This document shows, one piece after another, positions 1 to 64,000 of a stretch of DNA of 64,000 bases. Every line of letters begins with the position of its first letter. Position 1 is the first letter of the stretch. Source of the DNA: Methylosarcina fibrata AML-C10. Lineage in GTDB: Bacteria; Pseudomonadota; Gammaproteobacteria; Methylococcales; Methylomonadaceae. The stretch spans positions 1,137,902 through 1,201,901 of the forward strand of contig NZ_KB889965.1 in the NCBI RefSeq assembly GCF_000372865.1. Reading direction: 5' to 3'. The position numbers and the translations under genes were made by a program. A model generated the notes under the pieces. The model had not been told where the DNA came from and did no database searches. It saw only the letters and a program-made list of their open reading frames with translations.

Positions 1-292
1 CCTAACAGAAGTTGAATAATAGACAGATTGCACTGCAAAATTCGGGATACTTCATACAATCCTTCCCGAGGCAAAGGACGGTATGAAGATCGAATTTCAT
101 GGTGCAGAGATTCCAGCAGGATACAACATCTTCTATTCGCCCATATCCGGACGAATCGGGTAGAAACGGCATTATATTTCAATTTAACTTAACTAACGAT
201 TAAAATTAGCTTTCTTGCCTTTCATTTTTTCCGGAACAGTTCGTCATTGCCGCCGTCGGTCAAAAAAATCCAGCTTGATCGACACCTTTGGC
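1..292. other. left-edge stretch, no assignable gene
   Basis: No convincing gene was found. A short open stretch on the plus strand (about positions 23-163, ending in TAG) would encode a peptide containing PAGYNIFYSPISGRIG. It has no recognisable start or family and could be the end of a decayed gene. The rest is AT-rich. Confidence 0.4.
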
Positions 293-667
293 TCACTTTC
301 CAGAGAGGATTTTTTGAGCCCGGGCGAAGCAATCCATGTTTCCCTCGCCGTCGCCACCCCGTCGATCAACTACGGATTTCATGATTTTGGCTTCTGCCGT
401 TAAAGAGCGCTGCGAAACTAAAAAAAAGCCGGGCTGCTGCAAACTGTCATTCAACGTCAGATACCGATAACGAAACGTGTCTTCTGCCAGAGCGAGCAGG
501 CCCATGACCCACAATCCGAGTATAAGAGGAAGAGCCCAAATGAATCGTTTGGGCTGCCGGTCAACGCAGGAACTCAATTGCCGGACGTTCCCGATTTCGT
601 TTTTTGGTTCCATTTCCTTATTGTTTATTACCCGTGACAAATGGCTTTTCTTGAATTCGGTTTTCAT
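293..667 (-). CDS. hypothetical protein with one membrane segment
   Basis: A 124-residue protein of unknown family. Residues 1-40 are polar and charged. One hydrophobic stretch (about residues 43-62, WALPLILGLWVMGLLALAED) looks like a single transmembrane helix or an uncleaved signal anchor. The C-terminal half is polar and basic and ends KILSGK. ATG at 667 has a weak AGGC upstream; a second ATG at 613 directly follows AAGGAA and would give a shorter product. It lies on the same strand as the small protein at 754-1029, from which it is separated by about 90 bp. I do not recognise a family and infer no function. Confidence 0.5.
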   Translation of the reverse strand: MKTEFKKSHLSRVINNKEMEPKNEIGNVRQLSSCVDRQPKRFIWALPLILGLWVMGLLALAEDTFRYRYLTLNDSLQQPGFFLVSQRSLTAEAKIMKSVVDRRGGDGEGNMDCFARAQKILSGK

Positions 668-753
668 GGCGTTGCCTATTTTTTAAAAATGTCGAGTGCA
701 CGGCTCTCCCCCGCATTGTGTTTTTGCCTGCCGAGAACATCCGCAAAGTCGAT

Positions 754-1029
754 TCAAGCATTTGAGTTGCCGCCTCGGGCAGGATTCTGCCCGAGCTTTC
801 CGGTCAAAGCTTTCAATAAATCCTCGTTGTTCCGAAAAGGCTCACAGTGGCCTTCGGTATCTTCAATTATTCCGACCAGCGTGGCCGGCTCGCCGTCTTT
901 TCCGGGAGACCGCCGGTAAATTCGCACGATGTAATACTCGGTTGTCGTTTCACTGCCGCTTGGATCGATCAAGGGTTTACCCTCGTTGTATTGTTGACGA
1001 TGAATCTCGGCCACGAAAGTAAAATACAC
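754..1029 (-). CDS. small hypothetical protein
   Basis: A 91-residue soluble protein. Its core (YYIVRIYRR followed by ATLVGIIEDTEG and a tail with LLKALTGKL) has the shape of the many short bacterial hypothetical proteins that pair a YxVRIYRR strand with a G(I/V)VE strand. No function is known to me. The only upstream start in frame is GTG at 1029, without a clear Shine-Dalgarno sequence. Its 5' end lies 9 bp from the dispersed repeat at 1038-1070, so the natural N-terminus may have been lost to repeat insertion. Confidence 0.5.
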   Translation of the reverse strand: MYFTFVAEIHRQQYNEGKPLIDPSGSETTTEYYIVRIYRRSPGKDGEPATLVGIIEDTEGHCEPFRNNEDLLKALTGKLGQNPARGGNSNA

Positions 1030-1037
1030 GAAGTCGA

Positions 1038-1111
1038 CTTACAGATAGGTTACAGATTGGAAGATTTTTTCCTGATGGCGGCCGAACAGACCGAAGCCAA
1101 GGTAGGGTACG
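1038..1111 (+). repeat. dispersed repeat copy 1 with a partial REP unit
   Basis: Positions 1038-1070 carry two imperfect 11-bp direct repeats (TTACAGATAGG then TTACAGATTGG) followed by AAGATTTTTT. The same block occurs at 20480-20512 and 22951-22985. About 30 bp further on (1102-1111) lies GTAGGGTACG, the start of the REP unit that is complete at 23037-23057. The same order of motifs is seen at the third copy. This is a short dispersed intergenic element of unknown origin. Confidence 0.75.
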
Positions 1112-1236
1112 AGACTGTGAAATTATTCCGGAAATTCTCTCAAAAACTTTCAAGTATTCTTCAAATATTGAGCCTTAAAGCATGTCATCGGCCGGCGGCA
1201 AACTCTTCGGGCCGACTTGAATCTATGGAAGGTAGG

Positions 1237-1617
1237 TTAGACGTCCTTGTCCTCAACGGTACGGTTGGGAAAAGACACTTCCAGAACGACGCATCCCTGA
1301 TCAGTCCGGAACGGGCCATGCAGTTCTCCGGGAGGACGGCTCGCATAGTCGCCGGCCTTAAGCCACCGGCCAAACGCGTGATCGTACAAACGGCCGCTGA
1401 CGATGAATACCTCCTCCGGGTAGGCATGAGCCTTGCCGCCGAAAGGCGACGTATCGGCGCCCGGCAGGAACCGGGTCAGTCTTGTGTATTCGCCGGTAAC
1501 GGGGTCAATGCTCAAGGTCAATTCTTCGGCCAGGCCTTCCAAACCCTTTACGGGCGTCCAACGATCCCGGTTTTCCGGGGTCAGGGCGTTCCAGTAGGTT
1601 GTCGTCGATTTCGTCAT
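1237..1617 (-). CDS. ChrR-like cupin domain protein
   Basis: A 126-residue single-domain beta-barrel protein. The segment from about residue 60 to 115 has cupin spacing: HAYPEEVFIVSG (H64, E68), YDHAFG (H80), then GDYASRPPGELHGPF (H100). Those His and Glu residues are the likely metal ligands. The sequence resembles the cupin half of ChrR-type anti-sigma factors, but there is no zinc-binding anti-sigma domain and no ECF sigma gene next to it, so a stand-alone cupin enzyme or sensor is more likely. I chose ATG at 1617; an upstream extension to 1848 runs antisense through the vapB remnant and looks non-coding. The substrate is unknown. Confidence 0.7.
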   Translation of the reverse strand: MTKSTTTYWNALTPENRDRWTPVKGLEGLAEELTLSIDPVTGEYTRLTRFLPGADTSPFGGKAHAYPEEVFIVSGRLYDHAFGRWLKAGDYASRPPGELHGPFRTDQGCVVLEVSFPNRTVEDKDV

Positions 1618-1692
1618 GCTTTGTTCCGGAATGCAAAGGTGAGTATGCCTGACGTGAAATTTGAATTTATTATATACAGGAACTTGCTCTTC

Positions 1693-1897
1693 ATGAGGAC
1701 CAACATCGTTATTGACGACGAACTTATGGAAGACGCCCTCAAGGTTACCGGTCTCAAGACCAAGCGCGAAGCTGTCGAGCTTGCGCTTAAGACTTTGATC
1801 AATCTTAAAAAAACAGGAAAATATAAAAACATACAAAGGCAAGCTCAAATGGGAGGGTGGTCTTGAAGCCTGGGCAAGTCCGATTACGCTGCGCTAA
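1693..1897 (+). pseudogene. vapB: VapB-type antitoxin, frameshifted, toxin missing
   Basis: ATG at 1693 opens MRTNIVIDDELMEDALKVTG, a typical VapB (DUF2191) ribbon-helix-helix antitoxin N-terminus, followed by LKTKREAVELALKTLINL. In this frame the protein ends after 57 residues as RQAQMGGWS at 1866. Near 1838 the neighbouring frame reads KGKLKWEGGLEAW, which is the normal VapB toxin-binding tail, and runs to TAA at 1895-1897. A one-base indel is the simplest explanation. No vapC PIN-domain gene follows; the frame runs into a REP-like repeat and then the convergent ferredoxin gene. AGGAA precedes the ATG by 11 bp. It is probably a dead remnant, although the truncated product could still be made. 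Confidence 0.8.
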
Positions 1898-1911
1898 CCG
1901 GACCTACAACA
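1877..1911 (-). repeat. REP-like palindromic unit with GTAG head
   Basis: On the minus strand the unit reads GTTGTAGGTCCGGTTAGCGC and then AGCGTAATCGGAC: a GTAG head followed by a hairpin with arms GTCCGGTTA and TAATCGGAC (one G-T pair) and a GCGCAGCG loop. This is the architecture of REP elements mobilised by RAYT-type transposases. It overlaps the last codons of the vapB remnant. Confidence 0.7.
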
Positions 1912-1917
1912 CCGGTT

Positions 1918-2469
1918 TTACATTCTTTTCACCTTCAACGCCAACGCCTCTTTCTGCCTTTTGGCGCGTTCGAGCTTTTCCAGCCTTGCTTGTTCCTTGC
2001 GCCGATTCCGCATTTCGTAACGTTGTCTGGCCAACTGCGATCGCGCCGATTTCAAGAGCGATCGAGGTTCTTCGGTCAGTTCCTGCATGACGATGCAGTC
2101 GACCGGGCACGGCGCGACGCACAGTTCGCAACCGGTGCATTCCGAGACGATGACGGTATGCATCAGCTTGGGCGCGCCGACGATGGCGTCGACCGGACAG
2201 GCGTTAAGACATTTGACGCAACCGATGCAGTCCTCTTCGATAATGAAGGCGACGCTTTTCGGCTGGTGGCGTCCGAATTTTTCGTTCAGCGGTTTCGACG
2301 GGACGCCCAGCAAATCGGCGAGCGCCCGAATTCCCTCCTCGCCTCCGGGCGGGCACTGATTGATGTCCGCCGCTCTCGAGGCGATGGCTTCGGCGTAAGG
2401 CAGGCAGCCTTTGAAGCCGCATTTTCCGCATTGAGTCTGCGGCAGTAAAGCGTTTATCTGGTCGATCAT
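1918..2469 (-). CDS. RnfB/RsxB-like iron-sulfur protein without membrane anchor
   Basis: A 183-residue ferredoxin-like protein matching the soluble part of RnfB/RsxB, the electron-entry subunit of the Rnf/Rsx complex. The N-terminal Fe-S domain has CGKCGFKGC plus a fourth Cys (C14, C17, C22, C39). Two 4Fe-4S motifs follow: [12 protein letters not shown] and [12 protein letters not shown]. The N-terminal membrane helix of enterobacterial RsxB is absent: the protein begins at [14 protein letters not shown]. The tail is long and strongly basic ([20 protein letters not shown]). No other rnf gene is adjacent, so it may be a free ferredoxin rather than an Rnf subunit. ATG at 2469 was preferred to the in-frame TTG at 2475. 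It is divergent from the sigma54 activator. Confidence 0.85.
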
Positions 2470-2689
2470 CTTCAAGTCTGGAATACGGGAATGACCGCCG
2501 CCTAAGCGGTAAATGGGTCGTTCGGAATCGCGATTTTACAAGAAACCCGTCAAGTTAACCATAGAAGTCATGGGCAGACGATGCCCGTCCGGTTTTGTCC
2601 GATCAATCGTTTATCGTTGAAAAGTTGTGCCGATCGACTGTTTCAGGTATTGTCTTAATGAAACAAAACCCAGTTTCAGCGAAATCATT

Positions 2690-4045
2690 ATGAGACATTC
2701 CCCGCAGGCAGAATCCCATTCCGACCTTCTTTCCGTCTGGCTGGCGCGGCTCGATCACGCCGAGGTGATCGCCAAAATGATCGGCCTGTTCGATGAGGCT
2801 TTTTTTTATATCGTCGACAGAAACCAGCAGGTGCTTTCCTGGAGCCGGGGCATGGAAGCCGTAACAGGCCTCCGGCGCGACGAACTGCTCGGCAAGCCTT
2901 GTTCGCCCGAGTTGGCGATTGCCGACCGCGAAGACGAATCCAATCAGCCGCTTCAGTTTTCCCAGGCCGAAGGCAATCCGATGGAGTTTATTAAAACGGC
3001 TCGGCCGTTACATCATCGCTCGGGCAGTTTTGCGGGCGGTATGGGCTTGTTGCTGCCGCGTCTCGAAGCGAAGCCGGATTCCCCGCTTGCGTCCGCGGTA
3101 ACGGAACCGGGCCAGTCCTTTCAAGGCATCATCAGCCGCTCGCCGGCGATGCAGGATGTGTTTCAAATCATAAGCAATGCGGCCGAAACCGAAGCGACCG
3201 TGCTGGTCAGGGGAGAAAGCGGCTCGGGCAAGGAACTGGTGGCGAGAGCTATCCACAACCTGAGCGCCCGGAGGCACGCTCCTTTTCTGGCGATCAACTG
3301 CGCCGCTCTGTCCAGCAATCTGCTGGAAAGCGAACTGTTCGGGCATGTGCGCGGTGCGTTTACCGGTGCCGTCAAGGATCATAAAGGTCTGTTCCAGCGC
3401 GCTCACGGCGGCACGCTGTTTCTGGACGAAGTGGCCGAACTTCCGCTCGAATTGCAGGCGAAGCTGCTCAGAGTGTTGCAGGAAAGAAACTACATTCCGG
3501 TCGGCGGCGACAAACTGATCGACGTCGACGTTCGCATCGTCGCCGCGACCCATCGTTCGTTGCGCGAAGAAGTAAAAAACAGCCATTTCCGCGAAGACCT
3601 GATGTACCGCCTGAGGGTCGTGCCCATTTTCATTCCTCCGCTTCGGGAGCGCCGGGAAGACATCGGCTTGTTGATCTGGCATTTCATCCGGCAGCATAAC
3701 GCCCAGAATCTGAGGCAAATCGACAAGATCGAGCCCCAGGCCATGCGCGTTTTGTTCGATTACTCGTGGCCCGGCAACATCAGGGAACTGCACAATGTCG
3801 TCGAATACGCCTTTGCGGTGGGCCGCGGCACCACGCTGCGCCTAACCGAGCTCCCGCCCGAATTCAGGGAGCCCAAACCCGGCGCTCCCGTTTCCACGAT
3901 TCGGCAGGCGCTGACGGCGGAACAGGAAAAAGAAGCCATCCGCGAAGCGCTCGAACGTTCGCACGGCTCGATCACGGCGGCGGCCAATCTGCTGGGCATG
4001 AGCCGGGCGACGTTCTGGCGAAAGCGGAAATTGTACGAAGTGTAG
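2690..4045 (+). CDS. sigma54-dependent transcriptional activator with PAS sensor
   Basis: A 451-residue enhancer-binding protein in three parts. An N-terminal PAS-like sensor (about residues 20-130) contains [21 protein letters not shown] central AAA+ domain (about 140-370) has the Walker A GESGSGKE, the sigma54-contacting loop GAFTGA, the Walker [11 protein letters not shown], and [10 protein letters not shown]-terminal Fis-type helix-turn-helix ends [17 protein letters not shown]. There is no receiver domain, so control is probably by ligand or redox sensing through PAS rather than by phosphorylation. GTG at 2627 would add 21 residues; I prefer ATG at 2690. Its target is unknown; the divergent ferredoxin gene is the nearest candidate. 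Confidence 0.88.
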
Positions 4046-4067
4046 GAATCTTGTCCGCAAGATTCCT
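4044..4067. terminator. perfect 10-bp hairpin at the end of the activator gene
   Basis: AGGAATCTTG (4044-4053) pairs with CAAGATTCCT (4058-4067) around a TCCG loop and begins inside the stop codon of the sigma54 activator. There is no T-tract, so it may be a terminator-like or mRNA 3'-end stabilising hairpin between convergent transcription units. Confidence 0.5.
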
Positions 4068-4216
4068 AAGGATCGATGCCTTGTGCACGATTTGCCGGGT
4101 CTCCGCAAAGTTTCAATCCGGCCGGGCTTTCAGCGAATGATCCCGCTCCTGCGCAAACGATGGCAGTCTGTGTGAACCGAAAAGGCTCCAGCCGGTTCCG
4201 GCAAGAGCCGGTGGGG

Positions 4217-5059
4217 CTAATCGAGCAGTTTGAGCTTGATCAGATGAACGCGCCGGTTATCGGCCCGGATCACTTCGAATCTCATGTTATCGACGGTGAG
4301 GCTTTCGCCTTTTTTCGGCATGTGCTCGAGCTGATTGACAATGAAACCGCCGACGGTGTCGTATTCGTCCGTTGCCAGATGGGTTGCGAAATACTCGTCG
4401 AACTCTTCGATCGGCGTCAGCGCCTTGATCACGTATTCGTTCTCATTGCGCTGATAGATATAGGATTCGTCTTCCTGATCGTCGTGCTCGTCCTCGATCT
4501 CGCCGACGATCTGTTCCAGAACGTCCTCGATCGTCACCAGTCCGGCCGCCTGACCGTATTCGTCGACGACGATGGCCATGTGGTTGCCTTTGGTCCTGAG
4601 TTCCTTGAGCAGCACGTTCAAACGCTTGCTTTCCGGAACGACGTTGGCGGGACGCATGATTTCATGCACTTTGATTTTTTTATTGGTGACGGCGTGAGCG
4701 AACAGATCCTTGAGCAACAGGATGCCGACGACCTTGCTGCGATCGTCTTCGATCACGGGGTAGCGCGAATGGCCGAATTCGGTAACCAGCGGAAACAGCG
4801 CTTCGATTTCGGCGTCTTTCGGCACCACGACCATTTGCACTCGGGGAATCATGATGTCCCTGACGCGCATCTGCGATACCTGCAATGCGCCTTCAATAAT
4901 CGAAAGGGCATCGGTGTCCAATAAATAATTTTCTTTCGCTTCCCGGATAATTTCGAGAAGATCGTCCAGGTCTTGCGGCTCCCCGGTCAAAAGCTGGGAG
5001 ATTCTATCCACCCATCTTTTCTGCGGGGAGCGCCTACTGGGGGGGTGCTCGTCGTTCAT
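4217..5059 (-). CDS. corC: CorC/YbeX family protein with paired CBS domains
   Basis: A 280-residue cytoplasmic protein of the HlyC/CorC family. Two CBS repeats (about residues 70-195; VRDIMIPRVQMVVVPKDAEI, then HEIMRPANVVPESKRLNVLL) are followed by the C-terminal CorC/transporter-associated domain (about 205-278). The family binds adenine nucleotides and is tied to Mg/Co homeostasis and, with YbeY, to ribosome quality. There is no N-terminal membrane domain. It is the last gene of miaB-phoH-ybeY-corC; its ATG overlaps the ybeY stop by one base (TAATG), which suggests coupled translation. In E. coli lnt follows; here it does not. Confidence 0.92.
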   Translation of the reverse strand: MNDEHPPSRRSPQKRWVDRISQLLTGEPQDLDDLLEIIREAKENYLLDTDALSIIEGALQVSQMRVRDIMIPRVQMVVVPKDAEIEALFPLVTEFGHSRYPVIEDDRSKVVGILLLKDLFAHAVTNKKIKVHEIMRPANVVPESKRLNVLLKELRTKGNHMAIVVDEYGQAAGLVTIEDVLEQIVGEIEDEHDDQEDESYIYQRNENEYVIKALTPIEEFDEYFATHLATDEYDTVGGFIVNQLEHMPKKGESLTVDNMRFEVIRADNRRVHLIKLKLLD

Positions 5060-5559
5060 TAATTGATTACCTCAATATAAGGATTACTGATATGCAGTGT
5101 CTCCAGGATTGCAATTTCCTTACTTTCCATTCGCTCGGCTTCCGCTTCGTCGATGTGGTCGTAGCCCATTAAATGCAACACGCCGTGGATGACGATATGG
5201 GCCCAGTGATGCTCCAGCGCCTTGTTTTGTTCGAAAGCTTCCTTTTCAACAACCGGCGCGCAGACGACCAGGTCGCCCAGATAAATCCGCCCGTCATCGT
5301 TTAAATCGTTCATACCCTCCGGCCAGTCGAACGGAAAGCTCAAAATATTGGTCGGTCCCTGCTTATGGCGATATTGCTGGTTGAGTTCCGCGCTTTCGGG
5401 CAGATCGACGATGCGGACAACGCAATGATGGCCTTGTCCGCATCCTGCCAGCGCCGCATCGACCCAGGCCTTGATTTGCTTGCGGTCGGGCTGCCCTGCC
5501 GATTTATAAACCCGCTGGAGGTCTATTTTATTCCTGGGTCGGCTTGTTTTTTTGCTCAT
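5059..5559 (-). CDS. ybeY: endoribonuclease YbeY
   Basis: A 166-residue single-domain metalloprotein that acts in 16S rRNA 3'-end maturation and 70S ribosome quality control. The zinc-binding signature HGVLHLMGYDH (three His) sits near residue 130, followed by EAERME. Substrate-fold motifs NILSFPFDWPEG and YLGDLVVCAP precede it. I chose ATG at 5559 (MSKKTSRPRNKIDLQ); the frame is open further upstream, but that part lies antisense-free inside phoH and does not look like YbeY. The gene overlaps the phoH stop by 32 bp and the corC start by 1 bp, typical of this coupled operon. Confidence 0.94.
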   Translation of the reverse strand: MSKKTSRPRNKIDLQRVYKSAGQPDRKQIKAWVDAALAGCGQGHHCVVRIVDLPESAELNQQYRHKQGPTNILSFPFDWPEGMNDLNDDGRIYLGDLVVCAPVVEKEAFEQNKALEHHWAHIVIHGVLHLMGYDHIDEAEAERMESKEIAILETLHISNPYIEVIN

Positions 5560-6505
5560 AGTCCTCGTAAGCGGAAACGATGCGTTGCACCAGAGGGTGC
5601 CTGACCACATCGCGCACGCCGAAAAAGGTGAAACTGATGCCCTCGACATTCTTCAACACATCGAGCACGTGCTTCAAACCGGACATTTTTTCCGACGGCA
5701 AGTCGATTTGAGTCAAATCGCCGGTGACTACGGCGGTCGAACCGAAGCCGACCCGGGTCAGAAACATTTTGATTTGCTCGGTCGTCGTATTCTGGGCTTC
5801 ATCGAGAATGATGAAGGCGTCGTTCAGGGTTCTGCCGCGCATGAAAGCCAGCGGGGCGACTTCGATAACGCCCCGGTCGATCATTTTTTCAACCCGCTCG
5901 AACCCCAGCATTTCGTACAGGGCATCGTACAAGGGCCGCAAATAAGGGTCGACTTTTTGCGCGAGATCGCCGGGCAAAAAGCCCAGTTTTTCTCCGGCTT
6001 CGACCGCGGGACGCACCAGAATGATCTTGCTGACTTTTTCATTCTGCAAGGCTTCGATCGCGCAGGCGACGGCCAGATAAGTCTTGCCGGTGCCGGCAGG
6101 CCCTATGCCGAAATTGACGTCGTGCGTGACGATTTTTTTCATGTAGTCCTGCTGATTGCGTCCCCTGCCCCGAATCAGGCCGCGCTTGGTTTTGACCGCC
6201 ACGCTCGGCTGATCGGCCGCATCGGACGCGGACAGGATCGCGTCGATGGAAGAATCCTGCATCGCCAGATGAATAGCTTCCGAAGTCAACTGTTCCCTTT
6301 CGGTGCTTTCGAATAATTTTTTCATAAGCGCGCAGGCCGCTTTGACGGAGCTGTCGACGCCCGTTACTTTGAACTGGTTGCCGCGATTTGAAATCTCGAC
6401 CTGGAGGCGCGCTTCTATTTGCCGCAAGTGCGTGTCGAGTTGTCCGCAAAAATTGGAGAGTCTGCCGTTATCGGCGGGGAGTAAAGAAATTTCCTGGGAA
6501 ATCAT
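5528..6505 (-). CDS. phoH: PhoH/YbeZ family ATPase
   Basis: A 325-residue P-loop ATPase (YbeZ type), a predicted RNA-linked helicase-like protein that works with YbeY. The N-terminal about 110 residues form a KH-like region (QIEARLQVEISNRGNQFKV). The ATPase core has Walker A GIGPAGTGKTYLAV, the PhoH signature VRPAVEAGEKLGFLPGD, and Walker B with AFIILDEAQN. It ends just inside ybeY. It lies 11 bp downstream of miaB on the same strand, so the four genes are probably one transcript. Confidence 0.94.
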   Translation of the reverse strand: MISQEISLLPADNGRLSNFCGQLDTHLRQIEARLQVEISNRGNQFKVTGVDSSVKAACALMKKLFESTEREQLTSEAIHLAMQDSSIDAILSASDAADQPSVAVKTKRGLIRGRGRNQQDYMKKIVTHDVNFGIGPAGTGKTYLAVACAIEALQNEKVSKIILVRPAVEAGEKLGFLPGDLAQKVDPYLRPLYDALYEMLGFERVEKMIDRGVIEVAPLAFMRGRTLNDAFIILDEAQNTTTEQIKMFLTRVGFGSTAVVTGDLTQIDLPSEKMSGLKHVLDVLKNVEGISFTFFGVRDVVRHPLVQRIVSAYEDYEQKNKPTQE

Positions 6506-6516
6506 GATGAAACAAA

Positions 6517-7872
6517 TCAGACGGTGGCAACGATTTTATTGATACTGGAATCCATAATGCGACCTCTCAAGGAATTAGGTAAAGCTTCTGTAATCAGGAC
6601 ATCGACAAACTGGCCGGCCAAACGAGGATGAGCGATGAAATTCACGACGCGATTGTTTTCCGTTCTTCCCTGCATCTGCAAAGGATTCTTTTTGGAAGGC
6701 CCTTCCACGAGGACGGTTTGAACGGTGTCGATCATGCTTTTGGAAATGTTGGCCGCCATTTCATTGATACGGTTTTGAAAGCGTTCCAGCCGGTGCTTTT
6801 TAATTTCGACAGGCACGTCATCGGATAATTCAGCGGCCGGAGTGCCGGGGCGCGGGCTGTAAATGAAACTGAACGACAAATCGAAACCGATCTCCTCGAC
6901 CAGAGCCAGAGTGTCTTCGAAATCCTGTTCCGTTTCGCCCGGAAAACCGATGATGAAATCGGAGGAAAGGCAGATGCCGGGCCGCACTTCGCGCAGCTTG
7001 CGTATCGTTTCGATGTAGTCGGCGCGAGTATGGCCGCGCTTCATCAACTTTAAAATCCGGTCGCTGCCGCTTTGCACCGGCAGATGCAGATGGTTGACCA
7101 ACTGCGGTAAGACGGCGAAGGCTTCGATCAGATCGTCGGTAAATTCGACCGGATGGGAAGTGGTGAAACGGATGCGGTCGATGCCCTCTACGGCCGCCGC
7201 GTGATGCAGCAGCATGGCAAAATCGGTGAGCTCGCCATCTTCCGTTTCGCCCCGGTAAGCGTTGACGTTTTGTCCCAACAGATTGACTTCCCTGACGCCT
7301 TGTCCGGCCAAGGCTTCGATTTCGGCAATGACGTCGTTGAGCGGGCGGCTGATCTCTTCGCCGCGGGTATAGGGAACGACGCAGAAGGAGCAATATTTAC
7401 TGCAGCCTTCCATCACCGAGACGAAAGCCTTCGGACCTTCGGCCCTGGGCTCCGGCAGCGAGTCGAATTTTTCTATTTCGGGAAAGGAGATATCGACGAC
7501 CGGCTGCTGTTTGCTGCGGGCCTGATCCAGCAACTGCGGCAACCGGTGCAATGTTTGCGGACCGAAAACGATATCCACAAAGGGAGCCCGCTTCTGCAGG
7601 GCGGCGCCTTCCTGGCTGGCCACGCAGCCGCCGACCCCGATGATCACGTGCGGCCTCTTCTCCTTGATGGAGCGCCATTTGCCCAACGCGGAAAATACTT
7701 TTTCCTGCGCTTTTTCGCGAATCGAACAGGTATTCAGTAACAAAACATCGGCTTGTTTCGGGTCGTCGATCAACTCAAAACCGTGCGATGCGTTCAGTAC
7801 GTCCCGCATTTTATCGGAATCGTATTCGTTCATCTGGCAGCCGTTGGTCTGTATGTAAAGTTTTGGTGTCAT
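6517..7872 (-). CDS. miaB: tRNA-2-methylthio-N6-dimethylallyladenosine synthase MiaB
   Basis: A 451-residue radical-SAM methylthiotransferase that converts i6A37 to ms2i6A37 in tRNAs reading UNN codons. The N-terminal UPF0004 domain starts [20 protein letters not shown] and contains the auxiliary-cluster Cys residues, including [11 protein letters not shown] and VGGCVA. The radical-SAM domain has [15 protein letters not shown] (CxxxCxxC). A C-terminal TRAM domain ([18 protein letters not shown]) follows. I chose ATG at 7872, because the 16 extra residues to 7920 are not part of the family. It is the first gene of the miaB-phoH-ybeY-corC operon. Confidence 0.96.
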
Positions 7873-8268
7873 ATTATTTAAAATCGCCTTGAAATCATTT
7901 ATATAAAATCGATGACTCATACTCGATAAAAACGAGTGAGCGATTTTTGCCGGTCTCCTTTGTGGTAAAACAAATGCTTGGGATAAATAAACAGTAATGT
8001 TTATAGGCTATTATAACCTGAATCGCAGCTTAACAAAAAATTAAGTCGCCAATTTTCCTTCGCTGCTATCCACGACAGAAAATCCTCCCGCCGCTGGCCG
8101 GAACGAATCGGCCGTTCCATTCAACGCCTGTACGAGGCATGCCGGATGGTCGCTATTGCCTTAATGCCGGCCAGATAATAAGATTGTCCATTCCATCTGC
8201 GCTATCCGTAGCGGCGTTCAAACTTGTGAAAGCAGCTCCTCGCAGATCCCGTATTTATTCCTAATTTA
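7873..8268. other. 396-bp intergenic region with a possible heat-shock promoter
   Basis: No gene was seen. Just upstream of the Hsp70-like gene, CTTGTGAAA (8223-8231) and CCCGTATTTA (8248-8257), 16 bp apart, resemble the sigma32 -35 (CTTGAAA) and -10 (CCCCATNT) elements. This is inference from motif shape only, and the implied transcript leader would be very short. The miaB-proximal half is AT-rich and would hold the promoter of the miaB operon. Confidence 0.3.
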
Positions 8269-11064
8269 TTGAAGAAAATCATCGTGCACTCTTCCTCACC
8301 TCGCTATGTGGTCGGCATCGACCTGGGTACGACGCATACCGCCGTCGCTTATGCCCGTATCGACCCGCCTCAGGCCGAAATACATCTGTTTCAGATCGAG
8401 CAACTGGTGGCTCCGGGTCAGGTAGCCGCCAGGGCGCTGTTGCCGTCGGTGCGTTATCATGCGGCCGAGGGAGAGTTGTCGGATGCGGATGTCGCGTTTG
8501 CTGCGGCCGGCGGCGCCGTCATCGGCGAAGCCGCCCGTGTGTTGGGGGCCAAAAGCAAAGGGCGGCTGGTCGCCAGCGCCAAAAGCTGGCTTTCGCATCC
8601 TTCGGTCGATCATGCGGCCGACATTTTACCGTGGGGCGGCGGAGACGACGTGAGCAAGATTTCGCCCGTCGACGCCAGCGCCAGCTATCTGGCGCACGTC
8701 CGGACCGTATGGAGCTACCGCTTTCCGGAAGCGCCGCTGCCGGATCAGGACATCGTGATCACCGTTCCGGCCTCATTCGATGAAGCGGCCCGGTCGCTGA
8801 CCCTGGAAGCCGCCCGGCTTGCGGGATTACCTCGGGTCCGCCTGCTGGAAGAACCGCAGGCCGTCTGTTACGACTGGCTCAGACGGAACGCCGGCCACAT
8901 CAGGGAACGTCTGGCCGACGTTCATCTGTTGCTGGTGTGCGACGTGGGCGGCGGCACCACCGATTTGACCCTGATTAAAGTCGAGCACAGCGAAGCCGAA
9001 CCCAAACTGACCCGTATCGGCGTCGGCGATCATTTGATGCTGGGCGGCGACAACCTCGATCTGGCCTTGGCCCACCTGGCCGAAAGCCGCTTGTGCCCGG
9101 AAGGGCAGCGCTTGTCCGCCGCCGAATTGTCGCAACTGATCGAGCAATGCCGGATGGCCAAGGAAAAACTTCTGGCCGAGGACGCGCCGGAACAAGTCAC
9201 CGTCACCCTGCTCGGCGGCGGTTCCCGGCTGATCGGCGGCTCGAGGTCGGTTCCTCTCGGACGCGAGGAAGTCAAAAAAATCGCGCTGGACGGTTTTTTT
9301 CCTCTCTCGGGACTCGATGAGCTGCCCGACAAAAAACGCAGCGGCGTCGTCGAATTCGGCTTGCCGTATGCCGCAGAACCTGCGGTCAGCAAGCACGTCG
9401 CTGCGTTCCTGAAACAGCACCGGGCGGCGGCCCAGGACGCCTTGTCAGGGAACGGAACCGTACCCGACGGGCTGTTGTTGAACGGCGGCGTTTTTCGAAG
9501 CCGGCCGATCAGCCGGCGCGTGCAGGATCTTTTCACTCATTGGCGAACCCAGCCGCCGGTACTGCTGGAAAACGATCATCCGGAACTGGCCGTGGCTTTC
9601 GGCGCGGTCGGCTATGCGTTGGCCCGACGCGAGAAAAAACTCAAGATCGGCGGCGGCTCCGCGCGCTCTTTTTTTCTGCTGATCGATACCGGAACCGTCA
9701 AGACGCCAGCATCCGCCGCCCTGCCCGAAAAACAAGGCGTCTGCATTTTGCCGAAAGGCAGCGAGGAAGGAGAAGAAGTCATTCTCAAAGACCGCCGCTT
9801 CGCCTTGCGCCTCGGCATGCCGGTGCGGTTCCATCTGGTTTCCTTGTCGGGAGACGCCCCGTTCAAAGCCGGCGACGTCGCAGAAATTACCGATGAGTTC
9901 CACTCCCTGCCGCCTCTGGCCGTGGCCTTGGGAGGCGGCGATGACCGGGCACAAGCCGAAGTCGTCGTGCAATTATCGGTCACCCTGACTGAAATCGGCA
10001 CGCTGAAAATACAATGCGTTGCCGTCGAAGACAGCCGCCAACGCTGGGACGTGGAATTCCAGGTCAGGAAAAAAGGCCTGCCCGGGCTGGAATCCGGCGC
10101 CGCTTTGCCCGCGCAGTTTCATAAAGCCGTGGAATTGATCCATTCGGTTTTCGGTTCCAAATCCAGGCAAATCGACCCGAAAGCGGTCAAGAGCCTGCGT
10201 GCCGATCTCGAAAAGGCACTGGGCAGCCCGCGGCAGGAATGGCCTACGCCGCTGCTGCGGGAGCTGTTTGCGGCCGTGCTGGAAGGCGCCAAATATCAAA
10301 GACGTTCCGAGCACCATGAAAGAGTCTGGTTAAGCCTGGCAGGATTCTGTCTGCGTCCGGGTTTCGGCTATCCTCTGGACGACTGGCGCGTGGAACAATT
10401 GTGGAAAAACTATCCCCAAGGCATCCAGTACGTCAATGAAATCCAGAACTGGAGCGAATGGTGGACGTTTTGGCGGCGTGTCGCCGGAGGGCTTGATGCA
10501 GCGGCGCAGGAACGGATTTTCGACGACGTCGCCAAATACCTGAACCCGTCGGCCGCGCGGCAGCCCGCAGTCGCCAAACAGCTTAAAAACCGGAGCTACG
10601 ACGACATCGTCCGGCTCGCCGCGGTGCTGGAGCGTCTGCCGGCGGCGAAGAAAATCCAATTGGGCGAATGGCTGTTAAGCCGCCTCCAGAAAGCCGGCGA
10701 ATCCGGCCAGACCTGGTGGGCGGTCGGCCGCATCGGTGCCCGCGTCCCCTTCCACGGCAGCAGCCATAACGTCGTCCCGCCCGACACCGCCTGCCTGTGG
10801 CTGGAACAGATCCAGACCGCGGACTGGAAGAAATTTCCGCAAGCCGGATTTGCCGCCACCGTCATAGCGCGCATGAGCGGCGACCGAGCGCGCGACATCG
10901 ACGAGCAAGCGCGCACGCAAATTATCGAAAAGCTCAAACTGAACAAATCGCCCGTTTCCTGGATCGACATGGTGGAACATTATAAAGAGCTGGACGAAAA
11001 TGAAGAAAAACAAATCTTCGGCGAAGCTTTACCGCCCGGATTGAAATTAATCAATGAACACTAA
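8269..11064 (+). CDS. large Hsp70-family protein with DUF3731-like C-terminus
   Basis: A 931-residue protein. Residues about 12-470 form an Hsp70/actin-type nucleotide-binding domain with the phosphate-1 motif GIDLGTTHTAVAY, phosphate-2 VCDVGGGTTDLTLI, and the adenosine motif LLLNGGVFRSRPI. The usual beta-sandwich substrate domain is replaced by a long C-terminal region (about 560-930, with EQLWKNYPQGIQYVNEIQNW and WSEWWTFWRRVAGGL) that matches the DUF3731-type extension of one Hsp70 subfamily. Relatives of this size usually sit beside a second Hsp70 gene; here none is adjacent. Start is uncertain: TTG at 8269 (no good Shine-Dalgarno) or GTG at 8284. A chaperone role is inferred, and the client is unknown. 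Confidence 0.85.
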   Translation: MKKIIVHSSSPRYVVGIDLGTTHTAVAYARIDPPQAEIHLFQIEQLVAPGQVAARALLPSVRYHAAEGELSDADVAFAAAGGAVIGEAARVLGAKSKGRLVASAKSWLSHPSVDHAADILPWGGGDDVSKISPVDASASYLAHVRTVWSYRFPEAPLPDQDIVITVPASFDEAARSLTLEAARLAGLPRVRLLEEPQAVCYDWLRRNAGHIRERLADVHLLLVCDVGGGTTDLTLIKVEHSEAEPKLTRIGVGDHLMLGGDNLDLALAHLAESRLCPEGQRLSAAELSQLIEQCRMAKEKLLAEDAPEQVTVTLLGGGSRLIGGSRSVPLGREEVKKIALDGFFPLSGLDELPDKKRSGVVEFGLPYAAEPAVSKHVAAFLKQHRAAAQDALSGNGTVPDGLLLNGGVFRSRPISRRVQDLFTHWRTQPPVLLENDHPELAVAFGAVGYALARREKKLKIGGGSARSFFLLIDTGTVKTPASAALPEKQGVCILPKGSEEGEEVILKDRRFALRLGMPVRFHLVSLSGDAPFKAGDVAEITDEFHSLPPLAVALGGGDDRAQAEVVVQLSVTLTEIGTLKIQCVAVEDSRQRWDVEFQVRKKGLPGLESGAALPAQFHKAVELIHSVFGSKSRQIDPKAVKSLRADLEKALGSPRQEWPTPLLRELFAAVLEGAKYQRRSEHHERVWLSLAGFCLRPGFGYPLDDWRVEQLWKNYPQGIQYVNEIQNWSEWWTFWRRVAGGLDAAAQERIFDDVAKYLNPSAARQPAVAKQLKNRSYDDIVRLAAVLERLPAAKKIQLGEWLLSRLQKAGESGQTWWAVGRIGARVPFHGSSHNVVPPDTACLWLEQIQTADWKKFPQAGFAATVIARMSGDRARDIDEQARTQIIEKLKLNKSPVSWIDMVEHYKELDENEEKQIFGEALPPGLKLINEH

Positions 11065-11077
11065 CCCGAGGTAAATA

Positions 11078-11431
11078 ATGAAATTAGTGGGGCTTATTCT
11101 GTTATTGGGATTGATTCCGGTCTATTTTCTGGAAGCGGCTTTAAAAGTGTCGATGTGGAGCATGGAAATGATGATTCACAATTCGATACGGTTTTTTGCG
11201 GGTTTTCTGGTGCTGGGCATCGGCGTGTTTTACGAGCATGTAATCCGGCTGAAGACGGCACTCCTTATCGTTTTGATGCTGGTAGGAGCCGACTACATTT
11301 CCGACTATCTTAGAGGAATCAATACCCACAAACTGGAATTCGCCATACTCGGAGTTTATATGCTGTCCTGGGGATCCGTCACCGGCTATGTATTTATCAA
11401 ACAGATCAAAAAATACAGTCAGATGCCGTAG
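11078..11431 (+). CDS. small integral membrane protein
   Basis: A 117-residue, mostly hydrophobic protein with about three to four predicted transmembrane helices (LVGLILLLGLIPVYFLEAAL; FFAGFLVLGIGVFYEHVI; ALLIVLMLVGADYI; LEFAILGVYMLSWGSV) and a short basic tail KQIKKYSQMP. A good Shine-Dalgarno (GAGGTAAATA) precedes ATG at 11078. It starts 13 bp after the Hsp70-like gene and ends 9 bp before the MBOAT gene, so it is likely co-transcribed with both. Family unknown. Its position suggests a membrane partner of the O-acyltransferase, which is inference. Confidence 0.7.
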   Translation: MKLVGLILLLGLIPVYFLEAALKVSMWSMEMMIHNSIRFFAGFLVLGIGVFYEHVIRLKTALLIVLMLVGADYISDYLRGINTHKLEFAILGVYMLSWGSVTGYVFIKQIKKYSQMP

Positions 11432-11440
11432 CCCTGCTTC

Positions 11441-13015
11441 ATGCTGTTCAATTCCCATATTTTTATCTTTGCCTTCCTGCCCATGGTTTTCATCGGCTTT
11501 TACGGTCTGGGAAGGCTGAGTCCACGCCTGGCTTCCTTGTGGCTGGCCCTGGCCTCCCTCTTTTTTTACGGCTGGTGGGATGCCCGTTACGTGCTTCTGC
11601 TGCTGGGTTCGATCGGCTTTAATTACGCCGCCGGCCAGGCCATCACCGGTCCAGGCCGAGGCCGGACCAAGGCGATATGTATCCTGGCGGTCACAGCCAA
11701 CTTGCTGCTGCTGGGCTATTTCAAATATTTCAATTTTTTTATCGAAAACCTGAACGGCTGGACCAACCTGGACCTGGCGGCGCCGGAAGTCATCCTGCCG
11801 TTGGGCATTTCCTTTTTTACTTTCACCCAGATCGCTTTTCTGGTCGATGCGTACCAGGGCAAAGTCAGGGAAACCGATTTCGTCCATTACACGCTGTTCG
11901 TCACCTATTTTCCTCATCTGATCGCAGGTCCCGTACTGCATCACAAGGAGATGATGCCGCAGTTCGCCCTGCCCGGTCATGGCCGGATTGACCGGGAAAA
12001 CGTGGCGGTCGGCCTGACGATATTCATCCTGGGATTGGCCAAGAAAGTGCTGATCGCCGATTCGTTGGCCGAGTTCGCCACGCCCATTTTCAACGCCGCC
12101 GCTTCGGGCGGGCAACCCTTGCTGATCGAAGCTTGGCTCGGCGCGTTGGCTTACACCTTCCAGCTTTATTTCGATTTTTCCGGCTATTCCGACATGGCGA
12201 TCGGCCTTTCGCTGCTGTTCAATGTCCGCCTGCCGGTCAATTTCGCTTCGCCCTACCGGGCGACCAGCATCATCGAGTTTTGGCGGCGCTGGCACATGAC
12301 GCTTTCCCGTTTCCTGCGCGATTATCTGTACATTCCTCTGGGCGGCAACCGCAAGGGCGAAGGCCGACGGTATCTGAACCTGATGATCACGATGCTGCTG
12401 GGCGGCCTCTGGCACGGCGCCGGCTGGACTTTTGTGATCTGGGGCGGCTTGCACGGCTTTTATCTGACGGTGAATCATCTGTGGCTTGAGCTCAAACGGC
12501 GCCTGAACTGGAACAGAGACAGCAGAAGCTTTGACGTTGCTTCCGCCGTTCTGACTTTCCTGCTGGTCGTCCTCGGCTGGGTGTTTTTCCGGGCGGAAAA
12601 CGTCGACGCCGCGATGAGGATGATTCGGGGCATGCTGGGCCTCAATGGAGTTTCCGTGTCGGCGAAAATGGCAATGTCTCCGCTCGGACAAATGCTGAAG
12701 CACGCAGGGGCAAGGTTCGACGGCACCTTGAGTTTGACCGGACTGGATTCCGGCCAGGCCATCCTGACGGTGATGCTCGCGTCGATCATCGCGTTCCGTT
12801 TACCGAACGTGCAGAGCTGTTTCCGGCAGTACCGCCCCGTTCTGGACGAAAGTGCAATGGTTAACGAGGAGCACGAACCACAGCGCGGCAGCCGGGCACC
12901 GAAATGGTGGCATTGGCAGCCCAAACCGGTTCACGCCTGGGCGGCGGGGCTTCTGTTCGCCCTGACCCTGCTTCATTTCACCCAGGTCAGCGAATTTCTG
13001 TATTTCAGGTTTTAA
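11441..13015 (+). CDS. MBOAT family O-acyltransferase (AlgI-like)
   Basis: A 524-residue polytopic membrane enzyme of the MBOAT family, closest in type to AlgI/DltB. These pass acyl groups across the membrane to a periplasmic partner that acetylates a polysaccharide. Visible motifs are FFYGWWDARYVLLLL near the start, FSGYSDMAIGLSLLF, WRRWHMTLSRFLRDYLYIPL (His at about 285), and GGLWHGAGWTFVIWGGLHG with the catalytic His at about 325. The SGNH-type gene begins 2 bp downstream, the usual pairing of transferase and periplasmic acetyl-esterase-like partner. No alginate or cellulose synthesis gene is adjacent, so the acceptor polymer is unknown. Confidence 0.92.
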   Translation: MLFNSHIFIFAFLPMVFIGFYGLGRLSPRLASLWLALASLFFYGWWDARYVLLLLGSIGFNYAAGQAITGPGRGRTKAICILAVTANLLLLGYFKYFNFFIENLNGWTNLDLAAPEVILPLGISFFTFTQIAFLVDAYQGKVRETDFVHYTLFVTYFPHLIAGPVLHHKEMMPQFALPGHGRIDRENVAVGLTIFILGLAKKVLIADSLAEFATPIFNAAASGGQPLLIEAWLGALAYTFQLYFDFSGYSDMAIGLSLLFNVRLPVNFASPYRATSIIEFWRRWHMTLSRFLRDYLYIPLGGNRKGEGRRYLNLMITMLLGGLWHGAGWTFVIWGGLHGFYLTVNHLWLELKRRLNWNRDSRSFDVASAVLTFLLVVLGWVFFRAENVDAAMRMIRGMLGLNGVSVSAKMAMSPLGQMLKHAGARFDGTLSLTGLDSGQAILTVMLASIIAFRLPNVQSCFRQYRPVLDESAMVNEEHEPQRGSRAPKWWHWQPKPVHAWAAGLLFALTLLHFTQVSEFLYFRF

Positions 13016-13017
13016 AC

Positions 13018-14262
13018 ATGGACCGTTATCTTTTTCACCTGCTGCTGTCTTGCTGTCTGCTGCTGGGAACAGCCGTGGCCGTCAACGGACTGGCCGACCC
13101 CTACGGCATCTTCGGTACGCCGCTGCTCAAGGGCATCAACGAAACTAAACCCGCCGTGGCCACGAACCGCCGGATATTCAAGATGGTCGGCTACGCGCGT
13201 CAAAAAATGGATGCGCTGATTCTGGGCACGTCCCGGGCCGACGCCGGCTTGAGTCCAAAGCATGAAGGCTTTCTCGGGCAAAGGGCCGTCAATCTGGCGA
13301 CTCCGGCGCAGACCAACGCCGAGACCGAGCTGATTTTCAAATTCGTTGCGGAGCGTTCCGATCTTAAGACCGCGGTCGTCGGCCTGGATTTTTTTGCCTC
13401 CAACGCCTGGTTAACCGCCCCGGACGATTTCACGCCGGATAATTTCGCTGCCGACCGAAAGTGGCAATTGCTGCTTTCGTTCGATACGTTGCTGGCCAGC
13501 GGGAAGTCCCTTTTTCGACCCGGCAAGCCTCCGATCAGGCCGGATCAGACACGAGAAAACAAACCGAAAAAATACTCCAGACAGGCTTTTCTGGCTTCGG
13601 AAAAAAGTTACATGTGGGGCGGCACCTATCTGCCGAGCCCGGAGTGCCGGTATGCTTTCGAAGCCGACCGCATGGAACGGGGAAAGCGTTACCGGAGCGA
13701 TCCTCTCTCGGCTCTGCGCGCGATCATCGCGCTGGCCCATCGGCGGCACGTCAAGCTCTATCTGTTCATTTCCCCGTCGCACGCCCGGCAATGGGAAGTC
13801 CTGGGCGCGGTCGGCTTGTGGAGCCGATGGGAGGAATGGAAACGAAGACTGGTCCGGATCAATCGGGAAGAAGCCGAGCGGTTCGAACAGGCGCCGTTTC
13901 CGTTATGGGATTTCAGCGGCTACCACAGCGTATCGACCGAAGACTTGCCTGAAGCCGGCAGCCGGGCGGGGATGTTGGGCTATATTGATTCATCTCATTA
14001 CCAACCCGCCGTCGGCGATCTGGTATTGGACCGATTGTTTAATCTGAAAGCGACCGGGAGGGCTCTGCCCGGCGATTTCGGAGTGAACCTGACTCCGACG
14101 ACTGTCGAGCCTCATCTTGCCGCCCTTCGGCAGGCTCGGGAGCACTATCGGCAAAGCCATCCGGCCGACATTGCCGAAATCGAGGCCATGGCCTTGCAGG
14201 CGAAACGGGAAAGCTCCTGCAAGGAAGACGGAGCCGATCTTGTCGCGCTGAAAAAACAATAA
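13018..14262 (+). CDS. SGNH-like periplasmic partner of the MBOAT acyltransferase
   Basis: A 414-residue protein with an N-terminal signal or anchor (MDRYLFHLLLSCCLLLGTAV) and a periplasmic domain. LILGTSRADAGL gives a GDS-like nucleophile Ser at about residue 72. Later DSSHYQPAVGDLVLDRL provides a D-x-x-H near residue 325, the Asp-His half of an SGNH triad. Its role is inferred from AlgJ/AlgX, DltD and PatB-type partners that receive acyl groups from an MBOAT protein and place them on glycans. ATG at 13018 lies two bases after the MBOAT stop (TAAACATG); the longer frame from 12904 only overlaps the MBOAT gene. Confidence 0.78.
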   Translation: MDRYLFHLLLSCCLLLGTAVAVNGLADPYGIFGTPLLKGINETKPAVATNRRIFKMVGYARQKMDALILGTSRADAGLSPKHEGFLGQRAVNLATPAQTNAETELIFKFVAERSDLKTAVVGLDFFASNAWLTAPDDFTPDNFAADRKWQLLLSFDTLLASGKSLFRPGKPPIRPDQTRENKPKKYSRQAFLASEKSYMWGGTYLPSPECRYAFEADRMERGKRYRSDPLSALRAIIALAHRRHVKLYLFISPSHARQWEVLGAVGLWSRWEEWKRRLVRINREEAERFEQAPFPLWDFSGYHSVSTEDLPEAGSRAGMLGYIDSSHYQPAVGDLVLDRLFNLKATGRALPGDFGVNLTPTTVEPHLAALRQAREHYRQSHPADIAEIEAMALQAKRESSCKEDGADLVALKKQ

Positions 14263-14428
14263 TCGTTCAAGCGCCGGTACCGTTGCCGTTGCCGTTGCCG
14301 CAAGACAATCATGATTGATCAATTCCATCTCTTGTCCAGAAAATTTAGAAGCTCCTTTTCGCCAAATCTGGTAAATTTTCCTTTCCGTAGTCTATTAGTA
14401 AAACCCTCGTTATTTTCCGGAAATCAAC

Positions 14429-14962
14429 ATGCGAGCATTCAATAATCCATTAAAATACCCTCTGGCTTTGCTTCTTTTCGGCAGTCTGCTTTCCGCAGCG
14501 CCCGCCATGGCGGCCACGGACATCGAAGCACAGGAAGGTTTCGCCAAAGCGCGATCCAGCCGGCAGCCAACCGCAACCGACCACTCGGCGCATCAAAACC
14601 ATGCCGATAGCAGCCAGGAATTTCACGGCATTTTTTACGGCTATCTGCCCTGCGACGATTGCGCCGGGGTTAAGACGACCTTGTCTCTGAAACAAAAGAA
14701 CAGTTATCTCCTGGTGACCCAGCCGGCACGAGAATCTTCTCGCGAATTTTACGAAAGAGGCAAATACGATTGGGACGACGAAAAACGCACCGTCGTATTA
14801 ACGCCAACCAAAGGAGGAACGAAACCGCGGCGTTTTCATATCGAAGACGAAGGAACGCTCATCCAGTTGAATGAAGACGGCAGCCGGATCAGCCGGGATG
14901 CGGGCCGCTATATTTTGCGCAGCAGCGATACCTACAAGTCGCGCGAAGTGCACATTCACTAA
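14429..14962 (+). CDS. NlpE-like copper-resistance N-terminal domain protein
   Basis: A 177-residue exported protein. A signal peptide (LALLLFGSLLSAAPAMA) ends with an AxA site and there is no lipobox Cys, unlike E. coli NlpE, so the product should be soluble in the periplasm. The domain at about residues 60-165 carries FHGIFYGYLPCDDCAGVKTT, the NlpE signature with a CxxC pair, then beta-strands ending RYILRSS. In E. coli NlpE signals surface and copper stress to Cpx; here only the fold is supported. A His-rich spacer (TATDHSAHQNHADSSQEF-like) follows the signal peptide. The next gene begins 5 bp later. Confidence 0.82.
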   Translation: MRAFNNPLKYPLALLLFGSLLSAAPAMAATDIEAQEGFAKARSSRQPTATDHSAHQNHADSSQEFHGIFYGYLPCDDCAGVKTTLSLKQKNSYLLVTQPARESSREFYERGKYDWDDEKRTVVLTPTKGGTKPRRFHIEDEGTLIQLNEDGSRISRDAGRYILRSSDTYKSREVHIH

Positions 14963-14967
14963 CATCT

Positions 14968-15243
14968 TTGCTGCTCAAACAATTGATTTACGGCGGTATC
15001 TGCCTGATGGGCTTGTCCGGCTGCGCTACGTTTAAAACGCTGGATACGGATCTTCCGTTAAACGAGCGCCTATTTGTTTATAGCGGAACCCGCCTGGACT
15101 GGGCGGCCGTGACCGGCGACGAGATCGCGCTCAAAAAATACAAGATCGAACCGCCGGAATACCCGTTGGTCGATCTGCCGTTGAGCTTCGCTTTGGATTC
15201 GATGTTCTTGCCGCTGGCGGTTTGCGCGGAGATTTTTCACTGA
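14968..15243 (+). CDS. YceK/YidQ-type small lipoprotein (DUF1375)
   Basis: A 91-residue lipoprotein. The signal (LIYGGICLMGLSGC) ends in the lipobox LSGC, with Cys at about residue 19 as the lipidation site. The mature part has LFVYSGTRLDW and VDLPLSFALDSMFLPL, the two conserved blocks of the YceK/YidQ family, whose function is not established. It starts with TTG at 14968, 5 bp after the NlpE-like gene, so the two envelope genes are probably one operon. Confidence 0.82.
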   Translation: MLLKQLIYGGICLMGLSGCATFKTLDTDLPLNERLFVYSGTRLDWAAVTGDEIALKKYKIEPPEYPLVDLPLSFALDSMFLPLAVCAEIFH

Positions 15244-15286
15244 CGTTCAGCGAAGAAAACGCGGGTCCTCGGCGGGGCTGTGGATT

Positions 15287-15817
15287 TTAAGTCTCGTTGC
15301 CGTCCTTTTGCCATCGGCAAAACCACTCCGTTAATTCGTGCGTCTCGCCCAGACCTTGCAGACGGCGGTCGACGGCGTCCTGGTTGCCCCACACCACGTC
15401 GGACCAGGCGCCTTCGGCCACGCGGGACTCGATATCCTTGCAGTAAAGCCCCAGCCCGCGCTGAACGTAGAACCCATAGGTGCGGCAAGCAACCGGGCGA
15501 TGGGCATAAACCCGGCAGCTTCCCGCCGAGCGGTCCAACAGCGGGCAGACGATGGGACGCACCGACTGCCCGGCGAGAGCGGCGATGTCCCGGCCGATCT
15601 CCCGAAGCAGCTCCGAAGGCAACGCGGCCAGCCCTTCCTTCAGCCATTCCCATTCCGCCGAAGTCAGCCGAGGCACTTCGGCAAGCCGCCGGCAACAGCC
15701 GTCGCAGCCCATGCGGCATAGCCAATCGCGGTGGTTATCCCGAATGGCCCGCACGCGCGTTTCAATATCGGCGTGGAGCTGGACGAGCGGGCTTATCTGG
15801 AGATCGGATGAAGTCAT
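15287..15817 (-). CDS. YkgJ-family cysteine-cluster protein
   Basis: A 176-residue cytoplasmic protein with the Cys-cluster pattern of the YkgJ (zinc/iron-chelating) family: CRMGCDGCCRRL near residue 34, CPLLD, SCRVYAHRPVACRTYGFY, then a Cys in LGLYCKD and one near the C-terminus (EWFCRW). The family is thought to bind a metal, but no reaction is known. It converges on the YceK-like gene, with 43 bp between. Confidence 0.85.
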   Translation of the reverse strand: MTSSDLQISPLVQLHADIETRVRAIRDNHRDWLCRMGCDGCCRRLAEVPRLTSAEWEWLKEGLAALPSELLREIGRDIAALAGQSVRPIVCPLLDRSAGSCRVYAHRPVACRTYGFYVQRGLGLYCKDIESRVAEGAWSDVVWGNQDAVDRRLQGLGETHELTEWFCRWQKDGNET

Positions 15818-15894
15818 GTCAAAGTATTATAAAGCAAGCGAAAGTTTCTGTCGTTTAGCCTTTAACTTTGCTCAATGTGCTCCGGCCTGTCGGC

Positions 15895-16748
15895 TTATCG
15901 ATTCCCTTGTCCCCAATTTCCCCTGGGCCGGGCTCTTGGTTCTTTCTTTGTTGCCGCTCTGATCACTTGCACGAGCGGCGCACTGGTGACCGAGGCATTA
16001 TTGGCGTCGCCGCTGTACACGGCGGTGATGCTGTGGCTGCCGATTTTCAGGCGCGACGTCGAAAGCCTTGCCACTCCGCCGATCAGCGGGACGGAACCGA
16101 GGCTTTTCGTGCCTTTCAGAAACCGGACCGATCCTGTGGGACTGTTGCCGGTCACCGTTGCGGTAAAGGTCACCCGTTGCCCGCGCAGCGAGGGATTGGC
16201 GCTGGATTCAAGCGCGATGGGGCTGTCGATTAATCGAAAGAAGGTACCTCCTCCGTATTGGCCGCCGCTGGACGTAATACCATAAATGTTGCCGTCATTG
16301 CCCTTAAACAGACCAGCGCCCGGGTTGCCTCCGTTAGCTTGGCCGTCAAAATCGTAGACAATACTAAAATTATCGGAAGTGTCGAGCTTGAATATCGTCC
16401 CTGCGTCATTGCTGCCGCCACCCAAGGTGGTGCCGTAAAAATTGCCGTCGTCGGTCTGGATTAAGCCGTAAGAAGGGTTCGCACCGCCGCTGTCTCCATC
16501 AAAGTTGTGCAGTACGCTAAAATTCCCGGACAGGTCAAGTTTGAATACTTTTCCGAAACCCAGACTGCCTCCATGATATGTAGTACCGTACAGATTACTA
16601 TCGCCGCCTTGGATCAGCCCGGCGGCATAACCATAACTGCCATCATCACCAAACGAGTAGAGGACGCTCATAATCCCGGACGAATCGAGCTTGATTACGG
16701 TCCCGTACCAGACGTAATTTCCTCCGAAAGTATTAATGCCATAGAAGC
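15895..16748 (-). pseudogene. 3' part of the IS-interrupted GloVer-repeat secreted protein
   Basis: This is the C-terminal portion of the gene that begins at 19622. It carries the last four GloVer repeats (SSFYGINTFGG, LYGTTYHGG, FYGTTLGGG, IYGITSSGG, each followed by a GTVFKLD-type strand and a VLHNFDG-type strand). A bacterial Ig-like domain (group 3) follows: VTFTATVTGNSPTGSVRF to HSITAVYSGDANNASVTS. The protein ends GNWGQGNR. An internal ATG at 16671 could start a 258-residue fragment, but it lacks an export signal. Joining this segment to 17957-19622 restores one 840-codon frame. Confidence 0.88.
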
Positions 16749-16758
16749 TACTAGTCAG

Positions 16759-17406
16759 TCACGAAGAAACACAAGGATACAGGCGAGCCAGTTTACGTCG
16801 TGCCTGTTGCGTCGTAAATCGCCAATTGACGGGCGTCGCCTTGGTGTTGCGCGGTAGGATATTGGCTTCGACCTCACGCCGGAGGCTCTCTGTGTCCGGT
16901 ATCCGCTGTGATAAACACATGTTCGACAAGACGGCCAGTTCGATCTCAGCGATGTTTAGCCAACTGCCATGCTTGGGCGTGTAGTGGAACTCCAGCCGTC
17001 GCGCCAATTCACGGGCTTGCTCTGCTGGAAAGGCTTCATACAAAGACGCCATTTTATGGGTATTCAGATTGTCCAGCACCACCCGGATCACCGCCGCGTC
17101 CGGATAAAGTTCAGCGATATGCTTCATGCTGTGCGCGAATTCGATTTTGGTCCGCCGCGCGGTGATGTCCACCTGCCGAAAACCGCGTTTAGGTTCGCAG
17201 ATCATCATCAAATCGCAGACGCCTTTCCGTTCATAGCCGGTGTCATAGCGGGCCGGTTGACCGGGCTCAGGCGGGAGAGGTTGGCGGACTTCCGCAATGA
17301 GTTGCTTCGGACTTTCGTCGAAACACACAACCGGGCGCAACGGATCGTAGGGTTCTTCATAAAGGTCCAGCACGTCTTCCATCGCCGCGACAAATTCAGC
17401 ACTCAC
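16759..17406 (-). CDS. IS630-family transposase, catalytic C-terminal frame
   Basis: A 215-residue frame carrying the DDE catalytic core: VVCFDESPKQLI (first D), IRVVLDNLNTHKMASLYEAF (second D), and HGSWLNIAEIELAVLSNM (E). Its natural upstream sequence is in the frame reading KPWQKQEWCIPEVSAEFVAA, which joins it to the N-terminal frame near 17450. The ATG-like start at 17406 is probably not a real initiation site. The stop codon lies inside the left inverted repeat. Confidence 0.88.
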   Translation of the reverse strand: MSAEFVAAMEDVLDLYEEPYDPLRPVVCFDESPKQLIAEVRQPLPPEPGQPARYDTGYERKGVCDLMMICEPKRGFRQVDITARRTKIEFAHSMKHIAELYPDAAVIRVVLDNLNTHKMASLYEAFPAEQARELARRLEFHYTPKHGSWLNIAEIELAVLSNMCLSQRIPDTESLRREVEANILPRNTKATPVNWRFTTQQARRKLARLYPCVSS

Positions 17407-17872
17407 CTCGGGAATGCACCACTCTTGCTTCTGCCAGGGTTTGAGAGTGTTTTTTTAAAAGCTGACGGATGGTTTCATAGCTGCAACGGTCGGCATACGC
17501 TAATTCCACCACTTTGTCCGCCAACAACCGCAAGGTCCAGTGATCATGCCCTGTCGGCGCCTCACTACAAGCCAAGGCGATAATATGGGCGGCCTGCTTC
17601 TCCGTCAGTTTTGGGGCACGTCCTGGACGGGGGCGTTCTTTCAGGGCGGCTTCCGGGCCTTCTTCCACACACCGTTGGCGCGTCGTCAACACCATTGATT
17701 CCGAGACACCCAAAGCTTGGATAATGTCTTTATCCTGAATACCCGCTGCCGCTTTTAATAAAATTCGCGCGCGTGTCAGATGGCGTGCCGCGGCTTTTCC
17801 TTTGTTGATCATGGCTTCCAAGCCACGCTTTTCGTCTTCAGTCAGATTGACTTTGTATTTAAGAGCTGGCAT
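17396..17872 (-). CDS. IS630-family transposase, N-terminal DNA-binding frame
   Basis: A 158-residue frame with the helix-turn-helix DNA-binding half of IS630 transposases: ARHLTRARILLKAAAG, then DKDIIQALGVSESMVLTTRQ, and a second winged part ending CSYETIRQLLKK. After LLKK the sequence leaves the family consensus and stops at 17396. The consensus continues in the +1 frame across an A7 tract (plus-strand T7 at 17450-17456), so full-length transposase would need slippage or frameshifting there, or the gene is mutated by one base. Confidence 0.88.
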   Translation of the reverse strand: MPALKYKVNLTEDEKRGLEAMINKGKAAARHLTRARILLKAAAGIQDKDIIQALGVSESMVLTTRQRCVEEGPEAALKERPRPGRAPKLTEKQAAHIIALACSEAPTGHDHWTLRLLADKVVELAYADRCSYETIRQLLKKHSQTLAEARVVHSRGEC

Positions 17873-17942
17873 TGCTTGACCTCAATCAGTAACCATCAAT
17901 GCCACTATAGAGTGACTTACAAGCCCAATATATCCTTTTGAT

Positions 17943-19622
17943 TTAAATTGACTGACTACTACCATCACTTCCCTGAAACATTCCTGATTTGATATATCCT
18001 CCCAAATTCGGCCAAAACTCTTGTAGAACGTTAAAATTCCCGGACGGATCGATTTTGAAAAATGTTCCGCCACCGTTACCGCCACCACCCGCAGTAGTCC
18101 CGTAAAAAAGGCCATCATGTCCCTGAATTAGATTGGTGGGACCTGAGCCGTCTGTAGAATCGAACGAATGCAGAATGCTGAAACTCCCCGACGGATCCAG
18201 TTTAAAAATCGTTCCGAAGCCGTTACTGCCGCCTCGTTCTGTAGTTCCGTAAAAACTAGCGTCCGTCCCCTGGATTAAATTAGACGGATTGGCGGAGGAC
18301 AAATCTTCGGTTGCCTCAAATTCGTACAAGATATCGGTATTTCCGGCCGCGTCCAGTTTGAACAGCGTTCCGAAACCGATGCCTCCATCCCAAGTAGTTC
18401 CATAAAAATTGCCGTCACTGCCCTGGATCAGCTTGACCCCACTTCCCATGGCTTTATCGAAGGTATGCAGAAGGGTAAAATTTCCCGACCCATCGAGCTT
18501 GAACACCGTTCCTGTACTGTTGCTGCCTCCGTCATTCGTAGTCCCGTAGAAGCTGCCGTCATTCGCCTGAATTACGCCATAAGGCCATGCGCCGCGCTCA
18601 TAGTCGAACTCATGCAGTACGCTGAAGTTCCCTGCCGAGTCAAGCTCAAAGACCGTTCCGAAACCACTAATGCCACCTGTCATAGTGGTGCCGTAAAAAT
18701 GACCGTCCGGTCCTTGAGTTAGACTGGAAGGTGCTGAGTTGATCCCATAATCAAAAGAATGGAGGATGCTAAAATCCCCGGAGGCATCGAGCTTGTAAAT
18801 CGTGCCGCCGTATCCGCCGTTGGTCGCACCATAGAAACTGCCGTCGCTGCCCTGGATTAACCCTGTATTAGGGTTGGCGACTCCGGTGGCCCCATCGAAT
18901 TCGTAGCGGATGCTAAAGTCTCCTGACGGATCAAGCTTGAAGATCGTCCCATCGTCTTGAATACCTCCGGAACCGGTGGTGCCATAGAAACTGCCGTCAC
19001 TTGCCTGAACCAATTCTGCATAAGGAAATGCGCCATCAGTTCCGTTGAACTCGTGTAGTACGCTGAAGTTCCCTGCCGAGTCAAGCCCAAAGACTGTTCC
19101 GAAACCGCTTATGCCACCGGTCATAGTGGTGCCATAGAAATAGCCGTCGCTGCCCTGAATCAGCGATGCATAGGGATTGGCGCCGCCGCCGTCTCCGTCG
19201 AACTCATGTATAACGATGAAATTTTTGGACGAGTTGATCTTAAACACGATTCCGGCATTGCTGCCGCCACCGGCATAAGTCGTGCCGTAGAAATAACCAT
19301 CCCTAGCCAGTAGTAAGCCTGCATAGGGATTAGCCCCGCCGCCGGCTCCGTCGAATTCGTGCAGGACGCTAAAATTGCCGGATGAATCAATTTTGAAGAC
19401 CGTTCCGGCACCATTGCTTCCTCCGTAATACGTAGTGCCATAATAATTACCTTCCGGATCCTCAATCAGCTTTCCGTAAGGGGTGCCTTCCCGTTTCCCC
19501 ATGGACTGGATTAATTGAAATTCAACCGATGCCGCCGCAGTGTGTGATACAGACCAACCCAACAAGGTCAGCCAGGCCAGCAGCACAACAATAGAATTGC
19601 GGATAAAAAAATAAGTTTTCAT
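17943..19622 (-). CDS. GloVer-repeat secreted protein, N-terminal part (interrupted by IS)
   Basis: A 559-residue frame beginning with a signal peptide (SIVVLLAWLTLLGWSVSHTA) and then ten tandem GloVer repeats of about 45-55 residues. Each contains GSDG(S/N)FYGTT, a GG(S/I) turn, GTVFKLD, SGNFSVLHEFDG. The repeats probably form a beta-propeller or solenoid on the cell surface. Repeats 3 and 6 are nearly identical (FYGTTMTGGISGFGTVF in both), which suggests internal duplication. The last native codons are at about 17957; the remaining residues (QSI) come from the insertion sequence. ATG at 19622 precedes a clear signal peptide. Function unknown. Confidence 0.85.
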   Translation of the reverse strand: MKTYFFIRNSIVVLLAWLTLLGWSVSHTAAASVEFQLIQSMGKREGTPYGKLIEDPEGNYYGTTYYGGSNGAGTVFKIDSSGNFSVLHEFDGAGGGANPYAGLLLARDGYFYGTTYAGGGSNAGIVFKINSSKNFIVIHEFDGDGGGANPYASLIQGSDGYFYGTTMTGGISGFGTVFGLDSAGNFSVLHEFNGTDGAFPYAELVQASDGSFYGTTGSGGIQDDGTIFKLDPSGDFSIRYEFDGATGVANPNTGLIQGSDGSFYGATNGGYGGTIYKLDASGDFSILHSFDYGINSAPSSLTQGPDGHFYGTTMTGGISGFGTVFELDSAGNFSVLHEFDYERGAWPYGVIQANDGSFYGTTNDGGSNSTGTVFKLDGSGNFTLLHTFDKAMGSGVKLIQGSDGNFYGTTWDGGIGFGTLFKLDAAGNTDILYEFEATEDLSSANPSNLIQGTDASFYGTTERGGSNGFGTIFKLDPSGSFSILHSFDSTDGSGPTNLIQGHDGLFYGTTAGGGGNGGGTFFKIDPSGNFNVLQEFWPNLGGYIKSGMFQGSDGSSQSI

Positions 19623-19771
19623 GTTGACCTCGATTCACTGGTGGGTTTGTACCGTAATCGGATTGAGCTTTTATTGTTGTAACCCGACCTTCCCCATTGT
19701 TCTATCCATTCCATTCCGCCGCGCCTCGATGACGCGGCGGAACAGTCCGTAGCAGGAAACGCCGGCCCGGA

Positions 19772-20017
19772 TCAACGGCCGACGCGAATCAATATTCTGC
19801 CGACGCTTTTACTGCCTCCAAAATAAGTCATGCCGTACAAATTGCCGGAGGCATCCTGAAGCAGCTTGCCGTAGGGCGATCCATCCAGCTTGCCCACCGA
19901 CTGGATTAACTGAAATTCGGTGGCCGCCACGGCGCCGACCAGCAATAGCATGCCGAGCAGAACCAGCATGCTCAGCAGCCAGGTGACCATCACATGAATG
20001 AATTCAAATGATCTCAT
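19772..20017 (-). pseudogene. truncated paralogue of the GloVer-repeat protein
   Basis: An 81-residue frame. A signal peptide (LLSMLVLLGMLLLVGAVAA) is followed by EFQLIQSVGKLDGSPYGKLL and GNLYGMTYFGGSKSVG, which parallels EFQLIQSMGKREGTPYGKLI and GNYYGTTYYGGSNGAG of the neighbouring GloVer protein. After the first repeat the sequence drifts to RILIRVGR and stops. It is most likely the 5' remnant of a duplicated gene. ATG at 20017 has GGGGGAG upstream, so a short exported peptide could still be made. Confidence 0.7.
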
Positions 20018-20163
20018 GCTCTCCCCCATGATTGATTATTTTTGGGTTCTTTTATCAGAATGTCCGTTCCTTAATCATTTAGTCGAAGGCATGCCTTCGA
20101 ACCGGAAAGCCAAACCCGGCAAGTCCTCTCCCCGCATCGGACTTTTGTATGGTCCCTTCGCCT

Positions 20164-20307
20164 CTACCTGCTGAAGAGCCCCTCGCTTTTATCGATCGCG
20201 AACCGGGCCAATTCCAAAGTAATGGCCGGAAGAACCACCACGACGATAAACAGCAGAAACATGCCCAAGATGGCCATTCGCCAAATCGCTATTTGAATCG
20301 AGATCAT
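20164..20307 (-). CDS. 47-residue single-helix membrane protein
   Basis: MISIQIAIWRMAILGMFLLF followed by IVVVVLPAITLELARFAI: one long hydrophobic helix with a short polar tail KSEGLFSR. The start is supported by a strong GAGGAGG seven bases before ATG at 20307; the frame is open to 20355, but without such a site. No family is recognised. It is short, but the ribosome-binding site and the clean helix argue that it is real. Confidence 0.55.
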   Translation of the reverse strand: MISIQIAIWRMAILGMFLLFIVVVVLPAITLELARFAIDKSEGLFSR

Positions 20308-20479
20308 GCGGCCTCCTCGACTAGGAACGAGGTTTGCCGACAACTCGCCGGTCAATACCTCAATGTAATAAATGTAATATTTGCTGGTTGTTCCATAGCC
20401 ATTCGAATGGCTTGATGGATCATCCTGTCACATGGTTGACAATGAATTTCAACCACGGCAGCAGACTACCTGTCATAAC

Positions 20480-20512
20480 CTTACAGATAGGTTACAGATT
20501 GGGATATTTTTA
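20480..20512 (+). repeat. dispersed repeat copy 2
   Basis: It carries TTACAGATAGG and TTACAGATTGG in tandem followed by GATATTTTTA, preceded by ATAACC as in copy 3. It lies between the small membrane protein gene and the first secreted paralogue. No GTAGGGTACG half-REP is visible just downstream, unlike copies 1 and 3. Confidence 0.75.
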
Positions 20513-20728
20513 TCGGAATGAGGACGAAGGATAAAAAGAAACCCAGCGCATCAAGGAGATGCGATGGGTATCCGTTAATGTTTAATTCAGCTATAAGCCA
20601 GGAACGCTTGAGACTGATTGTCAATTCCCCACGATCTTTGTCACAAAGGCCTCATAGCTCCCTCCGCCATCCACCTGCAACAGTTATCAGACAAATTCCC
20701 ATCCAACTTCAGACCAGAAACGTAAACC

Positions 20729-21358
20729 TCATTTTATAATCTCCACAGTATGGCCTTTGCTCTGACTTATAGTGTTGTCTGAGGGAATTTTAGAGAAAAA
20801 TGATCCCGTGATAAAAGACTCGCTCAAAGACGCAGGCGCATTTTTTTCATCCCATGAAACATTTTGTTTGAATGAACCATAGTCATAGTGATCCTTTCCG
20901 GAAGAAGAATAAGCCTGATCGATTAATGCTTCCGCATTAATATTAAATGTAACAGTATCGGAAAAGTCAGTGGTAGGAGACATTTCCCCCCAATAGAATC
21001 CCGTTATCGGGATCGATCCTGAAGCGGTAACCTTTTCTGGGAAGCTGCCCGCTTTCGATGCGTTAAATTCAATGGCTGTTGTCTCACCCCAAAAGTAATA
21101 AAAATAGCCTCCGTCAGAAATGTAACCGTTTATATAAGCGCCGCTTGAGCCGCCCTTAACCGACTTGCTCTTGGAAGCGTTTTCAAAAACTGATAAATGT
21201 AGCCAATAAGGAACCTCGTTTATTACTCCCGAAGATGAAGCATAGACAGCCGCGCCTTGGCCGGAAAAGACAGAGGTCTCCGCCACTGTGATGAAAGGAG
21301 AAAAAACAGCGATGGTCAGGCCCAAAGCGGCGAAAATGAATTTCATGGTTGTTTTCAT
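20729..21358 (-). CDS. unknown secreted protein, tandem paralogue A
   Basis: A 209-residue protein with a signal peptide (FIFAALGLTIAVFSPFITVA). The middle block FENASKSKSVKGGSSGAYI, then YFYYFWGETTAIEFNASKAG, and FPEKVTASGSIP is shared almost residue for residue with the next gene, while the flanks differ. Both end in a short K/S-rich motif (SKGHTVEIIK here). It is rich in Ser, Gly and aromatics, suggesting a beta-structured extracellular or outer-membrane-associated protein. ATG at 21358 has AGGGG eight bases upstream; the GTG nine bases earlier is less likely. Function unknown. Confidence 0.65.
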   Translation of the reverse strand: MKTTMKFIFAALGLTIAVFSPFITVAETSVFSGQGAAVYASSSGVINEVPYWLHLSVFENASKSKSVKGGSSGAYINGYISDGGYFYYFWGETTAIEFNASKAGSFPEKVTASGSIPITGFYWGEMSPTTDFSDTVTFNINAEALIDQAYSSSGKDHYDYGSFKQNVSWDEKNAPASLSESFITGSFFSKIPSDNTISQSKGHTVEIIK

Positions 21359-21436
21359 AATGGTCACCCCTAAATCTTGTTTTTCAACTGATTACCAAAA
21401 CATATCGATATCCACAATCAAAGCTCTAAGCCAACA

Positions 21437-22078
21437 TTATTTGGTAATTTCCACACTATGAGATTTGCTCTTACCTACCTCACCAAAGGTATAACTGGCG
21501 GTGTCAGTATTGAGGGTGTCGAATCGGCTGGTGACGGATAAATCGTTAAAAACGGCAGGAGCGAAAGTTTGATTGTAATGAGCATTTTGCTTGAGTGTCC
21601 CATAGTCGGACTTGCGCGTTCCTGACCAATTAACCACCTGATCCGTCACTGCTTCCGCATCTACGCTAAACTGTACTGTATCCTCATAGGAATCGTAATC
21701 GCAAATAACATCATAACAGAAGGGATACCATGTTCCCGGAATTGATCCAGAAGCGGTAACCTTTTCTGGGAAGCCGCCTGTTTTTGTTGCGTTAAATTCA
21801 ATAGTCGTTGTCTCCCCCCAAAAGTAATAAAAATAATCTTCATCAAAAATGTAACCCTCTATATAAGCGCCGCTTGAGCTGCCTTTGGCCGATTTGCTCT
21901 TAGAAGCATTTTCGAAAGCTCTAATTCTTATACTGTAATTGACACCGTCGGATACAGAAGCAGCTACATACGCTTCTTTACCTGAAAAAACGGAATTAGC
22001 TGCCCCTGCGATTAACGGCATAGAGATAGAGGCGATCATGCTGCAAGTGGCGCAAATAGATTTCATGGTTGTGTTCAT
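21437..22078 (-). CDS. unknown secreted protein, tandem paralogue B
   Basis: A 213-residue paralogue of the gene at 20729-21358, 78 bp upstream of it. The signal peptide (SMIASISMPLIAGAA) differs in sequence, but the block FENASKSKSAKGSSSGAYI, YFYYFWGETTTIEFNATKTG, FPEKVTASGSIP is conserved, as is the terminal SKSHSVEITK. It carries two Cys in FCYDVICDYD that copy A lacks. ATG at 22078 follows GAGGAG by eight bases. Both genes and the next one upstream read in the same direction and may be co-transcribed. Confidence 0.65.
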   Translation of the reverse strand: MNTTMKSICATCSMIASISMPLIAGAANSVFSGKEAYVAASVSDGVNYSIRIRAFENASKSKSAKGSSSGAYIEGYIFDEDYFYYFWGETTTIEFNATKTGGFPEKVTASGSIPGTWYPFCYDVICDYDSYEDTVQFSVDAEAVTDQVVNWSGTRKSDYGTLKQNAHYNQTFAPAVFNDLSVTSRFDTLNTDTASYTFGEVGKSKSHSVEITK

Positions 22079-22120
22079 GATTATCACTCCTCAACTTTAT
22101 TTTCAACGGATAATAAGCAA

Positions 22121-22804
22121 TTACGGCCGGCTACCAATTGTTAAGTGATAAGTAATATCCTGAGTCTCTCCCGCCCGGAAATGCAGCACGTGCTCGCCGG
22201 GATTGAGAGGCGGCAGCATTACCCAGAAGCCGTCGGAAACGATCGGGTAGCCGGTCAGGCCGTTCGGATCCAGGCCGAAGACGTTATCAACCGGGAAATT
22301 GGCCGTGAACACCGGCGATTGACTTCTTACGATCGGTGTGTCGGGATTGAAAATAATCGGTTGTCCATCCAAAGTCGCTTCGAGATCGCCTCCAATTGAC
22401 GGCGGGAGAGTATCGTTTGCAAACTGTCGGTACTCGGTTTCGGTGTGCGGATCGTCCCAGGCAGAATTGATCCAGAAGGAGTTGACGATCGGAAACAAAA
22501 TGTACTTCCCTTTGGGAACAATGCAGTTACGGTCGGCGGTGCCGCCGGTAAAAACGCCCGCCAGGAACCAGGCCGGACCTGTTTGATTCACATCACAAAA
22601 AGCCCCGGTAGTATCCAGCATGGGGTTAACCGAGGCCGGAATGGCAAGAGCCCACTGCCACCATTTGGCCGACCATTCTCCTACCGTCTTACCCAGAACG
22701 GTGGGCGTCGAGTACGCAAACGCTATCGAAGGTGCCATTAGGGCGCCGACAAGCAATCCTGCAAAGAGTTTGTGTGTGTTGGTGAAAAGATGTTTTTTGA
22801 ACAT
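22121..22804 (-). CDS. conserved secreted protein of unknown function
   Basis: A 227-residue exported protein: MFKKHLFTNTHKLFAGLLVG begins a signal peptide ending at about APSIAFA. The mature part opens with VLGKTVGEWSAKWWQWALAI, then GPAWFLAGVF, CIVPKGKYILFPIVNSFW, and ends in LPPLNPGEHVLHFRAG and TYHLTIGS. The two Cys (FCDVN, NCIVP) could form a disulfide. I do not know a function for this sequence type. ATG at 22804 is preceded by AGGGGG. It is the most upstream of three co-directional secreted-protein genes. Confidence 0.7.
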   Translation of the reverse strand: MFKKHLFTNTHKLFAGLLVGALMAPSIAFAYSTPTVLGKTVGEWSAKWWQWALAIPASVNPMLDTTGAFCDVNQTGPAWFLAGVFTGGTADRNCIVPKGKYILFPIVNSFWINSAWDDPHTETEYRQFANDTLPPSIGGDLEATLDGQPIIFNPDTPIVRSQSPVFTANFPVDNVFGLDPNGLTGYPIVSDGFWVMLPPLNPGEHVLHFRAGETQDITYHLTIGSRP

Positions 22805-22950
22805 GGTAGCCCCCTGTTTAGTCAATAGTTATCAACGCCTGACACCAAGTCTGGTCTGCCTGGCGCCGGTCGATTCTCTACGGCTTTTTCGCCAACCCTA
22901 CGGGTCGAGGTTGATTGCTTTCAGCCGCAGAGGTAGGCTACCGGGTATAA

Positions 22951-22985
22951 CCTTACAGATAGGTTACAGATTGGAAGATTTTTTT
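22951..22985 (+). repeat. dispersed repeat copy 3
   Basis: TTACAGATAGG and TTACAGATTGG in tandem followed by AAGATTTTTTT, identical to copy 1 over more than 30 bp. A GTAGGGTACG-headed REP unit follows about 50 bp downstream (23037), as in copy 1. Confidence 0.75.
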
Positions 22986-23036
22986 CAGTCAATGCTGGAC
23001 GAACACCCACCGAAGGCGTTCATGGAAATCAGCAAG

Positions 23037-23109
23037 GTAGGGTACGCACCGCGTACCAGGAATTCGATCCCTCTGCCCGTTTTGAGAAGGTACGCGGTGC
23101 GTACCCTAC
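23037..23109. repeat. BIME-like pair of inverted GTAG-headed REP units
   Basis: Two perfect 21-bp inverted units (23037-23057 and 23089-23109) flank a 31-bp spacer. Each unit is GTAG followed by its own hairpin GGTACGC-ACC-GCGTACC. GTAG plus a hairpin is the signature of REP elements handled by RAYT (TnpA-REP) transposases, and an inverted pair is a BIME. The right unit supplies the TAG stop of the BTAD regulator. No RAYT gene is in this window. Confidence 0.85.
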
Positions 23110-24104
23110 TCGCTGTCGATCAGTTTTTGATAAAGATTTTGCGTTTCGGCGGTCGGGCTGATGCCCAGGTGGGTCAGCAGCACCCGGCGGCAGCGCTGAT
23201 AGACGGCCAGCGCTTCGGCGCGCCGGCCCAGTTGAGCCTGGCAGATCATCAGCCGGCGGTAAAAGCTTTCCGCCGCCGGTTCGATTTCGACGACCCGATG
23301 GTAGCAATCGAGGGCGGCCGGCCAGTCTTCTTCCTGTTCCAGCAGCGAGCCGAGGCGCTCCGACAGTTTCAGAAAATGGCTGCGCAGGCGTTCCCGAAAG
23401 GCCAAGGCCCAGGCGGCGGTTTCGCCTTCCAGAAAATGCCCGCGGTAGCGGTTCAGGGCGGCTTGCAGCGTCTTCCTGTCGCCCTGTTCCGGAGCGTGGG
23501 CGATGCGGTCGAACGCCAAGGCGTCGACCCAGACCCAATGAGGATCGAGCGACAAGCGGCGGTCTTCCAGCCGAACCGAGTGGTCGTGTTTTAACAGCGT
23601 ACGGAGGCGGTGCAGCGTGGTGTTCAGCGCCTGGTCGGCGGCATCGCCCAGCGCGTCCGGCCAGAGCAGGTCGGTCACCCGGCTCTGATGCACCGAGGAG
23701 CCGCCGAAAGCGCAGAGCAGCTTGATCAGCTCCAGCGGTTTGTTTTGCGCTTTCCGGGTCGAGCGGAGCGGCTGGCCGTCGCACTGGATTTCGAAGCGCC
23801 CCAGCGTATAAATGCGCACCGGCCACGGCCAGCGGTCCGACGCCGTGGCCGGATCGGGGGGCGGAAACCGGTAGCGGCGAATCATGAACTGCACCAGCTC
23901 TACCTCGATGCCGGCTTCGAGCGCGCGATGGTATAAGGGAGCCAAATAGGCCGGTCCGCCTAAATCGTAGAAAGGTCCGCCCATGGCGCGGCTCAACGCC
24001 AGGGCCTCGGCAAGACGGGCCAATCCGAGCGGTTCCTGCCCCGTTTGAAAAGCCTCGCTCGCTTCCGTTACCAGACAGAAATTTTCGAGCAGGCTGCTGT
24101 TCAT
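23106..24104 (-). CDS. BTAD-domain C-terminal part of the split MalT-like regulator
   Basis: A 332-residue frame, the C-terminal third of the regulator that starts at 26297 and is in the same frame. It contains an OmpR/SARP-type winged helix (about VRIYTLGRFEIQCDGQPLRS, then KPLELIKLLCAFGGSSVHQS and VTDLLWPDALGDAADQALNT) and a bacterial transcriptional activation domain of TPR type (VDALAFDRIAH to LAVYQRCRRVLLTHLGISPT). ATG at 24104 is simply the first one after the amber codon at 24183; the coding sequence continues upstream (ARALFRLGQPEAAWKHLNQA), so the native start is not here. The stop TAG is part of a REP unit. Confidence 0.8.
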   Translation of the reverse strand: MNSSLLENFCLVTEASEAFQTGQEPLGLARLAEALALSRAMGGPFYDLGGPAYLAPLYHRALEAGIEVELVQFMIRRYRFPPPDPATASDRWPWPVRIYTLGRFEIQCDGQPLRSTRKAQNKPLELIKLLCAFGGSSVHQSRVTDLLWPDALGDAADQALNTTLHRLRTLLKHDHSVRLEDRRLSLDPHWVWVDALAFDRIAHAPEQGDRKTLQAALNRYRGHFLEGETAAWALAFRERLRSHFLKLSERLGSLLEQEEDWPAALDCYHRVVEIEPAAESFYRRLMICQAQLGRRAEALAVYQRCRRVLLTHLGISPTAETQNLYQKLIDSE

Positions 24105-24182
24105 GGCCCGGGCAATTGTTCTGGCCTGGTTCAGATGTTTCCACGCCGCCTCCGGCTGGCCCAGACGAAACAGTGCCCGCGC

Positions 24183-26297
24183 CTAAACGATGCGGCACCA
24201 GGCTTCGGGAAACGGCGTGCCGGATTTTTCCGTCATGGCAACGGCGGTGCGCCCTTGTTCGGCCGCCTCGGGCCAGTTGCCCCGCTGTCCGGCGATATTC
24301 GAACGCAGAAGATACAAGAATGAGCTATAGACATTGCTATGCTTCGGCCAACTGCCCCGGCTGGCATCCAAGACCGCTTCGGCTTGGGCGACGTCGCCAC
24401 TGACCAGAAAAAATTGCACCAGGGAGGAATAAAACTGAAAATCCCATAAATGCAGACCGGTACGCTCCGCCATGGCCGTCGCCTTACCGACACACCCCCG
24501 TAAAGCTTCCGGATCGCCAAGACTTAGATGAAAAAATCCTTGCCCAAAAATCTGCCAAACGATGTAACAAAGAGGTGAAAGCGCAGGCGAATCCGAATAA
24601 GCATTCAGCCGATCGCTGATCAAGCGGATTTTATGAAAATCGCCTTGCCAGCCTGCATGGACGATAAGATAAGTACCCAACCCCATCGACTGGTCGAGAC
24701 GATTAACCGGATCGAGCAAATCGGGAGCCCCTTCCTTCCAGTCCTGTACTAAGGAATCCTGAGGTCTGCGCATACAGACGGTACCAAAGGCGCCGGCGGT
24801 GCGCCGTTCGATGTCGGGGGAAGGATAGTCCGGAAACCGCCGCCGCAGCCGTTTGAACTCCTCGATCCAGGGATCTACTGGATAGAAGTCGTCGAATTCG
24901 TTGAAATAGCTTTCCATGAGGCCGGACCAGGAGGAATACAGCCCGGCCGCATCGTCCTGCTTGTCAAACGTGAAATAAGCCCGTTCGAACAGTTTTCGCG
25001 CCTCGACCGGGTTGAGCGGCGACCTCGCCATGCCTTGCCAGAACCGCAGCCAGGGATTCTCGTCAAACGCAGCCGGAAGGGTACCGATCCACTGATCCAG
25101 CGTCCGGTTCCGCCCCGCCGCGAGCAGCGAAGGGGCTTCCCGGAGGATCAGTCCGGCCAGGGCTTCCCAGGCTTCCGCTTCACCGTAGAGCATCGCGGCC
25201 CGGTCGGCCTGTCCCGCTTCGGCCAGCACGTCCCCTGCCCGCTGCTTCAACCGCCGCCATGCGTCCGGTTCGAACAGATCCCGTGCCCGGTCGAGTAAAA
25301 AGGCGCGGAATAGTCCGTGAAATTCATAGACCGGCTCGCCCTCCCCGCGCTGAACCACGAAACAGTTGCGCCGGTGCAGATCGGCCAGCACCGCCGCAAC
25401 TTCCGATTCATCGGTCAATTGCTGTAGCTGAGGCAGCGCCATCACCGGCAACAAGGCGGCGCACGCCAAGCCGCTCCGCACTGCCAAAGAAAAATGCCCG
25501 AACAGCTCGTTGCTGAAGTAGTCGAACAGCAACTGCCGATTTTCGCTCTCTGCCTGCGCATCAGGGAAGTGTTCTTGCTGCTGGGCAAGCAAAAACATGA
25601 AGCCGGCGATCCAGCCCTGGGATTGCTTCAGCGCCTCAGCCACTCGTTCGTCCTCGAACGGGACGGCATGGTGCGATTGCCTTGCCTTCGCGAAGGCCCA
25701 GGCTTCTTCGGCGGTCAGATTGAGCTCGTCGCCGCGCAGGACCGCCAGATCGCCGTGCAAGCGGAGCCTCGCAAAGACCGGCGGCGGCTGCGTCCGGCTC
25801 AAAATCATCAGTCCGACGTCGGCAGGAAGCGACATGGCCAGGTCCCGGACCACCTCGTGCAGCAACCCCTCGGCGGGAACCTGCTCGTAATTGTCCAGGA
25901 CGATCAGGGCCGGCCTTTTCAGCCGTTCGGCGATGGCTTCGGCGTACAGGCGGACGAAGGCGGTCAATCCCGGCAGATACTCCGGAGTCAACAGCGGCAG
26001 GGTTTGACGGCTGCGGGGCGCTATTTGTTCGAGGGCCTGCCGCCAATGGAGAAAGAAACCGGCAAGATCGGCATCGCCGGCGTCGAGCTGATACCAGAGA
26101 TGATCGAGCGCATTCTCCGCCAGATAATGGCTGGCCAGCGTCGTCTTGCCGGAGCCTGGAGGTCCGACCAGCCAAAGGATGCGGCTATGCCGAAGCCGGT
26201 CAAGCCGTTGAAACAGGCGCGGACGCAAAACCGGATGGTTGGCCCCAGGCGAAACGAATTTGGTCGAGAGAAAAGTTCTGTTCGAAGTATGCTTCAT
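24183..26297 (-). CDS. MalT-like AAA/TPR part of a BTAD-type regulator, split by an in-frame TAG
   Basis: A 704-residue frame starting with FLSTKFVSPGANHPVLRPRL and a Walker A WLVGPPGSGKTTLA (about residues 40-54), then the STAND/LuxR-family core LIVLDNYEQV and VGLMILSRTQPPPVFARLRL, and TPR-like helices. It halts at TAG (24183-24185) after EAWCRIV. The frame continues without further stops to 23106, giving a 1064-codon gene with a C-terminal BTAD domain. Proteins of this design are large ligand-responsive activators. The gene lies 37 bp downstream of a TonB-dependent receptor gene. As it stands, the DNA-binding domain would be lost unless TAG is read through. Confidence 0.82.
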   Translation of the reverse strand: MKHTSNRTFLSTKFVSPGANHPVLRPRLFQRLDRLRHSRILWLVGPPGSGKTTLASHYLAENALDHLWYQLDAGDADLAGFFLHWRQALEQIAPRSRQTLPLLTPEYLPGLTAFVRLYAEAIAERLKRPALIVLDNYEQVPAEGLLHEVVRDLAMSLPADVGLMILSRTQPPPVFARLRLHGDLAVLRGDELNLTAEEAWAFAKARQSHHAVPFEDERVAEALKQSQGWIAGFMFLLAQQQEHFPDAQAESENRQLLFDYFSNELFGHFSLAVRSGLACAALLPVMALPQLQQLTDESEVAAVLADLHRRNCFVVQRGEGEPVYEFHGLFRAFLLDRARDLFEPDAWRRLKQRAGDVLAEAGQADRAAMLYGEAEAWEALAGLILREAPSLLAAGRNRTLDQWIGTLPAAFDENPWLRFWQGMARSPLNPVEARKLFERAYFTFDKQDDAAGLYSSWSGLMESYFNEFDDFYPVDPWIEEFKRLRRRFPDYPSPDIERRTAGAFGTVCMRRPQDSLVQDWKEGAPDLLDPVNRLDQSMGLGTYLIVHAGWQGDFHKIRLISDRLNAYSDSPALSPLCYIVWQIFGQGFFHLSLGDPEALRGCVGKATAMAERTGLHLWDFQFYSSLVQFFLVSGDVAQAEAVLDASRGSWPKHSNVYSSFLYLLRSNIAGQRGNWPEAAEQGRTAVAMTEKSGTPFPEAWCRIV

Positions 26298-26334
26298 GAC
26301 TTTGGCTCAATAAGGTCGGTCCGGCTAGGACTGT

Positions 26335-28233
26335 TTAAAAATCCAGTTGAAAACCGCCGTAAACCGCAATACCGGGCATGTCGGTGCTGTAGATCTGCGC
26401 GATGCGGGTGTTCGTAAGATTCTCCCCGCGCAGATAGATCTCGGCTCGGCGCGTGACCGCATAACGGATCGAGGCGTTAATCTGAACCGAATCAGCCACT
26501 GGAAGCGTGTTGCCGGTATCGTTCCAGGTCGAACTGCGCACGACGGCCTCGGTCCACAAAGTCACCGGAAGTTGCGCCAGTTTCTGCTTTCCCCAAATCC
26601 GCGTGGTGTGGGGCGGCCGGAACGGCAGGCGTTTGTCGGTGGTTAAATCGCGGCTGTCGCTGTACGTGTAGCTGAGCCCCGTCTCCAGACGATCGGTCCA
26701 GGCGTATTGCGCATTCCATTCCATGCCTGCGACGTCGGCGTCGGCCACATTGATGGAGATGGGACCCCGGTATGGTTCATAAGCCAGTGTAATGAGGTCG
26801 TCGAAACGCTGGTAGAAACCGTTAACGGCAACCTGCATGCCGGTTACCGGACGCCATTCGATACCCAGGCTGCCGCTGGCCGAACGTTCGGGCGTCAAAT
26901 GGGGGTTGCTGAAGAACAAAAACAGCAGTTCTGTGTAACTGGGCAGGCGGTAGCCGGTTCCGCCCGAAGCGCGCAACGTCAAACCGGGCTTCATGCGCCA
27001 TGCCGCTGCGGCTTTGAATAAAGGGCGGTCGCCGTAGCGATCGAAATGCTCCATGCGCATGCCGACTTCTCCGCTGAGATTGCCGTACTGGCCTTGAGTA
27101 TCGATAAAACCTGCGGCCAGCGTCCTTTCTTGATTAAAGCTTGCGGGTATCATCTGATTGAAGCCTAAAGATGACGAGGTTCCCTGTTCCTGCCGGGCCT
27201 CCCCTCCCCAGACGACATGCCATCGAATTTTCTTCCGGGTCTCTTCGACGAGGGTGTGTTGATTACGCCAGTTGGCTAAAAAAAGCCGGGTCAACATGGT
27301 GTTCTGCAAAGGGCCTGTATTCACATCCGTCGCCAATTGAGTAAAGCCCAGTTGCAAGCGGCTATTCCAATCGGACGATACCCGATAATTCAGGCTGCTC
27401 TGGGTCAGCCAGGTTTCTTCCTTGGCATGACTATGGCTGTCGTCCTGTAAAGCGATCCGGCCCTGATCGTCGATGCCGAATTTGTCGGTACCGATGCCGG
27501 AGTTCCGGTACAACATCGACCCCTGCCAGTTCAGACGCGCCGTGAGATCGGACGAAAAGCGCAGGATGCCCTGGGTAAAATGCGAAGGCTCGCGCTCCGG
27601 ATTGCCGGCGGCATTGGCCAGATGGGCGCCGTCGAAGGCATCGCCCCGACTCAGCGTTGCGGTCAGCCGGCCTGCGTTTCCGGCAAGGCCGCCTTGCAGA
27701 GTTTCCCGAAGAATGCCGAAGCTGCCGCCTTCCACGGAAAGCCTGCCGCCAGTTTCCAGGCGTTCTTGAGTGTAAAGGCGAAGCGCTCCACCCAGGGACT
27801 GGAACGGATAATAGGCGGCTCCGGGTCCCCGTTCGATTTCCGCCCGCCCGATGGCCTCGACGGGCAAGGTATCCAGATTGAAAAATCCGGGAATCGACAG
27901 CAGCAATGGAACATCGTCCAGAGTGATTAGCCCCTGCCCTCCGGCGCCGCGTATGTATAACGATCCGACTTGTCCGAAACCTCCGATTTTGTTCGAAGTC
28001 AATCCGGAAAAGCCTTGCAGAACGTCGGTCATACTGCGTTCATGAGCGACGGCAAGTTCTTCTTCCTCCAGGATTTCGGGATCATTGACGAGCTGTTCCA
28101 GCGGTGCCGGAGCTGGAGTTACCGTCAAGGCAGGCAGATATTCCAGAGCGCTAGCCGTTCGAATGGGAACGTAAAAAATAATGCCGATCAGGAAAAATAG
28201 CCATGAATTTCTTGAAAACCAAGGCGTCCTCAT
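26335..28233 (-). CDS. TonB-dependent outer-membrane receptor
   Basis: A 632-residue receptor. The signal peptide (FFLIGIIFYVPIRTASA) is followed by a TonB-box-like LPALTVTPAP, a plug domain (about residues 60-165: MTDVLQGFSGLTSNKIGG, VGSLYIRGAGGQGLITLDDV, VEAIGRAEIERGPGAAYYPF), and a 22-strand-type barrel ending in GGFQLDF, with the terminal aromatic residue needed for barrel insertion. The overall size is like BtuB and other vitamin or small-siderophore receptors, but the substrate cannot be told from sequence. It is probably co-transcribed with the MalT/BTAD-type gene 37 bp downstream, which may sense the imported compound (inference). Confidence 0.9.
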   Translation of the reverse strand: MRTPWFSRNSWLFFLIGIIFYVPIRTASALEYLPALTVTPAPAPLEQLVNDPEILEEEELAVAHERSMTDVLQGFSGLTSNKIGGFGQVGSLYIRGAGGQGLITLDDVPLLLSIPGFFNLDTLPVEAIGRAEIERGPGAAYYPFQSLGGALRLYTQERLETGGRLSVEGGSFGILRETLQGGLAGNAGRLTATLSRGDAFDGAHLANAAGNPEREPSHFTQGILRFSSDLTARLNWQGSMLYRNSGIGTDKFGIDDQGRIALQDDSHSHAKEETWLTQSSLNYRVSSDWNSRLQLGFTQLATDVNTGPLQNTMLTRLFLANWRNQHTLVEETRKKIRWHVVWGGEARQEQGTSSSLGFNQMIPASFNQERTLAAGFIDTQGQYGNLSGEVGMRMEHFDRYGDRPLFKAAAAWRMKPGLTLRASGGTGYRLPSYTELLFLFFSNPHLTPERSASGSLGIEWRPVTGMQVAVNGFYQRFDDLITLAYEPYRGPISINVADADVAGMEWNAQYAWTDRLETGLSYTYSDSRDLTTDKRLPFRPPHTTRIWGKQKLAQLPVTLWTEAVVRSSTWNDTGNTLPVADSVQINASIRYAVTRRAEIYLRGENLTNTRIAQIYSTDMPGIAVYGGFQLDF

Positions 28234-28669
28234 AAATTACCCCAGCGAAAATTTATAATTATTGTAGTGCTGGCCGTTGTGATTCGGCACGGATACATCC
28301 GATTACCGCCTTTGCCTCCGGGCCTTTTCGCCTCAAGAAAAAGTATAGTAGCCAAACTGTAGCACCGGCAGTATATCAAGCGCTGAAGATATTGCCTATT
28401 CTTGGCCGAGAGTTGTACGGCTGAGAGAAAAGCTATCGGGAATATTGAGCAAATATGCAACTATTTTTTGAGGTGATCGTCAATCTTTATACATGGGTCC
28501 GTTTTTAAACGATCGGAAGCTCCGGTTGACCATCAGAAAAAACCGGGGAAATCATGCCGCTTCAATAAAGGGATGGATTGGGCAGATTCCTCCTCTCGGC
28601 ATGACACGTTTCGGATAAAGTAACAGGTCTTTTTCAGATATTTTGGAGTATCAGAGTCCGGGGTTCATC
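28234..28669. other. intergenic region between divergent receptor and DUF502 genes
   Basis: About 430 bp with no gene seen. The minus-strand leader of the TonB receptor is about 200 bp long and has GC-rich runs (for example GGCCCGGAGGCAAAGGCGG) that could fold, but I could not match a known riboswitch consensus (no B12 box, no GEMM core). Confidence 0.4.
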
Positions 28670-29284
28670 ATGCTCAATCAAATCAAATTGATTCTGAAAT
28701 ATTTTCTTGTCGGTATACTGGCGATCATTCCGGCAGTGATCGTTATTCAGGTTCTACTATTATTAGCAGTTCTTCTCAGGGGTTTTTATCGCTATATTTA
28801 CGACTATTTCGACAGCACTTTTCTTACTCTTATGGCATTGACGAGTTTTTTTGCTGCCATTACTTATATCGGCTATCGCATCTCCAGGTTCGAACGGGTA
28901 AAAATGCTGCATCAGATAGAGCGATTGTTCAACAGCATTCCGATGATCCGGACGATTTACCGGATTAGCAAGAAACTGGCCAATCTGCTGGGCGGCAAGG
29001 AAAAGAGCATGGTCAAGGAAATCGTCATGATCGAGTATCCGAAAGAAGGCATATGGACGCCGGCCTATGTCACCAACAAGGCGGGCGACATGCTGATCGT
29101 CTACGTGCCTACCTCTCCCAATCCCACTTCGGGATTTACCGTCGCCGTGCATCGTTCGAAGGTCCGACCTTCGGTGATGGACCTGGAAGCGGTGACCAGT
29201 TTCATCGTCAGCGTCGGCGTTGATCTGAGTCAGAAAGAGGAATTCGAAAGGCTCGCCGATTTGAATCCGGCCGGCAATAAATAA
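28670..29284 (+). CDS. DUF502 family membrane protein
   Basis: A 204-residue inner-membrane protein. Two transmembrane helices lie at about residues 8-40 (YFLVGILAIIPAVIVIQVLL) and 55-75 (LTLMALTSFFAAITYIGYRI), followed by a soluble domain with RLFNSIPMIRTIYRISKKLA and IVYVPTSPNPTSGFTVAVH, the hallmarks of DUF502. In other bacteria the family is linked to membrane trafficking or regulation, without a defined reaction. I chose ATG at 28670 (MLNQIKLIL); TTG at 28643 is an alternative. A strong terminator follows directly. Confidence 0.85.
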   Translation: MLNQIKLILKYFLVGILAIIPAVIVIQVLLLLAVLLRGFYRYIYDYFDSTFLTLMALTSFFAAITYIGYRISRFERVKMLHQIERLFNSIPMIRTIYRISKKLANLLGGKEKSMVKEIVMIEYPKEGIWTPAYVTNKAGDMLIVYVPTSPNPTSGFTVAVHRSKVRPSVMDLEAVTSFIVSVGVDLSQKEEFERLADLNPAGNK

Positions 29285-29314
29285 AAAAGCCCGGCTTGGG
29301 GCCGGGCTTTTTTT
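29284..29314. terminator. rho-independent terminator
   Basis: GCCCGGC (29289-29295) pairs with GCCGGGC (29301-29307) around a short TTGGG loop, flanked by A6 on the left and T7 on the right. The symmetry suits termination of both the DUF502 gene and the convergent pilE gene. Confidence 0.93.
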
Positions 29315-29381
29315 GTCGAACAGATACGGCGTTTTCATTATCCGAAGATAAATTTCATGAGGTCCAGTGAAGTCAGGAAGG

Positions 29382-29861
29382 CTATTCCCAACTGTCCTCG
29401 CCGCTGTCCGAAACATCACCGTCATTATTTTTATCCCAATTGCGCACTCCGGTGTGGGTTAATTGAAGAAACCCGTCGCCGGCTTGGGCATTGATCGGCG
29501 TGGCTATCAACGTATAGGAACTGCCGTCCGCATCGTCAATGGTCAAATCGTAATACTTGGTCGCACCGTCGATCGGACTTTGCGCAGGATAGATCGAAGG
29601 AGAACCGGAGTCGCTGTTGCCCCCATCGCCGCAGGTATCGGAGCCTCCGGCTCCGGCGGCATTGCAATAGCTGTTGGTTTCGGTGTAGCGCCGTTCCATG
29701 GCGTTGGCCAATCCCAATAAAGCCACGGTGGCATCGGCTCTTCTGGATTTTTTCACATGATTGACATAGCTGGGATAGGCGATACCGGCAAGAATGCCCA
29801 CGATGGCAACGGCTATCATCAGCTCGATCAAAGTAAAGCCTTTCATCTTTTGTAATGTCAT
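29382..29861 (-). CDS. pilE: type IV pilin PilE-like
   Basis: A 159-residue prepilin. A short leader (MTLQKMKG) precedes FTLIELMIAVAIVGILAGIA, the type III signal/N-methylation site with conserved E5. The globular part has YVNHVKKSRRADATVALLGL and MERRYTETNSYC, typical of PilE minor pilins. Two Cys (C in NSYCN and DTCGDG) may form the D-region loop. The acidic tail WDKNNDGDVSDSGEDSWE resembles a calcium-binding EF-hand or dockerin loop. ATG at 29861 follows AAAGGAAAA. It is the last gene of fimT-pilV-pilW-pilX-pilY1-pilE, 16 bp after pilY1. Confidence 0.92.
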   Translation of the reverse strand: MTLQKMKGFTLIELMIAVAIVGILAGIAYPSYVNHVKKSRRADATVALLGLANAMERRYTETNSYCNAAGAGGSDTCGDGGNSDSGSPSIYPAQSPIDGATKYYDLTIDDADGSSYTLIATPINAQAGDGFLQLTHTGVRNWDKNNDGDVSDSGEDSWE

Positions 29862-29877
29862 TTTTTGTTTTCCTTTA

Positions 29878-32800
29878 TCAGCGTAGCTGTCTCCAGGAGA
29901 TGCGCTTGCCCGAGAGCACGCCTCCGCCACCACCGCCGCCGCTGTCGTCGGTAGGCGCCGATTCTTTCACCGTCATCATACCGCTGTTACTGCCGCTGGC
30001 GTATTTGCAATCCAGGCCTTTTTCGCAGGATATGATCGCCGGCGTTTTAATGATGCCCACGGTGGATTTCAAACCGGAAGCGGCTACCGGCGAACCATCC
30101 AATGAAACAAGATCGGCATCATTGACTCGGCCGTCTCCGTTCAGATCGAACGGCGTTCCGCCCAAGCGAGACCCGGTGTGCTGATCCAGTTCCATCAGCC
30201 AGCTCGTTCCTCCCGGAGAGCAGGTGGTGGTGATTGGAATCAGGGTGGTAAAGATCACCCGGTCGTTGCGCAGCACCGGCGTGCTGACGGCACGTTCGCC
30301 TTGGCCTACGCCTCCCGGCGGGACTAGATCCAGAAACCATCCTTTCCTATGAGTATTGGCGGTGCACGGCGCGGTTGTAGTGCTGGGAACCGTGCCGTCA
30401 TAGCTCACTTCGCATTGAGAAGTCACACGGATATCGCCGGAAGTCGTACTTCCGTCGGAAAGGGTAATGGTACCCGTGCTGCCTTCGAATTCAATGGCTT
30501 GCTCCTGGAGCTGACTGCGCCCTGAAACCACACCGTTGCAGCCGTCGGAGCTGGTTTTATCGCAAACGTCCCAGATCGCGTAAAAAGACTGGATCTGGGG
30601 ATTCGCCGGGACGACATTGTCGTTTGTTTGAAAATATGCGCCGGTTCCGAAATAGATCATGACGCCCGAGGTCTGCCCGGTCCCCTTCGCCTTGCTGACC
30701 GCCGGTTTGGCGGTAATCGGCTGCCTTTCGGGAGGCGTTGCATTATCTTCGGCGATGAACAAAGGCTGTCCGCCGTATGCGACGCCCCAATCGGACACCA
30801 GATTGCTGCTCACATCGAATTTCCATAGATTGCCGTTGAGATCGCCCGCATAGATATAGTCAACGATATAGTCCTCGTCAGTATCGATGGCTACCGGGCT
30901 GGAAAGACCGTTGCTGCCGCCGGTTGCCGCCGTGATCTTCTTGATCAGGGTGCCGGTTTTGATGTCGAAAATATACAGGACGGCATTGCCTGTCGTGCTG
31001 TGATAACCGTTGGCGACAATGGCCGCCCATTGGCCGTTGGCCATGCGCACGACGCTGGCTTGGGTCATGGTATAACCCAAATCGGCATCTTCCCGGCTGG
31101 AATATTCCCATAGCACCTTATTCGCATCAAACTGATCCGGGTCGGTGATATCCAGGGCAAAGACACTTCGGCCTCCTGTGCCCGAAGCCATCCCCGTCGG
31201 CCCCGAGACCGCGGTTGTGCTGCCTGCGCCCATGCTGCCGACCAACACGGTATGCCAGGCTCCGTCATAATACACATCGCCTGCTTGCGGAGAGCCGTCG
31301 ACAAGGTATTTATGCGTATAATTGGGATTCGTTAGCGTAGTCATCTCGGCAGAGATCGCGGCATTGGGAACAAAAGCGAAAATCTCCTTGCCGCCTTCGG
31401 CAGTCAGCCCCGCATCGAAGCCGTGCAGCATGCCGTCGTTTGCCCCGATATAAATCATAGACCTGCGGGAAACGCCGATAAAGGCCGAGTAACTCGAACC
31501 TTCCGCGCCGGGAAGAGCCCGGTAGCCTTTATCTTCCTGGGATATGTACAGAGGATCGGAGTTGACTATGTCTCCCAAGGAATTCGTGCGATTGCGGTAT
31601 TCGCCGCCATTCGCCACGGTATCGTCGTTGGAGCCGCGCAGATAATCGAGAACCGGACTGCTTGACGATGCGGCATGCGCGGAATCCAGGACCGTCTTTT
31701 GGGTATTGTTCAAATGACTCCAGAGAAACTCGATTCCTTTGCCGGAAGTCGCGGCTTGAGGATTATAAGTATAAATATCGCGAGCTATCGCCGGAGGAAT
31801 ACCGGTCGCGGAATCCCATTGCTCGCTGCCGATATCGCCGGCGTCGATTTTGCCGTTGCCGTTGACGTCCTCTCCCGAATCCAGTTCGCCATTGCCGTTG
31901 GTGTCTTCGGTCGTCAACCTGAACGCAAGAATATGGCCGCCCCAGTCGGTACTGTTGAAAGTCGCCTGATAAATCAGCGTGTCGGTTTGAAACTGCGTGG
32001 AATTGGTGGCCACCGACGAGGACGAAGCCGACTGTTCGGTAATGGTGTTGAACGCGCTGACAAGGCTGGCGCTGAGCTCCGAGGCGCTGCCGGCAAAATA
32101 GAATTTGCCGCCGCCCTGAACGGCAGCGTCCTTGAGCAGCGGATTGACGCCGGGAAGCGTGGGATTGATCGCATCGTCGGCCATACCGATCGTGTAGGTC
32201 GTGACGTTGTTTTTCAACCCGTTCGTTTTGGTCAGGTCCGGCCTCAGATCCATCTCGTAGAGGGCTTGCGTGACATCGTCGAAATAGTCGGTGCCGTTGC
32301 TCGACTCGTAGGTGTAACCCGGCTTTTTGTCGTACGACCCGCACGCCGGCGAAGCGCTAATACAATCCCCGTCGTAATCCTGAAGATAAGTGCTGATGGT
32401 TTTATCCTGAGTCGGCTGACCGTCGGTGATCATTACGGAAAAGCTTTTCTGGCAACTGTATTCAATGGGCGGCGTGGAATAGGTAGGTTCGCCTGCAATG
32501 GTGGTCCGGCCGGTCCAGTTAGTGCCGTCATCGAGATTTTTCGGAAAAACGGAACTGACCGATTGCGAGGATTCATTGCTTTGATCCGGATGCAAGGTCA
32601 GGCTGCCCGTATAGCCGGTCGCGAAATAACGGCCGATGTCTGCCGCAGTTTCCGCCAGTGGGGTCCAACTGGTGGCGGTCAAGGCACTGATTCGGTTTTT
32701 GATATTGCTTTTTTTAGTATCGGTCAGGTCGTCTATGACTTCTAACAGCTTGCCGCCTTTGGTGTCGTCAGGGCTGGAAGTAGTCACGCCGAATGTAGCC

Positions 32801-33477
32801 AAACCAAGGCGAACGTCATCGTTGAGCGAATCAACCAGCGAAGCCGCTGCGTCTTTGGCGATTTGAAGCCGGGTTTGAGTGGTTCCTTTTTTGACCAGCT
32901 CGTTATTGTAGTACCAGTTGAGATAATTGGCCCGCTCGGCATCGGTATCGGCGTCGGCAGGCACGGAAACGCCGGAAACCGTATAGGCTAAATTATCGGC
33001 AAAACACAGAGTCCCTGTTGTTTTGTCACTTCCGCTGCCGGTTACGTTACCGAAAAAATCGGTCGGAATCGTGGCATTGTAGGTTTTCGGCGTTGCTACG
33101 GTTACTGTGCACTGGCTTTTCTTCTTACTCCAGTTACCTCCGGCCGCTTCGCACTTTGTTTTGGTATTGAGGGAAGAATCGACTTTTGAAGTGGGAGTAG
33201 TGGCCGCCAGAGCATTCGTATTGCAATTGACGGTTGATAAATAATGTATTGCCGGATCGTAAGCCGTTCCCTCGGCAGTGATCGTCACGTTTTCCTTCAT
33301 CGACCCGGAATTGTCCACCATCAGCAGGACGTTGGGTTTTACCGTCGTGGTCAGAAACAGCGGCGTTTGCGCCACCGTGCCCGCTTCCGCGAGGGTATTG
33401 GAGAACAGCAAACACAGCGTAAGAGTAAGGATCGGAGAACCGGAATCGGATTGGCAGTTTCTATGGGTATGTTTCAT
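29878..33477 (-). CDS. pilY1: PilY1/PilC type IV pilus tip-associated protein
   Basis: A 1199-residue exported protein. After a signal peptide comes a von Willebrand A-like domain with the MIDAS motif KPNVLLMVDNSGSMKEN (DxSxS). The C-terminal half is the PilY1 beta-propeller (GANDGMLHGFDAGL, VGSMGAGSTT, FALDITDPDQF, YAGDLNGNLWKFDVSSN). Calcium-type loops occur at DTNGNGELDSGED and DVNGNGKIDAGD (near residue 530), in the propeller (DTDEDYIVDY) and near the end (DLNGDGRVNDADL). PilY1 primes pilus assembly with minor pilins and acts in adhesion and surface sensing; retraction control depends on calcium. The C-terminus is Gly-rich (DDSGGGGGGGVLSG). Confidence 0.94.
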   Translation of the reverse strand: MKHTHRNCQSDSGSPILTLTLCLLFSNTLAEAGTVAQTPLFLTTTVKPNVLLMVDNSGSMKENVTITAEGTAYDPAIHYLSTVNCNTNALAATTPTSKVDSSLNTKTKCEAAGGNWSKKKSQCTVTVATPKTYNATIPTDFFGNVTGSGSDKTTGTLCFADNLAYTVSGVSVPADADTDAERANYLNWYYNNELVKKGTTQTRLQIAKDAAASLVDSLNDDVRLGLATFGVTTSSPDDTKGGKLLEVIDDLTDTKKSNIKNRISALTATSWTPLAETAADIGRYFATGYTGSLTLHPDQSNESSQSVSSVFPKNLDDGTNWTGRTTIAGEPTYSTPPIEYSCQKSFSVMITDGQPTQDKTISTYLQDYDGDCISASPACGSYDKKPGYTYESSNGTDYFDDVTQALYEMDLRPDLTKTNGLKNNVTTYTIGMADDAINPTLPGVNPLLKDAAVQGGGKFYFAGSASELSASLVSAFNTITEQSASSSSVATNSTQFQTDTLIYQATFNSTDWGGHILAFRLTTEDTNGNGELDSGEDVNGNGKIDAGDIGSEQWDSATGIPPAIARDIYTYNPQAATSGKGIEFLWSHLNNTQKTVLDSAHAASSSSPVLDYLRGSNDDTVANGGEYRNRTNSLGDIVNSDPLYISQEDKGYRALPGAEGSSYSAFIGVSRRSMIYIGANDGMLHGFDAGLTAEGGKEIFAFVPNAAISAEMTTLTNPNYTHKYLVDGSPQAGDVYYDGAWHTVLVGSMGAGSTTAVSGPTGMASGTGGRSVFALDITDPDQFDANKVLWEYSSREDADLGYTMTQASVVRMANGQWAAIVANGYHSTTGNAVLYIFDIKTGTLIKKITAATGGSNGLSSPVAIDTDEDYIVDYIYAGDLNGNLWKFDVSSNLVSDWGVAYGGQPLFIAEDNATPPERQPITAKPAVSKAKGTGQTSGVMIYFGTGAYFQTNDNVVPANPQIQSFYAIWDVCDKTSSDGCNGVVSGRSQLQEQAIEFEGSTGTITLSDGSTTSGDIRVTSQCEVSYDGTVPSTTTAPCTANTHRKGWFLDLVPPGGVGQGERAVSTPVLRNDRVIFTTLIPITTTCSPGGTSWLMELDQHTGSRLGGTPFDLNGDGRVNDADLVSLDGSPVAASGLKSTVGIIKTPAIISCEKGLDCKYASGSNSGMMTVKESAPTDDSGGGGGGGVLSGKRISWRQLR

Positions 33478-33614
33478 ACGGTCTCCACGATGTGATCAGT
33501 TTTTACGGCTTTAGGCTTCGCAGTATAAAAGACGAAATATGTCAAAGTTAAAATAACGTCTTCATGGGTTATGAGCCGGTTGGTTAGTCGATTAACGATG
33601 ACTGAAGCGTGTGT

Positions 33615-34151
33615 TCACGGCGTTTCAATGATCGACTGAACCATGACGATCGAATTGATCGAACCGCCCGTGGCTCGTGCGGTAATTCGGTAACGCTTGC
33701 CGCACGAGGCGGCGCAAGGCCCCATATACTCGATGATGTAACGGGGATGGTCGCTCAAAGCCGTCAGATCGATCGTGCCGGCATTATCATCATTATCGAA
33801 TTTGACGAATTTGCCGTTGGTGGTCCAGGTTGCCGAGTTATCCCAAACCGGAGTGGTTTCCTTGGTGCCGTCGCAATTCTGGTCTAACGGCAAATAATAA
33901 CCGTCGGGATTCGTGCCGGGACAGGTGATTATGGGCGTGGCTGTGGCGGCAGCTATCTCGCCGGCAACCAGGGCCGATTCCGCAGCCTGAAAAGCCAGGT
34001 TGCGGTCGCGCATGTTGCCGGCCATTTTTTCTTCCAAAGACGTTACCGACATGCCTGTGGTGCCGATCAAGGTCAGCAGCAACAGCATGATCAGGCTGAT
34101 GGCCAGAACCGCGCCGGATTGTTTTTTCGCGAAAACACAGCCGAATTTCAT
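33615..34151 (-). CDS. pilX: minor pilin assembly protein PilX
   Basis: A 178-residue PilX-type protein. The N-terminal hydrophobic helix follows QSGAVLAISLIMLLLLTLIG and then TTGMSVTSLEEKMAGNMRDR and LAFQAAESALVAGE, a clear PilX signature. It lacks the canonical GFTLIE pilin site, as is usual in the family. The C-terminal domain has Cys pairs (ITCPGTN, QNCDGT; GPCAASCGKRYRI). ATG at 34151 (MKFGCVFAKKQSG) was chosen. It forms the pilus-priming complex with FimT, PilV, PilW and PilY1. Confidence 0.9.
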   Translation of the reverse strand: MKFGCVFAKKQSGAVLAISLIMLLLLTLIGTTGMSVTSLEEKMAGNMRDRNLAFQAAESALVAGEIAAATATPIITCPGTNPDGYYLPLDQNCDGTKETTPVWDNSATWTTNGKFVKFDNDDNAGTIDLTALSDHPRYIIEYMGPCAASCGKRYRITARATGGSINSIVMVQSIIETP

Positions 34152-34165
34152 AAGCCGCGGCTCCC

Positions 34166-35257
34166 TTACAAAAGACGGTTGCGCACGGCAATCGTCGTGG
34201 TGAATACCCGCCGGAGCCTGCGGTCGTCCGGGGTTGTCCATGCATTGTTATAGAAATAAGCCTGGGGCTCCGACGCCAGATTATCGTCGATGGTGCGCAC
34301 TAAAAGACTCAAGCGGATACTGACCACTTTGGCCATATCGGTCACCTGATCGGCCGTCGTATAATAATTCGGCGTCCCGTCCGGAGTCGCATCGGTATCC
34401 TCTCCATATAAAATCTGCATCTGTTCGATGCCTTCGACAAGTTCATCAGCATTTTCAGAGTTGATACGACGATAAAGAGAAGGCTGACCATCTCTCAATC
34501 GAACGTAATAGCTGACGGTCGCAATCGGATAGACCTGTCCGTCCGCATAACTGCGGCTTAACGGCTGGGTCGCATTGCCGGGCGTGCCGGGGCTCGCGTT
34601 ATGTGCCAGGGCGGTTCCGGTGATGGCGGTAATTTGAAAGGCATCGCTGCCTTCGCAGGTGGAAGCCACCACCAGATCGTTCGTGCTCAAACCCGTGGTG
34701 CTGGCCAGCGTCAGATCGTCGCTGCCGCTGGCATGCGCCGTGACCAGATAGCTATCGTCGGTGGCTCTGCGAATCGTAATCACATCCGATCCGCCCACCA
34801 GCGGCCCGGTGATTTCCGTTACCATGGACGGAGACCAGACCGCCGGGCTATCGCCGGGATCCGAAGTGGCTTCGAAGCCCTGCAGCGAGGTATTGAAGTT
34901 GTTATTAAATTCTGTAGGCGAATTCAGATTATTGGTAATGGCCGTCTGGCTGTTGCAGCCTCTGAATCCCGCCATGCGAATATCCTGCCCGATCAGATCC
35001 ATCGCAAACCGGGCATTTTCCTGCATCCGGGAGAGCCCTTCGGCCATCCGGTAAGACTGCTTGGTGCCGAGAAATATCTGCAGGACGCCGCCCAATAAAA
35101 ACGCGCCGATCAGCAAGGCGATCAGCAATTCGATCAGAGTCATTCCCGCTTGACGGTTTGGGTTCTTGATGCGTTCGATTGAACGCCTGCAAGTCGGAAA
35201 GCTTCCGAGTCGGCTTCCTGTTCCGGCAACGGTCTCCCTGAATTTTGCAGCGCTCAT
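34166..35257 (-). CDS. pilW: minor pilin PilW
   Basis: A 363-residue prepilin-like protein. An unusually long leader (about 38 residues, ending NPNRQAG) precedes MTLIELLIALLIGAFLLGGV, the class III signal helix with Glu at +5. It then reads QIFLGTKQSYRMAEGLSRMQ and DLIGQDIRMAGFRGC, the PilW signature. The body is long and beta-rich. Its ATG overlaps the pilV stop (ATGA), supporting this start despite the long leader; an internal start nearer the signal cannot be excluded. Confidence 0.9.
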   Translation of the reverse strand: MSAAKFRETVAGTGSRLGSFPTCRRSIERIKNPNRQAGMTLIELLIALLIGAFLLGGVLQIFLGTKQSYRMAEGLSRMQENARFAMDLIGQDIRMAGFRGCNSQTAITNNLNSPTEFNNNFNTSLQGFEATSDPGDSPAVWSPSMVTEITGPLVGGSDVITIRRATDDSYLVTAHASGSDDLTLASTTGLSTNDLVVASTCEGSDAFQITAITGTALAHNASPGTPGNATQPLSRSYADGQVYPIATVSYYVRLRDGQPSLYRRINSENADELVEGIEQMQILYGEDTDATPDGTPNYYTTADQVTDMAKVVSIRLSLLVRTIDDNLASEPQAYFYNNAWTTPDDRRLRRVFTTTIAVRNRLL

Positions 35258-35712
35258 ATTTGAAAACTCATCTGGAAATTGGGATCGTCGCCGTCCCGGT
35301 TATCGTCCCAAGTGATCGTCACCGTAAACGTCCGGGTAGCGGCAACGACCGTTACCGATCCTTCTCCGGAAGGCAATGCGGCAAGCGCCTGGTTCCACTC
35401 GTAAAGGTCGTTTTCCGCCATGTCGGCCGTGGTGCAGGTGGACGATACCGAAAGGCAATCGGACTGATCGCCGGCGTCTTCCAGATGCATTGTGGTATAA
35501 GTGCTGGCCGCCAACTTGTTGGCGTCGTCGAGGTTGGCCCGGATCCGGTCCGCGATATCGTAGGCAAGCTGGGTCGCCAGGCTCCGGTGATAAGCGCTTT
35601 GGTTGTTTTTGAGGACAGTCGTCTGCATTCCGGCCAGACCCAACAGGCCGACCGATAAAATGACCATCGCGATCAGTATTTCGATTAAGGTGAATCCCGA
35701 GGCTCTGTTCAT
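35254..35712 (-). CDS. pilV: minor pilin PilV
   Basis: A 152-residue prepilin: MNRASG leader, then FTLIEILIAMVILSVGLLGL, AGMQTTVLKNNQSAYHRSLA and YDIADRIRANLDDA, the typical PilV N-terminal half. Two Cys (SDCLS, STCTT) are close together in the globular domain. I chose ATG at 35712, 23 bp after the fimT stop; the frame is open upstream, but only across fimT. It ends MSFQI, overlapping pilW. Confidence 0.91.
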   Translation of the reverse strand: MNRASGFTLIEILIAMVILSVGLLGLAGMQTTVLKNNQSAYHRSLATQLAYDIADRIRANLDDANKLAASTYTTMHLEDAGDQSDCLSVSSTCTTADMAENDLYEWNQALAALPSGEGSVTVVAATRTFTVTITWDDNRDGDDPNFQMSFQI

Positions 35713-35735
35713 GGCGAATCTGTAGCTGATCGAAG

Positions 35736-36311
35736 TTATGGGCACGACGGAGCCGTTCCTACGGAAACTCGGGCCCGGCCGGTCGAGCTTATCTTGATTT
35801 CGCGGGATAGACTGGTGTCCGTGCCTTGGCATAACGTGAAGATATCCACTTGGGAGCTGTTTATACTCAATCCGCTCGCCGCATAGGCGGCATAATTTTT
35901 ATACGTACTGTTTCCTGTACGGAGCGTGGAGCCGGCTAATGCCGGATAGGTTTTTAGCAGGCAATCTTCGCTCGGAGAGCCGTCGGCATTGGTTTCGCAC
36001 GGATTGGCGTCGAAGTCGTCGCTGAAGGTCTCGTTGGCATCGCTATCGACGAACACATCCCATCCATCTTCCCAAGCTCCGCTGGTCGATCCTTTCCGCT
36101 GGACGGTCACCTGAACGCCCCGCTTGATCGCCTCGCTACGGGCCAGATTGAGTGCGGCCATGAATTCATTGGCCTGCGTGGTCAACCGGTTGCTTTTGAT
36201 GGCTTCGATAAAGCTGGGGATTGCCACGGCCATCAGTATGCCGGCAAGACTGACGGTAACGATCAGTTCGATCAGAGTAAATCCGGAATTTTTAGCCGAC
36301 TGATTTTGCAT
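35736..36311 (-). CDS. fimT: minor pilin FimT/GspH-type
   Basis: A 191-residue prepilin: MQNQSAKNSG leader, then FTLIELIVTVSLAGILMAVA, IPSFIEAIKSNRLTTQANEF and ALNLARSEAIKRGVQVTV, the GspH/FimT family pattern. The following DGWDVFVDSD is the usual conserved strand. It is the first gene of the minor-pilin operon; the promoter should lie in the AT-rich region upstream (36312-36450). No sigma54 site (TGGC-N9-TGC) was seen there. Confidence 0.92.
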   Translation of the reverse strand: MQNQSAKNSGFTLIELIVTVSLAGILMAVAIPSFIEAIKSNRLTTQANEFMAALNLARSEAIKRGVQVTVQRKGSTSGAWEDGWDVFVDSDANETFSDDFDANPCETNADGSPSEDCLLKTYPALAGSTLRTGNSTYKNYAAYAASGLSINSSQVDIFTLCQGTDTSLSREIKISSTGRARVSVGTAPSCP

Positions 36312-36902
36312 GGAATAAATTTAACGACAAAGAGAATGCCCCTTTTCAGGGATCGGTTTACCACCTCGTGATTGAGATATTAGTATAGTTAGTTAATGCG
36401 GTTTGTGAAGAAACCCACAAAATCGTGATAATTTGCTAAAGAACCGTGTTAATTGGTTTTTTTCGATTCAGGAGTATGAAAAAACCGGTGAGCTGTTTGC
36501 CGAAATTCCGGGTTTTCGTTTTTAACGAAATGAATTGCCTTGGCTAAAAACTTGCGCTTGTCAGGTTTCTCCGGACGGTTTGGGATGAGGCTCTTAAGTC
36601 TTATAGGTCAAACAACCAAGATAAGCCGCCTTTTTCTTTAGCCCTATCCTGTTTCCTGGCTCGAATCCGCTTGTTGTCTGGGGAATGAGGTCTTGGCCTT
36701 GCTTAACGACATTGCCCCATGCTCTGCACGGGAACGCATTCATCCAGCCGGGCATGCGCCATGAGTGAATGAATGCCTTTAGATACGCCCTAGCCGCAAC
36801 AGGCGCCACGCATACGAGAGTGATGCGAGGCGGCGAATTAAATACTGGTAAAACCATTGGCACAACCGAAAAGAATGATTTTCGGTCGGGCCGTATTTCA
36901 TA
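36312..36902. other. 590-bp region without a supported gene
   Basis: The fimT-proximal part is AT-rich. The right half (about 36594-36863) holds an 89-codon open frame on the minus strand (containing AARAYLKAFIHSWRMPGWMN) with no family, no clear ribosome-binding site and odd composition. I regard it as probably non-coding or a decayed fragment. Confidence 0.4.
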
Positions 36903-37367
36903 TCATTTGCCGGGATAACTGTTAAAAACCCGGAAGTGGTTTTCTTTGTCGAAACTCATGACGTCGTAAGGATCCTGTCTGCCGCCCATTTCCATGCCGG
37001 GGCTGCCGGTAACCATGCTCGGAACGGCCAGTCCCGTGACTTTGGGTTTGGATTTCAATAGCGTGTCAATGTCATCGGCGGGGACGTGCCCTTCGATCAC
37101 ATAGCCGTCCACGATGGCCGTGTGGCAGGAAGCCATTTCTTTCGGTACGCCGTATTTATTTTTTATCGACTCCATGTCGTCGGTAACAATATCTTTTACA
37201 TTGAAATGATGTTGTTTGAGATGATCGATCCACTTTCCGCAGCAACCGCAAGTCGGGCTTCTATACACGGTGACGTCCACGGCTTTTTCCGAGGCGGCGC
37301 TTTCCGCTTTCAGTCCGAAACTCAGCATCAGCAATCCAGTAAGAATCAATAGTTTTAAGCTATTCAT
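36903..37367 (-). CDS. DUF411 family periplasmic metal-binding protein
   Basis: A 154-residue exported protein. The signal peptide (LLILTGLLMLSFGLKAES) is followed by VTVYRSPTCGCCGKWIDHL, the CxCC motif of DUF411, then KNKYGVPKEMASCHTAIVDG with a conserved Cys and His and GYVIEGHVPADDI. The family is often near copper or heavy-metal genes and is thought to bind copper, but no copper gene is adjacent here. It has a thioredoxin-like fold. Confidence 0.9.
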   Translation of the reverse strand: MNSLKLLILTGLLMLSFGLKAESAASEKAVDVTVYRSPTCGCCGKWIDHLKQHHFNVKDIVTDDMESIKNKYGVPKEMASCHTAIVDGYVIEGHVPADDIDTLLKSKPKVTGLAVPSMVTGSPGMEMGGRQDPYDVMSFDKENHFRVFNSYPGK

Positions 37368-37568
37368 AAAGCGGTCTCATTTTTGAATGAATCGAAATTA
37401 GTTGTTTTTTCAAGGTATGCGAAGAGCAAGCCCGGAAAGGCGGTTGAGCCGATCTAAAACCGCCCTCAATCGGTGCGTTTCCTCTTCCAACATAACATGG
37501 AACAGACACGCCTACAGCGATAGGGTTCCGTCCCGATTACCGATGATCGACTGCCGTTTGCCGGCCGA

Positions 37569-38636
37569 TCAGGAAGGATGATAGACGGGGCTGTAGTCGT
37601 GAACGGCATCCACCATTGCCTTGACATGATCGGGATTCACGTCGGGCAGGATACCGTGACCTAAATTAAACACGTGGCCGGATCCTGAACCGTATCTTTC
37701 CAGAATGGCTTTTACTTTTTCAACAATGATGTCCGGGCGTGCATACAGCGCCACGGGATCCATATTTCCCTGGAAGGCGACGCGATGCCCTACTCGGGCG
37801 CGGGCTTGCCGCAGGTCGGTCTGCCAGTCCAGACCCAGGGCATCATAGCCTGTTTCGGCCATGGCTTCCAGCCACTGCCCGCCCCCTTTGGTGAACAGGA
37901 CGGTCGGAATCCTGTGCCCGTCGGCTTCCGTAATCAACTGCGAGCGGACCTGAGCGGCGTAACGGAGAGAAAATTCGAGATAATCCTCGGTCGTCAACAT
38001 CCCGCCCCAGGTATCGAACAGCATCACCGCCTGGGCGCCGGCGGCGATCTGGGCGTTCAAATAAGCCGAAACAGAGGCCGCCAATTTCTCGAGCATGGCG
38101 TGCATGAGTTTCGGTTGCTCGTACATGAGCGCTTTTATCTTTTGGAAATTCTTGCTGCTGCCGCCTTCGACCATGTACGTCGCGAGAGTCCACGGGCTTC
38201 CGGAGAAACCGATCAGCGGCACGCTGCCGTGCAATTCCTGCCTGATCAGCCGAACGGCATCGATGACGTAGCGCAATTCGGTTTCAGGGTCGGGAATCGG
38301 CAAGCGTTCGATATCGGACGCGGTTCTTACCGGACGGCTGAATTTGGGCCCTTCCCCTTCGGTAAAATGCAGCCCGAGGCCCATGGCATCGGGAATGGTC
38401 AAAATATCGGAAAACAGGATGGCGGCATCGAAATCGAAGCGCCTCAGAGGCTGCAAAGTCACTTCGCAAGCCAGTTCCGGAGTGGTGCACAAATTTAGGA
38501 AACTGCCGGCTTCTTCCCGGACTTTACGGTATTCGGGCAAATATCTGCCGGCCTGCCGCATCATCCACACCGGCGTTCGATCCACCGGCTGTTTTAACAA
38601 GGCTTTGAGAAGGCGGTCATTTTTTAATGGTGTCAT
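37569..38636 (-). CDS. hemE: uroporphyrinogen decarboxylase
   Basis: A 355-residue cytoplasmic enzyme that decarboxylates uroporphyrinogen III to coproporphyrinogen III in heme synthesis. The two family signatures are visible: [16 protein letters not shown] near residue 22 and [17 protein letters not shown] near 145. [14 protein letters not shown] holds the catalytic Asp. The length is normal. The gene follows the damX-like gene by 81 bp, keeping the common aroK-aroB-damX-hemE order. Confidence 0.97.
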
Positions 38637-38717
38637 GAGCGATACGATTTCTGCATTGATAAGGTTTCGAGACCCGGTTTTGAACAGGCGCGTGTGTTGC
38701 GGAATTTTCCATTTCGG

Positions 38718-40250
38718 CTATCGAGACTTGGGTAGGCTATCTGTGCCGGACAGGAGGCCGAATTCTTTCCGAATCGCGCCCATTTTTCTTGTCATGGCTT
38801 TTTGAAATTCGGCCGGTAATGTTTTCCTGGCTTTATTCGCCGATTCGGCATCTGTAAACGAGCCGTACAGCAATACGAATTTCTCCTTGTTCTGAATCAT
38901 TCTCCTGACGTATCTGAAATTCCGCTGTAGAGAAGGATATTTTTTCATTACGTCCAGAATCGATTGCCGCCTGGACAGGACCATCAACTGCAACGTGTAG
39001 CGATCCTGCGGTTGGGATGAAAGCCAATCGGAAGCATCCTTATCGGCTGACGAATCGTCCTCGCCGGCTTCGGCAGGAACGGCTTCCTGGACAGGTTGTG
39101 ATTCAGCGGGTTTTAATTCCTGGGCCGGCGGCATCGATGCTTCAGTCATCTCGGAATTTTCAGGAGCGGGTTGACTCGCCGCCTCCGGTTTTAAATGCGT
39201 ATTTGAGTCCGGTGCAACCTCATCTTTGGGCGTGGCGGCGGGTTTGGGAGGCACATCCGGCAAAGCCGCACCGTTTGCCTGATTCGCTTTGCTGCTACCG
39301 AATTGTAAAGCACTGTTCGGCTGCGTACCCGCAGGCTCCAGCTTCGGAAAGGTCAGATAAGGAAGTTTGAAATCAACGGCGGGAGAGGTTGCCTTGGAAT
39401 TCTTCGGCAAAGCGGCTTCCGGACTCGGCTGTGCCGCATCCGGAACAGCCTGTCTGGATGAAAACCATTGGACCGCCAGGGCGACTACGACAAGGACGGC
39501 GACCGACGTTATCAGTATGGCGGAAGAATGATCGGTTCGCTTACGCGGAGGCGGAGCCGAATATCCGGCGATAATCCGGGCGGGTATGCCGTGCGTCTGC
39601 CGAAAGATAAGCGAAATCCGGCTATCGGTTAAGGTTTCCGCGGCTATTCCGAACGCCCTTTTGGCCGACAGATGCAGCAAAAATTCGCCGCATTGCTTTT
39701 CAGTCAATGGCGGCAGTTCGACGATGTGGCACTCTTCAATCCGTTGATCCGATCGATATTTCAGATGCAGTTGATCGTGAGTCAAGGCCAGGATCACTCT
39801 TATTTGAGGGTTTTTTTCGGCGTAATGAAGAACTACCGTGATCAACCCGGGGGCCAGAGCTCCGGCCTCGTCGATGATTAAAACTTTTTTTTGACGCGGA
39901 ACGCTCCTTTCGGCAGCGCTTGGTATGTTTCCTGTGAGTTTTCCGCGCGGTTCCGGAATGAACGATTTGTCCAGATGTTGTCGTATCTCGTCCAGGCTCA
40001 GTTCCGGAGCGCCCTCGACCAGACAAAACGAACAACCAGCAATTTCATGCTCTTGGAGTATCTGCAAAAGCTTACTTTTGCCGACGCCTTCCGGACCGCA
40101 AAGCAAAATGGAATCGGCCGAGTTGGAGATCAGGTGAATCAATAGATCCAGTACCTGCGCGCGCTCCGGAGTCAGCAAAAATTGAGCCGGCGCCCCGACC
40201 TGGTTATTCCATGACGACTGAACCCGAGCGGAGGTATCAATTTCTGCCAT
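38718..40250 (-). CDS. damX: DamX-like ATPase/SPOR-domain cell-division protein
   Basis: A 510-residue protein. The N-terminal AAA-like ATPase (about residues 25-240) has Walker [15 protein letters not shown] and Walker [15 protein letters not shown]. One transmembrane helix follows ([20 protein letters not shown], near 250), then a long Pro/Ala/Glu-rich periplasmic linker (about 270-420), and a C-terminal SPOR domain ([20 protein letters not shown] to [20 protein letters not shown]) that binds denuded septal peptidoglycan. E. coli DamX lacks the ATPase core, but this longer form is common in other gammaproteobacteria. It overlaps aroB by 14 bp. Confidence 0.88.
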
Positions 40251-41319
40251 AGATGCCGAGAGTCATTTCCAACAGGTTTGGATCGACATAGATCGGCAAC
40301 GTCGCTAGACCGATCTTCTCCAGCAGAATCAGCCGGATGTTGCCGTCCAGATTCTTTTTGTCCACGGCCATCAATTCAAGGAATTGCCCGGGGCTTAACG
40401 ATTCCGGCGGTTTGACCGGCAATCGCGCAGCCAGGATCAATCGAACGATTCGTTCTACATTCTCGTCATTCAGCCAGCCTTTTCTTCTGGACAGATCGGC
40501 GGCCTGACACATTCCGATGGCCACGGCCTCGCCGTGCAGATAGGCGCCGTAACCGGTGCCGGTTTCTATCGCGTGGCCGAAAGTATGGCCTAAATTCAGG
40601 GTTGCCCGGACGCCCGACTCGGTCTCGTCCTCAGCGACAATTTCGGCTTTGTTCCGGCAGGAGCGTTCGATGGCGAAAGCCAAAGCTTCCTTGTCTCTTG
40701 CCAGCAAGGCGCCGACGTTCTGCTCCAGCCAGTCGAAAAAGGCCTCGTCCCGGATCAATCCGTATTTTATGACTTCCGCCAGTCCGGCCGATAGTTGACG
40801 GTCGTCAAGCGAATCCAGTACGTCGGCATCGGCAATGACGCATTGGGGCTGATAAAACGCGCCGATCATGTTTTTCCCTAAAGGATGATTCACTCCGGTT
40901 TTACCGCCGACCGAGGAATCCACCTGCGCCAGCAAGGTCGTCGGAATTTGAATGAAAGGAATGCCTCGTTGATAACAGGCAGCGGCAAACCCGCCCATGT
41001 CGCCGATCACGCCTCCGCCCAAGGCGATCAAAGTGGCGTTTCGGCTAAATTTACAGGACAGCAATTTATCAAAAATGCGGCTGATAAACTCCAGCGTTTT
41101 AAACTGTTCTCCATCCGGCAGGATCACGGTTTCGACCGTATAATCCTGTAAATTCGCCAGAACGGCATTTAGATACAAGGGGGCGACCGTCTCGTTGGTC
41201 ACCACCAGAACTTGTCTGGATCTGATATGGCGCCGGTACAGATCGGGTTGCGCCAATAATTTGGAACCGATATAAATCGGGTAGCTCCGATCACCTAACT
41301 CTACTTGCAGTATTTTCAT
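40237..41319 (-). CDS. aroB: 3-dehydroquinate synthase
   Basis: A 360-residue NAD- and metal-dependent enzyme making 3-dehydroquinate from DAHP, the second shikimate-pathway step. Visible motifs are [51 protein letters not shown], and the metal-binding His region [20 protein letters not shown]. The length is normal. It begins 4 bp after aroK and overlaps damX, so the block is one coupled operon. Confidence 0.97.
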
Positions 41320-41323
41320 TTTA

Positions 41324-41848
41324 TCAGTGATTTCTTGCTTTAAATTGTTCCAGAATGCGATTGACGACCGCCTTGCTCGGCATGACGCCGGTATCTATTT
41401 TAAAGTCCGCGCAGGATAAATAAAGAGGTTCGCGCTCTTTGAACAAACTTTCCAGGCGTTCTTTCGGATTATCGGTTTTCAGCAGCGGCCGCTGTGTGTC
41501 CCGGCGCGTCCTTTCCAGAATTCTTGCTATCGAACATTGCAGATAAACGACAAATCCGTTTTCATGTAATAATCTGCGATTTTCCTCGAGCAAAATGGCG
41601 CCGCCGCCGGTAGCCAGGACGATGCCGCGCATTTGGGTCAACTGGCGAATCATTTTTTGTTCTCTTTCTCTGAAGCCGGCTTCGCCTTCAAATTCGAAAA
41701 TGGTGGGAATGTCGACGCCGGTGCTCTCTTCAATGGCTTTATCGCTATCGTAAAAAGGCCATTTGAGCGATTTGGCCAATTGTTTTCCTATCGTCGTTTT
41801 CCCGGCTCCCATCAGGCCGATAAGATAAATGTTCTCCGAGTGCTTCAT
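41324..41848 (-). CDS. aroK: shikimate kinase
   Basis: A 174-residue P-loop kinase phosphorylating shikimate. Walker A is [25 protein letters not shown] holds the shikimate-binding Asp; FREREQK and [14 protein letters not shown] are the other substrate motifs. RDTQRPLL is the lid Arg region. It lies immediately downstream of pilQ beyond a terminator, so it may have its own promoter or be reached by readthrough. Confidence 0.96.
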
Positions 41849-41880
41849 GCATTGTTCAATGTCAAATTGTAGGCATTAAA

Positions 41881-41903
41881 AAGGGGGCATTATGCCCCCT
41901 TTT
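41881..41903. terminator. rho-independent terminator downstream of pilQ
   Basis: GGGGGCAT and ATGCCCCC form an 8-bp stem (41883-41900) bordered by A-rich and T-rich tracts (TTAAAAAGG on the left, CCTTTTCG on the right). It lies between pilQ and aroK, both on the minus strand, and probably attenuates readthrough from the pil operon into aroKB. Confidence 0.88.
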
Positions 41904-41921
41904 CGTTCCAAGTTGAAGCGA

Positions 41922-44249
41922 TCAATTGGTAGTTAAATTTTCCTTGACGATTTTCGGGGTAACGAATACCAGCAATTCCTGTTTATCGTCCTGTTTAATC
42001 GTTCTTTTAAAGAGAAACCCGATCCCCGGAAGATCGGCAAAGAAAGGAACTTTATTGACGGTATCGAACACGGTGCCTTTGTATATTCCGCCCAGCACCA
42101 CAGTTTCTCCGTCGTTGACCAGCACGTTGGTTTTAACGTTGTTCGTGTCGATTCCAGGCTGCCCATTGACTACCAATTGCCCCACGTCATCCCTGGTAAG
42201 TTCCAGGTCCATGTTGATGCTGCCGCTGGGCGTGATCTGCGGAGTCACGTCCAACGTCAGCAGGGCATCGATAAACTGGGTATTGGTACCCGTATTGTTG
42301 CTGCTGGACTGGTAAGGGATTGAAGTACCCTGACTGATGGTCGCCTGACAACGGTCCGTAGTCATCACTCTCGGGTTGGAAAGCAGTTGGGCCTTGTCTT
42401 CATCCTGTAAAGCGGACAGTTCGAGATTCAGGACATAATCGGCGCCTCTCGCCAGCGTCATGCCCAGAGCGCCGTAGGGATTGGACGCGGCCAGATCCAC
42501 CAGGGTATCGGTTACCGAAAGATCGCCGTTGCCGGGGTCGGAAGCCGGATCGGGTCCGCCCACGCCAAATTGTTTGCCCGAACTCATGGTGGCCACTTTC
42601 GCCACGCCGAATCTGACGCCCAAGGTCCTGGCATAATTGGTGGAAGCGATGACGATTCTCGACTCGATCATGACCTGCTTGACCGGCACGTCCAACTTGC
42701 GAATCAACTTTTTGATTTCTTCAAGGCGCTTGGGCGTTTCGCGGACGATGAGCGTATTGGTCCTTGCATCGACCACGGCGGTACCGCGCGGCGACAGCAG
42801 CATAAAGGAATCTTCGGCCATTTGTTTCGCCGCAGCGGCGCCGCCGACACCGCCAGCTCCGCCCATGCCCATGGCGCTGCCATAAGCCCCGCCTTGAGCA
42901 CCTCCCATACCGGGCTGTATCGTTCTCTGGTTGAGGCTTTGCGTGCTGGCCTGGGACGATGCCGACGATCCGCGGTTTTTATTGTACAACCCGCACTGGC
43001 CGATGGCGCCGGAATCGAATCCTCTGAGCATGTTTCTGAAGTTTTCCGCTCTGGCATAATTGATCTTGAGATATTCGGTATGCAGAGGATCCAGGCGCTC
43101 GACCACATTTTGGGTTTCCCTTTGTTTTTCCTTGTATTCCTTGATTTTTCCGACAGGCGCCACCAAAGTGACGTTGCCGGTCTCGTATTTTTCCAGTCCC
43201 TTGGTCATCATGATAAAGTCCAGCGCCTCATCCCAGGGAACATCGTCCAGCTTTATCGTTACTTTTCCGGTCACATCATCCCCGGCCACGACGTTTTGTC
43301 CGGTGAATTCGGCCAGCACCGCGATAACGCTGCGGATATCGATGTCCTGAAAATTCAACGACAAACGGTCACCCGTGTATTTTTCACGTTGGGCCTGAAT
43401 CGCTTCCTTCTCGGCAGGAGTTAAAGGCCGGAACTCGACCGTCAATAATCCTTCCGATTGAAACAACGAGTAATCATAAAGATTGTTTTGCAAAGCCACG
43501 TTGATGGTCGTTTCTTTTGACGTGGAGCTGGCGTCGATGTATTTAACCGGCGTGGCAAACTCGGAAACGTCCAGCCGTTTAGTCAAATTTTCAGGCAGAC
43601 GAGTGTTCAAGAAACTGATCACGACCATGCCGCCTTCTTCCCTGGAATTCACGACGGTATTAGGATTGGCCAAAGAAACCAGAATCCGCCCTTCACCGTT
43701 TTCGCCGCGCTTGAAGTCCAATCCTTTAATGGATTGCCGAAATAATGATTCGGAAGCAGGAAAAGCCGGGGCGGGCACCCTTCTGTCCACGACCGGAGCC
43801 GAATCGACCGGAGGAGTTGCCGCTTTGCTGCTCAGAGTCAGCAGGATTTTATTGCCGGATGCTTTCGTTTCAAACGGCACGGATTCGAGTAGATTGACCA
43901 CAACCCGCACTCTGTCCGCCGCTTCTGCGACATAAAGGCTGCTGGCGCTGCCCTGATTGATAGTGAAAGTTTTTTTATCCAGGGCACTTTTTACCCCCGG
44001 AAAATCCATGGCGATTCTTGCCGGATTATCGGTATGGAACACTTTGGGTTCTATGGCAGGACCTGTCATTTCCAATTGTATTTGCAATTTGTCTCCGGCA
44101 ACGGAGGCGATTTCGACCGAAGAAATCGCCAGATCGGCCGCTTTAACAGAGGCAAGAGGAAATAAAGACAGATAGACGCTGCCCATCAGGTACAACCAGA
44201 AAAACGGAACTTTGTTATTCATCATGATGCCGACTCGTTTATTACACAT
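41922..44249 (-). CDS. pilQ: type IV pilus secretin PilQ
   Basis: A 775-residue outer-membrane secretin through which the pilus emerges. The order is signal peptide, two AMIN domains (LQIQLEMTGPAIEPKVFHTD; ILVSLANPNTVVNSREEGGM), secretin/TonB short domain (LSLNFQDIDIRSVIAVLAEF), N1 domain, and the secretin core (VMIESRIVIASTNYARTLGV, LLSNPRVMTTDRCQATISQG, VNDGETVVLGGIY) ending in FLFKRTIKQDDKQELLVFVT. A Gly/Met/Ala/Ser-rich segment (about residues 430-475, with GMGGAQGGAYGSAMGMGGAG) interrupts the N1 region. ATG at 44249 is preceded by GAGGA. Confidence 0.95.
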   Translation of the reverse strand: MCNKRVGIMMNNKVPFFWLYLMGSVYLSLFPLASVKAADLAISSVEIASVAGDKLQIQLEMTGPAIEPKVFHTDNPARIAMDFPGVKSALDKKTFTINQGSASSLYVAEAADRVRVVVNLLESVPFETKASGNKILLTLSSKAATPPVDSAPVVDRRVPAPAFPASESLFRQSIKGLDFKRGENGEGRILVSLANPNTVVNSREEGGMVVISFLNTRLPENLTKRLDVSEFATPVKYIDASSTSKETTINVALQNNLYDYSLFQSEGLLTVEFRPLTPAEKEAIQAQREKYTGDRLSLNFQDIDIRSVIAVLAEFTGQNVVAGDDVTGKVTIKLDDVPWDEALDFIMMTKGLEKYETGNVTLVAPVGKIKEYKEKQRETQNVVERLDPLHTEYLKINYARAENFRNMLRGFDSGAIGQCGLYNKNRGSSASSQASTQSLNQRTIQPGMGGAQGGAYGSAMGMGGAGGVGGAAAAKQMAEDSFMLLSPRGTAVVDARTNTLIVRETPKRLEEIKKLIRKLDVPVKQVMIESRIVIASTNYARTLGVRFGVAKVATMSSGKQFGVGGPDPASDPGNGDLSVTDTLVDLAASNPYGALGMTLARGADYVLNLELSALQDEDKAQLLSNPRVMTTDRCQATISQGTSIPYQSSSNNTGTNTQFIDALLTLDVTPQITPSGSINMDLELTRDDVGQLVVNGQPGIDTNNVKTNVLVNDGETVVLGGIYKGTVFDTVNKVPFFADLPGIGFLFKRTIKQDDKQELLVFVTPKIVKENLTTN

Positions 44250-44263
44250 TTTCTTTCCTCAAA

Positions 44264-44824
44264 TCATTCTGTCAAAGCCAATGATTGCTGCTGTTCGCGC
44301 CATTTTCCGGGTTTGTCCGAAATCATTTCCATAATTTCAATTTTGTCGCCGACGATCCGTATTATTTTGCCGTAGTTCTTGCCCAGATAATTGCCGACCT
44401 GGACGCGGTAAATGGTGCCGTCACTCGCTTTTACCAATCCCCATAAAGTGCCCTGCATGTTAACCGTTCCGACCATTCTCAAACTGTCCAGAGGATAAGC
44501 TTCCAACTCCTCTTTGGGCCTGGAAGTATCCGGCCTGAGACCCGTGCCTTCCACGTTCTCACCGTTTTCGGCCTGTTCGGCTTGCTCCAGAGGCGCAAAC
44601 GGATCGCGCAATCCTTCCGGTTTGAAAACGAAAGGCTCCACGATTTTGATTTCAGGCAACGGTTCAATCGGACCTTTCGGCTTTGCTTGTTCGGTTTTGA
44701 TGAAGGTTTCCAGATCCGAAAAATCATCGTTTCCGCATCCCGTCAACATCAAAGCAATGAACACGTTCGTAAATCCTGCAATTGTCCAGTGCGGAAGAGA
44801 TTTAATTAAACGAAGCCGGCTCAT
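44264..44824 (-). CDS. pilP: pilus assembly lipoprotein PilP
   Basis: A 186-residue lipoprotein. The signal (FTNVFIALMLTGCGND) has the lipobox LTGC; a disordered linker with IEPLPEIKIVEPFVFKPEGL and RDPFAPL (the PilQ-contact motif) precedes the compact beta domain (SLRMVGTVNMQGTLWGLVKA, YRVQVGNYLGKNYGKIIRI). PilP links the PilNO inner-membrane complex to PilQ. Its start overlaps the pilO stop by one base. Confidence 0.94.
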   Translation of the reverse strand: MSRLRLIKSLPHWTIAGFTNVFIALMLTGCGNDDFSDLETFIKTEQAKPKGPIEPLPEIKIVEPFVFKPEGLRDPFAPLEQAEQAENGENVEGTGLRPDTSRPKEELEAYPLDSLRMVGTVNMQGTLWGLVKASDGTIYRVQVGNYLGKNYGKIIRIVGDKIEIMEMISDKPGKWREQQQSLALTE

Positions 44825-45468
44825 TATTTATTTCCTCTTTTCTTTTTGACGGGGGCTGCTTCCGGAGCCAGACTTTCGTTATAGGTTTTCACCACGGCGT
44901 CCATCACCATAGCTCCCGTCTTCACTTTGGCTTGCGCCTGTTTTCCTTTAGTGGTTTCAGGAGCGATATTGACGTCGTGAATGGTTACAATTCTCGGCAG
45001 AGAAGCCAGACCGCTGACGAACAAGCCTAATTCTTCGTAGCGGCCGATCACCTTAATATTGATAGGCAGCTCGGAATAGAAATCCTTGCGCACCGGGGCG
45101 CCGGGTTTGAACAATCTGAACTCCAGGCCGCTCGCCAGTCCGGTCTGAGAAATATCGACCAGAAGGCTGGCCACTTCTTCTTCGGTCGGCATTTGCTTGA
45201 TCATCTCCGCCAGCGACGCTTCGATCTGCTCCAGTTGTTTTTTATAGTCGGGAAGATTGACCGCTTTCTTCTGTTTAATGACAAACGAGTTTCTTAGCTC
45301 CAGTTCTTTCTTTTCGATTTTTTCAAGTTCCGCCAGTTGATCAAGAGTAAAATAGTAAACTCCCGCCCCCGCTACAATGACGCACAGAATCACTATTACC
45401 GCCAGTTTTACCGGCCGCGGCCACGTCCCCGAGGCTTCGATGTCCCAGTTGATTTCGGAAAGATTCAT
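44824..45468 (-). CDS. pilO: pilus assembly protein PilO
   Basis: A 214-residue inner-membrane protein. A short cytoplasmic N-terminus precedes one transmembrane helix (PVKLAVIVILCVIVAGAGVY), a coiled coil (LAELEKIEKKELELRNSF), and a ferredoxin-like periplasmic domain with QMPTEEEVASLLVDISQTGL, FYSELPINIKVIGRYEELGL and the PilP-binding tail. The C-terminal end is basic. It overlaps pilN by 4 bp (ATGA-type). Confidence 0.95.
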   Translation of the reverse strand: MNLSEINWDIEASGTWPRPVKLAVIVILCVIVAGAGVYYFTLDQLAELEKIEKKELELRNSFVIKQKKAVNLPDYKKQLEQIEASLAEMIKQMPTEEEVASLLVDISQTGLASGLEFRLFKPGAPVRKDFYSELPINIKVIGRYEELGLFVSGLASLPRIVTIHDVNIAPETTKGKQAQAKVKTGAMVMDAVVKTYNESLAPEAAPVKKKRGNK

Positions 45469-46028
45469 GGTTTACCTCCCGCAGTATGCTTGCCTTGCTG
45501 CGCAATCAGGGTAAAATCGCTTAACTGTTCGGAATTGGTTTTTTCTTGTGACTGGATGACGTTGATCTTGGGAAATTTCAGCCATGAAGACGCATCGATG
45601 GCTCGCATGAAAGCCGAAACCCGCGCATTGGATTCGGTTTTGCCTTCGAAGGTGAGATTGGCCCCTTGCTGAATGAATTTGGTCAGAAAAATGCCTTCCG
45701 GCGCGGTTTTGGGGATTTCATCAAATAAATGCACAACCTCTGGCCGGCTTTCCTGCAATTTTTGAATGACGTTGATTTTTGCCAGCAGTTTGTTTTTCTT
45801 TTCTTCTATGGTTTTAATCTCTGTAATTTTTTTATCCAGCAAAGCGATTTCATCCTCCAGCCGCTTGTTTCTTTTTTCCTGATATTCCTTCAGACCTTCG
45901 ATGTACATGTGAACGGCCAACAGAATGCCGATTGTCCCTAATACCGACAAGGCAATCGACATGAGAAAATCCTGTTTCTTCTGTTTGCGCAGCTCTTCTC
46001 GCCAGGGAAGTAAGTTGATTCTCGCCAT
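45465..46028 (-). CDS. pilN: pilus assembly protein PilN
   Basis: A 187-residue inner-membrane protein. It begins MARINLLPWREELRKQKKQD, the conserved PilM-binding peptide (INLLPWR), then one transmembrane helix (LSVLGTIGILLAVHMYI), a coiled coil (EYQEKRNKRLEDEIALLDKK), and a ferredoxin-like domain shared with PilO. Its ATG overlaps the pilM stop region by one base, consistent with translational coupling. Confidence 0.96.
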   Translation of the reverse strand: MARINLLPWREELRKQKKQDFLMSIALSVLGTIGILLAVHMYIEGLKEYQEKRNKRLEDEIALLDKKITEIKTIEEKKNKLLAKINVIQKLQESRPEVVHLFDEIPKTAPEGIFLTKFIQQGANLTFEGKTESNARVSAFMRAIDASSWLKFPKINVIQSQEKTNSEQLSDFTLIAQQGKHTAGGKP

Positions 46029-47089
46029 TATTCAAAACTCCTCAAAGCAAGGCCGCATGCAATCATCATGGCCGGCGCATCGTTACTCAGAGCTTGAGGC
46101 TTTACTTTGCTGGACAGGGCCATGTTGATAAAAGGATTGGCAATATAAGCCGGTACGCCCAAGCTTTGCTCGGCAAGCTTATCGATTCCGGGAATGGAAG
46201 CGCAGCCGCCGGCCAGTATCAGGCTGTCGATCCCTCTATTGGCGCTCGACGAAACGAAAAATTGCAACGATCGGGCAATCTGCTGAACCATGGCCCGCTT
46301 AAAGGGTTCGAGGACATCGACGGCATAATTGTCGGGCAGTCCTCCCTGCCTTTTAGCCAGGCCTGCCTCTTCGTAGGACAAACCGTAGCGGCGCTGGATT
46401 TCTTCGGTTAATTGTTTTCCGCCGAATCCTTGCTCTCTCGTATAAACGGTTTTCGAGCCGTGCAATACGTTTAAAGTGGCCATGGATGCCCCGATATCGG
46501 CTATCGCCACTGTTTGGCCTTCGCTGGCATCGGTAAACTGATCGGCCAGCAACGAAAAGGCATTTTCCATGGCGAATGCTTCCACATCGACAATCTTTGC
46601 TTTTAGTCCGGCCTTGAGCAAGGTCTCGACGCGGTCGTCGACATTTTCCTTTCTGGAAGCGGCCAGCAACACGTCGACCATGTCGGGATTGTTTTCATTG
46701 GGCCTTTGCACCTCAAAATCGAAATTGACTTCATCCAGCGAATACGGTACATACTGGTCCGCTTCCACCATGATCTGTTCTTCCATTTCGTCTTCACTTA
46801 ACGATGCCGGCATGGTGATGATTTTGGTCATCACGGCGGATCCCGAAACCGCCACGGCCGCCTGTTTCAGTTTGGTCCCGGATTGTTTAACGGCTGATTT
46901 GATTGCATCGGCTATGACGTTGACGTTGGCGATATGTTTATCGATGACGGCGTCTTTCGGTAAAGGAGCTACGGCATAGCTTTCCACCCGGTAGCGTGCC
47001 CCTACTCGACTTAATTCCAGTAACTTTACAGCCGCTGTACTGATGTCGACGCCCAGAACAGCATTCTGTTTTTGATTAAACCAGCTCAT
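46028..47089 (-). CDS. pilM: pilus assembly ATPase-like protein PilM
   Basis: A 353-residue actin-fold cytoplasmic protein that binds PilN at the inner membrane. Visible motifs are NAVLGVDISTAAVKLLEL (phosphate 1), EQIMVEADQYVPYSLDEVNF, AIADIGASMATLNVLHG (phosphate 2), and SLILAGGCASIPGIDKL (adenosine). ATG at 47089 (MSWFNQKQ) follows AAGGAAAATTTC; the nine-residue extension to 47116 is unlikely. It is the first gene of pilMNOPQ. The 264-bp gap to mrcA holds the divergent promoters. Confidence 0.96.
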   Translation of the reverse strand: MSWFNQKQNAVLGVDISTAAVKLLELSRVGARYRVESYAVAPLPKDAVIDKHIANVNVIADAIKSAVKQSGTKLKQAAVAVSGSAVMTKIITMPASLSEDEMEEQIMVEADQYVPYSLDEVNFDFEVQRPNENNPDMVDVLLAASRKENVDDRVETLLKAGLKAKIVDVEAFAMENAFSLLADQFTDASEGQTVAIADIGASMATLNVLHGSKTVYTREQGFGGKQLTEEIQRRYGLSYEEAGLAKRQGGLPDNYAVDVLEPFKRAMVQQIARSLQFFVSSSANRGIDSLILAGGCASIPGIDKLAEQSLGVPAYIANPFINMALSSKVKPQALSNDAPAMMIACGLALRSFE

Positions 47090-47353
47090 GAAATTTTCCT
47101 TGAAAAAACTGATCATTTCCGATCACATGTTGAAATGGCTGTTTTTCTTGACCTTAGCCATCATTCCTTACATGAATTGCAAAAAGTATAGTTGTGTTTT
47201 TTATTTTGATTCGAAAAATTCAGCAATTAACTTGGGGTAAAAAAGTGCTCTATACTGCCTCAAGTTTAATTTGATCCGGCGCTGTCGAATTAAAGTACTT
47301 GCAAAATTGTTAATATTTTCACGTTTTATATTTCACTGCTTTAGATTAGGCCT

Positions 47354-49720
47354 GTGCCCAAGCGATCGTTATTCAAAATTCTGCTGAAATGGTTTTTCTT
47401 TACCGCCCTATCGGGTCTGCTCTGCCTGACCGCGTTCGGTTATTTTTTTTACAACCGACTTCTGGAAACTCTTCCCGATATCAAAACGCTTCAGCACGTT
47501 CACTATGAAACGCCGCTAAAGATTTATTCGAGCGACAAACGCTTGATCGGCCAGTTCGGAGAACAAAACCGTGCGCCGATAGGCGTCGACCAAATTCCCA
47601 AGTTACTGATCAAGGCGTTCGTCGCCGCCGAGGACGAGCATTTTTTCGAACATCGGGGGGTGGACTATAAAGGATTGCTTCGAGCCGGATTGCAATTGGC
47701 GCTTACCGGGGAAAAAAAGCAGGGCGGCAGCACGATCACCATGCAGTTGACGCGTAATTTTCTGATCGGCAAGGAAAAAACGTATCTTCGCAAATTAAAG
47801 GAAATCATTCTGGCGTTGCGGGTTGAGCGGGAATATTCAAAAGACAAAATTCTGGAGCTTTATTTGAACCAAATCTATCTGGGTCAACGCTCCTATGGCG
47901 TCAGTGCCGCTGCCGAAACTTATTACGGCAGGCCGTTGCAGTCGCTGTCGTTGGCCGAATTTGCGATGATCGCCGGCCTGCCGAAAGCGCCGTCGGCTTA
48001 TAATCCTATCGCCAACGAAGCGCGGGCCATGCAAAGGCGCAACTATGTGCTGCGCCGGATGCGGGAGCTCGGTTTCATTAGCGACCAAGACTTTGAGAAC
48101 GCGCTAAAGCAGCCTTCGACCGCCAAATTGCATTACCGGCCGGTTGAACTCGACGCCCCGTATGTAGCGGAAATGACGAGACAGGAAATGGTCAGCCGCT
48201 ATGGCGAAAAGGCTTATACTTCCGGATTCAATGTCTATACGACGATAACCTCACCTCTGCAAACGGCCGCCAATCAGGCCCTGGCTGATGCCCTGCACCG
48301 CTATGACGAACGGCACGGCTACCGCGCGGCGCCTTCCACTCTCATGCAGACTTCCAGCTTCGACGATCTTCCCGTCATCGGAGATACTTTTCCTGCCGTC
48401 ATAATCCGGACTACAAAGAAAGCGATCACCGCCAGGCTGCAAAATAATGCCTTGATCGACATTCCGGAGGAAAATGCTCAATGGGCGCGCAACACTCGCC
48501 TCACGGGTAAGGATGAAGTAGTTTCCGTCAACAACATCATCCGCGTTCGGCAATTGCCCGACAAAACCTGGGCTATAACCCAGGTTCCCAGAGTAGAAGG
48601 CGCTTTCGTGGCTCTAAAAGCGGACACTGGAGCGATTCTGGCTTTGACCGGCGGATTTGATTTTTTCCGGAACAAATTTAATCGGGCGGTCCAGTCAAAA
48701 AGGCAGCCGGGGTCGGGATTTAAGCCGATCATCTACACGGCGGCACTGGAAGAAGGCTTTACACCGGCAACCATAATCAATGACGAACCCATCGTCATCG
48801 ATGATCCGCATCAGGAAATCGAATGGCGTCCGGAAAATTACAGCAGAAATTTCGTAGGGCCCACCAGCCTCAGAAAGGCTTTGATACATTCAAGCAATGT
48901 GATTTCCGTCCGCTTGCTGGAAACGATCGGTCTTGAAAAAGCAATCTCTACAGCGAAGCGTTTCGGCTTTTCTCCGCGGCAACTCCCTCGCAGCCTGTCT
49001 CTTGCCCTGGGCAGCGGCTACGCCTCTCCTCTGCAAATGGCGCAAATGTATGCGGTTTTTGCCAACGGCGGCTTTCTGGTTAATCCCTATCTTATTGAAC
49101 GGGTCGAGACCAAAGAAGGGGAGATTGTCTTTCAGGCCGCTCCTCCCGCTGCCTGCTCTCATTGCGATAGCCGTGCCGACGGGGACGGGCTCGCGCCCAG
49201 AATCCTGGCGCCTCCCATTCATTTCCTGATGAACAGTTTGTTAAGGGATGTCGTGCAGCACGGTACGGCAACCGATGCCAAAATTTTGAGCCGAACGGAT
49301 CTTGCCGGCAAGACCGGCACCACCAACGACTTCAGGGATGCCTGGTTTAACGGTTATACGCCGGACATTGCCGCGACGGCCTGGGTGGGATTCGACAATT
49401 TTGATTCGCTCGGCGAGCGGGAAACCGGGGGAAAAACGGCCTTGCCGATGTGGGTGGAGTTCATGAAGACCGCCTTGCAAAATCTTCCGGAAACGCCAAT
49501 GGTCGTGCCGGAAGGCATCGTGCAGGCCTTTATCAATCCGGCCACCGGTTTTCTGGAACCTGCGGGGAGCAAATACGGAATGCTGGAATATTTTCAGAGC
49601 GGGCGGGCGCCTACGAATTTGGGACCTTCGGGCGGCGAGTCAGGCGAAGATTATGACGGGAATAAGTCGAGCCCTAATGGCAAGGGCGTCATCGACAAAC
49701 CGGTGGAAGCCCTATTTTAA
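47354..49720 (+). CDS. mrcA: penicillin-binding protein 1A
   Basis: A 788-residue bifunctional class A PBP. An N-terminal membrane anchor (FFFTALSGLLCLTAFGYFFY) precedes the glycosyltransferase domain (catalytic Glu in AAEDEHFFEHRGVD; GGSTITMQLTRN; LELYLNQIYLGQRSYGVSAA). An OB-like insert (about 320-415) follows, then the transpeptidase domain with Ser in RQPGSGFKP (SxxK), HSSNV (SxN) and AGKTGTTNDFRDAWF (KTG). The C-terminal tail is Gly/Ser-rich. It starts with GTG at 47354 and is divergent from pilM, a common arrangement. Confidence 0.96.
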   Translation: MPKRSLFKILLKWFFFTALSGLLCLTAFGYFFYNRLLETLPDIKTLQHVHYETPLKIYSSDKRLIGQFGEQNRAPIGVDQIPKLLIKAFVAAEDEHFFEHRGVDYKGLLRAGLQLALTGEKKQGGSTITMQLTRNFLIGKEKTYLRKLKEIILALRVEREYSKDKILELYLNQIYLGQRSYGVSAAAETYYGRPLQSLSLAEFAMIAGLPKAPSAYNPIANEARAMQRRNYVLRRMRELGFISDQDFENALKQPSTAKLHYRPVELDAPYVAEMTRQEMVSRYGEKAYTSGFNVYTTITSPLQTAANQALADALHRYDERHGYRAAPSTLMQTSSFDDLPVIGDTFPAVIIRTTKKAITARLQNNALIDIPEENAQWARNTRLTGKDEVVSVNNIIRVRQLPDKTWAITQVPRVEGAFVALKADTGAILALTGGFDFFRNKFNRAVQSKRQPGSGFKPIIYTAALEEGFTPATIINDEPIVIDDPHQEIEWRPENYSRNFVGPTSLRKALIHSSNVISVRLLETIGLEKAISTAKRFGFSPRQLPRSLSLALGSGYASPLQMAQMYAVFANGGFLVNPYLIERVETKEGEIVFQAAPPAACSHCDSRADGDGLAPRILAPPIHFLMNSLLRDVVQHGTATDAKILSRTDLAGKTGTTNDFRDAWFNGYTPDIAATAWVGFDNFDSLGERETGGKTALPMWVEFMKTALQNLPETPMVVPEGIVQAFINPATGFLEPAGSKYGMLEYFQSGRAPTNLGPSGGESGEDYDGNKSSPNGKGVIDKPVEALF

Positions 49721-49979
49721 AAAGAGCCCTGAAGAATCGGGAAACATCCCGGCAGGAAACTCCTTATTTACAGGATGGACTGCCTCATGGATCGTCCGCT
49801 TGAACCGCACAGCCGGACGATTGCCGTTTACCGGATGCCCTTGCCGAACGGAACGCATCCTTGCATTCATAGACGAGTTTTATGGGAGCGGCAGTTATTA
49901 AAAAACCGGTCAATCATCTGCCGCCGTCTTCCCGCTTGACGAGATTTCCTTGCTAAAGGAAAACGGAGGCAAGGGAGCC
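49721..49979. other. short intergenic region after mrcA
   Basis: About 260 bp between the convergent mrcA and rpmE genes. An 82-codon open frame on the plus strand here overlaps mrcA and has no family or ribosome-binding site. No clear terminator was identified. Confidence 0.4.
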
Positions 49980-50180
49980 TTATTTACCGTATTTTCTACG
50001 GAATTTATCGACCCGTCCGGCGGTATCCACTACACGCTGCTTGCCGGTGTAAAACGGATGACAGGAAGAACATACTTCGACAAGCAGGTCCTTCGACAGT
50101 ACGGAACCGGTTACAAAAGTATTGCCACAGCCACAAGTGACTGTTATTTGTTTATATGCTGGATGAATTTCTGGTTTCAT
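49980..50180 (-). CDS. rpmE: 50S ribosomal protein L31
   Basis: A 66-residue protein: [20 protein letters not shown], the conserved N-terminus with a zinc-type CxC, then [20 protein letters not shown] giving CxxCHP. These are the four Cys of the zinc-containing (C+) L31 form. The end [10 protein letters not shown] is the normal C-terminus. GGAAG lies a few bases before ATG at 50180. It is an isolated gene downstream of ampG on the same strand. Confidence 0.96.
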
Positions 50181-50296
50181 ATCGCTTCCACGTGACCCGA
50201 ATGGGTTAATTCTAAAAAACTTCGTATGATACGTCTTATATTAACACTTGGCAACAGGTATTTATCGACGTGCCGTATCCGTCAAAGACTTTCAGG

Positions 50297-51649
50297 CTAA
50301 GGGCCGGACGGCACCGTTCTCATCATTTTTTCCCGGTACATCAACAACAGGACCAATAAAATCGCCGGCAGCCCGACGGCCGAGGCATAAAGAAAAAAAG
50401 CGTAATAGCCGAACCTGTCGACGATCACTCCGGAAAAGCCTCCCAAAAACTGCGCCGGCAACGTCATCAGGGAACTGAACAGAGCGTACTGAGTTGCCGT
50501 ATAGGCAGTACTGGTCAGACTTGAGAGGTAGGCGATGAAAACCGAGGTTGCCAACCCTCCGCTTAAATTGTCGGCACTGATGACGCCGGCCAGCAACAAT
50601 TTGCTGGGCTCGGTCAGCGCCAGCGTGGCAAACAGCAGATTGGTGACAACCACCATGACCGAACCCAACAACAAAGACTTCATGATGCCGTAGCGGACCA
50701 CCAACAGTCCGCCCAGCGAGGCTCCGGCAATGGTCATGAAAAAACCGAAAATCTTGCTGATGTCGGCAATGTCTTTCTTGTTGAATCCCAAATCCAAATA
50801 AAACGGATTGGACATGACGCCGAGAGTGATATCGCTCATTTTGTAAACCGCGATCAGCATGAGTATCAAAAGTCCGGTCCGGCCGTTTCGTCTGAAAAAC
50901 TCGACAAAAGGGCTTAAAACCGCATCGGAAAAACCCGCCAGCAGGCGCTGACGGAAATTTTTCGCCTCGGCAACACCGAGCGCATTTTCAAGCTCCTTTT
51001 CAATTCGAATAGCTCCGTTGACCGGCTTGTGCTCGGGTTCCCGGATGCACAATGTCGCCAGCACGCCGATCGACATGGCGGCCGCCATCACCCAATAAGC
51101 CGATCTCCAGTTAAAAAAATCGGCTATATAAAAAGCTCCCGCGCCGGCCAGCAGCAACGCTATCCGATACCCTAACACATAGGTTGCGGCCATGGCCCCC
51201 TGGTATTCGGCATCGGCCCTTTCGATCCGGTAGGCATCGATAACGATATCCTGAGTCGCCGAACAAAACGCCACCCAAACGGCAAAAAGAGCGCAGAGCC
51301 GTAACTGGGAATGGACGTCGACACCCGCCATTCCGATCAGACCGGCCATGATCCCGATTTGCGCCAGCAGCATCCAGCTTCGTCTTTTGCCCAATATTCT
51401 GCAAAAAAAAGGAAGAGACAGACGATCGATCACCGGTGCCCAGAACACCTTGATCGAATAAGTGACTCCGACCCAACTAAAAAAACCGATCAGAGAGCGG
51501 TCGATTCCTTCGTCCCTCAACCAGGCCGACAGCGTTGAAAAAACCAGTAAAAACGGCAGGCCGGCGGAAAAGCCTAGAAAGATCATGCTCAGCACGTGCG
51601 GCTGAGTATAAACGGAGAAGGCGGAACGCCAACTTTTTTCAGATGTCAT
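50297..51649 (-). CDS. ampG: AmpG-type muropeptide permease (MFS)
   Basis: A 450-residue, 12-to-14-helix transporter of the major facilitator superfamily, AmpG branch, which imports GlcNAc-anhydroMurNAc peptides for cell-wall recycling. Characteristic stretches are FLGFSAGLPFLLVFSTLSAW near the start, WAPVIDRLSLPFFCRILGKR, SATQDIVIDAYRIERADAEY, and FLGGFSGVIVDRFGYYAFFL near the end. ATG at 51649 (MTSEKSWRSAF) is preferred; the extra 19 codons to 51706 pass through a GC-rich hairpin and would need a TTG start. Confidence 0.92.
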   Translation of the reverse strand: MTSEKSWRSAFSVYTQPHVLSMIFLGFSAGLPFLLVFSTLSAWLRDEGIDRSLIGFFSWVGVTYSIKVFWAPVIDRLSLPFFCRILGKRRSWMLLAQIGIMAGLIGMAGVDVHSQLRLCALFAVWVAFCSATQDIVIDAYRIERADAEYQGAMAATYVLGYRIALLLAGAGAFYIADFFNWRSAYWVMAAAMSIGVLATLCIREPEHKPVNGAIRIEKELENALGVAEAKNFRQRLLAGFSDAVLSPFVEFFRRNGRTGLLILMLIAVYKMSDITLGVMSNPFYLDLGFNKKDIADISKIFGFFMTIAGASLGGLLVVRYGIMKSLLLGSVMVVVTNLLFATLALTEPSKLLLAGVISADNLSGGLATSVFIAYLSSLTSTAYTATQYALFSSLMTLPAQFLGGFSGVIVDRFGYYAFFLYASAVGLPAILLVLLLMYREKMMRTVPSGP

Positions 51650-51669
51650 CGGCTCGGCCTGAACGAATG

Positions 51670-51690
51670 CGCCGCCTCGAAGGCGGCGCA
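51670..51690. terminator. GC-rich hairpin between nhaD and ampG
   Basis: CGCCGCCT pairs with AGGCGGCG around a short CGA loop: a strong stem just after the nhaD stop and before the ampG start. No clear T-tract follows in either direction, so its role as a terminator is uncertain. Confidence 0.5.
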
Positions 51691-51702
51691 AAAGAGTGGG
51701 TA

Positions 51703-53061
51703 TCAACCGTTAAGCATGTAATGGACGACAATGCTGCCGGCATAACCGGCGGCAATGGCAGGCGACCATTTCAAATGGCTGAAAAACGTGTATTTGTGAT
51801 TGGATTGTCCCATTAATGCCACGCCGGCAGCCGATCCGACGGACAACAGCGAACCGCCGACGCCCGCAGTCAAGGTCACCAATAGCCATTGATAGAGACT
51901 CATGTCCAGTTTCATGTTCAGGACGGCAAACATAACCGGGATATTGTCGACAACGGCCGAGATCAGACCGACCAGAATATTCGCCGTCGTTTGGCCCAGA
52001 CCTTCGTACATGCCTTCCGACAAAAGTTCGAGATAACCGATGTAACCCAAGCCGCCAACCCCGAATACCACACCGAAGAAAAACAGCAGAGTATCCCACT
52101 CGGCATGGCGAACTTTATCGAAGATATCAAAGGCATCATCCCCTTCAATCGTATACTTGGTTTTCAGGCGATATCCGTACAGCATCAGAGCGGACAAACC
52201 CACCATCATTCCCATGAAAGGAGGCAAATGCAACATCTGTTTAAAGCTGACGGCAGTAGCGATTGTCAGCAGGAACATCCCGCAAACCTGGATGGCGCCC
52301 GGCTTCAGCCTGACCGCCTCTTCAGTTGAAGCTTGGGGCTGCTCATCCGGCACGGCAAAGTACATGATGGCGGCCGGCACACCGTAGTTCACGGCGGACG
52401 GAATGAATAATTTGAAGAAATCGAAGAATTCGGCATAACCTGCCTGCCAAACCATTAACGTGGTGATATCGCCGAAAGGGCAAAAGGCACCGCCGGCATT
52501 CGCCGCAATCACCAGATTGACAAAGCCGATACTGACGAATTTAGCATTGTCCGTGCCGACCGCCATGACTACCGCGCCGACCAGAAGCGCCGCCGTCAGG
52601 TTATCGGCAACTGCGGAAAGAAAAAAAGTGATGATGCCGGTAATCAAGAATAATTTACGATAACCGAACTGTCTTCTGACCAGCCAGGATCTGAGCGCCT
52701 CGAACACGTTCCGCTCCGCCATGGCATTGATATAGGTCATGGCGACCAGCAAAAACAGCATCAGTTCGGCGTATTCTTTCAGATTGTATTCGAAAGCCTC
52801 GTGCAGTTGTTCGGTGGAAACACCGGCTTCCGTGGCCAGGATGGCGGCATGGGCCCAAATAATGCCTGCCGCCAGTATGACCGGTTTGGATTTTCGCAGA
52901 TGAGTAAATTCCTCAGCCATGACAAATCCATAGGCAATAATGAAAATCAATACGGTATAAATGCCGCGTTCCGTACCGGTCAAACCCAGATTTTCAAAAC
53001 CGCCCGCCATCGCCATAGCCGGCGCCAGCAATGTACCTAATAAAAGGATTAAAAACCTCAC
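51703..53061 (-). CDS. nhaD: NhaD-type Na+/H+ antiporter
   Basis: A 452-residue membrane protein of the ion-transporter superfamily (NhaD/ArsB type) with about 11-12 transmembrane helices. Motifs include SAVADNLTAALLVGAVVMAV, NLVIAANAGGAFCPFGDITT and the C-terminal SAVVDNIPVMFAVLNM, the two inverted-repeat cores with DN and GD residues. It exports Na+ or Li+ for protons. It starts with GTG at 53061, preceded by GGGGAGG. A 157-bp gap separates it from the divergent sulfite reductase gene. Confidence 0.93.
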   Translation of the reverse strand: MRFLILLLGTLLAPAMAMAGGFENLGLTGTERGIYTVLIFIIAYGFVMAEEFTHLRKSKPVILAAGIIWAHAAILATEAGVSTEQLHEAFEYNLKEYAELMLFLLVAMTYINAMAERNVFEALRSWLVRRQFGYRKLFLITGIITFFLSAVADNLTAALLVGAVVMAVGTDNAKFVSIGFVNLVIAANAGGAFCPFGDITTLMVWQAGYAEFFDFFKLFIPSAVNYGVPAAIMYFAVPDEQPQASTEEAVRLKPGAIQVCGMFLLTIATAVSFKQMLHLPPFMGMMVGLSALMLYGYRLKTKYTIEGDDAFDIFDKVRHAEWDTLLFFFGVVFGVGGLGYIGYLELLSEGMYEGLGQTTANILVGLISAVVDNIPVMFAVLNMKLDMSLYQWLLVTLTAGVGGSLLSVGSAAGVALMGQSNHKYTFFSHLKWSPAIAAGYAGSIVVHYMLNG

Positions 53062-53218
53062 CTAAATTCCTCCCCGTGTGTCCTAGATTAATGAAATAGA
53101 TACGTCAAACTCAAACTGATTATCTTAACACCATATAATAAATTTTGTCATTTTATGACTCACAGTATATGATTAGAAGTCTTGTTTAATCCCCTGAAAT
53201 GCACCTTAGGGCTCATTT

Positions 53219-54871
53219 ATGTACCAGTATAACGATCAAGACCAAACGCTTGTTGACGAGCGAGCCGCGCAATATCGAAGGCAAACGGAACAGTTTTTAA
53301 AAGGCGAGCTCTCCGAGGATCAGTTCCGCGCGCTGCGCCTCAGAAACGGTCTATATATCCAGACTCACGCGCCGATGCTGAGAATAGCCGTGCCCTACGG
53401 ACTGCTCAATTCCAGGCAACTGCGCAAACTGGCCCACATTGCCCGCCGATACGACAAAAGTTATTGTCATTTCACCACGCGCCAAAACGTTCAGTTCAAC
53501 TGGCCGAAACTGGAAGAAGTCCCGGACATTCTGGCCGAACTGGCCAGCGTGCAGATGCACTCCATTCAAACCAGCGGCAACTGCATGAGAAACACCACGT
53601 CGGATCATCTCGCCGGCGTCTGCGTCGACGAGGTAGAGGACCCGCGGCCTTATTGCGAGATTATTCGCCAATGGACCACTCTGCATCCTGAATTCGATTA
53701 TTTACCGCGAAAATTCAAAATTGCCGTCAGCGGCGCCGTTCACGACCGGGCGGCGACCCAGTTGCACGACATCGGCTTGAATCTGGTCAGGAACGAGAGC
53801 GGAGAGATCGGCTTTAAAGTCTTCGTGGGCGGGGGCCTTGGACGAACCCCGATGATCGGACAGGCCATTCGGCCCTTTCTCGAAAAGAAGCATCTTTTAT
53901 CCTATCTGGAAGCGATACTGCGAATATACAATCTGTTCGGACGCAGGGACAACAAGTATAAGGCGCGCATCAAAATTCTAGTCAAGGAAACCGGAGTTGA
54001 AAAGTTTACCGACATGGTCGAGCAGGAATGGCTGCTCATCAGGGATCAACTGGAGCTTGGAGAAGAAAGAATTGCCGCGATGAAAGCGCATTTTTTGCCC
54101 CCCGCCTACCACCCGGAAGCGGCCCATGACGGCAGTTTTGCATCTCGTCGGGCGAATGATCCGACGTTTGCCACCTGGGTCAGGTACAACACCGCCGACC
54201 ACAGGGTGCCGGGCTACCGCGCAGTTTTTATTTCCTTGAAAGCTCCGGATTCTCCACCCGGCGACATGACCGATACGCAACTGGATGCTGTCGCCGATCT
54301 GGCGGACCAATACAGTTTCGGTCAGGTTCGCAGCACTCATCGGCAGAATCTGATATTGGCCGATGTGAAAATCGCCGATCTTTTTCCGCTCTGGCAGCAA
54401 CTCGTCCAATTGAAACTGGCCACGCCGAATATCGGCACCGTGACGGACATCATCTGCTGCCCCGGACTGGATTTTTGCTCTCTGGCCAACGCCGGCTCGA
54501 TCGGCATCGCTCAGGAAATCAATGAAGCTCTCGACAACATCGACTATGTCCATGACATCGGCGACGTAAAAATCAATATGTCGGGCTGCATGAACGGCTG
54601 CGCTCATCAGAGTGTCGGCCACATCGGCATACTGGGCGTCGATAAAAAAGGCAGCGAGTGGTATCAGATTACTCTGGGCGGCTCATCGGAAAACGAAGCC
54701 GCGATCGGCGAGCGTCTCGGTCCTGCGGTTGCCAAAGATCAAGTGACCAAGGCCATCACCACGATCCTGGACGTGTACGTCAAGCAGCGCCTTGAAGATG
54801 AATCGTTTCTGGAGATGGTGCAACGAGTCGGTATTACCCCTTTTAAAGACCAAGTCTATGCAGATAGTTAA
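53219..54871 (+). CDS. siroheme nitrite/sulfite reductase
   Basis: A 550-residue ferredoxin-type reductase of the CysI/NirA family that reduces sulfite to sulfide (or nitrite to ammonia) with siroheme coupled to a 4Fe-4S cluster. Two ferrodoxin-like half-domains lead to the motifs CHFTTRQNVQFNWPKLEEVP and QTSGNCMRNTTSDHLAGVC, then the cluster Cys in CCPGLDFCSLANAGS and NMSGCMNGCAHQSVGHIG. The linked DUF934 gene, which overlaps its 3' end, is the usual sulfur-assimilation partner, so sulfite reduction is the better guess. Its start is ATG at 53219. Confidence 0.9.
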   Translation: MYQYNDQDQTLVDERAAQYRRQTEQFLKGELSEDQFRALRLRNGLYIQTHAPMLRIAVPYGLLNSRQLRKLAHIARRYDKSYCHFTTRQNVQFNWPKLEEVPDILAELASVQMHSIQTSGNCMRNTTSDHLAGVCVDEVEDPRPYCEIIRQWTTLHPEFDYLPRKFKIAVSGAVHDRAATQLHDIGLNLVRNESGEIGFKVFVGGGLGRTPMIGQAIRPFLEKKHLLSYLEAILRIYNLFGRRDNKYKARIKILVKETGVEKFTDMVEQEWLLIRDQLELGEERIAAMKAHFLPPAYHPEAAHDGSFASRRANDPTFATWVRYNTADHRVPGYRAVFISLKAPDSPPGDMTDTQLDAVADLADQYSFGQVRSTHRQNLILADVKIADLFPLWQQLVQLKLATPNIGTVTDIICCPGLDFCSLANAGSIGIAQEINEALDNIDYVHDIGDVKINMSGCMNGCAHQSVGHIGILGVDKKGSEWYQITLGGSSENEAAIGERLGPAVAKDQVTKAITTILDVYVKQRLEDESFLEMVQRVGITPFKDQVYADS

Positions 54872-55310
54872 AGATAAAAAAATGATCGAAGACAACTGGC
54901 GTTATATTGCCGACGGCGACGAGCCGAGCCCCGGCAATATCACGGTCTCTTTAGCGCGATGGCAACAGGAGAAGCGGCAGCTTTTAAATCGTGACGGCAA
55001 GATCGGCGTCAGAATAAGTCCGGGCGACCCGCTGTCCGACCTGGCGGGCGATCTAGGCAACCTTCAGTTGATCGAGTTGTATTTTCCGGAGTTTGCCGAC
55101 GGACGCCTTTTTTCTCAGGCCTGGCTGCTCAGAAGCCGCTACCGTTATTCAGGTGAAATCAGGGCAGTCGGTCATTACCTGCCGGATCAGGCTTTCTATT
55201 TGTCCCGAGTCGGAGTCAATGCGTTTGCCCCGGAGAAATCCGAACAGTTGAAAAAAGTGCTTTCTTATTTAAACGATTTTACCGTCAAATATCAAAGCTC
55301 GGTCAATTGA
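54858..55310 (+). CDS. DUF934 family protein, sulfite-reductase partner
   Basis: A 150-residue protein with the DUF934 pattern: IGVRISPGDPLSDLAGDLGN, LIELYFPEFADGRLFSQAWL, LRSRYRYSGEIRAVGHYLPD, and QAFYLSRVGVNAFAPE. In other proteobacteria it directly follows cysI-type reductases and is needed for sulfite reduction, in an accessory role not fully defined. ATG at 54858 overlaps the reductase gene by 14 bp, supporting coupled translation; the frame extends upstream to 54792, but only inside the reductase gene. Confidence 0.9.
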   Translation: MQIVKDKKMIEDNWRYIADGDEPSPGNITVSLARWQQEKRQLLNRDGKIGVRISPGDPLSDLAGDLGNLQLIELYFPEFADGRLFSQAWLLRSRYRYSGEIRAVGHYLPDQAFYLSRVGVNAFAPEKSEQLKKVLSYLNDFTVKYQSSVN

Positions 55311-55433
55311 CCGAAACTTTTATTCCTCATCGCCCGCCCGCTTCAGCTTCCCGATGAGTGGCCGGGGCCTGCCAGCGGCCTTTGAGTCGGCCTTATTTTA
55401 GCAACCGGCCGGACTGCGACGCCTTCGGCATGG

Positions 55434-55455
55434 CCAGGGAAGCGGACTTCCCTGG
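55434..55455. terminator. hairpin between convergent DUF934 and ctpA
   Basis: CCAGGGAAG (55434-55442) pairs perfectly with CTTCCCTGG (55447-55455) around a 4-base loop, midway between convergent genes. The T-tract is weak (TTTCCC), so it may be an inefficient or factor-assisted terminator. Confidence 0.55.
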
Positions 55456-55508
55456 TTTCCCGGCCGTAGTTGACGACAGTTCGAATCCAGAAGGAGAAAC
55501 CCGTCTCC

Positions 55509-56831
55509 TTATTTACGCATGATGCTGATGCCTTTGAGCAGGGTCAGCGCCTCGTAGACGGGATAATCTTTCAGCTCCAGAATTTCCTCGCTTTCCTGCG
55601 TATCCATTTTCTTGGTGGCGCCATCCTTTTTCTCTTTGCCGTTTCCTAAATGGTGCGACAAATCGGCTTCCTTGACCGGAGCAAATTCGGATTTTTCCAG
55701 CGATTCCAGTTTGATCGGCGCGAGAGCGATGTCCGGCTCGATGCCTTCTGCCTGGATCGAGCGTCCGGAAGGCGTGTAATAACGTGCAGTCGTCAGCTTG
55801 ACGGCGGCGCCGTTGCTGGTAGGCAATATCGTCTGCACAGACCCTTTACCGAACGATTTCTCGCCCATGATCACGGCCCGCTTCTGGTCCTGCAAGGCGC
55901 CGGCGACAATTTCGGAAGCCGAGGCGGAACCGGCATTGATCAATACCACCATGGCGGCGCCTTCAATGACATCGTCCGGCGAGGCATTGAACCGCATTTC
56001 CGAGTTTTCTATACGTCCTTCGGTATAGACAATCAGACCGCTTTTCAAAAAGGCGTCGCTGACTTCCACGGCGGCGTTCAGGACCCCCCCCGGATTATTT
56101 CTCAAATCGAGCACCAGACCTTTCAGATTGCCGCCATTTTCTTTCTTCAGGCTGGAAATGGCTTCCAAAAGGCTCTCCCCTGTCCCCGATTGAAAACTGC
56201 TGATGCGGACATAACCGTAGTTTTTCTCCAGAACCCGGCTTTTGACGCTTTTGATTTTAATAACGGCACGGGTCAACGTGAATTTCAAAGGCGTTTCCTC
56301 CCCTTCCCGCACGACGGTCAACAGGATCGCGCTGCCGGGCTCGCCGCGCATCTTTTTGACGGCGTCCACCAGACTCATGCCTTTGACGGGTTGGTCGTCC
56401 AGCCTGATGATGAGATCGCCCGCCTTGATTCCGGCGCGCTGCGCAGGCGTATCGTCAATCGGCGATACGACTTTAATGAAGCCGTTTTCCATCGTGACTT
56501 CGATCCCAAGGCCGCCGAACTGGCCGGTAGTGCCTTCTTTCAATTCCTGATATTCTTCCGGCACCAGATAGGCTGAATGAGGATCAAGACCGCTCAGCAT
56601 TCCGCGCACGGCATCTTCCAGCAATTTTTTATCGGATACGGGTTCGACATAATCGCGCTTGATTCGGCCGAAAATTTCCGTAAAGGTCCTCAATTCTTCA
56701 AACGGAATGACTTCCGTTTCATTAGCGGGTTCTCCCTTATCGAGATCGGCAAAGACACTGCTACAGGTGCCGATAAATACACCCAGCATTATCCCTAGGG
56801 ACAAAATAAAAATATTCTTCTTTCTCAGCAT
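55509..56831 (-). CDS. ctpA: carboxy-terminal processing protease (S41)
   Basis: A 440-residue periplasmic tail-specific protease. A signal or anchor (IFILSLGIMLGVFIGTCSSV) precedes the PDZ domain (GGLGIEVTMENGFIKVVSPI, DDTPAQRAGIKAGDLIIRLD) and the S41 core with LVLDLRNNPGGVLNAAVEVS, the catalytic Ser in INAGSASASEIVAGALQD and Lys in MGEKSFGKGSVQTILP. ATG at 56831 was chosen; GTG at 56843 is possible. It is 52 bp downstream of envC on the same strand, the classical envC-ctpA pair. Confidence 0.94.
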   Translation of the reverse strand: MLRKKNIFILSLGIMLGVFIGTCSSVFADLDKGEPANETEVIPFEELRTFTEIFGRIKRDYVEPVSDKKLLEDAVRGMLSGLDPHSAYLVPEEYQELKEGTTGQFGGLGIEVTMENGFIKVVSPIDDTPAQRAGIKAGDLIIRLDDQPVKGMSLVDAVKKMRGEPGSAILLTVVREGEETPLKFTLTRAVIKIKSVKSRVLEKNYGYVRISSFQSGTGESLLEAISSLKKENGGNLKGLVLDLRNNPGGVLNAAVEVSDAFLKSGLIVYTEGRIENSEMRFNASPDDVIEGAAMVVLINAGSASASEIVAGALQDQKRAVIMGEKSFGKGSVQTILPTSNGAAVKLTTARYYTPSGRSIQAEGIEPDIALAPIKLESLEKSEFAPVKEADLSHHLGNGKEKKDGATKKMDTQESEEILELKDYPVYEALTLLKGISIMRK

Positions 56832-56883
56832 GTGTCTTAACACCCCAAAATATTCGATTTCCTAAAACATTATTATCAAACGT

Positions 56884-58119
56884 TCAGCCCGTCTGATCAC
56901 GGCTTAATTTCGAACACCATTGCACAGGATCCACGGGTTTGCCGTTTTGCCGAATGCCGAAATACAATCCGGAACGGCTGCGCCCTCCGCTCTGCCCGAC
57001 CGAAGCGATGACATCCCCCGTCCGAACCCGATCACCGACTTTCTTGTAGAGGCTTTGATTAAAAGCATACAGCGTCATATAACCATTGCCGTGATCGATA
57101 ATCATCAACAGACCGTAACCCCGTAACCATTCGGAATACACCACTTTGCCGGCGGTTACGGCACGAATTTCGGCGCCCTCTCCGGCATCGATCAAAACCC
57201 CGTCCCGCATCGACTCCAACTGGCCGCTACCGGTGCTCGTCGTGATCCTGCCTTTGACCGGCCAGGGCAGTTTGCCTTTCAGACTGGAAAACGCCACCTC
57301 CGCCACGGGTAATTCCTCTTCAGTCGACAATTCTCCGCCGTCGGAAGAAGCTTCCCGGTTATCGAAAGGATCCGTCAGCACTTCGGTCCAGCTCGTTTCA
57401 GGCACCTTGTCTTCCTCGGCCTGCAAATTGCCGATCAGATCCTCGAGTTTATTCTCGCTTTCAATCAACTGGTTTAATTGCTGTTCCTGCGAGGAGAAAT
57501 CATCGGCTAACCGATCCAGCAAGCGGCTTCTTTGCACTCTGAATTCATCCAGAGCGTTCTGTTCCTGCTTTTTTTGCTCCAGATCGCTCTCCAGCAACTC
57601 CGTCTCCTTTTCCTGTTCCTCGGTTAATTGATTCAGCCGCTTGACCGATTCTTTTATTTCGGCCAACCTTTGCAGCCGAATCTTGTTCCAATATCCGTGG
57701 TAGGCCATCATGCGGCCGGACAAGGCCGGATTCTCCTGATTCAGGATCAACTTCAGTTTTTCCTGCTGTCCTATCGCGTAAGCCGCTTTGACGTGTCCGG
57801 ACAATTCCTTGCTCAATCTGGTTATTTGATTGCGATAGCTTTCCTTGTCCTGTTGAATCGAGTTCAATTTTTTATGTTTCTGTTCCACCTTTTTTTTGAT
57901 ATCTCTTAATAAGGCGGCCGTTTCTCCATAGTGATATTCAATATCGGCCAATTGATCATTCAATTTATTTTCCTGCAGCGTAATTTGCTGCATTTTTTTC
58001 TTGACCGCATCGATATCCGATCTTACCTGGTTTAATTCCTCATTCTGAGAGGAAAATTCCGCGTTGCCATCGGTGATCCACAACAACAGGCAGACAGAAA
58101 TAACGATCTTTTTTCTCAT
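56884..58119 (-). CDS. envC: EnvC-type murein hydrolase activator
   Basis: A 411-residue periplasmic protein. A signal peptide (VISVCLLLWITDGNAEF) leads into a long coiled coil (about residues 25-250) and a C-terminal LytM/M23 domain (about 290-400). The domain has WLRGYGLLMIIDHGNGYMTL, then YAFNQSL where active M23 enzymes have YAH, and SGLYFGIRQNGKPVDP where they have HLHFEIR. The metal-binding His residues are therefore lost, as in E. coli EnvC, which activates AmiA/AmiB amidases rather than cutting peptidoglycan. The usual upstream gpmI is only a remnant here. Confidence 0.92.
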   Translation of the reverse strand: MRKKIVISVCLLLWITDGNAEFSSQNEELNQVRSDIDAVKKKMQQITLQENKLNDQLADIEYHYGETAALLRDIKKKVEQKHKKLNSIQQDKESYRNQITRLSKELSGHVKAAYAIGQQEKLKLILNQENPALSGRMMAYHGYWNKIRLQRLAEIKESVKRLNQLTEEQEKETELLESDLEQKKQEQNALDEFRVQRSRLLDRLADDFSSQEQQLNQLIESENKLEDLIGNLQAEEDKVPETSWTEVLTDPFDNREASSDGGELSTEEELPVAEVAFSSLKGKLPWPVKGRITTSTGSGQLESMRDGVLIDAGEGAEIRAVTAGKVVYSEWLRGYGLLMIIDHGNGYMTLYAFNQSLYKKVGDRVRTGDVIASVGQSGGRSRSGLYFGIRQNGKPVDPVQWCSKLSRDQTG

Positions 58120-58126
58120 TCACGGA

Positions 58127-58480
58127 TTAAACAGGTGCGTGCAGCGATGTTCCCGTCATTTCGACGGATTGGTCGACGCCTGAAATCTCCGGCATCGTGG
58201 AAGCGAAGCCGGACAAACTTGCTCCCGAAACCAACGGTCTGTCGCCGCAGACATGGACCGGAGAAACCTGGTGGGTGGCGCGAGCCGTATACGGTCGACC
58301 GGTTTCTTTGTCGGGCATCTGCCCGATACGATCATGATCGGACGTCCGTAATGCATCGAAGATGCGCCGCTGCACGGTCATGGCGTGACATTCTCTCTCA
58401 ACCGGGTAACCGAATCCATCCAGAATCGGCAACACAAACGGCTTTGGCCGCTTCAACATGTTTAATTTTTCTCCAGACAT
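58127..58480 (-). pseudogene. gpmI: gpmI (phosphoglycerate mutase) remnant with central deletion
   Basis: A 117-codon frame that joins two distant pieces of cofactor-independent phosphoglycerate mutase. Residues 8-26 (MLKRPKPFVLPILDGFGY) match its N-terminus, including the metal-site Asp of LDGFGY. From TSDHDRIGQMPDKETGRPYT (compare TADHGNAEQM-type) through VSPVHV to STMPEISGVDQSVEMTGTSL matches its last 70 or so residues. About 390 internal residues, including the catalytic Ser, are missing, so the product cannot be an active mutase. Its position beside envC-ctpA is the standard gpmI site in gammaproteobacteria, which supports the call. Confidence 0.88.
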
Positions 58481-58730
58481 GCAAAAAGTGATTCGCGTCG
58501 CTTTTAAGACACGAAATTTATCAATTTATTCTTTCCAATTACCTATAATAGCGAAACTAATGTATCATTTGGTCAGTTTCTCTGTTTCAGGCAGAGGGAG
58601 CAAGCAGCCAAATATTCTATTCAGACGAATATTATATCAATACAAGTTCGTGAGTTGTGTATAAATAATTCTTTTTGGATACCTTATTTTTGAAGTTAGT
58701 CTTAAAAAACCAGCCCTATTGACTAGACCT
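58481..58730. other. 250-bp AT-rich intergenic region
   Basis: Between the gpmI remnant and the arsR-type gene. AT-rich; it should contain the promoter and any operator of the ArsR-type regulator. I see no other feature. Confidence 0.4.
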
Positions 58731-59045
58731 ATGAATTCCATTGATAAGCCCATTTTATATGATGATACCGACATAGCCAGGGCAGCGCGCTGCTTGAAGG
58801 CCATGTCCCATCCTTTGCGATTAAAGATTCTCTGTGTCCTAGGCAACGAATCTTTCAGCGTGCAGGACATCGTCGAACAGGTGGGCACCAGTCAAAGCAA
58901 TATTTCCCAGCATCTGGCCATTTTAAGAGAAAAAAACATTCTCGGATCGAAAAAGGAAGCCAACCGCGTTTTCTACTTTATAGACGACAATCGAATGCTG
59001 CAATTGATTCAAATGATGCGCGATGTCTTCTGCACCAAACATTAA
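58731..59045 (+). CDS. ArsR-family transcriptional regulator
   Basis: A 104-residue winged-helix repressor: MSHPLRLKILCVLGNESFSV, then DIVEQVGTSQSNISQHLAIL as recognition helix, and KEANRVFYFIDDNRMLQLIQ. Cys residues at RCLKAM, KILCVLG and VFCTKH could sense thiol or sulfide redox changes, but the arsenic-type CxC metal site is absent. It sits 39 bp upstream of the rhodanese gene, so a sulfur-responsive repressor is plausible (inference). ATG at 58731 is preferred over TTG at 58719. Confidence 0.9.
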   Translation: MNSIDKPILYDDTDIARAARCLKAMSHPLRLKILCVLGNESFSVQDIVEQVGTSQSNISQHLAILREKNILGSKKEANRVFYFIDDNRMLQLIQMMRDVFCTKH

Positions 59046-59084
59046 GGCCCGCTCTCTTTACCACTTCAACTCTCTTGATTTTCC

Positions 59085-59534
59085 ATGGAACGCTTTTTTG
59101 AATTCGTTTTAAATCACTATATCTATTCTCTTGCCCTGGCCGTCGTAACGTATCTTTTGATACAGGAGCTGTTCGATTCGGCTTTCAAAAAATTCAGCAC
59201 CATTTCACCGATGCTGGCAGTGGCAAAAATGAACGACAGCGACACCCTGATCATCGACGTCCGGGAAGCCCCCGATTTCGTCCAGAGCCACATCGAGAAC
59301 GCGATCAATGCGCCTCTCAGCAAATTGAGCGAAAGCCTTAAAAAATTAACCGAATACAAACACAAACCGGTCCTTGTCGCCTGTCAGAACGGCACCCGCT
59401 CGCTGTCTGCCGCCAAATTGCTGACCAAAGAAGGCTTCGAGCAGGTTTTCGTCATTAACGGCGGCATGCAGTCCTGGGAAGAAGACTATAAATTGCCGGT
59501 AAAATTAGGCAGCAAAAACAAATCCAACGCATAA
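59085..59534 (+). CDS. membrane-anchored rhodanese-like protein
   Basis: A 149-residue protein. An N-terminal helix (NHYIYSLALAVVTYLLIQEL) anchors a single rhodanese domain with DTLIIDVREAPDFVQSHIEN and the active-site loop VACQNGTRS, whose Cys carries the persulfide. It corresponds to E. coli YibN, which also precedes secB-gpsA. Function is probably sulfur transfer at the inner membrane. It follows the ArsR-type gene. Confidence 0.92.
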   Translation: MERFFEFVLNHYIYSLALAVVTYLLIQELFDSAFKKFSTISPMLAVAKMNDSDTLIIDVREAPDFVQSHIENAINAPLSKLSESLKKLTEYKHKPVLVACQNGTRSLSAAKLLTKEGFEQVFVINGGMQSWEEDYKLPVKLGSKNKSNA

Positions 59535-59791
59535 ATGACCTTTATCGAAATTTATCTCCGCTCATCGCCGGGCTAGCCTTGTTCGGAGACCCGGGACCTG
59601 CCGTTATTCGGCCGCCCATCCTCTTCATTCCGACCGCAAAGAACGGATAAAATTAAATAAAATCTTCGCTGGACCAATTCGAAACGTTAGAATGCGGAGG
59701 ATCAGGGACTGGAACCACGTCCGGCAATGGAACCTTTATTCCGTACCATCGGGTCGGTATTTTCTCCTCAATCACTTAATTAACACTTAAT
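59535..59791. other. 257-bp intergenic region upstream of secB
   Basis: No gene was seen. grxC, which sits between yibN and secB in E. coli, is absent here. The promoter of secB-gpsA should be inside this region. Confidence 0.4.
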
Positions 59792-60268
59792 ATGGCTGAT
59801 AATTCCAATACTACAGAAAAACAGTTTGCTATCCAGAAAATTTATACGAAGGACGTTTCTTTCGAAACACCTAACTCGCCCAAAATCTTTATCGAAAAAT
59901 GGGAGCCTTCGGTCGAATTCAATCTTAGCACGCAAGTCGACAATTTGGAGAATTCCTTATACGAGGTCGCTCTCACCGTTACCATCACGGTAAAAATCGG
60001 CGATGCCACCGCTTATTTGGTGGAAGTAAACCAGGCAGGAATTTTTACATTGAGCAATTTCACCGAACAGGAATTGGGCCCCATGGTGGGCAGCTTCTGC
60101 CCCAACATTCTCTTTCCTTATGCAAGAGAGGCTGTTTCGGATCTGGTCAGTAAAGGGGGATTTCCTCAACTGCTGCTGGCTCCGGTCAACTTCGATGCCT
60201 TATATGCTTCGCATTTGCAACAAGCGCAAGCTCAGACGCAAGTTCCCGGTTCCGAAACCATCAATTAA
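59792..60268 (+). CDS. secB: protein-export chaperone SecB
   Basis: A 158-residue tetrameric chaperone that keeps preproteins unfolded and hands them to SecA. The family blocks are visible: FAIQKIYTKDVSFETPNSPK, LYEVALTVTITVKIGDATAY, VEVNQAGIFTLSNFTEQELG, and PNILFPYAREAVSDLVSKGG followed by GFPQLLLAPVNFDALYA. The C-terminal tail is Gln/Ala-rich. It lies 6 bp before gpsA. Confidence 0.97.
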   Translation: MADNSNTTEKQFAIQKIYTKDVSFETPNSPKIFIEKWEPSVEFNLSTQVDNLENSLYEVALTVTITVKIGDATAYLVEVNQAGIFTLSNFTEQELGPMVGSFCPNILFPYAREAVSDLVSKGGFPQLLLAPVNFDALYASHLQQAQAQTQVPGSETIN

Positions 60269-60274
60269 TCGCCG

Positions 60275-61285
60275 ATGAACAATAAAATCGGAATCTTGGG
60301 TGCTGGATCCTGGGGGACCGCTCTTGCAATATTGGCTGCCAACAACGGCAGCCAAGTGCTGTTGTGGGGGCATCAGCCGGAACACATTTCGATGCTGGCT
60401 GCCGACCGGCAAAATAAACAGTATCTGGCCGGCATACCGTTTCCGGAGAATTTGTCCGTAACTTCCAGTCTGAAAGAAATTGCGGCCTTCAGCGATACCC
60501 TCCTCGTTGCCGTACCCAGTCACGCCTTTAAAGACACATTGCGCCAATTTAAAGTATTTGCTCCGGACGGCATCAAGATAGCCTGGGCAACCAAGGGTTT
60601 TTATCCCGGCAGCGGCGTCCTGCTTCATGAACTGGTGGCCGAATTGTACTCTCCGGCTACGCCGGTGGCCGTTCTGTCGGGACCGACCTTTGCCAGGGAG
60701 GTGGCGCAAGGGCTACCCACCGCCGTTACGCTCGCCTCCTCCGATCCGTCGTTGCTGGCTCAATTGACCCATATTTTCCATGGCGAACGCTTTCGAATTT
60801 ATACCGGCTCGGACATGATCGGCGTTGAAGTCGGCGGCGCGGTAAAAAACGTCCTGGCCATTGCCGCGGGCATCGCCGACGGCCTGGGCTTCGGAGCCAA
60901 TACCCGAGCCGCGCTGATCACCCGGGGGCTGACCGAAATGATCCGGATCGGCGTAAGACTCGGCGGACATGAAGAAACTTTTATGGGACTGGCCGGGCTC
61001 GGCGATCTGGTGCTGACCTGTACGGACAATCAATCCAGAAACCGGCGGCTTGGTCTGGCGCTGGGGCAAGGCCAAGGCATCGATTCCGCAACTCGGGCAA
61101 TCGGCCAGGAGATCGAAGGAATACTGGCCGCGAAAGAAACCTGTCTATTGGCCAAAAAATACGCCATCGACATGCCCATTACCGAACAAACCTACAAGGT
61201 TCTCTATGAAGGCCTTGCACCGCTGGCGGCGGTACATAATCTCCTGAGCCGCGAACTCAAACCGGAACGCCCGACGTCCTGCTAA
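60275..61285 (+). CDS. gpsA: glycerol-3-phosphate dehydrogenase [NAD(P)+]
   Basis: A 336-residue cytoplasmic enzyme reducing dihydroxyacetone phosphate to sn-glycerol-3-phosphate for phospholipid synthesis. The Rossmann motif IGILGAGSWGTALAILAANN is at the start; VLSGPTFAREVAQGLPTAVT and VEVGGAVKNVLAIAAGIADG are the substrate and catalytic-Lys regions; LAGLGDLVLTCTDNQSRNRR follows. The length is normal. It is co-directional and nearly adjacent to secB. Confidence 0.97.
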   Translation: MNNKIGILGAGSWGTALAILAANNGSQVLLWGHQPEHISMLAADRQNKQYLAGIPFPENLSVTSSLKEIAAFSDTLLVAVPSHAFKDTLRQFKVFAPDGIKIAWATKGFYPGSGVLLHELVAELYSPATPVAVLSGPTFAREVAQGLPTAVTLASSDPSLLAQLTHIFHGERFRIYTGSDMIGVEVGGAVKNVLAIAAGIADGLGFGANTRAALITRGLTEMIRIGVRLGGHEETFMGLAGLGDLVLTCTDNQSRNRRLGLALGQGQGIDSATRAIGQEIEGILAAKETCLLAKKYAIDMPITEQTYKVLYEGLAPLAAVHNLLSRELKPERPTSC

Positions 61286-61358
61286 ATTCGCACGGCGTCA
61301 TCCGCTTTTAAAACGTCCGGCAATCAACGTCTTCGACATACCCTTGGGAGACCGCAGT

Positions 61359-61387
61359 CCTGCTTCTCGACGACGATGAGAAGCAGG
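61359..61387. terminator. 10-bp hairpin between convergent gpsA and LDT gene
   Basis: CCTGCTTCTC (61359-61368) pairs with GAGAAGCAGG (61378-61387) around a 9-base loop; CATTTTGC follows. It is a probable transcription terminator for gpsA and possibly the opposing gene. Confidence 0.7.
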
Positions 61388-61451
61388 CATTTTGCTCCGG
61401 GAAGCCCCGGCCGGGAAACGGTCGCCCGAACGAAAAAATTCCAGCCGGCGC

Positions 61452-62465
61452 TCAACTGCCGCGATGATAACCGGCCGGCGAAGCCTGATTCATCACTTCT
61501 TGCGGCGCCTGCTCGAGAGGCGGCAGCCGTTCGTAAATGGCGACTGGATCGCCATCCAGTCTGGTTAAGGCTTCGTTGAGCGCTTTCTGGTCGAAATCGG
61601 GCATTTCCTCTCCGGTCGCTTTTTGAATCAGCCCCAGAGCCACGGCGTAGCGCTGCTCCTGACCCATCTCTTCGCCTTCCAGATCGGGATGGGCTTCGAT
61701 ATAAAGCGTATTATCCAGCCAGCCCACCTTGATCGGCTGTTTGACGATATAGACCGGCGTCCCCAGCGGTACGGAATTGTACAAGGCTTCGATATCCTGT
61801 GGATACATCCGCACGCAGCCGTGCGTGATCTGCATGCCGATACCGTAGATTTTATCGATGTCGGTACCATGTATCCGGTATTCGCCAGGAAGGTTTAAAT
61901 AGAGGGCATAAGCACCCAGCGGATTGTGGGGGCCAGGCGGAACAATCTCCGGGAGAGGGTCTCCATTGGCGGCATGCTCGCGCCGGATCGACTCGGGGGG
62001 ATGCCATACCGGATCCTTGACTTTTTTCACGACCGTGGTTTTACCCAGCGGCGTTTTCCAGTCCTGCCGGCCGATACCGTGAGCGAACGACATGACCACC
62101 GGCGTCTCGCCTCGTTTGGCCGGAGGATAATAATACATCCGGTATTCGGACAAATTCAGCGTGATTCCGTTGTGCGGAGTGTCGGGAAGCACCCGCCGGT
62201 TGGGCAAACGCACGATTTCGCCCTTCTTGATTTGCCAACGGTCGAGTTTTTTATTCAGACGGACGATTTCCATCTGCCCCAAAGAGAACCGCAAGGCCAC
62301 GTCCAGCAAAGTCTCATCCTGATCGGCTTTTGTCAGCGGAACATTGTCCGGATACTGAGTGATTACGCTATCGCCGTTTCCCGGCAATTCGTAAGTAGTA
62401 GCCTTCGCCTCTCCCCATAAAAGCGATGACGCCATGCAAAAAGCAAACAGAATACGAATTTTCAT
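61452..62465 (-). CDS. periplasmic L,D-transpeptidase (YkuD/ErfK family)
   Basis: A 337-residue exported enzyme. A signal peptide (ILFAFCMASSLLWGEAKA) is followed by a LysM-like region (ADQDETLLDVALRFSLGQME, KKGEIVRLPNRRVLPD), then the YkuD domain with GEYRIHGTDIDKIYGIGMQI and the catalytic THGCVRMYPQDIEALY (His and Cys). The layout is that of E. coli YbiS/ErfK-type proteins that attach lipoprotein or form 3-3 cross-links. The C-terminal about 70 residues are an extra acidic tail. No lpp gene is in the window. Confidence 0.92.
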   Translation of the reverse strand: MKIRILFAFCMASSLLWGEAKATTYELPGNGDSVITQYPDNVPLTKADQDETLLDVALRFSLGQMEIVRLNKKLDRWQIKKGEIVRLPNRRVLPDTPHNGITLNLSEYRMYYYPPAKRGETPVVMSFAHGIGRQDWKTPLGKTTVVKKVKDPVWHPPESIRREHAANGDPLPEIVPPGPHNPLGAYALYLNLPGEYRIHGTDIDKIYGIGMQITHGCVRMYPQDIEALYNSVPLGTPVYIVKQPIKVGWLDNTLYIEAHPDLEGEEMGQEQRYAVALGLIQKATGEEMPDFDQKALNEALTRLDGDPVAIYERLPPLEQAPQEVMNQASPAGYHRGS

Positions 62466-62952
62466 TACAAAATTTTCTCAAGAGAGCAATATATAAAAAA
62501 TCTGTCTTTCAAAATTCCTTACCGCAAAATTTCTATCGGATGGCGCCGAACCCTATGGTGCGACGCCTCCGGACGAATCGGCACCTCCCGTGCCTTTTGC
62601 TTCCATGGCGATGAAAACTTCTTTATGACGGTTAAGTAGAATTCCAAAAAAGCTAAGAGTTCATTGTCAAGCAGAGACGGAACCCAAGTTCGTCAAATAC
62701 CGGGGGATTTTATATTCCAACGGTTCCCATCTGAAACCCGATAAAGTATAAAATCAGGCTAAAAATACCGGATTGTCTCATAGTTTGCCAATTTGATCAT
62801 TTAACAAGTCCCATAGTTTAGATTAAAAAACGGCAGGGAATGAACTTTTAGCTGAAATTAAGTAAAAATGACAGAGCGTGCTAAAGGTTTATGAAAATAA
62901 GGGGATGGCCCGGCGCCCGACCGGAAGAGCCCTTTCTTCGGACGCTCGTAAA
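62466..62952. other. 487-bp region without a gene
   Basis: AT-rich sequence between the L,D-transpeptidase start and the end of yggT, both minus strand. No open frame with family character, no tRNA and no clear hairpin with a T-tract was found. It should hold the promoter of the L,D-transpeptidase gene. Confidence 0.4.
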
Positions 62953-63528
62953 TCATGCGATCAAGCTGGCCAATTGACTCAGCGGCGGCAAAATGATCAT
63001 TTTGGCCAGTTGCAAAAACAACAGCACCGCCAAAGGCGATAAGTCGATCCCACCCAAATCGGGAATAAACTTTCGCGCTACTCGGAGCACCGGTTCGGTC
63101 AGGCTGTACAAGATCGAAGAAGCCGCATCGAATGCGCCCGGATTCAACCAGCTCAGCAACGCCCGCGCGAAAATGGAGAAAATCAGGACGTTGAACAATA
63201 AATTGATCAGCTCCATGATACCCAGGAGAGTCAGCGCACCGATGCTGATCGAGATGCCTCTGAGCATCCAGATGGCAAAATCGGCCAGCATCTGCAGGGA
63301 AAGCATCAGCACCAGGGAAGACGTGTCGATTTTCCCGACCGGTGGAATGTAACGCCGTAACAGCCGCAACGGCGGCTGCGTCAATTTGACCAGAAATTGA
63401 GAAATCGGATTGTAAAAGTCCGCTCCGCACCATTGCAGCAAAAACCTCAGCATCACTGCGAGAATGTACAGCGAGGACAAGGACTCTATAATCAAAATAA
63501 TGGGATTGGTTAAATAGGTGGCATCCAT
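62953..63528 (-). CDS. yggT: YggT family membrane protein
   Basis: A 191-residue inner-membrane protein with two YGGT repeats. Each repeat has a helix pair with a P-x-x-x-x-R-R-x-I-P/F-x-x-G loop: QPPLRLLRRYIPPVGKIDTS and EPVLRVARKFIPDLGGIDLS. The family takes part in cell-division placement or osmotic tolerance, without a known reaction. Its start overlaps the proC stop by one base, the common proC-yggT coupling. Confidence 0.94.
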   Translation of the reverse strand: MDATYLTNPIILIIESLSSLYILAVMLRFLLQWCGADFYNPISQFLVKLTQPPLRLLRRYIPPVGKIDTSSLVLMLSLQMLADFAIWMLRGISISIGALTLLGIMELINLLFNVLIFSIFARALLSWLNPGAFDAASSILYSLTEPVLRVARKFIPDLGGIDLSPLAVLLFLQLAKMIILPPLSQLASLIA

Positions 63529-64000
63529 CAGTTGGGCTCCGCTTGTTTGGACATTTCTATGGACCGGTCTCTGGCGGCATGCAGGGCCTTATTAACCAGT
63601 TCGCTAAACCCTCCTTGCTGGAATGTTTCGATAGCCCGCTGAGTGGTACCTCCCGGAGACGTGACCCTCTTGCGCAGTTGTTCCGGCGATTCGGCCGACT
63701 CCAGCGCAATCTTGGCCGCGCCGAGGGCCGTTTGCTGGACCAGCAGGCGCGCCGTTTCCTCGTTCAGACCCAATTCCACGGCCGTTTTTTCCATGACTTC
63801 CATCAGCAAGAAGAAATAAGCCGGACCGCTGCCGGAGACCGCGGTCACCGCATCCAGTTGGCTTTCATCCTGCACCCAGAGAGCGATGCCTACCGAACGC
63901 AGGATCGTCTCCGCCAGGTTGCGCTGCTCGGCCGATACTTGACTATTGGCGTGCAGCGCCGTTGCGCCCGTTAACACCAGCGCCGGCGTATTGGGCATGC
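63528..64000 (-). CDS. proC: pyrroline-5-carboxylate reductase, C-terminal part (cut at window edge)
   Basis: The 3' portion (about 156 residues visible) of the last enzyme of proline biosynthesis. MPNTPALVLTGATALHANSQ continues the end of the NADPH domain; TAVSGSGPAYFFLLMEVMEK, TAVELGLNEETARLLVQQTA and RVTSPGGTTQRAIETFQQGG are the dimerisation-domain signatures. The gene runs off the right edge, so the apparent Met near 63998 is not the real start. yggT follows directly. Confidence 0.95.
   Translation of the reverse strand, partial: MPNTPALVLTGATALHANSQVSAEQRNLAETILRSVGIALWVQDESQLDAVTAVSGSGPAYFFLLMEVMEKTAVELGLNEETARLLVQQTALGAAKIALESAESPEQLRKRVTSPGGTTQRAIETFQQGGFSELVNKALHAARDRSIEMSKQAEPN

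What the first reader, a model, noticed from the sequence alone, without database searches (positions are those of the whole stretch)
24105..24190. Single in-frame amber codon inside a 1064-codon MalT/BTAD regulator
The frame from 26297 to 23106 is continuous except for TAG at 24183-24185. Reading across it gives EAWCRIV-stop-ARALFRLGQPEAAWKHLNQA, with TPR-like sequence on both sides and no frameshift. A single CAG-to-TAG change (Gln) is the simplest cause. The split removes the DNA-binding BTAD half, so either the regulator is newly inactivated or the codon is read through. Neighbouring genes have normal termination, so recoding would be specific to this site.
Basis: seen in the sequence. Interest (0 to 1): 0.7.

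Follow-up and report, generated by a model that had tools for sequence, protein, structure and literature searches.

The report
Stop-broken activator with conserved binding sites
A methane-eater relative carries a gene-switch protein cut in two by a stop codon, most likely just a recently broken spare copy, but following it up revealed a DNA control element that appears to belong to this little-studied family of switches in many bacterial phyla.

Summary
In detail: one in-frame TAG (24183-24185, minus strand) splits a 1063-codon STAND/TPR/winged-helix/BTAD activator into 704 and 358 codons. Recoding is not supported. No CTA-anticodon tRNA was found (43 of 43 tRNA matches typed), no PylS reached its cut-off, the gene's own end is also TAG, and an intact paralogue (70% identical) sits elsewhere in the genome. 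The paralogue has leucine at the site, as do 14 of 22 homologue rows; none has glutamine, so the proposed CAG origin is unlikely. Best reading: a recently nonsense-inactivated copy, tolerated because the paralogue probably serves the same promoters.

The unexpected result is those promoters. A direct repeat, ATCTGTA-N4-ATCTGTA, followed 13 bp later by TAnnnT, occurs exactly four times in the genome: three in this window, one just after the paralogue. Across 311 genomes of the order the repeat occurs 10 times, 6 directly downstream of a homologue; a scrambled control gave 4 sites, none near one. In a species-wide scan, 36 of 116 loci with repeat plus TAnnnT encode a homologue. The C-terminal half folds like AfsR's SARP domain. 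This is probably the operator of a reversed-order, SARP-type activator family. Binding is inferred, not shown.

The parts
24183..26297 (-). N-terminal ORF, 704 codons plus TAG: MalT-like STAND NTPase and TPR sensor part
   Evidence: NCBIfam MalT model 145.1 bits, below its 537-bit cut-off; weak AAA hits
24183..24185 (-). In-frame amber codon TAG
   Evidence: aligned with Leu in the paralogue
23106..24182 (-). C-terminal half, 358 codons plus natural TAG end (23106-23108): last TPR helices, winged helix, BTAD
23526..23825 (-). Winged-helix DNA-binding domain (about residues 120-219 of the C half)
   Evidence: model, mean pLDDT 93.4; aligned to AfsR and EmbR
23121..23483 (-). BTAD domain
   Evidence: Pfam PF03704, 87.4 bits against cut-off 22.1
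23106..24104 (-). Longest ATG-started ORF within the C half (332 aa), a possible free SARP-like fragment if translated; no recognisable Shine-Dalgarno
   Evidence: no sigma70-like promoter in 24000-24600, where shuffles give 0.2 on average
22954..22971 (-). Candidate operator site 3 (ATCTGTAacctATCTGTA), 135 bp after the regulator's end
22935..22940 (-). -10-like hexamer TAGCCT of site 3
20482..20499 (-). Candidate operator site 2
20463..20468 (-). -10-like hexamer TAGTCT of site 2
1040..1057 (-). Candidate operator site 1
1021..1026 (-). -10-like hexamer TATTTT of site 1
22121..22825 (-). Predicted target of site 3: protein of unknown family with a hydrophobic N terminus (likely start ATG at 22804)
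   Evidence: ORF; no Pfam or NCBIfam hit
19772..20029 (-). 85-aa remnant of a GloVer-repeat protein, first recognisable coding piece after site 2
17943..19622 (-). GloVer-repeat protein, cut at its 3' end by an insertion
   Evidence: TIGR03803 563.3 bits
16759..17872 (-). Transposase ORFs (DDE_3 and HTH_32/HTH_29; IS630-like by my reading) inside the GloVer gene
15895..16671 (-). Remaining 3' part of the GloVer-repeat gene
   Evidence: TIGR03803 147 bits
293..667 (-). 124-aa remnant after site 1; homologous to about the first 100 residues of the 378-aa gene after the paralogue's site
26335..28233 (-). TonB-dependent receptor gene, 37 bp upstream of the regulator on the same strand
   Evidence: Pfam, NCBIfam
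23037..23108 (-). Dispersed palindromic repeat (REP-like) overlapping the regulator's end; 70 of 72 bases identical after the paralogue

Best explanation
The regulator is a recently inactivated copy of a STAND/TPR activator whose effector is a C-terminal SARP-like domain (winged helix plus BTAD). A substitution created TAG in the last part of the TPR sensor. Translation then yields a 704-aa NTPase/TPR protein without a DNA-binding domain. The intact form would, on its signal, dimerise on the 11-bp direct repeat ATCTGTA-N4-ATCTGTA that lies over the -35 position and recruit RNA polymerase to promoters with a TAnnnT -10 box, driving neighbouring, mostly exported-protein genes. The loss is tolerated because a paralogue with a near-identical DNA-contact stretch and the same site 131 bp downstream persists, and because two of the three predicted target units in this window are themselves broken. 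Shown: the stop, the paralogue, the lack of a detected suppressor tRNA, the sites and their linkage, the predicted fold. Inferred: DNA binding, activation, redundancy, and that the 704-aa piece is inactive.
For: One TAG in an otherwise homologous full-length frame. Intact paralogue, 70% identity, with almost the same recognition-helix stretch (NTTLHRLR against STTLHRLR). Leu, not Gln, is the common residue. 43 of 43 tRNA matches typed, none with CTA anticodon; PylS only below cut-off. No Shine-Dalgarno before the internal ATG. C half folds like AfsR (Z 18.0, 234 aligned) and EmbR (Z 16.8, 232 aligned). Four exact repeats in the whole genome, reversed control 0. Order-wide: 10 sites in 311 genomes, 6 right after a homologue; reversed control 3; scrambled control 4 sites, 0 near one. 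36 of 116 loci of the species-wide scan encode a homologue. Interrupted or partial copies recur in the order.
Against: The part after the stop shows no decay: no second stop, no frameshift, dN/dS 0.27 against 0.32 before the stop, and no excess of window-specific changes (14 against 19). That fits a young stop or continued use of the C half; the 3' end may also have been refreshed by exchange with the paralogue. Site 3's target ORF looks intact. Reads are not available, so an assembly error is possible. No binding or expression data exist; 80 of the 116 loci with the extended pattern encode no homologue in the DNA held, and 18 of 26 homologue loci examined lack the site nearby.
Confidence: 0.78

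Rival explanations
1. Sequencing or assembly error: the real codon is sense and the regulator is intact.
For: The downstream half shows no decay; one base is enough; no reads are held.
Against: The assembly has 2 contigs, 99.99% completeness and 0.49% contamination, and the defect is a substitution rather than a homopolymer indel. Nearby genes are damaged by larger events.
Confidence: 0.08
2. Split into two working proteins: the 704-aa sensor and a free, deregulated SARP-like fragment started at ATG 24104, making the promoters constitutively on.
For: For AfsR, full-length and TPR-less proteins activated less than the isolated SARP domain, so loss of the sensor can raise activity (passages of PMC10936776). 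The C half is conserved and modelled with high confidence.
Against: No Shine-Dalgarno before that ATG; no promoter-like site in 24000-24600, though shuffles also give only 0.2; 78 nt between the stop and the ATG. No naturally split homologue among those examined.
Confidence: 0.07
3. The truncated N half has been kept as a regulator without DNA binding, for example titrating a ligand or the intact paralogue.
For: A close homologue in another genus (G003, 53-54% identical) has also lost its DNA-binding half and keeps a 555-aa open N half. Neither N half shows an excess of unique changes at p below 0.05.
Against: Independent decay explains both; other copies in the order are interrupted at unrelated places.
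Confidence: 0.04
4. Programmed or suppressor-mediated read-through of this TAG.
For: Conserved sequence after the stop.
Against: No CTA-anticodon tRNA among 43 tRNA matches, PylS below cut-off, natural TAG end in the same gene, TAG ends 6 of 51 long ORFs in a crude set from the window. None of the 22 homologue rows with a letter here has a stop.
Confidence: 0.03
5. The direct repeat is a PhoB-type box bound by an unrelated two-component regulator, not by this regulator.
For: OmpR-type proteins bind similar 11-bp direct repeats (pho-box geometry recalled, not from a call). A review states that AfsR and PhoP share a site in Streptomyces (passages).
Against: Restriction of the exact repeat to the neighbourhoods of the two paralogues in this genome and linkage to homologues of this regulator across phyla.
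Confidence: 0.08

Closest known systems
AfsR (large SARP regulator of Streptomyces)
   Same: Winged helix plus BTAD with the same fold (Z 18.0, 26% identity), a STAND NTPase and a TPR sensor; operator of two 11-bp direct repeats overlapping the -35 region (passages of PMC10936776).
   Different: Domain order reversed: here the SARP-like domain is C-terminal. Repeat sequence differs (ATCTGTA). The second heptamer ends 13 bp before the -10 box, against the 8 bp stated for SARP promoters.
MalT / LAL regulators
   Same: N-terminal STAND NTPase and TPR sensor; the MalT model matches residues 12-418 (145.1 bits).
   Different: Below the MalT cut-off (537 bits); the C terminus is winged helix plus BTAD, not a LuxR-type HTH.
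SARP-LAL regulators such as PimR
   Same: A SARP domain joined to a large ATP-binding regulator; heptameric direct repeats with 4-nt spacers (passages of PMC10972967).
   Different: PimR's main site has three repeats and does not overlap the -35 box; its SARP domain comes first (recalled); other phyla and targets.
EmbR (Mycobacterium tuberculosis)
   Same: Winged helix plus BTAD fold (Z 16.8).
   Different: Carries a C-terminal FHA domain (stated in PMC10936776) and no STAND/TPR part (recalled).
Nonsense pseudogenes of regulators in bacteria
   Same: Single in-frame stop in an otherwise intact frame, with an intact paralogue present.
   Different: Nothing exceptional.

Membership tests
SARP family (AfsR type) | OmpR-type winged helix followed by BTAD | tested here: met
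   Pfam BTAD 87.4 bits; model aligned to AfsR over residues 120-358
SARP family (AfsR type) | SARP domain at the N terminus, extra domains after it | tested here: not met
   The SARP-like domain is C-terminal; hence 'works like a SARP', not filed as a classical one
SARP family (AfsR type) | Direct repeats with 11-bp period in the -35 region | tested here: met
   As sequence only: 7+4+7 repeat 13 bp before TAnnnT
SARP family (AfsR type) | 3' repeat 8 bp from the -10 element | tested here: not met
   13 bp from the end of the second heptamer; 8 bp is the published statement
SARP family (AfsR type) | Binding to the repeat and transcription activation | not testable with these tools
   Needs gel shift and in vitro transcription
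MalT (equivalog) | Score over the NCBIfam cut-off and C-terminal LuxR-type HTH | tested here: not met
   145.1 of 537 bits; winged helix and BTAD instead
Nonsense pseudogene | Premature in-frame stop in a frame homologous over its full length to intact relatives | tested here: met
Nonsense pseudogene | Relaxed constraint after the stop | tested here: not met
   dN/dS 0.27 after against 0.32 before; 14 window-specific against 19 paralogue-specific changes. Expected if the stop is young
Nonsense pseudogene | Stop present in raw reads | not testable with these tools
   No reads held
Amber suppression or pyrrolysine decoding | tRNA with CTA anticodon, or pylS | tested here: not met
   43 of 43 tRNA matches typed, none CTA; PylS best 36.3 bits against cut-off 178.15. 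A highly diverged tRNA missed by the Rfam model is not excluded

The most novel reading that the evidence does not exclude
ATCTGTA-N4-ATCTGTA-N13-TAnnnT is the operator-promoter of a widespread, unstudied family of reversed-order SARP activators (STAND NTPase, TPR, winged helix, BTAD) that switch on the mostly exported-protein gene next door in many bacterial phyla (this part alone I hold at about 0.8). In this genome the amber stop is, in addition, a natural domain separation that freed the SARP-like domain from its inhibitory sensor, so that the promoters are constitutively on.
Probability: 0.06. Interest if true: 0.75.

Novelty: new variant of a known kind. Interest (0 to 1): 0.45.

Why it matters
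The stop codon itself is ordinary. The control element is not: it pairs a regulator family known mainly by its BTAD domain with a specific DNA site, in Methylococcaceae, Nitrosomonas, Geobacteraceae, Nitrospirae, Desulfobulbaceae and others. If binding is confirmed, regulons can be read from sequence, and an AfsR-like activation mechanism, described structurally in Streptomyces, becomes testable in Gram-negative environmental bacteria.

Tried and rejected
Gln origin of the codon: rejected from the homologue column. Suppressor tRNA: all 43 matches typed, none; a loose anticodon-loop pattern search (YTCTARA) gave 651 hits and was useless. Pyrrolysine. Natural two-gene arrangement: G115 contig 89 looked like one but is a frameshift. 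Naming the organism through its 64-kb second contig failed: the only record was a 77.5% match over 36% of 20 kb to a Methylomonas plasmid. Close relatives in genome contigs: none. Recognition-helix differences between homologues with and without the nearby site: none obvious to me, the helix is conserved in both groups; so I cannot say why 18 of the 26 homologue loci lack the site nearby. An 11-of-14 match also arises away from regulator ends (G001, G310, and a second one near the paralogue), so the G105 site is weak on its own. With up to 2 mismatches the own genome has 12 sites against 4 in the reversed control, so only the exact four stand out. Half-site identity, done on the first 80 of the 116 loci only: unit position 8 equal in 23 of 25 linked against 28 of 55 unlinked, position 9 in 18 of 25 against 27 of 55; supportive, but the unlinked set probably mixes real and chance sites. 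The look at target genes (the 25 linked loci among the first 80) was a crude hydrophobicity scan with a threshold set by eye and no control; L168 is an exception (an export-apparatus-like protein by my reading). The absence of promoter-like sites at 24000-24600 and at site 3 is weak, as shuffles also give only 0.2 and 0.3. Literature: ten searches; no listed title pointed to this operator. I saw listings and abstract starts, and passages of PMC10972967 and PMC10936776 only. The search for the bare heptamer found 2,862 papers, of which 15 were listed, so it excludes nothing.

Full report
Observation. The minus-strand frame from 26297 to 23106 contains one TAG at 24183-24185 and no frameshift. 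It gives 704 codons before and 358 after the stop. A 358-codon stop-free run has a probability near 2e-5 under the gene's own base composition. The gene lies in an unnamed 4.98-Mb, two-contig genome. One genome that the tool places in the same order (G037) has a 3,299-base contig that matches, in length and site position, a contig titled Methylococcaceae (L257), so the order is probably Methylococcales. My attempt to name the species failed.

Homologues. The same genome holds an intact 1069-aa paralogue at C1:4105524-4108730 (70% identity over 3-1068). By codon alignment, protein identity is 65% before and 81% after the stop. At the stop the paralogue has leucine. Of 25 distinct homologue rows, after dropping three duplicate loci, 22 have a residue in this column: 14 Leu, 3 Tyr, 3 Ala, 2 His; 3 are gapped; none has Gln or Glu. 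The rows are a selection of the loci fetched, and distant rows may be misaligned here.

Recoding. 43 tRNA matches were found in the genome; all were typed with ARAGORN and none has the anticodon CTA. The PylS model gives only sub-threshold hits, as it does in 12 of 14 control genomes. The gene's natural end is TAG. In a crude set of 51 long ORFs of the window, 23 end in TAA, 22 in TGA and 6 in TAG. Read-through is not excluded but nothing points to it.

Age and constraint. dN/dS between the copies is 0.32 before the stop and 0.27 after it. Polarised by five outgroup rows, window-specific and paralogue-specific changes after the stop are 14 and 19 (9 and 14 before the high-identity tract), with no excess on the window side. 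Before the stop, residues 0-543, they are 58 and 39 (p 0.067), but 41 and 39 when G003 is the outgroup. Under uniform mutation, the lack of a second stop in 358 codons bounds neutral divergence since the event at about 0.08 per site. So the stop is young, or the C half is still used. The last part of the gene (codons 1001-1040: 97% nucleotide identity) and the palindrome after it (70 of 72 bases) are more alike than the rest, which suggests exchange between the copies; the palindrome alone is a dispersed repeat (27 matches with up to one mismatch).

Are broken copies common? In 311 genomes of the order, 50 have a match. Besides the window copy, matches with internal stops are in G277 (two TAA), G310 (TGA, near the end), G226 (TGA) and G077 (TAA); G115 has a frameshifted copy; G003 has lost its 3' half. 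Some of these genomes are incomplete assemblies, so errors may contribute. No natural two-gene form was seen among the copies examined; some partial matches were not examined.

What was lost. The C half was modelled with 33 aligned sequences (mean pLDDT 93.4). Residues 120-358 match AfsR (8k60_I, Z 18.0, rmsd 4.5, 234 aligned, 26% identity) and EmbR (2fez, Z 16.8, 232 aligned). The next rows are TPR proteins at Z 12.9 or less, most of them aligned mainly over the BTAD part. In a sequence-profile search AfsR (3.2e-21) and EmbR (2.5e-14) are found too, though designed and natural TPR proteins score as well or better through the TPR-like stretch alone. The N half matches the MalT model over residues 12-418 at 145 bits, under its cut-off. 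So the protein is a STAND NTPase with TPR sensor and a C-terminal SARP-like effector, and the stop removes the whole effector.

The operator. Comparing the sequence after both copies showed a shared direct repeat, ATCTGTA-N4-ATCTGTA. In the whole genome it occurs exactly four times: window 1040-1057, 20482-20499, 22954-22971, and 131 bp after the paralogue; the reversed control has none. Site 1 and the paralogue's site share flanking sequence, as do sites 2 and 3, so these are not four independent events. In 311 genomes of the order there are 10 exact sites in 7 genomes; the reversed control has 3 (G133, G149, G174). Six of the 10 lie 35-135 bp after the end of a homologue on the same strand (window site 3, paralogue, G083, G039, G214, G037). 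Of the other four, two are window sites 1 and 2, one is in a genome whose homologue lies on another contig (G088), and one (G256) is in a genome without a detected homologue. A scrambled heptamer gave 4 sites in 4 of 311 genomes, none near a homologue listed; one of the four genomes (G226) has a homologue on another contig. G003, which lost the DNA-binding half, keeps a 13-of-14 site 45 bp after its stop. Against this, 18 of the 26 homologue loci show no such site nearby.

A -10 box. In 9 of the 10 exact sites TAnnnT follows 13 bp after the second heptamer; the exception is G256. G003 and G105 also have it. This feature was not used to find those sites. No sigma70-like promoter is found at site 3, as expected for an activator-dependent promoter, but shuffled sequence gives few as well.

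Beyond the order. The pattern with the -10 box was scanned in the species collection. 36 of 116 encode a homologue by tblastn: 25 of the 80 listed and 11 of the other 36. One of them, L257, is the G037 contig again. They include Nitrosomonas, Geobacteraceae, Nitrospirae, Desulfobulbaceae, Magnetominusculus, Anammoxibacter, Chromatiaceae, Pseudoduganella and Poribacteria. In 28 of these 36 the site is 3' of the regulator on the same strand, 23 of them within 250 bp; three are upstream on the same strand; five are on the opposite strand. By a rough hand estimate from the density of homologues, fewer than one locus in 116 would be expected by chance. The 80 unlinked loci include many AT-rich Firmicutes and Bacteroidetes, where chance matches are likely.

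Targets. For 22 of the 25 linked loci a next gene was found; 16 have a hydrophobic N-terminal stretch at a threshold set by eye, without a control. Ten genes after linked sites were scanned with Pfam: 7 had some match and 3 none. Matches include di-haem cytochrome c peroxidase (G039), PKD/beta-helix, PQQ-propeller and PEP-CTERM. In this window the site-1 gene is a remnant of the paralogue's intact target (47% over 96 aa). After site 2 lie a GloVer remnant and a GloVer gene interrupted by transposase ORFs. The site-3 gene looks intact. The regulator's stop thus sits in a partly decayed local regulon.

Interpretation. Passages of the AfsR structure paper say that SARP operators are direct repeats with 11-bp or 22-bp period, the 3' repeat 8 bp from the -10 element; that the SARP dimer contacts the box and sigma region 4; and that full-length and TPR-less AfsR activate less than the isolated SARP domain (PMC10936776). 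A review's passages add that heptameric repeats overlap the -35 region (PMC10972967). The element here has the same 11-bp period, with a 13-bp distance. I infer that this family binds it. Binding, activation and redundancy of the two copies are inference.

Verdict. The stop is most likely a recent nonsense mutation in a redundant copy. The recoding idea is not supported. The by-product, a conserved operator for a reversed-order SARP-type activator family, is the part worth following; in my ten literature searches no listed title pointed to it, within an open-access library and capped lists only.

Noticed in passing
window 15895-19622: A GloVer-repeat gene interrupted by a transposase-bearing insertion (two ORFs, DDE_3 and HTH_32), splitting it into 559-aa and 258-aa parts.
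   Followed up: partly
window 293-667 and L076:9003-10139: A 124-aa remnant of a family whose 378-aa member follows the paralogue; weak HAF-repeat similarity.
   Followed up: partly
window 23037-23108: A dispersed palindromic repeat (GGTACGCGGTGCGTACC arms) sits at the ends of both regulator genes and overlaps the natural stop; 27 matches with up to one mismatch in the genome.
   Followed up: partly
window about 23106-23475 (3' end of the regulator) and the same part of its paralogue: Unusually high identity at the 3' ends of the two copies, up to 97% nucleotide identity, suggesting gene conversion.
   Followed up: partly
window 20729-21367 and 21437-22087: Two adjacent, similar-looking proteins with signal-like N termini and no Pfam match, downstream of the site-3 target.
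   Followed up: no
G003 contig 23 (L078): The closest single homologue in another genus has also lost its DNA-binding half but keeps the operator-like site 45 bp after its stop.
   Followed up: partly
L144, L185, L187 (one Nitrospirae bin) and L153, L183, L223 (Magnetominusculus LBB02): Several copies of the extended site in single genomes, possibly wider regulons.
   Followed up: no
L196: A third, slightly diverged heptamer (ATCTGTGacct) directly precedes the two exact ones, as in three-repeat SARP boxes.
   Followed up: no
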